This document shows, piece after piece, positions 1-38,285 of a stretch of DNA of 38,285 bases. The stretch spans positions 1 through 38,285 of the forward strand of contig VMSP01000094.1 of the NCBI GenBank assembly GCA_013792135.1, given 5' to 3'. The DNA is from Desulfocapsa sp. (GTDB lineage: Bacteria > Desulfobacterota > Desulfobulbia > Desulfobulbales > Desulfocapsaceae). The notes beneath the pieces were generated by a model. The model was not told the DNA's origin. It saw only the letters and a list, made by a program, of their open reading frames with translations, and searched no databases. Numbering within the stretch: the first letter of the stretch is position 1; the number at the start of each line of letters is the position of its first letter. The position numbers were made by a program, and so were the translations under genes.

Positions 1-123
1 AAAATGCGATCTGAAGTAATGGCATGGAATACTGATCGGAATAATCGTCAAACCAAGGTCGATTGGCAGTTCACCACGAATGATGCGCGAATTAAACTGA
101 AACGGCTATATCCGAAACTTTAA
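1..123 (+). CDS. IS630-family transposase, C-terminal fragment
   Basis: An open frame runs in from the left window edge and ends at TAA 121-123, giving 40 residues. The tail contains WNTDRNNR, VDWQFTT and ends in ARIKLKRLYPKL, which matches how IS630-type DDE transposases typically end. The catalytic DDE residues and the left terminal repeat would lie outside the window, so I cannot say whether the element is intact. Immediately downstream is a segment bounded by inverted repeats (137-289), consistent with the 3' end of such an element or a related non-autonomous copy. The family call is from recognition of the tail only. Confidence 0.75.
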   Translation, partial: KMRSEVMAWNTDRNNRQTKVDWQFTTNDARIKLKRLYPKL

Positions 124-136
124 AATATACGCTGTA

Positions 137-289
137 CTAGGTGTCTGTCGGATTATGGTGATTCAGTTTTCGTAACTTGCTGATATGTAAAGAAATACTA
201 GAAATGCTGCGCAACTTGCAATTCGTATTACATGTAGCAATATCAATATGTTATCTTTTTCAAATTCGGATAATCCGACAGACTCCTAG
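137..289. mobile_element. 153-bp inverted-repeat element, IS630 end or MITE-like
   Basis: Bases 137-156 and 270-289 are inverted repeats of 20 bp with one mismatch; 143-156 and 270-283 match perfectly over 14 bp. Both outer ends read CTAG, so a TA dinucleotide flanks each end, as expected for IS630/Tc1-type elements that duplicate TA. The interior is AT-rich and has no convincing gene. It could be a short non-autonomous (MITE-like) derivative sitting just after the transposase, or the right end of the IS with an extra subterminal repeat. The sequence alone does not separate these. Confidence 0.6.
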
Positions 290-298
290 AGCAGACAA

Positions 299-814
299 AT
301 GGATACAAAAAAATCAAAAAATCCTGGGTCACGCTTGCTTCCTGTCTTACGGGAAGGAATTTGCGTGGTGCAGATGGTCCTGTTTAAGGAGCTGCGTTCC
401 CTACTGACGAGCAAACTCCCTTGCCAAGACTCGCTCTCGGTTTCCATGCTCACCGGCGCTATCACCAATGAGCTGTTCGGCACCCTGAACAGCGAAGAGA
501 TATTCCAGGAATTCCGCAGGAAAAACCGGGCAGATATTGAACAGGAGTTACTCAGCCTGGCCCGGGAGCTTCCAGCCCTGCGCGCACCCCTCACCGATGC
601 CCTGCGGATACAGACCCTCTGTGACAACATGGAAGATAAAGACAGCGCAAAACTCCTCAATCATGCCGCCGAAATTGGCCTGCTGATACAAGAACGAGAG
701 TTACCCCTCCCTTCCACCTTTATGACCATGGCACGTAGCCTTGGCGATGCCCATCAGCTGATTATTACCCCGGTGGAGATAAGCCAAGAGGATGACAAAA
801 GGCTTGTCCAATAA
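299..814 (+). CDS. hypothetical protein, mostly helical
   Basis: This is a 171-codon open frame of unknown function. It has no signal peptide, membrane segment or recognised motif; it is rich in Leu, Glu and Arg, suggesting a soluble helical protein. The ATG at 299 has no clear ribosome binding site and lies only 10 bases past the inverted-repeat element, with an in-frame stop inside the element's end. A GTG at 365 is preceded by GGGAAGG (351-357) at good spacing, and the protein-like part seems to begin near residue 23-26, so 365 is a plausible real start. The mobile element may have replaced the native promoter or trimmed the 5' end. The gene ends before a bidirectional terminator. Confidence 0.6.
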   Translation: MDTKKSKNPGSRLLPVLREGICVVQMVLFKELRSLLTSKLPCQDSLSVSMLTGAITNELFGTLNSEEIFQEFRRKNRADIEQELLSLARELPALRAPLTDALRIQTLCDNMEDKDSAKLLNHAAEIGLLIQERELPLPSTFMTMARSLGDAHQLIITPVEISQEDDKRLVQ

Positions 815-960
815 CAAAAGATAAACAACTGATTTCCTTACGAAGGAAGAGCAGGGGGAGATTCAATCAAGGATAAAAAAACAAACCAGCTTTCCACTAC
901 ATTTCTATACCTCTATGAGAGGTAAATATACTTTTATAAAATATCTTTACATTGCACAGC

Positions 961-1009
961 AAAATGCCTTTTACGCTCCTTGTTGAAAATGGAGCGTAAA
1001 AGGCATTTT
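961..1009. terminator. strong bidirectional terminator
   Basis: A perfect 19-bp inverted repeat (961-979 with 991-1009) has an 11-base loop and a run of T after it on the plus strand and of A before it, so it works as a T-tailed hairpin from both sides. It lies between the plus-strand gene ending at 814 and the minus-strand chemoreceptor gene ending at 1034. Between 815 and 960 I see only AT-rich sequence with a minor 7-bp hairpin (908-924). Confidence 0.9.
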
Positions 1010-1033
1010 TTCCTTTACTTCCCGCTTTTTCGC

Positions 1034-3211
1034 TTATTTCACTCCATGCCCACGCAAAAAAGTACTATATTTTTTATCTGTACCCTGGATATGTTTGACC
1101 AGCCAGTCTTTAAGAAAAGACATGAGTTCCATAGAAATCATGGCATCTCCGGACTTGAATTTTTGCTGAATATCCACAACCTGGGCCACCAGTTTCCGAT
1201 GAAGTTCAACATGGGCCTTCTCTTCAGGATAGCCATACTTGGCAAACAGCTTTTCTTCGGTAGCAAAATGGGTGACCGTATAGTCAGCAAGCCGGTCAAG
1301 GATCGCTCCCATCGCATTATTGCTCTTTTTCAGTTTCATAGCCTTATGCAGTTCATTGATAATCCCCACCAACTTCTTATGCTGGTCATCAATCAGCTTA
1401 ATATTCACACTCAGATTGCTACTCCAGGGCATAAGATCCGGGATATTGACAGAAGTGGAAGACAACGCAGAGGAGGGCACCGACCTTGACATTGATGTGA
1501 CCGCCTTGGCCATCCCACCACCCGTTCCATGAACCGTTTTAAAGTGGGCTACCAGGGCTTTTAGGGCCTCTGCCACATGAACCAGATCCTGGGCGTTTCT
1601 CTCCACGTCCTGACCACTCCTGGAGAGAGCACTGGAGACATTACTGACCTCGGCAATATCGCCAGCGATCTCACCAGCCACCGCGGAGCTCTGGGCCACA
1701 TTTTCATTAACCTCACTGATCCCTTGGGCCGCCTGCAGGACACTTTCAGCAATTTCGGAGGTAGTGGCCGTCTGTTCTTCAACGGACTGGGCAATATCTG
1801 CCACAATCCCGTTCATCTGACTGATGACCTTGGTAATCTGCTCGATTTCACCGACCGTCTCGTTGGTGGACCCCTGAATAGATTCAATCCTGCTTTTAAT
1901 CTCTCCGGTTGCCGCCGCTGTCTGCTTGGCCAGTTCCTTGATCTCATTGGCCACCACCGCAAAACCCTTGCCGGCCTCACCAGCCCTGGCCGCCTCAATG
2001 GTGGCATTCAAGGCCAGCAGATTAGTCTGATCCGAGATCTCGGTAATGGCCCCTGTAACCTTGCTGATCTCACGTGCAGCCCTTCCTAAAGCATCCACCT
2101 TTTCAGTGGAGCTTTGCGCCAAAATCACTGCGCCACTGGTAATCTCTTTGGCCTGCTCTGTTTTGGCGGCAATCTGATGAATGGTCGAGCTGATCTCCTC
2201 AGCCGCAGTGGCTACGATATTGACATTGGTTGCCGCTTCCTCACTGGCCGCAGCCACCGAGTTCATATTGGCACTCATCTCTTCGGTTGCGGCAGCCACA
2301 GAAGAAGACAACTCGGCAGAGTTGCTGGCCCCAGCTGACAGACTACGGGAGGTAGAGGTAAGTTCCTGAGAGGACGAAGCAAGTACCGCTACTTCATCAG
2401 CTAGGCCATCAACAATCTGCCGCCATTGCTCAACCGTGGAATTCAGGGTTTTGGCCAGGACACCAATCTCATCTTTCTGACTGATCTCAAGCTGTCGCGT
2501 CAGATCCCCCTTGGCCAGATTTTCAGCAAAGAGCACCATCTTTTTCAGACTGCCACTGATCATCCTGACCATATTAAAGCCGAAAACAACACCAACAACC
2601 AGCGCCAAGGCCGTCAAAGCCAGGATAATCTGAATGGCGCTACGGGCGCCTTGTTTAGCCAGTTCATTCAAAATCGTCGTTTTCTTTCCCAGCTCTTCAC
2701 CTATTTTCTGTAGAATCGCGGAGACCTCTACCAAGGCCTTTTGTGTTTTTTGTTCAAAGATATCCTGCATGCCGTAAACGGCCATATCCTTGCTTTCCGC
2801 CTTAGCCAGGATCTGCTGCATCTCGGCCACAGAGTCATGCAGCAAGGCATGGGGGGCCTCAAGCTCTTTCAGCTGCGGGACCAGCTCAGGATACTTTTGT
2901 TCCGCCTCCTTGCGACCTTCACCATAGAGCCATTTTCCTAAGTTACATCTATGATCATCTGTTTGCAGATCCAGGGTTGTCATAGAGGCATCCTGAAAGA
3001 ATGCCGTAATCTTGCCCAGAAAACGGAGATGATCAATCTCACGGTTGGCGAGTTCAGTATCCAACGCATTGACAGACAAGGCCTCGCCCATATGAGAATT
3101 CAACTGTGACACCTTGAGCAACCCGACGCCACTAGTTCCTATCATAAGCAGCAAGACAACACCCAAGGCCACACTAATCTTTATTCCAATCGACCAATTT
3201 TTCCAGTTCAT
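1034..3211 (-). CDS. methyl-accepting chemotaxis protein with CZB-like sensor and hemerythrin domain
   Basis: A 725-residue chemoreceptor. Start ATG 3211 is chosen because AGGAG lies 6 bases upstream; a longer frame to 3253 lacks this. Order: TM1 (about 10-32), an extracytoplasmic CZB-like region with His61, Cys89 (in [11 protein letters not shown]), His121 and His125, TM2 (about 195-220), HAMP, then the signalling hairpin with the conserved tip [19 protein letters not shown]. The last 130 residues are a bacteriohemerythrin domain with the expected di-iron ligands in order: [25 protein letters not shown]. Known roles are zinc or redox sensing by CZB and O2 or NO binding by hemerythrin; coupling to CheA/CheW is expected. 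Having both sensors in one receptor is notable. No other che gene is nearby. Confidence 0.93.
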
Positions 3212-3275
3212 CCTTCTCTCCTGTGTCACCAGTCTTAATTTTTCCAGACCCAATCCATTGCTATCGTAACACCTT

Positions 3276-3323
3276 GTATTAGTATCTTATTTTCATGCGG
3301 GCATGAAAATAAGATACTAATAC
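3276..3323. repeat. 23-bp perfect palindrome with 2-base centre
   Basis: Bases 3276-3298 and 3301-3323 are perfect reverse complements separated by GG. Just outside, 3273-3281 is repeated inverted at 3325-3333. It lies between the pstS-like gene and the chemoreceptor, about 65 bases upstream of the chemoreceptor start at its nearer edge. It has no terminal T run on the minus strand, so a simple intrinsic terminator is not clear; it could be a terminator-like hairpin, an operator, or an extruding repeat. Confidence 0.75.
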
Positions 3324-3337
3324 ATAATACAAGCAGA

Positions 3338-3397
3338 TCAGGCTTCAACCCGACGCAGGACTTACTAGGCAAGCCCTGTTTTCGGGCTAAAGCCTGA
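3338..3397. repeat. REP-like imperfect palindrome
   Basis: Outer arms 3338-3352 and 3383-3397 pair with two mismatches (TCAGGCTTCAACCCG against CGGGCTAAAGCCTGA), and an inner pair 3356-3363/3371-3378 pairs with one mismatch. The GTAGGTCAGGCTTTAGCCCG style, read on the minus strand, resembles dispersed repetitive extragenic palindromes of bacterial genomes. It sits just downstream of the pstS-like gene, a usual place for such elements. Only one copy is present in this window. Confidence 0.6.
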
Positions 3398-3430
3398 CCT
3401 ACTAAATTATGAAAGATAGTTACGAATCAA

Positions 3431-4207
3431 CTATGGAGCGATGAGCTGCTTTCCTGGCCCATTGATATAGTCGAGTACTTTTTGTACTCCAGCGGAAGGC
3501 GCGCCTTTGGTGATTAAGGTGATGGGGCGGCCAAATTCAGGAATGGCAGGTGCGTTAATGGTATCATCAATCTGCGACATGGCCCCCAGGGATACAGCGC
3601 CTGAGGTGGATGCCACTCTGCTCTTCAAGTCATCAGCGGTTGTTCCTTCCACAGCATCTTTACTATAGGCTTGACCCATCAGAGCCTGTTTCTGGAAAAC
3701 GGTCTGGGTGCCGGGGATTTTGGTTCCCACGATGACGACCACGGGCAGGTTCGGGCCGCCGACCTCAGACCAGTTTTTTGCCTTGCCGGTGAAAATTAAG
3801 GCAAGCTGGTCTTTGGAAAGCGTGGAGACGGTTACGTCTTTATTGGTAAGAACTTTAATGACATCTTTGCCGATGACCTGACTCTTGTAAACGGTGGGAT
3901 CGGGGATGGCATAGCCATCTTTTGTCATCATTTTCATCCAGTCAGGGAAAGTAACTCCGCCAGATGCCGCATCAACGGTACCCGCATCCACATCTTTCAA
4001 GGCCTGCACCGGTCCACCGGAGATAACAACGAGCTTGACACCAGTTGCTTGTTCCATGGGGCCTTGGATTTTTTTGAAGATATTTTCGGTTGGCGCAGCT
4101 CCGGCACCAATTTTAACTTCTTCAGCCAGAGATGTTCCCGCTACACCACCTAAAAGCATTAATGCCATGACACCTTGAAGCGAGTTCATGAACCATGATT
4201 TCGACAT
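3431..4207 (-). CDS. PstS-like periplasmic substrate-binding protein
   Basis: A 258-residue exported protein. Start ATG 4207 has AGGAG 8 bases upstream. A signal peptide is clear: basic start, hydrophobic core VMALMLLGGVAG, and a likely cleavage after SLA. The mature part resembles the PstS/PBP-like-2 fold used for phosphate or other oxyanions: GAGAAPTENIFKKI at the start, the hinge-like segment LALIFTGKAKNWSEVGG, then GTKIPGTQTVFQK and a conserved TSGAVSLG. No permease or ATPase genes (pstCAB) adjoin it, so it is an orphan binding protein; the ligand cannot be told from sequence. It lies upstream of, and in the same direction as, the chemoreceptor, but palindromes separate them. It may feed a transporter or a sensor elsewhere. 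Confidence 0.8.
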   Translation of the reverse strand: MSKSWFMNSLQGVMALMLLGGVAGTSLAEEVKIGAGAAPTENIFKKIQGPMEQATGVKLVVISGGPVQALKDVDAGTVDAASGGVTFPDWMKMMTKDGYAIPDPTVYKSQVIGKDVIKVLTNKDVTVSTLSKDQLALIFTGKAKNWSEVGGPNLPVVVIVGTKIPGTQTVFQKQALMGQAYSKDAVEGTTADDLKSRVASTSGAVSLGAMSQIDDTINAPAIPEFGRPITLITKGAPSAGVQKVLDYINGPGKQLIAP

Positions 4208-4431
4208 ACGTTGCACTCCTTTTTTTTTTGAGGTTTATTGCCCAAGGACAAAAAAAACCATTCTTACAATCCCCCGTGACAATGCTTGAAAAACTGGAGT
4301 AGTCTTTATTGCAGAACTCTTAAAAAGTTATCATGACGCCGTTTTTTTTAACATTTTTATCATATCACGTCCAAGCCTGGCTTCAATATCAAGTTACCAT
4401 ACGGCGCATGGGAATCAGATCAGACAGTCTA

Positions 4432-6390
4432 TCACCTATCTTCTGTCACCTGCACCACCCCCCGCACTGAGTTGCAGAGAAATACAGCATCTGCCTGCCG
4501 GAGATCATCAAGCGTTAACACCTCTTCCCGTAGAGGGATTTGTGTATCCGCCAGCAGATGTTTTCTCATAATACCTACCAGTAATCCACATTGCAAGGAC
4601 GGGGTCACAAAAACACCCTCCCGATAGAGAATAATATTCGAAATACACCCCTCAGTCAGTTCATCCCGCTCATTTAAAAAGCAGTAATCCAGCAGTCCCT
4701 GATCTCTGGCCCGGTGCAACTCACGGTCATAGACATCCCGCCTGGTGGTCTTATGAAAATACCAGGAGACGGATGAATCTGTGCGCACAGGGGAGAGAGC
4801 AATCCGCGGCAGGTCAGTACACCGCAAATCCGGATGGTGCGGCAAGCTACGGGCAACAGGCAGGGAACAGGGCCGGGACGTTATCGCCACCACTCCATCC
4901 TTGGCCAGGGTCAGACGAACACGCATGGGAACTCCGGCAAACAGACAGCTTGCTTGCTGCAATTGCTGTTCAATCAGGGAGAGATCACAGTAAAAAAGGA
5001 AAAAGTCAGCAGAAGCGCAAAGGCGATCCAAATGGTCGGCGAGGAGCCAATACCCAGCCACCGGTTCCCATAGCAGGGTTTCGATGAGCTGAAAGTCAGG
5101 GGAAGAGCTGGTCAGAAACTTGCCCTTAAGCAAACACTCCTGCCACTCCTGTTCAGGATCCGAATCAGCAACAATCCCGGAACCAATACCCATCTCACCT
5201 TGGGTACCGCACAGTGAGACGGTACGAATCGGCACATTAAAGAGCGCTTCCCCTGAGGGGGCCATATAGCCGATGGCCCCGGTATACACCCCGCGCCGCT
5301 CGGGTTCCAGTTCATTTATAATTTCCATAGTGCGGATTTTGGGGGCGCCAGTCACAGAACCACAGGGGAAAAGGGCCTGAAAGAGCTGAAGAAGGGTAAG
5401 GGAGGCAAGGCGATCACGACCACCTGCCGCAATAACAGTGGAGGTCATCTGGAGCAGCGTCTCATAACGTTCCACATCAAAGAGCGAAAGAGTCTGTACC
5501 GGGCCATCTCCGAGATCATGCATCAATCGTCCCAAATCATTGCGCAGGAGATCAACAATCATTACATTTTCACTGCGATTTTTTTCGTCACTGCTTAAAT
5601 GACGTGCCTGTTCCAGATCCTCATCAGGGAAGCGCCCTCTTTTCATGGTGCCTTTCATCGGTCGTACCACAATGCGTTCCGCATCTTTTTTAAAAAAGAG
5701 CTCAGGGGAAAAAGAAAGCTGCTGCAGCTCTCCAAGGCGGAGATAAGCTCCGTAGGCCACCGATTGATTTCGCCTGAGTATTTTATAAAAAGCCTCAGGT
5801 GATCCGCTAAAATCAAAGAGCAGTTTCAGGGTATAATTGACCTGATAAGTATCACCAGCTTTGATATATTTCTGAATGGCCTCAATGGCCTGAAGATAGG
5901 TATCACGGCTCTGACTGGGATGAATATCTTCCACCTGACAATTACAGGCCAGGGATGGGTCAATACCGCTTGCACTGGTCAACTCACCCCGAGTTTCAGG
6001 TACCAGGCCTGGAAAATCAGTATTCCCAGAACGATGATCAAAAAAGAAGGGTTCAGCAAAGACCCCAAGATCAGCCAAAATGAGCGAGGCATCACCTGGC
6101 CGGCAGAGCAGTCCCTGTAAATTTTCTTCTAAAAGATAGCCAAATTCATAACTGAACCAGCCAGCCACATAGTAACCAGCGGCCAGTGTTGACTCAATCC
6201 GGGCCAGAAACAAGCGAAAGTCATCACCACTGCGACATTGCAGACGGCTGACCGGATTCAAAAAAAGGAGTGAGGTCCCATTCTCAGCGTCGGGTTTGAC
6301 CGTATCGAGCAAAACAAACTGCTCCTTATCGGCCAGAAACATGAGCAATTTATCTAGATTACCAGCAGAGAGAACATTCATGAGCCGCAC
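4432..6390 (-). CDS. pabBC: aminodeoxychorismate synthase component I fused to aminodeoxychorismate lyase
   Basis: A 652-residue two-domain enzyme for p-aminobenzoate (folate) synthesis. Residues about 1-430 are PabB, a chorismate-using enzyme: GDTYQVNYT, RPMKGT at 243-248 (a Lys here, where anthranilate synthases have Ala), VTGAPK, and the signature GSGIVADSDPEQEWQE. Residues about 433-652 are PabC, a fold-type IV PLP enzyme: LIETLLW, probable PLP lysine in HKTTRR (Lys547), LTEGCISN. Fusion order PabB-PabC is known in several bacteria. The glutaminase PabA is not nearby. The start is uncertain: GTG at 6390 and ATG at 6381 both lack a good ribosome binding site. Confidence 0.92.
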   Translation of the reverse strand: MRLMNVLSAGNLDKLLMFLADKEQFVLLDTVKPDAENGTSLLFLNPVSRLQCRSGDDFRLFLARIESTLAAGYYVAGWFSYEFGYLLEENLQGLLCRPGDASLILADLGVFAEPFFFDHRSGNTDFPGLVPETRGELTSASGIDPSLACNCQVEDIHPSQSRDTYLQAIEAIQKYIKAGDTYQVNYTLKLLFDFSGSPEAFYKILRRNQSVAYGAYLRLGELQQLSFSPELFFKKDAERIVVRPMKGTMKRGRFPDEDLEQARHLSSDEKNRSENVMIVDLLRNDLGRLMHDLGDGPVQTLSLFDVERYETLLQMTSTVIAAGGRDRLASLTLLQLFQALFPCGSVTGAPKIRTMEIINELEPERRGVYTGAIGYMAPSGEALFNVPIRTVSLCGTQGEMGIGSGIVADSDPEQEWQECLLKGKFLTSSSPDFQLIETLLWEPVAGYWLLADHLDRLCASADFFLFYCDLSLIEQQLQQASCLFAGVPMRVRLTLAKDGVVAITSRPCSLPVARSLPHHPDLRCTDLPRIALSPVRTDSSVSWYFHKTTRRDVYDRELHRARDQGLLDYCFLNERDELTEGCISNIILYREGVFVTPSLQCGLLVGIMRKHLLADTQIPLREEVLTLDDLRQADAVFLCNSVRGVVQVTEDR

Positions 6391-6730
6391 ATATCAATTT
6401 CATTCATATCTTGCATCAATATTTAAAATACCTTATAGTCGCAAATTGTTTTTATTAAGTTTAATTTCAGATATTATAGGGTACTTTAAAAAAGTAGAAT
6501 TTTCGTTAAGCAGGATGGCTTGACGATTTAAAGAGTGTAAGAAGTTTTACCATTGGTAATATACCTACATATTCCAAAGATAAACTTCCAAGAAAAAAAC
6601 ATCCTATATTTTTCAGTCTTGACGCATGTTTCCATCCCCCTTGCCGTCAGACACGCTCATCCATTATGACATCCATTATTCCATTTTCTATGATTTGCGC
6701 AACCATTTACGCGACTCAAAGGAGGCATTT
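6391..6730. promoter_or_regulatory. divergent intergenic region between pabBC and the CBS gene
   Basis: This AT-rich gap separates divergent genes and must carry both promoters. On the minus strand a perfect TATAAT is present (complement of 6473-6478) facing pabBC, but the sequence 17 bases upstream is a poor -35. On the plus strand TTGACG occurs twice (starting near 6519 and 6618) without a convincing -10 at the right distance. The strong ribosome binding site AAAGGAGG ends at 6725 before the ATG at 6731. No other gene is supported. Confidence 0.4.
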
Positions 6731-7408
6731 ATGTTAATAAAAGACTGGATGGCAACCACGATTCTTACGGTGGACGCCAACACCTCGGTCATGCGAGCCA
6801 CCAGGACCATGAAAGAGAATAATATCAGACGGTTGCCAGTCCTGTCCCATGGCAAACTCGCCGGCATCATCACCGACCGCGACCTGAAAGATGCATCACC
6901 ATCCAGTAAGGCCGACATGGATATCCACGAGATGTACTACCTGCTCTCTGAGATGAAGGTAAAAGATGTCATGACCGGCAGCCCCATCTGCCTGAAAAAA
7001 GATGACACCCTGGAAAAGGCGGCTTTGGTCATGCTGCGCGAGAAAATCTCAGGGCTGCTGGTCGTTGACGACAACGAGCAGTTGGTAGGCCTGCTCTCTG
7101 AATCTGATGTTCTCCGAGGATTCATCCACGCCACTGGAATCCAGGACGGTGCCTATCAATTTGTCATTGACATGTCTGACGCCGGCGGCTCTGTCTCAAA
7201 GCTGATTGACGTCCTGCGCCAGCACAACGCCCGCGTCCTCTCCATTCTCACCTCATTTGACGATGCTCCCTCCGGCTTTAAACGAGTCGCGGTGCGTATC
7301 CTCCCCGAACAGGGTATCGATGCCCTTGCCAGCGAGATCGTTTCCATGAGCGGATATAATATCGTGAGTCAGAGTCTTGATGACCTGAGCGATCTGCCAA
7401 AAAAATAA
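6731..7408 (+). CDS. CBS-pair and ACT domain protein, AcuB-like
   Basis: A 225-residue cytoplasmic regulator. Start ATG 6731 is fixed by the strong AAAGGAGG just upstream; a longer frame to 6626 is not needed. Two CBS motifs are seen, about residues 8-60 (NNIRRLPVL, GIITDRDL) and 75-130 (KISGLLVVDDNEQLVGLLSE). The last 85 residues, starting near AYQFVIDMSDAGGS, have an ACT-like pattern. CBS pairs usually bind adenine nucleotides and ACT domains small molecules such as amino acids. The gene is 63 bases upstream of the pyruvate:ferredoxin oxidoreductase in the same direction, so an energy-state link to pyruvate metabolism is a reasonable inference, not shown directly. Confidence 0.85.
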   Translation: MLIKDWMATTILTVDANTSVMRATRTMKENNIRRLPVLSHGKLAGIITDRDLKDASPSSKADMDIHEMYYLLSEMKVKDVMTGSPICLKKDDTLEKAALVMLREKISGLLVVDDNEQLVGLLSESDVLRGFIHATGIQDGAYQFVIDMSDAGGSVSKLIDVLRQHNARVLSILTSFDDAPSGFKRVAVRILPEQGIDALASEIVSMSGYNIVSQSLDDLSDLPKK

Positions 7409-7471
7409 TTACAACGTTTAAAAATAAACAGAAAACATTACCTAATCAAAGTCATAAAGGAGATTCGTTTC

Positions 7472-10400
7472 ATGTCACGAAAAATGGTCACCATCGACGG
7501 TAATCAGGCCTGTACTCATGTTGCCTATGCCACCAGCGAAGTCATCACCATCTACCCTATCACCCCATCCACCCCCATGGCGGCTGAGGCAGATACGAAA
7601 TCATCCGGCATGCAGGAGAATATCTGGAACTCAGTTCCGGTTGTCACCCAGATGCAGTCTGAGGCGGGGGTTGCCGGCTCCCTGCATGGCTCTCTGGCCA
7701 CAGGAGCCCTCTGTACCACTTTTACAGCATCCCAGGGGCTGTTATTGATGATCCCCAACATGTACAAGATTGCAGGCGAGCTCACTCCCACCGTCTTTCA
7801 TGTGACCGCCCGTTCCATCGCCTGCCAGGGGCTCTCCATTTTCGGCGACCATAGCGACATCAACGCCGTCCGCCAGACCGGCTGGGGAATACTTGCCTCC
7901 CAGAATGTCCAGGAGTGTATGGATATGGCCCTGATTGTTACCCAGACTGCGCTTGCCTCCCGGATTCCTTTTGTCCATTTCTTTGACGGCTTCCGCACCT
8001 CACATGAGATCCAGAAGATTGAAGAACTGACCCGTGAAGACATGAGTGCCATGATCGATGAAGATCTGATCGTTGCCCACCGTCAGCGCGCCCTCAGCCC
8101 TGACCGTCCAACCATCCGCGGCACCGCCCAGAACCCTGATGTCTATTTTACCGGCCGCGAGACAGTCAATAAATATTACAATGCCCTGCCCGGTATTGTT
8201 CAGGACACTATGGACAAGTTCGCTACCATCACCGGCCGCCAGTATCACCTCTTTGATTATTATGGAGATCCTGATGCCGAAGATGTCATTGTGATGATGG
8301 CCTCCGGCTGCGAGACCGTGTCCGCCACCATCGATTACCTGATGGCCCAAGACAGGAGAGTGGGCATGGTCATTGTCCGCTTGTATCGTCCTTTTGACTG
8401 CAAGGCCATGGTCAATGCATTGCCCCCAACGGTTGAGCGCATCACGGTCCTTGACCGCACCAAGGAACCAGGATCCGCCGGCGAACCACTCTATCTTGAC
8501 GTCCGTACCGCAGTTGGTGAGGCCACAGAGAACAATATCGCCGCCTACCAGCCCTTGATCCTTTCCGGCCGCTATGGGCTTGGTTCCGCAGAATTTACCC
8601 CGGCCATGGTCAAGGCAGTCTTTGAGAATATGGCCTCCATGGCCCCCAAAAACCACTTTTGCGTTGGTCCCAACGATGACGTGACCGGCTCAAGTCTGAG
8701 CTATGACAAGAGCTTCAGCATTGAGGGCAAGGATGTCGTCCGCGCCCTGTTCTACGGCCTTGGTTCCGATGGAACCGTCGGCGCCAACAAAAACAGTATC
8801 AAGATCATCGGCACCGAGACCGACAACTCAGCTCAAGGATATTTTGTCTACGATTCCAAGAAATCAGGATCGATCACCACCTCCCATCTCCGTTTTGGCA
8901 AGAATCCGATTGTGGCACCCTATCTCATTAACAAGGCCAACTTCATCGCCTGCCACAACGAAAACTTTCTTGACCAATATGACATGCTCCGCAATCTCGA
9001 AGACGGCGGCACCTTCCTCCTGACCACCCATTTCAACGCCAAAGAGATCTGGGGAAAACTGCCGAACAATGTACAGAAGGCCCTGATCCAGAAAAAGGCC
9101 AAATTCTACATCATTGACGCCATCTCCCTCGGTCAGACCCTGGGCCTGGGCGCCCGCATCAACATGATCATGCAGACCGCCTTTTTCCTGATCTCCGGCA
9201 TCATCCCCGAGCAGGAGGCCGTCACCGCCATCAAGAACGCCATCAAGAAGACCTACGGCAAAAAAGGCGACAAGGTCGTGGAGATGAACTACGGCGCAGT
9301 CGATGCCGCCATGAAAAACATCGTGGAGGTGAAGCTGGGTAAATCCACCAGTGGCCATGAGGTGCCGCCAACGGTTCCCGAGCACGCACCTGACTTTGTC
9401 AAAGAAGTAACCGCTATCATGATTGAAGGCCGGGGTGACGAGGTCAAGGTCTCCCAGATGCCGGACGATGGTACCTGGCCCACCGCAACCACCCAGTACG
9501 AAAAACGCAACATCGGCGTTCATGTCCCTGAATGGATCCCTGAAAACTGCATTCAGTGCGGACGTTGCTCATTGGTCTGCCCCCATGCCGCCATCCGGAT
9601 GAAGATCGTTACCGACCTGAAAAAAGCACCTAAGGATTTCAAGTCTGCCGCGGCCGTAGGGAAACACTTCGAGGGCCAAAAATGTGTGGTCCAGGTCTTC
9701 ACCGAAGACTGTTGTTCCTGCACTCAATGCGTTTCTGTCTGCCCAGCCAAAACCAAGGCCCTCCAGATGGTCCCCAACACTGATGCAATCCGCAAGACAG
9801 AGGCTATGAATGTGGAATTTTTCCTCTCTCTGCCCGAGGTCAATGCTGCCGAGATTGATCCATCCACCATCAAGGGCAGTCAGCTCTGTCGTCCGCTCTT
9901 TGAGTTCTCTGGCGCCTGTGCCGGTTGCGGTGAAACCCCGTACATCAAACTGGTAACCCAGATGTTTGGCGATCGGATGCTGGTTGCCAATGCCACCGGC
10001 TGTTCCTCCATCTATGGCGGAAACCTGCCCACCACCCCTTACTCTAAACGTGCAGACGGACGGGGACCTGCCTGGGCCAACTCCCTTTTTGAGGATAATG
10101 CCGAGTTTGGTCTTGGCATGCGCGCCTCCGTGAACAAGCTTGGCGCTCAAGCCGCTGAGCTTATACATCAAGCCGTTACCGCCAAACTTATCACCAAGAA
10201 AATGGCCGATGAGATTGTAAACGCCGACCAGAAGTCCCAGTCCGCCATTGAGGTGCAACGGGAGCGCGTGGCCCAGTTGAAGAACAAACTGACCGACAGC
10301 AAGGATGTCATTGCCAAACGCCTCTTGGGAGTGGCTGACTACCTGGTGAAAAAATCCGTATGGATCTTTGGCGGTGATGGCTGGGCCTATGACATCGGCT

Positions 10401-11008
10401 ACGGCGGTCTTGATCACGTCCTTGCCTCGGGAGAGAATGTTAACGTCATGATTCTCGACACCGAGGTCTACTCCAACACCGGCGGTCAGATGTCAAAGTC
10501 CACCCCACGTGCCGCCACCGCTCAGTTTGCGGCCAGCGGCAAGAAGATGCCGAAGAAGGATATCGGCATGATCTTCTCTACCTATGGCAATGTTTATATT
10601 GCCAAGGTGAGCATGGGCGCCAATCCTGTTCAGGTTGCCAAGGCCATTGCCGAAGCCGAGGCCTATGATGGTCCATCACTGATAATTGCCTACGCCCACT
10701 GCATCAACCATGGTATCAATATGACCAAAGGCCTTGATCAACAGAAAAAGGCGGTTGAATGCGGTCACTGGCCATTGTACCGCTTCAACCCTGAGTTAGA
10801 GGCTGCCGGCAAGAATCCCTTGAGCATTGACTCCAAGGAACCTACCATCTCCTTTGAGGAATACGCCATGGCTGAAAACCGCTATCGTATGCTGAAGATG
10901 ATGAATCCTGCCCATGCTGAAGAGCTTATGGCATTGTCCCAGAAGGATGTGACCAAGTCCTGGAAATTCCTGGTGGCACGGGCCGCGTCCCTTGAACCAG
11001 AGAAATAA
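7472..11008 (+). CDS. nifJ: pyruvate:ferredoxin (flavodoxin) oxidoreductase, single chain
   Basis: A 1178-residue homodimer-type enzyme that converts pyruvate and CoA to acetyl-CoA and CO2, passing electrons to ferredoxin or flavodoxin; central in anaerobes. Start ATG 7472 follows AAAGGAG. Domain order is standard: N-terminal pyrimidine-binding region (ITIYPITPSTPMAAEAD), gamma domain (GYFVYDSKKSGSITTSHLRFG), two 4Fe-4S ferredoxin clusters (CIQCGRCSLVCP near 693, CCSCTQCVSVCP near 747), a further cluster region (CAGCGETPYIKL near 817), and the TPP-binding GDGWAYDIGYGG near 967 with NTGGQMSKSTP. Length is normal for the family. Tandem hairpins follow the stop. Whether the symbol should be nifJ or por depends on naming practice; function is secure. 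Confidence 0.96.
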   Translation: MSRKMVTIDGNQACTHVAYATSEVITIYPITPSTPMAAEADTKSSGMQENIWNSVPVVTQMQSEAGVAGSLHGSLATGALCTTFTASQGLLLMIPNMYKIAGELTPTVFHVTARSIACQGLSIFGDHSDINAVRQTGWGILASQNVQECMDMALIVTQTALASRIPFVHFFDGFRTSHEIQKIEELTREDMSAMIDEDLIVAHRQRALSPDRPTIRGTAQNPDVYFTGRETVNKYYNALPGIVQDTMDKFATITGRQYHLFDYYGDPDAEDVIVMMASGCETVSATIDYLMAQDRRVGMVIVRLYRPFDCKAMVNALPPTVERITVLDRTKEPGSAGEPLYLDVRTAVGEATENNIAAYQPLILSGRYGLGSAEFTPAMVKAVFENMASMAPKNHFCVGPNDDVTGSSLSYDKSFSIEGKDVVRALFYGLGSDGTVGANKNSIKIIGTETDNSAQGYFVYDSKKSGSITTSHLRFGKNPIVAPYLINKANFIACHNENFLDQYDMLRNLEDGGTFLLTTHFNAKEIWGKLPNNVQKALIQKKAKFYIIDAISLGQTLGLGARINMIMQTAFFLISGIIPEQEAVTAIKNAIKKTYGKKGDKVVEMNYGAVDAAMKNIVEVKLGKSTSGHEVPPTVPEHAPDFVKEVTAIMIEGRGDEVKVSQMPDDGTWPTATTQYEKRNIGVHVPEWIPENCIQCGRCSLVCPHAAIRMKIVTDLKKAPKDFKSAAAVGKHFEGQKCVVQVFTEDCCSCTQCVSVCPAKTKALQMVPNTDAIRKTEAMNVEFFLSLPEVNAAEIDPSTIKGSQLCRPLFEFSGACAGCGETPYIKLVTQMFGDRMLVANATGCSSIYGGNLPTTPYSKRADGRGPAWANSLFEDNAEFGLGMRASVNKLGAQAAELIHQAVTAKLITKKMADEIVNADQKSQSAIEVQRERVAQLKNKLTDSKDVIAKRLLGVADYLVKKSVWIFGGDGWAYDIGYGGLDHVLASGENVNVMILDTEVYSNTGGQMSKSTPRAATAQFAASGKKMPKKDIGMIFSTYGNVYIAKVSMGANPVQVAKAIAEAEAYDGPSLIIAYAHCINHGINMTKGLDQQKKAVECGHWPLYRFNPELEAAGKNPLSIDSKEPTISFEEYAMAENRYRMLKMMNPAHAEELMALSQKDVTKSWKFLVARAASLEPEK

Positions 11009-11022
11009 TCTATTCTTGTTCC

Positions 11023-11056
11023 ATTGTGCCTGCTCCCTCAAAAGAGCAGGCACAAT
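11023..11056. terminator. hairpin after the pyruvate:ferredoxin oxidoreductase gene
   Basis: A perfect 13-bp inverted repeat (11023-11035 with 11044-11056), GC-rich, with an 8-base loop. It begins 14 bases after the stop codon at 11008 and is the first of two hairpins between convergent genes. It lacks a good T tract, so it may protect the 3' end or work with the second hairpin. Confidence 0.65.
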
Positions 11057-11070
11057 TCTATGACACAATA

Positions 11071-11110
11071 AAAAAGGGGTTTCGGAAAGTACTTTCCGAA
11101 ACCCCTTTTT
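11071..11110. terminator. bidirectional rho-independent terminator
   Basis: Bases 11071-11090 and 11091-11110 are perfect reverse complements (20 bp), starting with an A run and ending in a T run, so the hairpin works for the plus-strand oxidoreductase gene and for the convergent minus-strand YkgJ gene ending at 11134. Confidence 0.92.
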
Positions 11111-11133
11111 TTATTTTAATCAAGATTCAGCTT

Positions 11134-12078
11134 TCAGCTCTTTGCTGCCATCTCCCGTTCCTGCTTGATCCTCTCATAGTCCTGAACCGATTCAAGAACG
11201 GATTCATCCTGCCGCTGTTTAATCTCCCCTACCTTGGCCTGGATCTTGTCCTCTCGTATCTTCAAGCCTTGAGCACCAAATAAGGTTGCAGCCAGATACT
11301 TGAAAGAGAAAAGCATAAGCTCCACATCATCTTCCTTAATCTTGGCAACTGTCTCATCATCAACAATAAAAGTGTCAAGAAATGAACTTTCAAAGACAAA
11401 GGTACGGAAATGGTCAAGATCGGTTGAGGCCATGAAGAACATGCGTTTGGCCTGCTCCGAGAGGGTGGCCTGATGGCCGAATGATTTCCGGCGCATGACC
11501 AGACGCAGCCACTCTTTGTTCATCTCGTCCCGCACATCAACGCCCTGATCGGCACGCCATTCCCGAACAGTCCACTCTTTATCTTCTTCAAAACCCTTGC
11601 AGTGTTCTTCTTTGACGATAAAGAAAAATTTCTCTTCATCGTTCTGATCACCATCCTTGCTCTTATTATCACCACCCTCGTGAAAATCAGCCATTCCCAC
11701 AGGATAATAACGACAGGCAGAAGGACGATCGCTATAGACGGTGCATCCCTCCGGGGTCACAAAAGGACATTTCTGGTCATCTTCTCGCAGCTTAATGGCC
11801 ACACCAGGCATATCGGTCTGTTCAAGATAGACAGGGGTTGCATACTGATGCAGAAACTCATGAGCAGGCATATTCAGCCGTTTTGTCAGCTGCAGTATAT
11901 CATAGGGAGTCAGAATGATCTTGATTCCACCGCAACAAGCAGTAAAGCATTTCACGCCGGGGTGACAACGAAACTTGATTTTGCTGTCCAGAGTCAATTT
12001 TCGGGGAAGGATATTGGATGGATTTGTTGCTTTACCAAAGAGAATATTCTCTTTGGCAGACATATTTTGGTCTGTCAT
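11134..12078 (-). CDS. YkgJ-family cysteine cluster protein
   Basis: A 314-residue protein. Start ATG 12078 has AAGGTGA just upstream and a good promoter behind it. The N-terminal half carries the cysteine pattern of the YkgJ/zinc-or-iron-chelating family: Cys38, Cys44, Cys48 and Cys49 (CFTACCGG), then KCPFVTPEGCTVYSDRPSAC followed by RYYP, and a later EEHCKGF. An acidic, Asp/Lys-rich loop lies between the clusters (about residues 150-165). The C-terminal third is helical and charged with no recognised motif. The family is thought to bind a metal, possibly an Fe-S cluster; its biochemical role is not known. No membrane segment is seen. Confidence 0.82.
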   Translation of the reverse strand: MTDQNMSAKENILFGKATNPSNILPRKLTLDSKIKFRCHPGVKCFTACCGGIKIILTPYDILQLTKRLNMPAHEFLHQYATPVYLEQTDMPGVAIKLREDDQKCPFVTPEGCTVYSDRPSACRYYPVGMADFHEGGDNKSKDGDQNDEEKFFFIVKEEHCKGFEEDKEWTVREWRADQGVDVRDEMNKEWLRLVMRRKSFGHQATLSEQAKRMFFMASTDLDHFRTFVFESSFLDTFIVDDETVAKIKEDDVELMLFSFKYLAATLFGAQGLKIREDKIQAKVGEIKQRQDESVLESVQDYERIKQEREMAAKS

Positions 12079-12150
12079 ATTATCACCTTATATCAAATAG
12101 TAATTGCCGCACAATGTAAGAGCGGAGAAAGTTCCTCTACAGAACCTAGT

Positions 12151-12179
12151 ATAGTAAACATATACCCTTTCACTGTCAA
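12151..12179 (-). promoter_or_regulatory. sigma70-like promoter for the YkgJ gene
   Basis: On the minus strand TTGACA (complement of 12174-12179) and TACTAT (complement of 12151-12156) are separated by 17 bases, close to the ideal housekeeping promoter. The predicted start is near 12144, leaving a leader of about 65 bases before ATG 12078. In the rest of the 12079-12388 gap I see no other gene or clear structure. Confidence 0.75.
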
Positions 12180-12388
12180 ACCTATTTCATACCAGTTAAT
12201 CCCATGCACCCGATACATCTGCCAACAACTCTTCAACTTTCTCTTCCACAGGACATGCATGGCCAAGGCACCCTCACCTATACCCCTTGCGGTTTATTGT
12301 AAAAATCCTTATAGTCAAATTTAAAGAGATGATTCGTTTCACTAACGTTAAATAATTCCATCACCTTAATTTATTATAGGTATATTCA

Positions 12389-12583
12389 ATGAAGATTTTC
12401 ACCCGACCCATCAATTATGCGAAGGTTCAAACCCTGATCTACCATCTACCGGATGGTCCTGCCTTATCCCTGAACATTGGTGGTATCGGTGAATTTCTTG
12501 ATCTGGAACTGGATATTGGTCATGTCTGTGACACCTCAGAAATTGATGGAATTGTTCATTTTTTTCCCAAGGGAAATGCTTAG
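12389..12583 (+). CDS. small hypothetical protein, 64 residues
   Basis: A short open frame starting MKIFTRPINYAKVQTLIYHL, with the middle rich in Gly, Leu and Asp (NIGGIGEFLDLELDIG) and the end IVHFFPKGNA. No motif or membrane segment is recognised. The ribosome binding site is weak, but the amino-acid composition is protein-like and a hairpin begins 2 bases after its stop codon, supporting a real gene with its own 3' end. It lies 122 bases upstream of the PHP gene in the same direction. Function unknown. Confidence 0.5.
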   Translation: MKIFTRPINYAKVQTLIYHLPDGPALSLNIGGIGEFLDLELDIGHVCDTSEIDGIVHFFPKGNA

Positions 12584-12584
12584 G

Positions 12585-12631
12585 GGCCGTTAAGAAATAC
12601 TATGATTTTGTATACAAATTTCTTTACGGCC
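12585..12631 (+). terminator. hairpin after the small gene
   Basis: Arms 12585-12598 and 12618-12631 pair over 14 bp with one mismatch (GGCCGTTAAGAAAT against ATTTCTTTACGGCC). There is no T run after it on the plus strand, so it is either a weak terminator or an RNA-stabilising structure between the small gene and the PHP gene. Confidence 0.5.
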
Positions 12632-12705
12632 GCTTATGCCGTTCTGACCATTCCCTTGACCATGTTCTTTGTTACAACGGCCTGAACACTCCTTCCATCG
12701 TATTA

Positions 12706-13548
12706 ATGTCAAAAAACTCCTTAATCAACCTCCATTTCGATGGTCACATGCACACTCGATACTGCCATCATGCCACCGGCACCATGGAGGAGTATGTGCT
12801 ATCAGCAATCGAAAAAGGTCTTGACCATATTGTCTTTCTTGAACATATGGAAGCAACAGGTGTGAACTACTTTGAGACAACCTGGCTAACTGACAAGGAT
12901 TTTGATGACTACTTTGAAGAGGGCGAGAAACTACAGGAGAAGTATGGCGACCAGCTAAACATCGGCCTGGGAGTTGAGGTTGGGTATAATGCCGCGCAGC
13001 AACAAGAACTTCAAGATCGTCTGCGAAGACGATCCTGGGATCAAGTAGGAATTTCTTACCACTTTATGCCTGTTCCTGGTCAATCTTTTAACTTGAACCT
13101 GGTCAGCAGAAAAGAAGAAAATATCCTGGCCATTGCCGAAACGGGCTGTGAGAGTGTTCTGAATAACTACTTCGACACCCTTATGGAAGCAGTACGTGTC
13201 CTTCCCGGCACTGTACTCTGTCACTTGGACGCAGCCCTCCGTTTTCAGCCCGGACTTCAACTCACACAAAACCACTGGCAACAGATCGAAGAACTGCTGG
13301 ACACCGTCAAAGAACAGAATATGGCCCTTGAGATAAACACCTCAGGATTTGCTATCCGCGGAACACCTTTTCCAGACCCAGCTATTATCCAGATGGCCAT
13401 AAACAGAAGAATTCCACTTGTTGCCGGTTCAGATGCCCACAGACCAGAAGATGTGGGCAGATACTTTCACAAACTTCCTGAACTGCTGGACCAGCTTTCA
13501 ACGCTCAGACAAACTCGGCCATGGCCGCTTTTAATGATGCCGCATTAA
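12706..13548 (+). CDS. PHP-domain phosphoesterase, HisJ-like histidinol-phosphatase
   Basis: A 280-residue metal-dependent phosphoesterase of the PHP family. Metal-binding motifs are in order: DGHMHT (Asp12, His14, His16), FLEHME, GVEVGY, SYHF, CHLDA, EINTSG and GSDAH. The fold and length fit HisJ-type histidinol-phosphate phosphatase, which makes histidinol, but PHP proteins have varied substrates and no other his gene is nearby, so the substrate is inferred. Start ATG 12706 lacks a clear ribosome binding site, but the first motif lies at residue 12, so a later start would remove it. Its last 44 bases overlap the 3' end of the convergent HEAT/receiver gene. Confidence 0.8.
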   Translation: MSKNSLINLHFDGHMHTRYCHHATGTMEEYVLSAIEKGLDHIVFLEHMEATGVNYFETTWLTDKDFDDYFEEGEKLQEKYGDQLNIGLGVEVGYNAAQQQELQDRLRRRSWDQVGISYHFMPVPGQSFNLNLVSRKEENILAIAETGCESVLNNYFDTLMEAVRVLPGTVLCHLDAALRFQPGLQLTQNHWQQIEELLDTVKEQNMALEINTSGFAIRGTPFPDPAIIQMAINRRIPLVAGSDAHRPEDVGRYFHKLPELLDQLSTLRQTRPWPLLMMPH

Positions 13549-15121
13549 ACGGCTTCTGAATAATCTTGTTCACCCCGGCGGCCAAGGCGGCCTTGTTATC
13601 CTGAGGCTCATTCTGGGTGGTAACCATAATCACCGGCAGCTCTGTAGCAGAATATTTTCCCCGTATCCGTTTCGTCAAACCTACGCCTGTTATTTCCGGC
13701 ATATTCAGATCCGTCAAGACCATGGCTGGTTTCTCTTTCGCCAACCATTCAAGGGCTGATGCCGGAAATTCAAACAACACGGGGTCATACCCAAGTTCAT
13801 GAAGGGTAGCCTTATAGATATTAAGAATCATCCGGGAGTCATCCACGGCCACCACTTTCAGTTTAACCGATACCTCTTCAGTACCAACCAGTTTCCTGGC
13901 AAAATCATCCATACCGGCGTTCTTCAACAAATCATGATAATGTTGACGGATATCTTTGTGGGCATGAGGCAGATAGATCATGGCCATTTCCTGAAAATAC
14001 GGCTCATCGGCAAGACTCATGAAAATTTTGTCAACCTGGCCATTGACGATAATTTTGGTAATATGATGAGCATCATCATCTTTTTCCATCAACAGATTTT
14101 TAATACCAGCCACCAGGATCTCAGAGTAGTTACGATCTATCGCCCTGGCAGCTGCAATACAGACATGATCCTCCTTGTCCGTCAACCCTGCGGTCAAAGT
14201 GTAGGCTCCCTTGCGCAAAGGCAGGAGGGCCAGCGTCTCATAGGCCGCAAAACGCACATTGGCACTCTTGGGGTCACGTCCCAGTAATTTTCTGATCGGC
14301 ATGATTGCCGATTCATCTCCGATATCACCCAAGACATTCAAGGTGTGAATCTGAAAGTCCGGATCTTCATGTAAAAGATTCTCTATAAGATTGGGAACAG
14401 CCTTCGCCCCGATACGTACAATCTCCTGTTTCGCATAGGTCCGCATGTGGGCATAATGGGAGCGCAGGGTTTCATTCAACTTCTCCAGCGACACCTGATC
14501 CTGGACATCGGCAAAGATGGAGAGAATCATGAAATCAAGTTCATTATCCGTCCCCATCCGCTCGGCCAGCCTGTGCATGGCCGTCGGCGTTCCAACCTGA
14601 CCGAGGGCCTGAACTGCGGCAATAATCAGCTCTCGATTGGCGGCATAGAGATAATCAGTGAGAAGGTTAATGGCCTCAGGATCACCTATAAGACCAAGGG
14701 TCTCAAGAATAAGCTTGATCTCCGCCTCATCCTGGGAGCCAGCTACCAGCTGCATTAGGGCATCTGTTGTGTCATCGGAGCGAATCTCGCCCGCAATCTG
14801 AATCAGATACTGTTTACCTTTGATTTTGGGATTTATCAAAAAGTCACTCAACAACTCCGGATAGGCCAGGAGTTGTGAAATCAGCGTCTCTTTGACAATT
14901 GGCAGCTCAGCCGCCAGCTCGGGATAATCAGTAAGGAGATAAAGAAGCTGAGGGATACAGAACGACACTTCACCGCGAGTCAGTTCATAGAGCAAACGAT
15001 TCTGGGTTTTTTTATCGACATTTCCCAGATGGGAAAGAACCAGCTGCGTTTTCATGGCATCGCCGGTTTTTATATTATCCTGTATCTCTTCAATCATATG
15101 CTGGGGGTTCAAATCAGCCAT
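13505..15121 (-). CDS. HEAT-repeat protein with C-terminal receiver domain
   Basis: A 538-residue cytoplasmic protein. Start ATG 15121 has AGGA about 7 bases upstream; a TTG 15 bases earlier is less likely. Residues about 1-400 are helical HEAT/armadillo-type repeats, seen as recurring blocks such as EAINLLTDYLYAANRELIIAA, NLIENLLHEDPDFQIHTLNV and GDIGDESAIMPIRKLLG. Residues about 415-538 form a CheY-like receiver: acidic pair in VVAVDDSR, phospho-acceptor Asp in VLTDLNMPEITG, Thr in VMVTTQN, Lys in IQKPF. HEAT repeats bind proteins, so phosphorylation probably switches a protein contact. The partner is unknown. A histidine kinase lies about 2 kb downstream on the same strand, but pairing is only a guess. 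Confidence 0.85.
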   Translation of the reverse strand: MADLNPQHMIEEIQDNIKTGDAMKTQLVLSHLGNVDKKTQNRLLYELTRGEVSFCIPQLLYLLTDYPELAAELPIVKETLISQLLAYPELLSDFLINPKIKGKQYLIQIAGEIRSDDTTDALMQLVAGSQDEAEIKLILETLGLIGDPEAINLLTDYLYAANRELIIAAVQALGQVGTPTAMHRLAERMGTDNELDFMILSIFADVQDQVSLEKLNETLRSHYAHMRTYAKQEIVRIGAKAVPNLIENLLHEDPDFQIHTLNVLGDIGDESAIMPIRKLLGRDPKSANVRFAAYETLALLPLRKGAYTLTAGLTDKEDHVCIAAARAIDRNYSEILVAGIKNLLMEKDDDAHHITKIIVNGQVDKIFMSLADEPYFQEMAMIYLPHAHKDIRQHYHDLLKNAGMDDFARKLVGTEEVSVKLKVVAVDDSRMILNIYKATLHELGYDPVLFEFPASALEWLAKEKPAMVLTDLNMPEITGVGLTKRIRGKYSATELPVIMVTTQNEPQDNKAALAAGVNKIIQKPFNAASLKAAMAEFV

Positions 15122-15427
15122 ATCACATCCTGCCAAATATTATTGGTTAATAATGGATATCTTACAGTTACACAAAAACTGAAACGATACTGCCCGACAA
15201 ACCATTTCATCGTGAAATTAAACTTCTCGTCAACAAACATGTAGAAAAATGTATATATCACAAGAGGACAACACTTGTCCATAAAAGCAGAATAAAACTA
15301 TCCTCTTGCCTGTCTCCGGTTTAGGAAAGAAGTTCTCGGCGGCCTTAATAAAGGCGAGAAGGGATGAGAAATCATCCTTTCTCGCCCCTTCCACCGGATT
15401 TCACACATCATAAATCAGAAAAAAACC
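15122..15427. other. intergenic region upstream of the HEAT/receiver gene
   Basis: This gap must hold the minus-strand promoter of the HEAT/receiver gene. TTGACG occurs on the minus strand about 110 bases upstream of the start, but I see no good -10 at 16-18 bases. Toward the right end it holds the terminator hairpin of the flavoprotein gene. No gene is supported here. Confidence 0.35.
15353..15386 (-). terminator. terminator after the CoADR-rhodanese gene
   Basis: Arms 15353-15367 and 15372-15386 pair over 15 bp with one G-U type mismatch and a 4-base loop. Read on the minus strand, the stem is followed by TTTATT. It lies about 40 bases after the flavoprotein stop at 15428. Confidence 0.75.
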
Positions 15428-17164
15428 TTATTCAGGATACCAGTCAGCCCCAATCTTCCGCACTACATTAAAACCACCACTCAAGACCTGACTATTTCGC
15501 AGACCAACACTGTCTAGAAAGCTCTGGATCTCAAAGGAACGGGTTCCAGCATCACAGAGGATAATCATGGTCTTATCAGCGGGCAGCTCACGGTATCTGG
15601 CCCGCACTTCATTATAGGGGATTGCCAACCATCGTTCTGACCCAAATTTCTCCACAAAGGGCCCAGTTTCTTTCAGGTGCCTGATATCAAGAGCAATCCA
15701 GTCCGGATGCGTGCTGAAGTCCTCCATCCACTGCAGAAAAGAAATCACGGGAATCTTCCGCAGACGGCCATCACAGATATTATCAGCCACATAAGCCGCG
15801 GCATTGATGGAATCAATTGCCGCAGAGAAAGGCGGCGCATAGGCCATTTCCAGGGTCCCGAAATCGTCAATGGTGGCTCCCGTACCGACAAGAGCTGCAG
15901 CCGCATCAATACGCGCCGAGATACCATCGCCCATTGGCCCGAATCCCTGGAGACCCAGGACCCGCCGTGTCCTCCGATCAAAGACCATCTGGAAAACCAC
16001 GTTATCGACAGTGGGAAAGAAATGAGCTCGGTCGGAAGGAGCAGTCAGGGCCACATCCGCATCATAACCCTCAGCCAGGGCCACATCAAGACTCAAGCCG
16101 GTGGCGCCGATACAGACATCAAAGGCCTTCATGATAAAACTGCCCACCGCCCCCTTGAAGACAGAGGGAATGCCTGCCATGTTATCGCCAACCACCCTTC
16201 CTTCCTTATTGGCAAGGGAACCAAGAGGTGCGTAAAATTTCTTCCCGGAGACCAGATGACGGACCTCAATGCAATCTCCGGCAGCATAGATAAAGGGATC
16301 CGAAGTCTGCATCCGCTCATTGACTACAATCGCACCCATGGGCGAGATCTGCAGTCCGGTATCACGCGCCAGTTCTGATCGGGGACGCACACCTGCGGCC
16401 ATGATCACCAGATCGGCCTCTATGGTGCGGGCAGAAGTGCGGACAGCTGTCACTTTGCCCTCCTCTCCCACAATCTCGGCAGCCCCCTCGCCCAGATGAA
16501 TCGCCACCCCTTTTTCACGCAGGTGGCTGGCCAGCATGGCCGCCATGGGAAAATCAACGATACGGGGCAGGAGTTGCGGCATGAACTCAAACAACGTCGT
16601 CTCCACCCCCCACAAATCAGTCAAGGCTTCTGCCATCTCGACGCCAATGGCGCCGCCACCTATGACTACGGCACGCGACACCTTGCCGCCGGCAATTCTC
16701 TTCTTGATCTCAATGGCCTTATGCAGATTGCTGATGGTGAAAACGCCATCAAGTTCCACACCAGGAATCGGCAACACAAAAGGACGGCTGCCAGTGGCCA
16801 GCATCAGTTTATCATAGGGAATGTCGTATTTCTCCCCTGTCTCCACATGTTCCACATGAACGACCTTGTCCTTGCGGTCAATGGCCAGGGCACGAGTACG
16901 GGTCAGGGCAGCCACCCCTTTGGCATCCAGGAAAAAGGTCTCGTTCCGCACCATATGAAAACTGGTCGAGCGCAGCTCTGATTCATCAGACACGTCACCG
17001 GAAACATAATAAGGAATGCCGCATCCGCCATAGGATATAAGACTGTCCTCATCAATAATAGTCACCTGTGCGTTCTGCATCAAACGCTTAACCCGACACG
17101 CAGCCTTGGGGCCTGCTGCTACCCCTCCAATAATGACAATTTTCTCACCAGCTTTTTCACTCAT
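15428..17164 (-). CDS. CoA-disulfide reductase-like flavoprotein with C-terminal rhodanese domain
   Basis: A 578-residue FAD/NAD(P)H-dependent enzyme. Start ATG 17164 has GGAG 7 bases upstream; the extra 38 residues of the longer frame look non-coding. FAD site GGVAAGPKAA (13-22), single redox Cys48 in SYGGCGIPYY as in CoA-disulfide reductases and NADH oxidases, NAD(P)H site VIGGGAIGVEMAEAL, and FAD-binding AAGDCIEV. The last 100 residues are a rhodanese domain with active-site Cys537 in CDAGTRS. The same two-domain layout is found in NAD(P)H-dependent persulfide or polysulfide reductases (CoADR-Rhd), which reduce sulfane sulfur. This fits a sulfur-metabolising anaerobe; the true substrate is not provable here. 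Confidence 0.88.
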   Translation of the reverse strand: MSEKAGEKIVIIGGVAAGPKAACRVKRLMQNAQVTIIDEDSLISYGGCGIPYYVSGDVSDESELRSTSFHMVRNETFFLDAKGVAALTRTRALAIDRKDKVVHVEHVETGEKYDIPYDKLMLATGSRPFVLPIPGVELDGVFTISNLHKAIEIKKRIAGGKVSRAVVIGGGAIGVEMAEALTDLWGVETTLFEFMPQLLPRIVDFPMAAMLASHLREKGVAIHLGEGAAEIVGEEGKVTAVRTSARTIEADLVIMAAGVRPRSELARDTGLQISPMGAIVVNERMQTSDPFIYAAGDCIEVRHLVSGKKFYAPLGSLANKEGRVVGDNMAGIPSVFKGAVGSFIMKAFDVCIGATGLSLDVALAEGYDADVALTAPSDRAHFFPTVDNVVFQMVFDRRTRRVLGLQGFGPMGDGISARIDAAAALVGTGATIDDFGTLEMAYAPPFSAAIDSINAAAYVADNICDGRLRKIPVISFLQWMEDFSTHPDWIALDIRHLKETGPFVEKFGSERWLAIPYNEVRARYRELPADKTMIILCDAGTRSFEIQSFLDSVGLRNSQVLSGGFNVVRKIGADWYPE

Positions 17165-17303
17165 ACTGTTTCTCCATTTTTCATATCTATTTAATAAAAA
17201 CACCCAATTATAAAAGCGGTTTCTGCACATTTCCGGGGCAGACAGAGCCGAGGAAATGTAGAAAAAAATAATATTCAAGATTCATTGACACGAGCATCAA
17301 CAA

Positions 17304-18854
17304 TCAAACTCCGGGCAAAATAATGGTAAAGGTTGTTCCCTCTCCCTCTTTGCTCTCAACCCCAATGTTTCCATGATGATGCTCGATAATATTCCTGCTT
17401 ATGGCAAGACCAAGACCTGTTCCTCGATTTTTATCACTAAAAAAGGGCTTGAAGATCTGCTCTGCCTTTTCAGCAGACATTCCCTTACCGTTATCACGAA
17501 CAATAATTTTCACGACTCCCGTAGGTCGCTCCTGCGCCGCCCCTGGTTCCTGTATCATTTGGCCATCCTGGGCCATCACCGAACCGACAACTGTTCCTCT
17601 AGTGGTCGAGACCTGCAACACTCCGTGATCATCCATGGCCTGCAGGCCATTCACCACGATATTCAGCAAAGCCCGATAGAACATCTCCTGATCCAGAGCA
17701 ATTGGAGCCAGAAGAGGTTCAAGCTCTGCCCGTAACTCGATATTTTTTTCTCGCGCACTGGGCTCAATAAACTGCAAGGCCTTGCGGACAACAGTATTGA
17801 CATCAACCCTCGACAGCTTAGGTTCCTGAGGTCTTGCAAAATCAAGGAATTCCATGACGATATTATTCAGCCGTGTGGTCTCATCTACAATAATGCTGGC
17901 CAATTGCTCATTCCCCGGAGCCACCTTTTTAATTCTCTTTTCCAGAAGTTCAGCCGTACTTCTGATAATACCCAAGGGACTTTTGATCTCATGGGACACG
18001 GTGGCCACCATCGTTCCCAGATGAGCAAGCCGTTCTGACTGGTTCAATTTTTCTTCCAGACGAAGCCGTTCCGTGGCCCGAATTTCCATGAGCCGGTCAC
18101 CACGACTGACAATGGTACGAAGAACAATAAACAATACCGCCATAATAATGCTGGAAACCAGGATAATCCGTCCCTGCAATTCGATTATGGCACCATATTC
18201 CTTGGAAAGATCCTGGGTAATCTCTATAACCCCCATGATCTGTGGACTGGCAGTCGTGCTGTTACTGACCTGACGAAAGGGGATATAGGTCTTGAGCTGA
18301 CATTGAACTGATGGCGCCCCAGGGATCAGATTCCAGAGGGAGCCACTGAAAACAATCTGAGAAATGGGGTTATTTTTCAAGGCCTTCTGATATTCAACTC
18401 CTCCCACATCCTTCTTGCCTACGAGCTCAGGACGGGTCGAATACGAAATAATATTGATACTGGAATCATAGATGGTAACCGATTCAGTTTTAAGCCCCTG
18501 AGTGGCATTTTTAACGATACGATCCAACATCTCAAACTGATCCGGATGACTGAGGGCAATTTTACCGAAACGAACTACAGTCGGCAGGACAAAGCTACGA
18601 AAAACCTGTTGATTCAGATTTTCCGCCAGCAGGAGTGAATACTCCTCACTCTGCTCCAGCATAATCTTTCGGGCATGATTAGAGATAACCCAGGAGAGGA
18701 TCAGGGTAAAGACAAGAATAACCCCAAGACTGGTGAAAGAAAAATACTTAACTAGTTGGAAGGGACGTAAACCAGCCTGTACATCCTCCCGCCGCAGTTT
18801 TTTTTTCACTGCCAGTGAGATCATCTTCCCAGATGAACTTTCTTGATCAACCAT
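17304..18854 (-). CDS. membrane sensor histidine kinase, NtrB-like core
   Basis: A 516-residue two-pass sensor kinase. Start ATG 18854 has GGTGG about 8 bases upstream. TM1 lies near residues 35-58 (SLGVILVFTLILSWVI) and TM2 near 220-245; the 165-residue loop between them is extracytoplasmic and resembles a dCache/PAS-like sensor (SVTIYDSSINIISYS, a FGKIAL start). The kinase core has H-box VSHEIKSPLG, N-box NIVVNGLQAM, G1 DNGKGM, F-box FKPFFSDK and G2 GTGLGLAISRN. The C-terminal type is that of NtrB/ZraS kinases, which often partner sigma54 activators. No partner regulator adjoins it. It follows the radical SAM gene by 89 bases, possibly co-transcribed. Confidence 0.9.
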   Translation of the reverse strand: MVDQESSSGKMISLAVKKKLRREDVQAGLRPFQLVKYFSFTSLGVILVFTLILSWVISNHARKIMLEQSEEYSLLLAENLNQQVFRSFVLPTVVRFGKIALSHPDQFEMLDRIVKNATQGLKTESVTIYDSSINIISYSTRPELVGKKDVGGVEYQKALKNNPISQIVFSGSLWNLIPGAPSVQCQLKTYIPFRQVSNSTTASPQIMGVIEITQDLSKEYGAIIELQGRIILVSSIIMAVLFIVLRTIVSRGDRLMEIRATERLRLEEKLNQSERLAHLGTMVATVSHEIKSPLGIIRSTAELLEKRIKKVAPGNEQLASIIVDETTRLNNIVMEFLDFARPQEPKLSRVDVNTVVRKALQFIEPSAREKNIELRAELEPLLAPIALDQEMFYRALLNIVVNGLQAMDDHGVLQVSTTRGTVVGSVMAQDGQMIQEPGAAQERPTGVVKIIVRDNGKGMSAEKAEQIFKPFFSDKNRGTGLGLAISRNIIEHHHGNIGVESKEGEGTTFTIILPGV

Positions 18855-18943
18855 GATGTTTCCACCATAAAACATCCAATGATTCAGTCAGGCAGTAAAA
18901 ACAAACCTGCAATACTCTGGAGAGAGTCACATGCAGGCCGCCA

Positions 18944-20695
18944 TCAATCATCACACACCCCACAACGCCTGCAAACTCCGGTATCACAGGCCATTGTGGA
19001 TTTTTCCGCAAAGGCCTTCATGTATTCATCCCATAGATATTGCTGTTTAATCCCGTGATCAACGATACTCCAGGGTAAAGGTTCATCACACCCATATCCA
19101 CGTATGGCAAACTGTTCAGCCTGCAGATGGTTCTTGCGCATTGCCTGTTTCCATGAGAGCCCCTCTGCTGCCATATCAAACAAAACCGGGGCCAATCTAC
19201 GATCCCCTCGCGCCAGTACCGCCTGAAAGAGGACATTTTCCGGTTTATCAGAAGTCATACGAACATTGGCCTCTTTTTTTAGTCCACTTTGTAAAAATTT
19301 GATCTTTTCTTTCAAAGACCGGACAGCGTCTGCCCCATCACGTGTTTCTCCTGGCGGCAGACGCTCACTCACCCCAAAGGGATGAAACTGAAACGGAGTA
19401 CATGGTTTGGGGGTGAAACTGTTAACAGACAGGGTAATTTCACAAAGCCGCCCCCGCTCCCGCCCTATGGGCTGGATTCGCTCCTTGATTCTGCGAATAA
19501 GCGCCAGCATCTCTTCGAGATCGTCCTGAGTCTCCGTGGGCAGGCCAATCATCAGATACATCTTCAATTTATAAAGACCAGCACGGGCCAGAGATTCCGC
19601 CGCCGCCAGCAGGTCGTCAGTGGTTAATCCCTTATTGATCACCCGGCGTAAACGCTCTGAAGCCCCATCGGGCGCAATGGCCACACTCTTGAGCTGGCTT
19701 TTTTCAAGAAGACTCAACAATGGCCCCGATATTCTGTCAGCCCGAAGAGACGAAAATGCAAGTGAACAACCACTTTCAAGAAGGTAGCAGGAGAGAATAG
19801 TCAAGGAATCATGATCAGCCATCTCCATCCCCAACAGTCCAATACGATTTACCGAATCGGGACGCTCAGCCAGACCACTCAGTACGGCATCGACATCCCA
19901 CAGTCGAGGCGGCCGATAGATGAAACCTGCAGCACAGAATCGACACCCCCTTGAACAGCCCCGTCCAAGCTCGGTGAGATAAAGATCAGAAAACTCCGCA
20001 TTCGGGGTCAGAAGCTGAGAGTGTGCTGCTTGGTCACAGGTTCGGGTCGTCACTTTTTGAATACGCTGCGGCAAGCCAGGTGCTGGAGTATGTCCGGCAA
20101 ATAAACCCTTCTGAGTATATCGCGGGGTATAGAGGGCAGGAGCATAGCAGCCAGGAAAGGCAAGGCTGATCTCTTTTAACAGGTCAGCACGTCTCTCATC
20201 TTTCATATGAACAGCGAGGAAAGAGACCAGAGAAGCCAGGACTGGCTCTGCCTCGCCAAGGACGAAGAGGTCAACAAAGGGAGCCAGAGGTTCGGGATTC
20301 ATAAAGGTGGCGACACCTCCACAAACGACCAGTGGTTGTGAAGCACAAACTTTATCTTCCCGATTTTCAGCAAAAGGAGGGAGAGATCCGGCAAGAAGAA
20401 GCCGAACAAGGTTTAGATAATCATGTTCAAAACTGATGGAGAAAAAAACCAGGGGGAAGTTATCAAGGGTACGCCCGGACTCCAACGATCGCAGAGGGTC
20501 ATCTGTTCCGGAAAAGAAAAAACGTTCACAGACAATCCCTTCCATTTCCCCCAGCAGGGCATAGACCAGTTGAAATCCAAGGCTGGACATGCCAACAGAA
20601 TAGGAATTGGGATAAATCAGGGCAATTGGCAACTGCCCTGTCCATTTCTTTAAATAGCTCCCTCTTTCCAGATCAAGTAGTGAGCGACGATCCAT
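18944..20695 (-). CDS. B12-binding-type radical SAM protein (TIGR03960-like)
   Basis: A 583-residue protein. The N-terminal part (ALIYPNSYSVGMSSLGFQ to GEAEPVLASLVSF) resembles the cobalamin-binding-like Rossmann domain of class B radical SAM enzymes. The radical SAM cluster motif is CSRGCRFCAAGF, with GLPTETQDDLEEM downstream. It ends in a Cys-rich tail CDTGVCRRCGVCDD, typical of the TIGR03960 group, which often precedes or is fused to a DUF2344 module; that module is absent here. The substrate is unknown. It lies 111 bases after ftsZ and may be the tail of the dcw transcript. The ATG at 20695 has no strong ribosome binding site. Confidence 0.85.
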   Translation of the reverse strand: MDRRSLLDLERGSYLKKWTGQLPIALIYPNSYSVGMSSLGFQLVYALLGEMEGIVCERFFFSGTDDPLRSLESGRTLDNFPLVFFSISFEHDYLNLVRLLLAGSLPPFAENREDKVCASQPLVVCGGVATFMNPEPLAPFVDLFVLGEAEPVLASLVSFLAVHMKDERRADLLKEISLAFPGCYAPALYTPRYTQKGLFAGHTPAPGLPQRIQKVTTRTCDQAAHSQLLTPNAEFSDLYLTELGRGCSRGCRFCAAGFIYRPPRLWDVDAVLSGLAERPDSVNRIGLLGMEMADHDSLTILSCYLLESGCSLAFSSLRADRISGPLLSLLEKSQLKSVAIAPDGASERLRRVINKGLTTDDLLAAAESLARAGLYKLKMYLMIGLPTETQDDLEEMLALIRRIKERIQPIGRERGRLCEITLSVNSFTPKPCTPFQFHPFGVSERLPPGETRDGADAVRSLKEKIKFLQSGLKKEANVRMTSDKPENVLFQAVLARGDRRLAPVLFDMAAEGLSWKQAMRKNHLQAEQFAIRGYGCDEPLPWSIVDHGIKQQYLWDEYMKAFAEKSTMACDTGVCRRCGVCDD

Positions 20696-20720
20696 ATCAG
20701 GGAATAAGGTACAGACTGCC

Positions 20721-20753
20721 GGTTGCAGGGTAACTATCGAATTCCCTGCAACC
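20721..20753. repeat. 10-bp inverted repeat between ftsZ and the radical SAM gene
   Basis: GGTTGCAGGG (20721-20730) and CCCTGCAACC (20744-20753) are perfect reverse complements with a 13-base loop. There is no T run on the minus strand, so it may be a weak attenuator or 3' structure after ftsZ rather than a full terminator. Confidence 0.5.
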
Positions 20754-20765
20754 TGTTACCTCTCT

Positions 20766-20795
20766 CCTGTCACCTGTATCCTGTAATCGTCCTGT
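20766..20795. repeat. short degenerate tandem repeat, 7-bp CCTGTNN
   Basis: CCTGT recurs at 20766, 20773, 20780 and 20791 (and at 20752), giving three adjacent 7-bp units CCTGTCA, CCTGTAT, CCTGTAA. It lies immediately downstream of the ftsZ stop codon. It is too short and degenerate to call a variable locus with certainty. Confidence 0.4.
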
Positions 20796-20806
20796 CACCG
20801 GTCTCC

Positions 20807-22033
20807 TCAATTTGCCTTTTTCCGAAGATACGTTGGAGTCTCCAGATAATCCTCATTCCAGGGCCGCGATTCCTTTTGACTGCGTCCCACCTCTTTACGG
20901 GACGAGGAAACACCAAGGTTATCAAAACCTTCAAAATTAGATTGCAGCAGAGGAGTGACAAAGGTTGGCCGCGGGTTGGCTGGAGCCGGTGCAACAGGGG
21001 TCTCCTGCGTGGCTGCAATTTTCACTGTCTTACGTGGTTCATCCATCAGAGTGATCGGCTCATTTTTCTTGACCACATTACCTATTCCCGTCGCGATAAC
21101 AGTAACACGCAATTCATCACCAAGGGTTTCATCGTAAAGTACACCCAGAACAACCTTGGCATCCTCATCCACCTTACTTTGAATGAGAGCCGATACCTCC
21201 ATATATTCAGCCAGAGTTAAACTCTCTTGTGTTGCCGAAATATTAATAATTAAGCCGCGGGCGCCATCTATCCCCACATCTTCAAGGAGCTGATTGTCAA
21301 TAGCCCGTTTGGCCGCCTCGGTTGCCCTGTTTTCACCAACGGCTGCGCCGGATCCCATGATGGCAGGCCCCACTTCTCGCATGACCGTGCGCAGATCTGC
21401 AAAATCAGCATTAATCATTCCCGGCACATTGATCAGGTCGGTGATCCCCTTAACCGCCTGCAACAGAACAAGATCGGCCATGACGAGCATATCGGCAAGC
21501 CTGGTATTTTTCTGCATCAGAGAGAGAAGCCGATCATTGGGAACGGTAATGATCGTATCCGCATATTTCCGCAGTTCTTCCCAACCTGCTTCGGCATTGC
21601 GCATGCGGGACTTACCTTCAAAATGAAACGGTTTGGTCACCACTGCTACAGTGAGTGCACCCATTTCCTTACTCACTTTGGCTACAACGGGGGCAGCACC
21701 TGTTCCGGTACCACCACCAAGCCCGGCTGCGACAAAAACCATGTCGCTACCCTTCAGAACCTTCTTAAGTTCCTCGAGTGATTCATGAGCAGCCTGGGCA
21801 CCGATATCCGGATCAGTGCCTGCACCCAACCCTTTGGTGATACTGGGCCCGATCTGCAGACAGATATCCGCAAGCGACTGGTTCAGGGCCTGCTTATCCG
21901 TATTGGCTACAATAAACTCAACACCCTGCAGCTTATTGTTGACCATGGTGTTGATGGCATTCCCACCGCCACCGCCGACACCAATAACCTTTACCACTGC
22001 AACCCCTTCTGTTTCCGCCATTCTAAACGGCAT
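20807..22033 (-). CDS. ftsZ: cell division GTPase FtsZ
   Basis: A 408-residue bacterial tubulin that polymerises into the Z-ring. Start ATG 22033 follows GGGGTGAG; a second in-frame ATG 4 codons later is possible. GTP-binding landmarks: [12 protein letters not shown] near residue 20, tubulin signature [13 protein letters not shown]7 loop [11 protein letters not shown]. After a roughly 65-residue variable linker (Pro/Ala-rich) it ends in [14 protein letters not shown], the conserved C-terminal peptide that binds FtsA. It is last in the dcw cluster, 116 bases after ftsA. No unusual residues are seen. Confidence 0.97.
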
Positions 22034-22149
22034 AATCTCACCCCTGAGTACGATTTGCCAAAGCCCCCTGCTTGCGGGCCTGTTAATAACAATATCACCA
22101 GATAGAATATAGCACCTGCTGACACTCGCTTAAACAAAAATAATCAGAA

Positions 22150-23421
22150 TCACATGATTTTTTTCATCAACATCTTCATGCGCCCGAACATTGAAGAGTC
22201 ACCGCTTATTCTCTGCACCCGATGCTTACGGCCATACATGACCAGACCGACAGCAGTTGTGCAGCGCGGGGTATGAACCTCTTCTACACGCCCTCCAATC
22301 TTCACCGGATACCCGATTCGTACCGGCAGATCAAATATCTGTTCGGCAAGGTCCACCAGATTGGCAAGCAAAGCTGTTCCACCAGTAATTACTACCCCGC
22401 CGTGGATCTTATTTTTTTTCCCGGAGTGAATAAGTTCCTGGTTAACCATCTCCAGGATTTCCACAATACGGGCCTGCAAAATATCCACCAGAACCTTCTG
22501 GGTCACCTTACGTGGTTCCCTATCGCCTACGGTCGGCACATCAACCACGTGATTCGGTTTGATCAATGAGGCGATAGCACTGCCATAATCCTCCTTTAAG
22601 CGCTCAGCCTCCTGGAGTGGTGTCCGCAATCCCACCGACAGGTCGTTGGTCAGGTTATGTCCACCAAGCCCTATCTCACAGGTGTGCCTGATAGTCCCGT
22701 CGCAGAAAACCGCAAGATCCGTGGTGCCACCCCCGATGTCAACAAGGGCCACCCCCAGCTCCATCTCATCGGCACTGAGTACGGCATAGGCTGAGGCGAT
22801 GGATTCCAGCACCATATCCAACACCTCCAGACCTGCCTTCCGACAACAGGTATAGAGATTATGCACGGCGGCCATGTCAGCGGTAACAATGTGTACATTG
22901 GTAACGAGACGAACCCCGGTCATTCCCAAGGGGTTCTGAATCCCAGTATGATCATCCACCATATACTCCTGAGGCAGGACATGGATAATCTGCTGATTTT
23001 CTGAGATCTTCACGGTCTTGGCCGCCACAATCACATCTTCGACATCAGCCTCTTTGATCTCCCTGCCGTTAATGGCCAGGATTCCGGGACTGTTGAACCC
23101 TTTAATGTGATTTCCGGCAATCCCCACATAAACAGTATGCAGTTCGCATCCGGCCGCCTCTTCCGCCTGTTCCACGGCCTGCCGAATAGATTTGACGGTG
23201 GACTCGATATTGACCACAATCCCTTTTTTCAATCCCACCGAGGGCGCAGTACCCACACCTATGATATCCACCCCATCATCGAAGACCTCTCCCACGACGC
23301 AGCATATCTTCGTGGTTCCAATATCGAGCCCAGCCACGACCTCACCTGGCGCCCGTTTTTCACAAGCCTGCTCCTCTTCAACCACTGGTTCTATATCATT
23401 CATTTCATTTATTTCACTCAT
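22150..23421 (-). CDS. ftsA: cell division protein FtsA
   Basis: A 423-residue actin-like ATPase that tethers FtsZ to the membrane and signals to later division proteins. Phosphate-1 motif GLDIGTTKICCVVGE near residue 30, VDIGGGTTDLAVF as phosphate-2, and VVITGGTALLANL as the adenosine motif. The C-terminus, RMKMLMKKIM, is an amphipathic membrane-targeting helix as in other FtsA proteins. The N-terminus has an acidic extension of about 25 residues. Start ATG 23421 lies 6 bases after the ftsQ stop; ribosome binding is weak, suggesting coupled translation. Confidence 0.96.
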   Translation of the reverse strand: MSEINEMNDIEPVVEEEQACEKRAPGEVVAGLDIGTTKICCVVGEVFDDGVDIIGVGTAPSVGLKKGIVVNIESTVKSIRQAVEQAEEAAGCELHTVYVGIAGNHIKGFNSPGILAINGREIKEADVEDVIVAAKTVKISENQQIIHVLPQEYMVDDHTGIQNPLGMTGVRLVTNVHIVTADMAAVHNLYTCCRKAGLEVLDMVLESIASAYAVLSADEMELGVALVDIGGGTTDLAVFCDGTIRHTCEIGLGGHNLTNDLSVGLRTPLQEAERLKEDYGSAIASLIKPNHVVDVPTVGDREPRKVTQKVLVDILQARIVEILEMVNQELIHSGKKNKIHGGVVITGGTALLANLVDLAEQIFDLPVRIGYPVKIGGRVEEVHTPRCTTAVGLVMYGRKHRVQRISGDSSMFGRMKMLMKKIM

Positions 23422-23427
23422 CAGTTT

Positions 23428-24480
23428 TCAACCCGATCCGCTGTGTGCCACCAGCACCTTATTCTCCAAATAATCCATACGGATATACGCAACATCTGCA
23501 ATGGTCATTCCCTGCTCTGTTTCTTTATACAAAACCTCCAGCACCCTTTTTAAACGACTGTATTTCGTTCTGATAGCACCTACACCAAAATAAATGGGAA
23601 AGGGGTAATCAGCCAGATAGATGGTCATCCCCGCATCACGGTCAACATGAATCTCAGAGAGATTCTGGAGCGGAAGATTAGGATTATTCTGTCTGACAAG
23701 TTTGAGCAAGGCTAATGCCTCACTGATCCTCTCCGACCGACCGCCATCGCCGCCCCCACCATCCTTGGCTCCCACACCATTAGGCCTTCTCTGACCGATA
23801 TTTCCCTTTGTTTCCAGGCCGGTTATAACCGGAAGGTCCATATCCTGTCCAGGATCAACCGGCGCAAAAACAACCCCGTTCTTATCCATATAAAAAAACT
23901 GCCTGCCGCCAGGGACATCCTGAGTTATCAAGGCTTCAGGTACATATTCCTTAATATAAACTACCACCACATCGGGCCAGTCACGCGTAACCTCTACCGC
24001 CGCTATCCATGGATGCGATCTGAGAATGGCCGCGATATGTTCCGGATTAAGCCTGACCAGACTGGCCTGATACCTGATGCCGGTAAGTTCTCGAATCATG
24101 GCCGGAGAGGTCTGCCGACAACCGCTAATGCTAATTTCCTGTATCTTGAAAATGTTCATGCCTGACACAGCACTCATCAACGGTGAATAAAGCACAAAAC
24201 TTAACAATACAACAAAAGCCAGAAGACATACCGGTATCAATCCCCTCGGAGTCCTCCTTTGTGCCACAACAGGTACCCGCTTCAAGCCCTTACTTCTGGC
24301 CGATCTCTTAAACAGCGATCGTATCCTGCTGATGATTCCGCCACGTTTCTGATGTTGAGCAGCAGACCTTGAGGTAAATACAGGTTGATTCCCACGGCCC
24401 GCAATTCCACTACGAACACTTCTGTTGCCCTTCTTAGGTAAGCGAAAGAGAGAGCCTATGTTTTTCAGAGAGTTCAACAC
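23428..24480 (-). CDS. ftsQ: cell division protein FtsQ/DivIB
   Basis: A 350-residue bitopic divisome protein. A basic cytoplasmic tail of about 80 residues leads to TM near 83-105 (PVCLLAFVVLLSFVLY), then a POTRA domain (FKIQEISISGCRQTSPAMI, LRSHPWIAAVEVTRDWPD) and a beta domain (QFFYMDKNGVVFAP, LPVITGLE). A Gly/Asp-rich insert (GAKDGGGGDGG) interrupts the beta domain. Start is GTG 24480, with no strong ribosome binding site. FtsQ normally links FtsL and FtsB; here it lies between murB and ftsA, and no ddl gene is present between them. Confidence 0.92.
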   Translation of the reverse strand: MLNSLKNIGSLFRLPKKGNRSVRSGIAGRGNQPVFTSRSAAQHQKRGGIISRIRSLFKRSARSKGLKRVPVVAQRRTPRGLIPVCLLAFVVLLSFVLYSPLMSAVSGMNIFKIQEISISGCRQTSPAMIRELTGIRYQASLVRLNPEHIAAILRSHPWIAAVEVTRDWPDVVVVYIKEYVPEALITQDVPGGRQFFYMDKNGVVFAPVDPGQDMDLPVITGLETKGNIGQRRPNGVGAKDGGGGDGGRSERISEALALLKLVRQNNPNLPLQNLSEIHVDRDAGMTIYLADYPFPIYFGVGAIRTKYSRLKRVLEVLYKETEQGMTIADVAYIRMDYLENKVLVAHSGSG

Positions 24481-24517
24481 TTTTTTTTAAAGCCCTTCAC
24501 CATACGTCAACAAATAT

Positions 24518-25450
24518 TCAGAGAAAATGAACTTCCGGTTCAAGCACGATTCCACTGTCCTCCTGGACCTTGAGCCGCACTTTTTCCATCAACTCCAGGA
24601 CATCGGCGGCCGTAGCCCCACCGCTATTCACCAGAAAATTAGCATGAACGGGTGACACCATGGCGCCGCCGACCCTGAGTCCCTTCAGGCCACTGGCCTC
24701 TATAAGGCGGCCTGCGGCGTCTCCTTCCGGATTTTTAAAAAAAGATCCGGCATTGGGCTCTCCCTTAGGTTGCTTCATCCGGCGCTTTGCACGATAGGAC
24801 TGACATAGGTTTCGTATCTGATCCTGATCCGCCACCACACATTGTAATTCCACCCCCACCACCACCCGATCCTTTTCTGTACGATAATGATCATGCCAGG
24901 TTCGATAGCCAAATTCGAGCTCTGCTCGCGGTAGGGTACAGACTTGACCTGATGAGTTGATACAGGTGACGGAAACAAGAACCTCAGCCAGTTCACGCCC
25001 CCAGGCCCCGGCGTTCATGATCACTGCGCCCCCAATCGTCCCGGGAATTCCAGCCGTAAATTCGACTCCCGAGAGGGACTGATCCACGCACCAGTCAACA
25101 AGACGGGTAAGGCTGCATGCGGCTCCGACCTGAATGACACCCCCGCCATTCTCTACTCCATCTCTACGGGCAATAGAAGTAAATCCTTTGCCGAGAATAA
25201 GGACGACCCCATCAAATCCGGTATCACTCACCAACAGGTTGGTTCCCCGACCAATAACACGCCACTGGATCTTCTGCTTTTTGAAAAACACAAGCAATCG
25301 TTGAAGCTCCGCAAGTTCCTCGACCGTAATCAAGGCTGCAGCAGGACCACCTATAGCAAAGGAGGTATAACCGCTCAAAGGGCAATCCCAAAGTACTGGG
25401 CTGCTTACCAGCGATGCCAGCTCCTTCCTCAACTCACTACCCATTGCCAT
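24518..25450 (-). CDS. murB: UDP-N-acetylenolpyruvoylglucosamine reductase
   Basis: A 310-residue FAD enzyme that reduces UDP-GlcNAc-enolpyruvate to UDP-MurNAc. Motifs: GRGTNLLVSD for FAD binding, GIPGTIGGAVIMNAGAWG, FGYRTW, and PNAGSFFKNPEGDAAGRLIE with the catalytic Ser. C-terminal VLEPEVHFL is usual. Its ATG directly follows the TAA stop of murC (25451-25453), so translation is probably coupled; an in-frame ATG lies two codons later. Confidence 0.95.
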   Translation of the reverse strand: MAMGSELRKELASLVSSPVLWDCPLSGYTSFAIGGPAAALITVEELAELQRLLVFFKKQKIQWRVIGRGTNLLVSDTGFDGVVLILGKGFTSIARRDGVENGGGVIQVGAACSLTRLVDWCVDQSLSGVEFTAGIPGTIGGAVIMNAGAWGRELAEVLVSVTCINSSGQVCTLPRAELEFGYRTWHDHYRTEKDRVVVGVELQCVVADQDQIRNLCQSYRAKRRMKQPKGEPNAGSFFKNPEGDAAGRLIEASGLKGLRVGGAMVSPVHANFLVNSGGATAADVLELMEKVRLKVQEDSGIVLEPEVHFL

Positions 25451-26830
25451 TTATGTCTTCCCGAGCAGGTCCAGCAGGTCTTCCCCAGCCCGCACAATAT
25501 TGCCGGCACCGAGGGTCAGCACCAGATCATCCTTAACCAGAAGGGGCAACAATGCTTCGGCCAGCCCTTCCACTGCCGGAATTAATTGGGTGTGACGCTG
25601 CCCATGCTGCTTAATATCCAGCAACAAATTCTCACTACTGACCCCGGGAATCGGCATCTCACTTGCGGCATAAATATCTGTCATCACGAGGAAATCCGCC
25701 TGATGAAAGGCCGTCAGAAAGTCCTTGTACAGAGCCTCGGTCCGGGTAAAGCGATGGGGCTGGAATAGAACCACGAGCCGTTTTTCAGGCCAAGCCTCTT
25801 TAATGGCAGACAAGGTTGCCCTGATCTCAGTGGGATGATGACCATAATCATCAATGATCGTGATACCCTGTGCTTCCCCTTTCAACTGCATCCGGCGCTG
25901 CACCCCCTCGAAGCTGCCGAGCGCCCCGGCAATAACTGTAAAAGGGATTTCCAGTTCAAGCCCCACACAGACCGCGGCCAAGGCATTATAAACATTATGA
26001 CGACCCGGCAGAGAAAGATGGATCTCGCCCAGCTGTGCGTCACCTTTCTTGACCACAAAGCGGGTCCTTCCCCCTGCCGCCTCCAACTGCTCCGCATGCA
26101 CATCCGCCTGAGCCGTGAGTCCATAGGTGATCATTCTCTTCCTGATCGCAGGCAGAAGATCGGCAATATTGGCATCATCGAGACAAAGGATCACCGCACC
26201 ATAAAAAGGGATCTTATCGATGAACTCCATGAACACCGACTTGATATGGTCGATATCCCGATAATAATCAAGATGTTCCAGATCAATATTGGTAACCACC
26301 TCAAGCACGGGAGAAAGCTTGAGAAAAGAGCCATCACTCTCATCGGCCTCAGCCACCAGAAATTCGCCTTCCCCGAGCTTGGCATTGCCGCCCAGGCTGT
26401 CAACCTTGCCCCCAACAACAATAGTTGGATCAAGTCCGGCCATGGTCAGCATCCAGCTGACCATGGAGGTGGTGGAGGTCTTGCCGTGACTGCCGGCAAT
26501 GGCAATTCCAAATTTTTTCAGACGCATCAACTCGGCCAACATCTCCGCCCGCTGGATCACAGGGATACCGGCTTCATGGGCAGCCACTACCTCCGGATTA
26601 GTCACGGCAATGGCCGATGATGTCACCACCACATCGGCACCACTCACCCACTGTCCCTGATGACCGGTATAAATCATTCCGCCAAGAGATGCCAGATTGG
26701 CAGTAATGGCAGAGCTGTACAAGTCAGAGCCTGATACCTTATATCCCAGGTTCAACAGCAGTTCGGCAATACCACTCATACCGATGCCGCCGATTCCGAC
26801 AAAATGAATATGTTTCGTTTTCTTATACAT
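25451..26830 (-). CDS. murC: UDP-N-acetylmuramate--L-alanine ligase
   Basis: A 459-residue Mur ligase adding L-Ala to UDP-MurNAc. Start ATG 26830 gives the usual MYKKTKHIHFVGIGGIGMSG N-terminus, 8 bases after the murG stop; a TTG 33 bases further up overlaps murG and is less likely. Motifs: AGSHGKTSTTSMVSW for ATP, EADESDGSF, NIDLEHLDYY, DDYGHHPTEI, FQPHRFTRT. The length is normal. It belongs to the murD-murG-murC-murB run. Confidence 0.95.
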   Translation of the reverse strand: MYKKTKHIHFVGIGGIGMSGIAELLLNLGYKVSGSDLYSSAITANLASLGGMIYTGHQGQWVSGADVVVTSSAIAVTNPEVVAAHEAGIPVIQRAEMLAELMRLKKFGIAIAGSHGKTSTTSMVSWMLTMAGLDPTIVVGGKVDSLGGNAKLGEGEFLVAEADESDGSFLKLSPVLEVVTNIDLEHLDYYRDIDHIKSVFMEFIDKIPFYGAVILCLDDANIADLLPAIRKRMITYGLTAQADVHAEQLEAAGGRTRFVVKKGDAQLGEIHLSLPGRHNVYNALAAVCVGLELEIPFTVIAGALGSFEGVQRRMQLKGEAQGITIIDDYGHHPTEIRATLSAIKEAWPEKRLVVLFQPHRFTRTEALYKDFLTAFHQADFLVMTDIYAASEMPIPGVSSENLLLDIKQHGQRHTQLIPAVEGLAEALLPLLVKDDLVLTLGAGNIVRAGEDLLDLLGKT

Positions 26831-26838
26831 GATGTATA

Positions 26839-27999
26839 TCAGTTGGTTATCAATTCCAAACAAACATCAACTATCCTTTCCGCGGCATCAGGACGTGCCA
26901 TGGACTGCATGGCCTCTGCCATCTCTTGCAATCGTCCAGGATTACTGACAAGAACAGCCAGGGCCTCTGCCAGTTTCCTTCCCGTCAGTTCACGCTCCAC
27001 GAACATCACGGCCCCACCACTGTCAACATAATAGCGACCATTCTTATATTGATGATCATCAGCGGCAAAGGGATAAGGGATCAGCAGTGCAGGTTTTCCA
27101 AGAACTGCCAACTCGGCAAGGGTGGTAGCGCCAGCTCTTGAGACCAGCAAATCACTCTTTCCATAAATCTCTGCCATATCGGTAAAAAAAGCTGCCACCG
27201 TGGCCTTGATTCCTGCCTGTTCATAAGCCAACCGCACCATCTCCTGATCCGCGACGCCTGTCTGATGAATAACCTCTATGCCTGGTGGCAATATCTTATC
27301 ATACTTGGTCAAGGCATCCACCATCAGTTCATTGACCCGGTGCGCGCCCAAGCTGCCTCCCAGGATCAGAATCCTTACCTTATCACCGTTTTTCCTGGGT
27401 GGTCGCTCTTCATCCATCCTTGGAGCGAGCGACACTGGGACATCCTTGGCCTGCGACTTCCCGGCCAGTTCCAGGATCTGACGACGCACAGGATTACCGG
27501 TCAGCACCATTTTTCCTGCCGGGAAAAAATTCTCACTGCCGGGGAGAGAAAGACAGATTCTTGTGGCCAAGCCACCCAATTTTCTATTGGCTAGCCCCGG
27601 CACCGAATTCTGTTCATGAATCACGGTTGGAAGCCCCAGAATCTTTGCTGCAGCCACCACCGGTCCCGTCACATAGCCGCCGACACCCACCACTAGATGC
27701 GGGTGAAAACGGAGGATATGCCAGAGGGCCTCCACCAGGGAGAGCGGAAGTAGAATCAGGGCCTGAAGCAAAGCCAAGGCCCCCTTTCCTTTTAATCCTT
27801 GGCAATGGATGGTCCTGGTACTGAAACCATAGTGGGCAAGGCTGCTCTTATCCATTTTCCGTCGCGTTCCCACAAAAAGTATCTCGGTACCTGGAAAACG
27901 GCGGCACATGGCCTCTGCCGTGGCAATGGCCGGGAAAAGATGTCCCCCGGTCCCGCCACCGGTAAGCAGCAGCCGTATGGGTTCCTGCCTCTTCCCCAT
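26839..27999 (-). CDS. murG: UDP-GlcNAc:lipid I transferase MurG
   Basis: A 386-residue membrane-associated GT28 glycosyltransferase that makes lipid II. N-terminal GGGTGGHLFPAIA loop, HEQNSVPGLANR, donor-site GGSLGAHRVNE, and LVSRAGATTLAEL with PYPFAADDHQYKNG. A charged insert (MDEERPPRKNGDK) lies before the donor motif, a common spot for variation. Its ATG overlaps the murD stop by one base (TGATG 27997-28001). In most dcw clusters ftsW lies between murD and murG; here there is no room for it. Confidence 0.96.
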   Translation of the reverse strand: MGKRQEPIRLLLTGGGTGGHLFPAIATAEAMCRRFPGTEILFVGTRRKMDKSSLAHYGFSTRTIHCQGLKGKGALALLQALILLPLSLVEALWHILRFHPHLVVGVGGYVTGPVVAAAKILGLPTVIHEQNSVPGLANRKLGGLATRICLSLPGSENFFPAGKMVLTGNPVRRQILELAGKSQAKDVPVSLAPRMDEERPPRKNGDKVRILILGGSLGAHRVNELMVDALTKYDKILPPGIEVIHQTGVADQEMVRLAYEQAGIKATVAAFFTDMAEIYGKSDLLVSRAGATTLAELAVLGKPALLIPYPFAADDHQYKNGRYYVDSGGAVMFVERELTGRKLAEALAVLVSNPGRLQEMAEAMQSMARPDAAERIVDVCLELITN

Positions 28000-29375
28000 C
28001 AGATATCACCATCCTGGCATGCGACAGGCCCTGACTGGTCAATCATCCTCTGTACTGCCGCCGCAAAGACCCTGCCCCGATGGCCATAATTCTCAAACAT
28101 ATCAAAACTGGCACAGGCAGGAGAAAGCAGCACCGTATCCCCAGCTCTGGCAAGGGACGCCGCCAGCGTCACCGCCTCTTCCATTGAACAGGCCTTCCGC
28201 AGCTCAGTCACCCCTGCCAGAGCCTGGGCGATCAGCTCTGCGGCCTCACCGATCAGGATCAGAGTGCGCACCTTTCGAGCGACACTCTCTTGCAGCAGAG
28301 TATAATCATCGCCCTTGTCACGGCCACCGGCAATAAGGATCACGTTCCCCTTAAAATTTTCCAGAGCACTGAGAACGGCTCCGGTATTGGTGGCCTTGGA
28401 GTCATCATAATAAGAGACCCCGGCAGCCTTCCCCACTAAAGCCATTCGATGAGCCGCCACCTGAAAGGCAGCCAGACCCTTCGCTATCAGCTCTTGCCCA
28501 CAGCCTAAGCTGCGGACGGCAAGGATGGCAGCTGCGCTGTTCAATGCACCTGTAGCAGTATCAAGCATGGAACCCGTAAGGTCATAACGCTCTTCGCGTC
28601 CTTGCCACAAAAGCATAACCCTATGATCTTCAATCCGCGCCTGACAGTCCCGGCCATGCCCAAAAAGCAGCTGCCGCTGCCCGCCACCAAGGCCCGGCAA
28701 CATTTCTCGACAATAGTGATCATCACCGCTGAGAATTGCCGTGTCATTCTGTCCCTGCCTGGAAAAAATCTTCATCTTGGCCGCCACATAGCAATCCATG
28801 CTGCCGTGACGGTCCAGATGATCCGGAGTCACATTGAGGAGGATCGCCACATCAGCCTTAAAGGCCCCTGCTGCCTCCAGCTGAAAACTTGACAGTTCAA
28901 GGACCAGCACATCAACATATTCAGGATTATTGAGATACTCAAAAAGCGAAGTACCGATATTGCCACCGACAAAGACCCTTTTTCCGGCCCCTTGCAACAA
29001 CTCGCCAATCAGGGAGGTCACAGTGGTCTTACCATTGGTACCGGTGATGGCAACTACCGGTTTGTTGATGAGCGGAGCAGCCACAGCCAATTCACCCAGC
29101 ACCGGAATCCTAAGGGCTCGAAGCTGCTGGAGGATCTCCAGCTCCTGCCTGATTCCGGGACTGACCAGAATCTTATCAGCCTGCCTGAGAAAGTCCAAGG
29201 TGTGACCGCCCCATTCGTATTCCACCACATATTCTGCAAGAAAGTCCCGGTCTGCTGTCGGTAACTGCTGAACGTCCCTGGCGTCAGAAACCAACACCCT
29301 CACCCCCTGCGATACCAGATAACGTACCGCCGCCCGGCCAGAGACTCCCAGCCCCATCACCGCAACGCAAGACAT
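27999..29375 (-). CDS. murD: UDP-N-acetylmuramoylalanine--D-glutamate ligase
   Basis: A 458-residue Mur ligase adding D-Glu. Start ATG 29375 has AGGAG 5 bases upstream and gives the usual short lead into GLGVSGRAAVRYL. A second candidate, ATG 29441, overlaps the mraY stop as TGATG exactly like the murD/murG and mraZ/rsmH joints, and would add 22 residues; both may be used. Motifs: GTNGKTTVTSL, LELSSFQLE, NVTPDHLDRHG, DDSKATNTGAV, GGRDKGDDY, LLSPACASFDMF. The enzyme looks intact. Confidence 0.94.
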   Translation of the reverse strand: MSCVAVMGLGVSGRAAVRYLVSQGVRVLVSDARDVQQLPTADRDFLAEYVVEYEWGGHTLDFLRQADKILVSPGIRQELEILQQLRALRIPVLGELAVAAPLINKPVVAITGTNGKTTVTSLIGELLQGAGKRVFVGGNIGTSLFEYLNNPEYVDVLVLELSSFQLEAAGAFKADVAILLNVTPDHLDRHGSMDCYVAAKMKIFSRQGQNDTAILSGDDHYCREMLPGLGGGQRQLLFGHGRDCQARIEDHRVMLLWQGREERYDLTGSMLDTATGALNSAAAILAVRSLGCGQELIAKGLAAFQVAAHRMALVGKAAGVSYYDDSKATNTGAVLSALENFKGNVILIAGGRDKGDDYTLLQESVARKVRTLILIGEAAELIAQALAGVTELRKACSMEEAVTLAASLARAGDTVLLSPACASFDMFENYGHRGRVFAAAVQRMIDQSGPVACQDGDI

Positions 29376-29440
29376 TGACACTCCTGGGATGGGTAAAGAG
29401 GGATCATGCCTACCGACTGCTTTGTTAACTTGCCTGGTCA

Positions 29441-30520
29441 TCAGCGCAGCTTCAAAGTAGCAACGGCTATAAGACCCAGGATAACAGAAACAATCCAAAA
29501 CCTGACCACCACCTTTGGTTCGTGCCAGCCTTTTTTCTCAAAATGATGATGAAAAGGTGCCATAAGGAAGATCCGTTTGCCATTGGTCATCTTAAAATAT
29601 CCCACCTGCAAGATGACGGATAGCGCTTCCATGACAAAGATCCCGCCGACAATGGCCAACAGGATCTCCTGTTTGATAATGATGGCCACCGAACCCAAGG
29701 CCCCGCCCAGAGCCAGCGATCCGACGTCACCCATGAAGATCTGGGCCGGATAGGCATTAAACCACAGAAATCCTAGAGATGCCCCGACCATCGCCCCGCA
29801 AAAGATAGCCAGTTCGCCTGCTCCCGGCACAAAGGGAATTTGCAGATACTCCGCCAGCACGGTATGTCCGGCCAGATAAGAAAAGATAAGATAGACCGCT
29901 CCGGAGATAACCGTTGGGCCAGTGGCAAGACCATCAAGACCGTCGGTAAGATTTACCGCATTCGAGGCTCCAACAATGACCAATACCGCAAAGACAACAT
30001 AAAACCAGCCAAGGTCAGGATGAATATTTTTAAAAAAAGGTACACTCAACTGCCCGTCAAATCCTGGATGCAGAAGCACAAAGAGACCAACCACGGAAGC
30101 GCCACCAATCTGCAGAATCAGTTTCCCTCTGGCACTGAGCCCTTTGGTGTTTTTCTTGTGCACCTTTTTCAGATCATCAATTGCCCCGATCATGCCGAAA
30201 AACAAGGTCACAAAGAGCAGCAACCACACCAATGAACTGTCGAGTCTGGCCCACAACAGTGTCGAGCAGGTAATGGCAGAGAGAATCAGCACCCCACCCA
30301 TGGTGGGCACTCCCTGCTTTGCCAGATGAGTTTCCGGCCCGTCATCCCGTACCACCTGTCCAATCTGAAAATGCCGCAGAGCCCTGATAAACATTGGTCC
30401 CAGGATAATCATCAGCAGAAAGGCCGTCACCGCACCGCCAATAGAACGTACGGTGATATAGCGGAAGATATTAAAACCGCTGAAAGCGGTATGCAGTGGG
30501 TAGAGAAGATGGTAGAGCAT
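29441..30520 (-). CDS. mraY: phospho-N-acetylmuramoyl-pentapeptide transferase MraY
   Basis: A 359-residue multipass membrane enzyme that makes lipid I on undecaprenyl phosphate. About ten hydrophobic segments are seen. Signatures: [32 protein letters not shown], and [20 protein letters not shown]. Length is normal. The ribosome binding site is weak. It lies 79 bases after the murE-murF fusion gene. Confidence 0.96.
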
Positions 30521-30599
30521 AACTTACGAGTTTTTATGGTTATTTTTTAAACCACTCAAGCTGTTAAGCCTGCATGGAATTTAGCTGACAGCCAAAAGT

Positions 30600-33500
30600 C
30601 TACAAACTTTCCTGCAACTGTTCTACCACTTCTTCAAGGCGCTTCCCCCTTGAAGCTTTGACCAGCAGCCAGTCACCAGCCTGTAACTGACGTGCGGCCA
30701 GAAGCTCTTCTATCCAGACCACCACATCCTTCTTCTCCCGAAAAACCCTGATGCGCTGACTGTCCATACCTGCCATTCTCGCCCCCGTGGCAGTCTCTGC
30801 CGCAAAATTACCGATCAGGGCCAGATAATCAATGAGCCGCTCCGCCGCATACCCTCCCACTTCCCGATGGGCCTCAGCGCTGGCCTGCCCCAGCTCCAGC
30901 ATATCTCCCAGGATGGCCAGCCGCCTTCCTTTACCCTGCTGAGCAAGGGTCGTAAGACCTGCCCGCATTGAGGCCGGATTGGCATTATAAGTATCATTGA
31001 GAATATACAAATCCCCCTTGCCTTTGACAATCTGCATTCGTTTATCAGCAGGCTGGAATACGCTAAGCCCTGCGCCGATCTCTCCTATACTAAGGCCTGC
31101 AGCATGGGCAATGGCCGCAGCAGCCACCGCATTGGAGACATTATGAACACCCGGAACATGCAAGGTCACAGAGATTGTCTCCAATGCGATATGGAGGACA
31201 AAGGTCTGGGCGCTACTTCCCTCATTCCATATGGCAGAAGCCCAGACCTGAGGTCTGTGACGCATACCTTCTTCACCTGCTGAATAAAAAACCTTTTTCT
31301 GCGAATACTTTTCAGCACAGTTCCGCACATGGGGATCATCCAGATTAATCACCAAGGTACTGCCTTCACCACTTCCGGCAAAGAGCTCTTCCTTAGCTCG
31401 AGCAACCCCTTCGATGGAGTGCAGCCCCTCGAGATGCACGGCATGGACATTGACAATACAGGCGATATCAGGGTCAGCAATACGGACAAGCCTGTCAATC
31501 TCACCTGGCCGGTTCATCCCCATCTCAAGAATTGCAGCCCTGTGGCCTGGATTCATGGGCAAGAGTGAGAGGGGTAGCCCGATAAGATTATTAAAATTGC
31601 CTCTGGTCTTCAATACCTGATCAAAAGACGCCTGAGTCCTTGGATTCAACTCCTGCCAATGCTGTTCAAAGATCGCCGCAGTCATCTCCTTGACCGTGGT
31701 CTTGCCACAACTACCGGTAATCCCCACCACCAACGGCCCACTGATCGCCTTCATCACCTGCCGCCGATATGCGGCCAGATCACCCAAGGCCTGTAAAGTA
31801 TCATCCACCAACAGACAGGGAATACCAGGAAGCGCCTCCAAATGAGTTCCACGGCGAATCACAAGACATCCTGCACCAGCAGAGGCCACCAGTTTCAGAA
31901 AATCATGACCGTCAAACCTCTCTCCGGCCAGGGCCACAAAGATATCACCCGCGACCACTTTCCGGCTGTCGGTGACCACTGATCCAAGAGAAGTTATTCC
32001 CCTCCTCTCTCCGATCAGCTCACCGTGAGCAGCGAGACGAAGATTTTCAAGTCTCCAGCTGGTCAATCCTTTTCGGACCTCAAGAGTGTCATCAAAGAAA
32101 CGCCTACCATCCGGCCCAAGCTGATACCGTTCATGCCCTTTCCCAGCAATAAGTACAATATCTTCGACCGTTGCCGCAGCAATGGCCAAGGATATTGTCT
32201 GGGCACGATCATGAAGCACCAGAAATCCCTTTTCATCTCCGGCCGAAGCCATGAGCCAGGAAGATTCCCGTTCTTCCAGATCCGATAAGCGGACACCGGA
32301 GGCTATCTGAGCCATGATCTCCTGGGGTGATTCACTCCGGGGATTATCGTCGGTGACCAGTACCACATCGCTGCAACGACCGGCGATCTCACCCATGATG
32401 GCCCGTTTCCCTTTGTCCCGATCACCGCCGCAGCCAAAGACACAGATCAATCTCCGATGCGGAAGCCGGGAAAGAGTTTCTAAGACCTTTTCCAGGGCAT
32501 CCGGGGTATGGGCATAATCAACAAACACCGCTGGCCGGAAGTGTTTTTCCTGTTCTGCCGCCATTATCCGCTGCAGGCGTCCCGGCGCCCCGGACGCCTG
32601 CCCCAGCATCATAGACAAATCTTGCACCTCAACTCCCAGGGCCAGCCCAATCCCCATCACGGTCAACAGGTTTGCAACATTAAAATCACCCACCAGAGTA
32701 GTCGTAATCTGAATTTCATCTTCGGAAGCATGCAGGGTTATGGTAGTGGAATTCAAACCTGACTGGACACGCAAAGGATAAATATCACCGTTTCCACCAC
32801 ACTGCCACACCTGAGCGCCCTGAATTTTACACAAGTCAAGCAGTTGTTGCGTCCTTTGTTCTTCCTCAGGATCATGACCTGCTGTCCGGGTAATAACAGC
32901 TTTGCCGCCCTTTTTCAGATGATCACGAAAGAGGAGGGCCTTGGCTGTAAAATAATCAGCCATGTCCTGATGATAGTCCAGATGATCACGAGAGAGATTG
33001 GTAAAGGCAACCACATCAAATTGCAGATCTCCAAGGCGGTGCTGGACTAAAGCGTGGGAGGAAACCTCCATAATCACATGGGTTACACCGGCATCAGCCA
33101 TCTGCCGCAAAAGAGACTGGAGCAAGAGCGGTTCAGGAGTCGTGAAGGGGGCTGGAATCTTAAAATCCTGCCCCTTAGCATCACGATACCGATAGTTAAT
33201 CGTGCCGATAACCCCAACCGCCAGCCCCTGCTGTCTCAGGACACTCTCAAGGAGATAACTGACCGTGGTCTTACCATTGGTACCGGTGACTCCAACCAGG
33301 GTCAATCCCTGTGCCGGCTGACCATACAGATTGGCCGCAATCTGCGCATAGGCCAGATGGCTATCTGCAACCACAATCACACACTGACTACAATCAGCAA
33401 ACTGCTCTGGCCTCACCCGGCCTTCTTCAACCACCAAGACCGCAGCCCCACTGGCCATCACCTGCTCCAGATAATCATGCCCATCCGTTCTGCTTCCGGT

Positions 33501-33686
33501 AAGGGCCACAAAAAGCGACCCGGCCTGTATTTTCCGGGAATCAATCGTTACATCAGAGACGACTATTCCTGCGGGCAGTTTTTTACCCAAAAGCGAATAA
33601 GCCACAGAAGCCAGAAGCGTCTCAAGCAAGTCTTGCTTGCAGTTACACTCTTCAACAAACAGCTTTTCGGGTCTTACACTATCCAT
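30600..33686 (-). CDS. murEF: MurE-MurF fusion: DAP-adding and D-Ala-D-Ala-adding ligase
   Basis: A 1028-residue bifunctional Mur ligase. Residues 1-540 are MurE: GTNGKTT at 135-141, the probable carbamylated Lys249 in YFTAKALLF, and DNPR at 447-450, the motif for meso-diaminopimelate specificity. Residues 541-1028 are MurF: TSWRLENLRLAAHGEL start, GITGSCGKTT at 655-664, GMNRPGEI, and YNANPASMRAGL. The two are joined at the point where MurE would end (RRFFDDTLEVRKG) with almost no linker. MurE-MurF fusions are known, for example in Bordetella. The start ATG 33686 lacks a Shine-Dalgarno. Two adjacent steps of stem-peptide assembly are thus held in one chain. Confidence 0.95.
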   Translation of the reverse strand: MDSVRPEKLFVEECNCKQDLLETLLASVAYSLLGKKLPAGIVVSDVTIDSRKIQAGSLFVALTGSRTDGHDYLEQVMASGAAVLVVEEGRVRPEQFADCSQCVIVVADSHLAYAQIAANLYGQPAQGLTLVGVTGTNGKTTVSYLLESVLRQQGLAVGVIGTINYRYRDAKGQDFKIPAPFTTPEPLLLQSLLRQMADAGVTHVIMEVSSHALVQHRLGDLQFDVVAFTNLSRDHLDYHQDMADYFTAKALLFRDHLKKGGKAVITRTAGHDPEEEQRTQQLLDLCKIQGAQVWQCGGNGDIYPLRVQSGLNSTTITLHASEDEIQITTTLVGDFNVANLLTVMGIGLALGVEVQDLSMMLGQASGAPGRLQRIMAAEQEKHFRPAVFVDYAHTPDALEKVLETLSRLPHRRLICVFGCGGDRDKGKRAIMGEIAGRCSDVVLVTDDNPRSESPQEIMAQIASGVRLSDLEERESSWLMASAGDEKGFLVLHDRAQTISLAIAAATVEDIVLIAGKGHERYQLGPDGRRFFDDTLEVRKGLTSWRLENLRLAAHGELIGERRGITSLGSVVTDSRKVVAGDIFVALAGERFDGHDFLKLVASAGAGCLVIRRGTHLEALPGIPCLLVDDTLQALGDLAAYRRQVMKAISGPLVVGITGSCGKTTVKEMTAAIFEQHWQELNPRTQASFDQVLKTRGNFNNLIGLPLSLLPMNPGHRAAILEMGMNRPGEIDRLVRIADPDIACIVNVHAVHLEGLHSIEGVARAKEELFAGSGEGSTLVINLDDPHVRNCAEKYSQKKVFYSAGEEGMRHRPQVWASAIWNEGSSAQTFVLHIALETISVTLHVPGVHNVSNAVAAAAIAHAAGLSIGEIGAGLSVFQPADKRMQIVKGKGDLYILNDTYNANPASMRAGLTTLAQQGKGRRLAILGDMLELGQASAEAHREVGGYAAERLIDYLALIGNFAAETATGARMAGMDSQRIRVFREKKDVVVWIEELLAARQLQAGDWLLVKASRGKRLEEVVEQLQESL

Positions 33687-33782
33687 TAAAAATAATTGAA
33701 AGATAAAATTTAGAACCTTAATCAGTCACCAGACACACGTGAATGAGATTTTCAGTTGAGAGTGCAAAAGGACTTTGGTCAT

Positions 33783-35831
33783 TTATTTCCTCAAAGCACC
33801 CTTTATTAGTTCAATTTTATTTTTTATATTGCTCTCACTCGTGGATTTTTTTTTACCAGCTACGTGATTGCCTGCTTGTTCATCTTTCTTCAAGGTAAGC
33901 AGGCAATCTTTCACCCCGCCAAGCGATATACCAGCGGTCGGGCTCTGGGCCACAACACGGCCTGTCCCTTGGATCCGCACCTTTAGTTTCTTATCCTGCA
34001 ATACATGCAAGGCCCGCCTCAGACTCATGCCGGAAAGGTCAGGCATGAGTGGATGGTGCCGTTCCAGCATGGTCTCCAGCCCGACCGGATTTTTTTTCTT
34101 TTGTTCCTGCTGGTAGTTAGTCTCTTTCCTTTCAGACTTACTCATCATGTCGGAAAGATTTTTATGCACCTGCTGCAGTGCCACCATTGACGGCAGGATC
34201 TTCCCCGCCGGCCCGACAAGATCAAAAACATCTTTCGCTGAGTCAATGGATGGTTCAAGATATGGTTGACGCACCATTACCATAAGAATCAGTTCCGGTT
34301 TGTCTGCCGGCAGCAAGGCAAACATCATTCTGGTTCTGAGATATTCGCTATTTTTACCAACCGGCTGCAAAGAGAGATCCGGGACATCAACAAAAACTGA
34401 ATCAAGTACCCCTTTCTGTCCTTGGGCCTTTAATAAACTCCATGTTTCAGCCAATGCCGGCTGCAACACCTGCCCATGTTCTTCACCGATCCCCTCATCC
34501 CTGGTTCCCGCACCATCAGGACCTCCCTGTCCATTACCTGCTGCAAAAGATCTGAAAAAATACTCGCGGGCACCATTCCGCTCCATAATGCGATCAAGCA
34601 CATGCGGCAAGACCTGATGGCCACCATTTAACAGAGAGTTCAAGCCAATAAGTATCTGTATGGGCGTTGCTGTGGACGGCACGGTTCCCGTTCCACTTTC
34701 TGGTACAACAGCTTTTCTCCCAATCCCGCCAACATCAGGATGAATATCCTGCATCGAAAAATCCAGATCCGGTGCGGCACTCAAGCCCAACCGCTGCCAC
34801 AAACGAAGTTCGCTTCCGCTATCAGAAGACCCTGCCGTGATGCTCCACGGGTAGCTCTGCTTTCCCTGCCGCCAATCAGCCTGAAGTAAAGCCGAGTCAT
34901 GAAACAACTTACTGATTCCACAAGGAATAACCACAGGCTCCAACAAGATATTGGCAAAATTCTGTTTCTTATATTGATAAAATAAATTCGGATCGAAGGA
35001 AGGGAAATTTGCATTGGCAACGATTGCACCCGTTTCTGTCTCCATGAGAAGAGCTACAATCTCCGCATCCTCATGTACCGCACCAAGGGCTGTCACGTAT
35101 TTTTCAAGAAATTCCTGTATCTTCAGGTCGATGGTCAGGACAAGATGCTGACCACTGATACCGGTCTTATAATGGCCTGCCAAATCGATCTGGGGAAAAT
35201 CATCCCGACTGATGCTGGCCTGATCAAGGAGACGATTATAATAACGCTCCACCCCGGCCAATCCCATATTCCGATCCGCAAAACCAATCACATGAGCGGC
35301 AATACTTTTATACGGATAATAGCGAACCTGTTCCCGATGCAGAAAAACACCCGAAAGATGAAGATCCGCCACTGCCTTTTCTTCTTCCAGGCTAATATCT
35401 TTAGCCAACCAGATCCGCTGGTTATCCTTATCCAGACGGGCCAGCAGCTCTTGCTCATCCAGACCCAGAACTGTGGCAAGCTGCCCGGCACTGCCATGCA
35501 CATCTTCCAGCTCTCTGGGTCTTACATAGAGAGAAACCCGATCAAGAGATAAGGCCAACTCCTTGAAGCTACGATCATAAATCGTCCCGCGTACATTTTT
35601 TTCCTTATCTGTCGCCTTCTCCTGCCCGGAAAATATCTTGTAAACAAAGCCTGTAAGCGCAGACCAAGGATGGTCCAGTGTCGAGGGCGCTAAGGACGGC
35701 GCAGGAGCGACCGCCTGCCTATACAGAGCAGCACCAGCTACAACTCCTGCGACAACAATCAGGGCAATTCCCAAAAATGCCAACCCGCTTCGCCCGCTTT
35801 TCTTTCCCCTCCGACGCGACTGGATGACCAT
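33783..35831 (-). CDS. ftsI: FtsI-like penicillin-binding protein lacking active-site motifs, with PASTA domain
   Basis: A 682-residue bitopic protein in the ftsI slot. Start ATG 35831 places a basic tail before the TM (LAFLGIALIVVAGVVAGAAL); a GTG at 35930 is an alternative adding 33 residues. The pedestal/dimer domain is well kept (VRGTIYDRSFKELALSLD, AAHVIGFADRNMGLAGVERY). The transpeptidase fold is also recognisable (VLTIDLKIQEFLEKY, NANFPSFDPN, ATPIQILIGLNSLLNGG). Yet the SxxK motif reads PCGISK (Ser replaced by Gly), the SxN position reads SSD, and no KTG is found in the late beta-strand region (VDVPDLSLQPVGK). A PASTA domain (LMPDLSGMSLRRALHVL) and a Lys-rich tail follow. It is probably catalytically dead; the gene is one unbroken frame. 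Confidence 0.88.
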   Translation of the reverse strand: MVIQSRRRGKKSGRSGLAFLGIALIVVAGVVAGAALYRQAVAPAPSLAPSTLDHPWSALTGFVYKIFSGQEKATDKEKNVRGTIYDRSFKELALSLDRVSLYVRPRELEDVHGSAGQLATVLGLDEQELLARLDKDNQRIWLAKDISLEEEKAVADLHLSGVFLHREQVRYYPYKSIAAHVIGFADRNMGLAGVERYYNRLLDQASISRDDFPQIDLAGHYKTGISGQHLVLTIDLKIQEFLEKYVTALGAVHEDAEIVALLMETETGAIVANANFPSFDPNLFYQYKKQNFANILLEPVVIPCGISKLFHDSALLQADWRQGKQSYPWSITAGSSDSGSELRLWQRLGLSAAPDLDFSMQDIHPDVGGIGRKAVVPESGTGTVPSTATPIQILIGLNSLLNGGHQVLPHVLDRIMERNGAREYFFRSFAAGNGQGGPDGAGTRDEGIGEEHGQVLQPALAETWSLLKAQGQKGVLDSVFVDVPDLSLQPVGKNSEYLRTRMMFALLPADKPELILMVMVRQPYLEPSIDSAKDVFDLVGPAGKILPSMVALQQVHKNLSDMMSKSERKETNYQQEQKKKNPVGLETMLERHHPLMPDLSGMSLRRALHVLQDKKLKVRIQGTGRVVAQSPTAGISLGGVKDCLLTLKKDEQAGNHVAGKKKSTSESNIKNKIELIKGALRK

Positions 35832-35971
35832 CTTAGCTCTAGTTAAACTCTTATTTGTAAAGAATAATTTTGATCTTAGAATAATAGGAAGGATATAAGA
35901 ATTCGTCAGGGAATACCCTGAGAAGGTCACTCCTATGCCACCCTTGACACAGGAGTAGTCCTGATCGTCCC

Positions 35972-36334
35972 CTAAAAGCGGGTAATCTGTTCTTTTCCAG
36001 GGACATAGAGCGCGAGCTGACTTGCCGCTATCTTATTGAGATACTCAGGAGAATAAAGACGGGCCCGCTCAGCCCTGAGCTTGATATGTTCATCCATAAG
36101 GACATAACGACCTTTTTCTGCATCCTCAACAACTAAAGCTAGCCGACCAGCAGAGGATGTCAGCCAGAAATTCACCATAAGAAGCAATGGACAGAAGAAG
36201 AGCAACACCTTCCCTACAGCCATCCACAATATTTTCGGACCGAGCACACTAAGAGCTTTTTGCCGCAATTGCTGGTGCATTGACGATGACATCATGGGAC
36301 GGCTATATGCTTGGACAGATTGATTGATAAACAT
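35972..36334 (-). CDS. ftsL: FtsL-like divisome protein
   Basis: A 120-residue small bitopic protein with a TM near residues 40-60 (VGKVLLFFCPLLLMVNFWL), then a charged coiled-coil-prone helix (HIKLRAERARLYSPEYLNKIA) and an end LALYVPGKEQITRF that fits FtsL (the 'L..P...Q' style). Position between rsmH and ftsI is the classical ftsL place. Start ATG 36334 has GGAGGG 8 bases upstream. FtsL sequences are weakly conserved, so the call leans on position and layout. Confidence 0.85.
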   Translation of the reverse strand: MFINQSVQAYSRPMMSSSMHQQLRQKALSVLGPKILWMAVGKVLLFFCPLLLMVNFWLTSSAGRLALVVEDAEKGRYVLMDEHIKLRAERARLYSPEYLNKIAASQLALYVPGKEQITRF

Positions 36335-36387
36335 AGTACACTCCCTCCGTTGATTTCTAATAAAACAATACGATCAGGTTCAGACTC

Positions 36388-37287
36388 TCATTTCCTGGCC
36401 GCCACTCTCAATCGTGCACTACGCGCCCTGTAATTTGTCGCAATCTCAGCTGCTGTCGGCATTACAGGTTTGGAGGTAAGGATCTCCATATCGCCCTGTT
36501 CTCTAAATTTTCGTTTCACCAATCGATCTTCCAGAGAGTGAAAAGAAATCACACAAAACCTTGCCCCGGATCGAAGCAGTGACGGAGCATCATCAAGAAT
36601 TCGGGCCAGATTCTCCAACTCCCCATTCACGGCGATTCGCAGGGCCTGAAACACCTTGGTGGCCACATGAATCTTCTCGGGATGAAAACGCCGGGGGATT
36701 GCCTTGGCCACAACAACTGCCAGTTGCCCAGAGCTTATGATCTTCTCTGGAAATCGGGACCGTACAATCTCTCTGGCAATCGGCCTGGCCTGCTTTTCAT
36801 CACCATAATAAAAAAAAATGTCTGCCAGTTCTTCTTCAGTACACGTTGCAAGCAGCGATGCTGCCGTCACTTCCCGCCTGGTATCCATCCGCATATCAAG
36901 GGGTTCATCATGCCGGAAACTGAAGCCGCGGCCTCCCAGATCCAGTTGCAGGGAAGAAAGACCGATATCTATGAGGATACCATCCACCTGCTCGACTCCG
37001 AGCTCTGCCAAACCGGCACCGATCTCGGCAAAATTACGTCTGACAATGGTCAGACGGTCGCCAAAAGGCTGCAATCTGACCCGACTCCTGGCAATGGCAT
37101 CTTCATCCCATTCAAAGGCAATGACCCGACCATCCGGTGCAGAGTGGCGTAAAATTGCCTCGGTGTGGCCGCCAAGACCTAATGTACCATCAACATATAA
37201 TCCGCCTGAGCGGGGAGCGAGATAATGGAGAATCTCGGCGGGTAATACTGAACAATGAACAGATTCTTCCTGCTCCTCGGGCTCCAT
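36388..37287 (-). CDS. rsmH: 16S rRNA m4C1402 methyltransferase RsmH
   Basis: A 299-residue SAM-dependent methyltransferase (MraW). Start ATG 37287 overlaps the mraZ stop as TGATG; a TTG one codon earlier is not needed. Motifs: GTLGLGGHTEAIL for SAM binding, GILIDIGLSSLQLD, GFSFRHDEPLDMRMD, FQALRIAVNGEL, CVISFHSLEDRLVKR. All are typical and the length is normal. It methylates C1402 of 16S rRNA in the ribosomal P-site region; its dcw location is conserved. Confidence 0.96.
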   Translation of the reverse strand: MEPEEQEESVHCSVLPAEILHYLAPRSGGLYVDGTLGLGGHTEAILRHSAPDGRVIAFEWDEDAIARSRVRLQPFGDRLTIVRRNFAEIGAGLAELGVEQVDGILIDIGLSSLQLDLGGRGFSFRHDEPLDMRMDTRREVTAASLLATCTEEELADIFFYYGDEKQARPIAREIVRSRFPEKIISSGQLAVVVAKAIPRRFHPEKIHVATKVFQALRIAVNGELENLARILDDAPSLLRSGARFCVISFHSLEDRLVKRKFREQGDMEILTSKPVMPTAAEIATNYRARSARLRVAARK

Positions 37288-37757
37288 CAAAAAATACCCA
37301 ATTTGGCCAGACTCTCCGTATAATCCCCAAAATTCTCCCGGGTGGCCTGATTTTCCATCTCCCAGGCCTCTTTGTCCCAGATCTCCACATAGTCGAGCAT
37401 CCCGGTCAGCACTACATCCTTGACTATCCCGACCTCACTGCGCAGCGTGGGAGGAAGCAACACTCGACCCTGCTTGTCAGGTTGACACGGTGTTACCCCG
37501 GAGACCACCAGACGGATAAAACCAGTCAGCCCAGGCTGTTCACGACCATTGGTCAATAACTTATTTTCCAGAAGCTCCCATTGAGAGACAGGGAAGATGC
37601 GAAGATGAGCACCCCAACTGGTCACCATCAACTCTTCAGAATCATACTGCGCAAGGACGTCCCTGAATCTACTGGGGACATTCAATCGTCCTTTAATATC
37701 GAGCGCGTGTTCCGACCTGCCGCGAAATCTGCTGGCTGTTAAGTTGCTGTTTTCCAT
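37287..37757 (-). CDS. mraZ: transcriptional regulator MraZ
   Basis: A 156-residue AbrB/SpoVT-type DNA-binding protein with two tandem motifs: HALDIKGRLNVPSRFRDVL near residue 18 and PDKQGRVLLPPTLR near residue 95. It is known to repress the dcw cluster by binding repeats upstream of its own gene; such repeats are visible here (37780-37811). Start ATG 37757 follows GGGAGG closely. It is the first gene of the cluster. Confidence 0.95.
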   Translation of the reverse strand: MENSNLTASRFRGRSEHALDIKGRLNVPSRFRDVLAQYDSEELMVTSWGAHLRIFPVSQWELLENKLLTNGREQPGLTGFIRLVVSGVTPCQPDKQGRVLLPPTLRSEVGIVKDVVLTGMLDYVEIWDKEAWEMENQATRENFGDYTESLAKLGIF

Positions 37758-37779
37758 GGCCTCCCGCCACCCTTTTCCA

Positions 37780-37811
37780 CCCCACTCCCTTCTTCACCAC
37801 TTTACACCACT
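37780..37811 (-). promoter_or_regulatory. probable MraZ operator repeats
   Basis: On the minus strand AGTGGTG occurs at 37811-37805 and again at 37801-37795, exactly 10 bases apart, followed by AGTGGGG at 37786-37780. MraZ proteins bind short GTGG/TGGG-type direct repeats with about one helical turn spacing, just downstream of their promoter. The location between the -10 box and the mraZ start fits autorepression. Confidence 0.7.
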
Positions 37812-37820
37812 ATATACCCT

Positions 37821-37848
37821 TTTATAGCAGGAGGAACCCACTTGTCAA
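37821..37848 (-). promoter_or_regulatory. dcw cluster promoter (Pmra)
   Basis: On the minus strand TTGACA (complement of 37843-37848) is followed after 16 bases by TATAAA (complement of 37821-37826), a near-consensus sigma70-type promoter. The predicted transcription start is about 55 bases upstream of the mraZ ATG, directly before the AGTGGTG repeats. Confidence 0.85.
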
Positions 37849-38285
37849 GATTTTTTCCCAATTTTATAAAAAACGATTAGCTTCATGCAGTTAAAGGCAA
37901 AAAACACTATATAAAGTACAACACTGATCAAAATTACGCAACAGAAGACACATCATGGACATCACCCAAGAATTAATTCATGAATGACCTGTTTATCAAA
38001 AAAAGCATCCTACTGAAATCACGGCCTAAATTAAAAAACATTATTTTTGGTTTCAACAAAGAGGACAAAAAGAAAAAAACAAGGAGGAAAAGAAGAAGAA
38101 GTAATGACCTTCACAAAACTGGTCAGAGACAAAGCAAGAACGCTTAGCCCGCATTTCTCATTAGCCCAAAATTCCATCAAAAAATCATAACCGACGAACC
38201 AAATTTCCGTCCTTGAGGCCAAGATGACAGATGTCAGAGGCAAATGACCCATTTATCCAGTCATTTGTCCCTGACCCGTGCTGAT
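37849..38285. other. AT-rich region upstream of the dcw cluster
   Basis: No convincing gene is present. On the plus strand a 55-codon frame (37980-38147) encodes a very basic peptide with a Lys/Arg run (KKKKTRRKRRR) but has no ribosome binding site. An imperfect hairpin lies at 38233-38247 with 38261-38275 (two mismatches), reminiscent of a repetitive palindrome. The window ends without reaching the next gene. Confidence 0.4.

Follow-up and report, generated by a model that had tools for sequence, protein, structure and literature searches.

The dcw cluster of the window

The window analysed here is a stretch of 38,285 nucleotides from Desulfocapsa sp. (class Desulfobulbia, phylum Desulfobacterota), and represents one contig of a 4.2 Mb genome (186 contigs, 99.99% complete). 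On its minus strand lies a dcw cluster with the gene order mraZ, rsmH, a gene for an FtsL-like protein, ftsI, murE-murF, mraY, murD, murG, murC, murB, ftsQ, ftsA, and ftsZ. The following genes are relevant.

37287..37757, minus strand: mraZ (E 7.9e-25)
36388..37290, minus strand: rsmH (Methyltransf_5, E 2.7e-99)
35972..36334, minus strand: FtsL-like small protein, 120 aa (ftsL_broad E 0.0012, below cut-off; no Pfam match)
33783..35831, minus strand: putative FtsI pseudoenzyme, 682 aa (start at the ATG of MVIQSRR, 35831, backed by homologues)
30600..33686, minus strand: murE-murF fusion, 1028 aa (two Mur ligase domain sets)
29441..30520, minus strand: mraY (Glycos_transf_4, MraY_sig1)
27999..29498, minus strand: murD (abuts murG, with no ftsW between)
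26839..27999, minus strand: murG
23428..24480, minus strand: ftsQ (POTRA_1 and FtsQ_DivIB_C)
22150..23421, minus strand: ftsA
20807..22033, minus strand: ftsZ

The ftsI slot between rsmH and murE is conserved across the windows compared. The murE-murF fusion recurs in windows of families f1, f6, f56, f69, f75, f80, f93, and f100, and is absent in eight other families of the class that were examined.

An FtsI lineage protein without its active site

The ftsI frame is open beyond the assigned start, to a GTG (33783-35930, minus strand; 715 aa). Within the 682-residue protein, the following elements were assigned.

35721..35789, minus strand: single hydrophobic N-terminal membrane anchor, approximately residues 15-37 (assigned by eye)
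35277..35591, minus strand: pedestal, residues 81-185 (PBP_dimer, PF03717; Pfam E 5.3e-12)
34818..35057, minus strand: Transpeptidase remnant, residues 259-338, the sole part that Pfam still recognises (profile positions 2-78 of 299)
34908..34925, minus strand: PCGISK at the SxxK position, where intact relatives have EPGSxxK (profile alignment)
34821..34829, minus strand: SSD near the SxN position, in a region that has lost about 30 residues relative to intact FtsI
34356..34418, minus strand: stretch with VDVPDLSLQP at the KTG-strand position (alignment)
33930..34046, minus strand: PASTA domain, residues 596-634 (Pfam E 2e-8)

Pfam matches above cut-offs thus comprise PBP_dimer, the first quarter of Transpeptidase, and PASTA; no NCBIfam model matched the protein at its cut-off. 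A profile alignment (hhalign) of 24 degenerate relatives with 11 intact FtsI sequences from the phylum joins the two sets over 543 columns (probability 100, E 3e-68). The EPGSxFK of intact FtsI aligns with IPCG-ISK; the degenerate proteins lack about 30 residues between SxxK and the next landmark, leaving KSSN unmatched; and AGKTGTAQ aligns with VDVPDLSLQP. The SxN position is the least certain of the three, since its region is shortened.

The first-pass annotation had located these three sequences by reading, and had proposed a pseudoenzyme that lost all three motifs and kept its anchor, pedestal, and PASTA domain. The positions hold, and the comparison with intact proteins places the motifs as proposed, with the reservation noted for SxN. 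All three motifs are gone in the profile alignment, and the retained parts were recovered by Pfam (pedestal and PASTA) and by eye (anchor).

The PDB was also searched with the family profile. In two of the resulting alignments, with SpoVD (7rcz) and a "Penicillin-binding protein 1" (7o49), the match is strong from the pedestal into the first part of the Transpeptidase domain and weak past the active-site region. Structure models were of low confidence (pLDDT 38.5 for the whole protein, 42.8 for a trimmed relative), so the motif loss rests on sequence alignment. A Foldseek search with the pLDDT 42.8 model ranked PBP3/FtsI first (E 1.8e-7, TM 0.29), a result that carries little weight given the low-confidence model. 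A juxtamembrane SEDS-contact motif was present in 0 of 24 degenerate and 4 of 11 intact proteins, a contrast too weak to use as evidence.

Judged from its sequence, the gene is an ftsI orthologue whose product lacks the catalytic motifs. Its lineage is indicated by the dcw slot between ftsL and murE (the FtsL assignment being below cut-off), by profile similarity, and by the anchor and pedestal; of the D,D-transpeptidase motifs SxxK, SxN, and KTG, none was found. By descent the protein is FtsI; as an enzyme it falls outside the class B PBP definition.

Extent and selection in the genus and class

Orthologues were obtained from 14 of 17 genomes of the genus, including all 11 of the most complete ones, and the catalytic motifs are absent from all 14. 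The PCG sequence is confined to the source genome in the genus alignment, its relatives mostly having IPxxIR there. In 68 aligned family proteins from 17 genera, SxxK is missing from the aligned position throughout, the alignment has a gap at the SxN segment, and another sequence stands in place of KTG.

The class sample offered 217 genomes, of which 162 were read individually at the ftsI locus and 55 were not. None of the 162 has PGSxxK and GKTGT motifs in place. Stray matches to these two patterns number one each, in different proteins; five KTG-like strings all lie away from the KTG strand; and an SxxK-like string occurs within 60 residues of the landmark in 10 of 159 proteins, at scattered positions. 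Frames of at least 600 aa account for 154 of the 162; seven are partial, including those of G044 and G140, where the frame is broken into two. FtsI was not found in a few class genomes (for example, G092, which also lacks rsmH, and G101).

Across five genus pairs, dN/dS is 0.17-0.29 for the whole gene and 0.06-0.25 for the pedestal. Four of the pairs show tighter constraint on the pedestal than on the transpeptidase remnant, and one shows the reverse; the N-terminal 80 residues show dN greater than dS in one pair. The genus orthologues therefore evolve under purifying selection and are not one decaying copy. The local decay that intact motifs in relatives would have indicated, a possibility raised in the first-pass annotation, is not supported by the genus or the class survey.

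A dispersed 55-bp repeat lies within ftsI (35658-35712, minus strand), as an in-frame insertion of 18 aa (VAPAPSLAPSTLDHPWSA) that is common to one close relative and missing in 12 other aligned members of the genus. It is also found in a 1143-aa frame of the source genome, which we take to resemble RecC rather than a PBP, and in at least six further genomes of the genus, in tandem in one (loci L025-L033). A diverged, opposite-strand copy lies at 17524-17572 of the window, the 49-nt arms being 71% complementary. Short matches at approximately residues 72-92 of the 715-aa query had suggested paralogues, which were rejected: all eight loci (L025-L032) contain the repeat.

FtsW and the remaining penicillin-binding proteins

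In the window, murD abuts murG, which leaves no room there for ftsW. A SEDS profile search of the source genome likewise did not find FtsW. The single SEDS match is RodA (score 409.5 vs a cut-off of 336.7; with the FtsW model, 293.6 vs 337.5), and its gene adjoins mrdA, near mreB; mreC and mreD presumably lie between mreB and mrdA/rodA. In the 159 class genomes with a completeness of 90% or more, a hand count gave one SEDS match in 151, two or three in five (G022, which is 8% contaminated, G110, G118, G155, and G201), and none in three. On this profile and locus evidence, FtsW appears to be absent from the source genome, and the SEDS counts point the same way for nearly all of the class.

Two class genomes, G124 and G138, lack mreB, mrdA, rodA, any SEDS match, and the gene adjacent to rodA, presumably hemH. 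If they have truly lost the elongasome, that would be informative. Their use to exclude RodA-MrdA as septal synthase was nevertheless dropped: a gap in assembly or binning is likelier, because the gene that neighbours rodA in relatives is missing too.

The first-pass annotation had also proposed that catalysis moved to another PBP, and had suggested looking for a second catalytic class B PBP. In the source genome, PF00905 matches five places (MrdA, three class A PBPs, and the ftsI-slot gene) and PF03717 matches two (intact MrdA and the ftsI-slot gene). A further, catalytic FtsI was not found by these searches and is rejected; they leave MrdA, encoded in the mre-mrd-rodA cluster, as its sole intact class B PBP. 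Hand-counted PBP_dimer matches in 197 class genomes number two in 185, one in ten, three in one, and none in one; the MrdA motifs are intact in all six class examples viewed (L001, L116, L117, and L261-L263).

Several class A PBPs are present. Among the matches listed, 105 class genomes have two to six Transgly matches each. The three of the source genome, all with transpeptidase matches, comprise one plain protein, one with UB2H, and one of approximately 1,120 aa. The last (L004) has a stretch of several hundred residues within the transpeptidase region and is a candidate septal synthase; Transgly frames of 1,130-1,240 aa occur in at least 14 class genomes.

Two features of an FtsW-FtsI-independent divisome were thus found: absence of a division SEDS protein, by both profile and locus search; and absence of a functional division class B PBP, by motif only. 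Because FtsI is without its motifs and FtsW was not found, the FtsW-FtsI septal synthase appears to have been abandoned.

Coupled losses in the rest of the phylum

Outside the class, 362 genomes at least 97% complete were surveyed, and a hand count gave two SEDS matches in 272, one in 79, and three in 11. The ftsI slot was read in 33 out-of-class genomes, with 18 intact and 15 degenerate, a ratio that is not a frequency because genomes were picked deliberately and single-SEDS families are over-represented. Three of the intact proteins have a KTGT that is visible by reading and was missed by a narrower pattern. An MrdA-like gene outside the ftsI slot (L215; G231, contig 10) was excluded from this count. 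The dcw cluster was not found in three single-SEDS genomes (G260, G427, and G525).

In the windows where both the FtsI state and the murD-murG interval could be read, the two agree without exception. All 25 windows with degenerate FtsI, including the source window, lack a SEDS gene between murD and murG; in each of the 15 windows with intact FtsI, the dcw stretch includes a SEDS gene, directly after murD in 14 and after murG in one (L243). This count omits windows that end before murG or murD (L226, L246, L255, L316, and L319). Six of the 15 intact windows belong to out-of-class genomes (G227, G228, G262, G474, G503, and G549) in which the dcw FtsW is the sole SEDS match. Since these single-SEDS genomes keep FtsW, it is the loss of FtsW, and not a low SEDS count alone, that tracks dead FtsI. 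RodA has apparently been lost in the same six genomes.

Seven dcw proteins from 45 taxa were used to build a tree (2542 columns; LG+G4 with fast search; root G244; murC in 18 taxa only). MrdA loci without dcw (L221 and L230-L234) were excluded from the trees, as were RsmH, MraY, MurD, MurG, and MurC genes of 180 aa or less. The class and families f25, f33, f34, f56, f64, f68, f69, f75, f80, f86, f93, and f100 form one group (SH-aLRT 99.1), and FtsI is degenerate in every member read. A second branch, comprising f30, f55, and f96 (support 100), is nested among families with intact FtsI. A 35-taxon tree likewise splits the two degenerate groups (0.898 and 1.0). Counting loss as irreversible on the 45-taxon tree gives two events, which implies at least two independent losses. 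The first-pass annotation was therefore right about the motif loss and too narrow about its extent: FtsW appears to be gone as well, the loss extends through all class genomes read, and a second lineage has undergone it independently.

The remnants differ in form. Out-of-class degenerate proteins of the first branch range from 340 to 643 aa. Those of the second (L222, L229, and L235) are 248-333 aa; they begin with a hydrophobic segment and end in a PASTA-like stretch, and the part between is unrecognised. The opposite remnant, in which the start of the pedestal is kept and no PASTA-like end is seen, occurs in f56, f93, f80, f34, and f33 (L220, L223, L227, L311, and L312). Overall, a PASTA-like end was recognised by eye in 10 of the 15 out-of-class degenerate proteins, and the active site is kept in none. 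Because five of the 15 end without such a stretch, PASTA is dispensable in places, and slow decay also fits.

A proposed structural part of the divisome

These observations suggest a model in which the dead FtsI is a non-catalytic part of the divisome, kept after the FtsW-FtsI pair was abandoned, while a class A PBP, RodA-MrdA, or both make the septal wall. We consider this model quite likely. The FtsW-FtsI septal synthase would have been given up, and FtsZ, FtsA, FtsQ, the FtsL-like protein, and the FtsI body would have stayed. Selection would most likely retain the dead protein as a membrane-anchored structural component. In the class, its pedestal may contact FtsQ and FtsL, and its PASTA domain may contact peptidoglycan or its precursors; together, the two could recruit or stimulate another synthase. 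Polymerisation and cross-linking of septal peptidoglycan would then fall to a class A PBP, to RodA-MrdA with a dual role in elongation and division, or to the two together.

A broader form of the model we consider somewhat more likely than not. The class, whose members we take to be diderm, and several neighbouring lineages of the phylum would divide without the FtsW-FtsI enzyme. Ancestral loss of FtsW would have freed FtsI to become a pseudoenzyme whose body (the pedestal and, in the class, PASTA) steers a different synthase; the second branch would have done so independently, with FtsI trimmed to anchor and PASTA.

Which synthase builds the septum divides the model. The chances are about even that it is a class A PBP, recruited by the dead FtsI in an arrangement like that of Clostridioides difficile. 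The two to six Transgly matches per class genome (among the matches listed) and the three class A PBPs of the source genome provide the means; C. difficile provides the precedent (PMC10693644, PMC12539705); and binding of Escherichia coli PBP1b to FtsI has been reported (PMC12539705). However, a division role for any particular class A PBP would be argued by analogy. The RodA-MrdA (PBP2) pair, serving in both elongation and division and recruited or activated at mid-cell by the dead FtsI, is the less likely choice of the two. These are the sole SEDS protein and sole intact class B PBP of the source genome, and the class counts fit. Moreover, class B PBP pedestals activate SEDS proteins, and in four of the five genus comparisons the pedestal here is more tightly constrained than what remains of the transpeptidase domain. 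Nevertheless, the genes adjoin mreB, which is an elongasome setting, and in C. difficile RodA and PBP2 perform elongation, also without the division pair (PMC10693644).

Two further explanations were weighed. It is improbable that ftsI is a functionless relic in slow decay. The shorter forms in other branches (529, 457, 440, 340, 333, 329, and 248 aa), the absence of PASTA from five of the 15 out-of-class proteins, the two split frames, and the looser constraint, relative to the pedestal, on what is left of the transpeptidase domain in four pairs of the five are what decay would produce, but the class frames are nearly all long (154 of 162 at 600 aa or more), whole-gene dN/dS is low, and the operon slot is conserved. 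We regard it as very improbable that the window FtsI is catalytic through a rearranged site, as a transpeptidase or otherwise. The fold may persist, to judge from the Foldseek ranking with the low-confidence model; yet the nucleophile position has no conserved Ser or Lys among the 68 aligned family proteins, the SxN region is short, KTG is replaced, and the motifs are missing in all 162 class proteins read. The model of a structural FtsI, retained without its enzyme activity, accordingly remains the preferred one. The class probably builds the wall between daughter cells without the FtsW-FtsI pair, as far as can be told from gene content in genomes many of which are incomplete.

Relation to known systems

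The FtsW-FtsI pair has been regarded as universally essential for septal wall synthesis (PMC10693644). Absence of ftsW, ftsN, and zipA, and a patchy distribution of ftsL, were reported for four Desulfobulbaceae species (PMC7873302). This cable-bacteria survey counts FtsI among the recruited division proteins, and its available portion mentions neither a dead site nor a class-wide coupling. The absence of ftsW in those four species is therefore already in print. No published report of a naturally inactive dcw FtsI, or of its extent, was found in a search that covered subscription journals thinly and so is weak evidence of absence. The first-pass statement that no described case was known should be softened, since C. 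difficile and Bacillus subtilis PBP2B come close.

Only one characterised exception to FtsW-FtsI was found, in a spore-forming bacterium that uses its dcw pair for sporulation. The exception described here spans a class of sulfur-cycling bacteria, including the family of the cable bacteria as named in PMC7873302, and would represent a natural separation of the structural role of FtsI from catalysis. It predicts unusual beta-lactam behaviour, with insensitivity to FtsI-specific drugs such as aztreonam. The graded forms, from full-length pseudoenzyme to short remnants, constitute a comparative series on the part of FtsI that the divisome needs.

FtsI (PBP3), the class B PBP of the divisome, for example that of Pseudomonas aeruginosa in the FtsWIQBL complex (PDB 8bh1), is matched by the window protein in profile orthology, dcw slot, anchor, and pedestal; the C-terminal PASTA domain matches an intact relative from the phylum. 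The window protein differs in that the three motifs are gone, about 30 residues are lost between SxxK and the post-SxN region, and the partner FtsW is absent.

In B. subtilis, catalysis by PBP2B is dispensable and the protein is essential, with PBP3 substituting for the activity (PMC12713402, PMC5656894). Both cases would involve a division class B PBP required as a body and not as an enzyme. However, PBP2B is itself an intact enzyme with a proposed role in FtsW activation, whereas catalysis and FtsW are both missing here.

C. difficile divides without a canonical FtsW/FtsI pair, and its class A PBP1 builds the septal wall (PMC10693644, PMC12539705). Both systems appear to lack an FtsW-FtsI synthase, with FtsQ- and FtsL-like genes still present. 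The dcw pair of C. difficile is the sporulation pair SpoVE/SpoVD; here, by contrast, FtsW is missing and FtsI is kept without its active site, throughout a class of presumably diderm bacteria.
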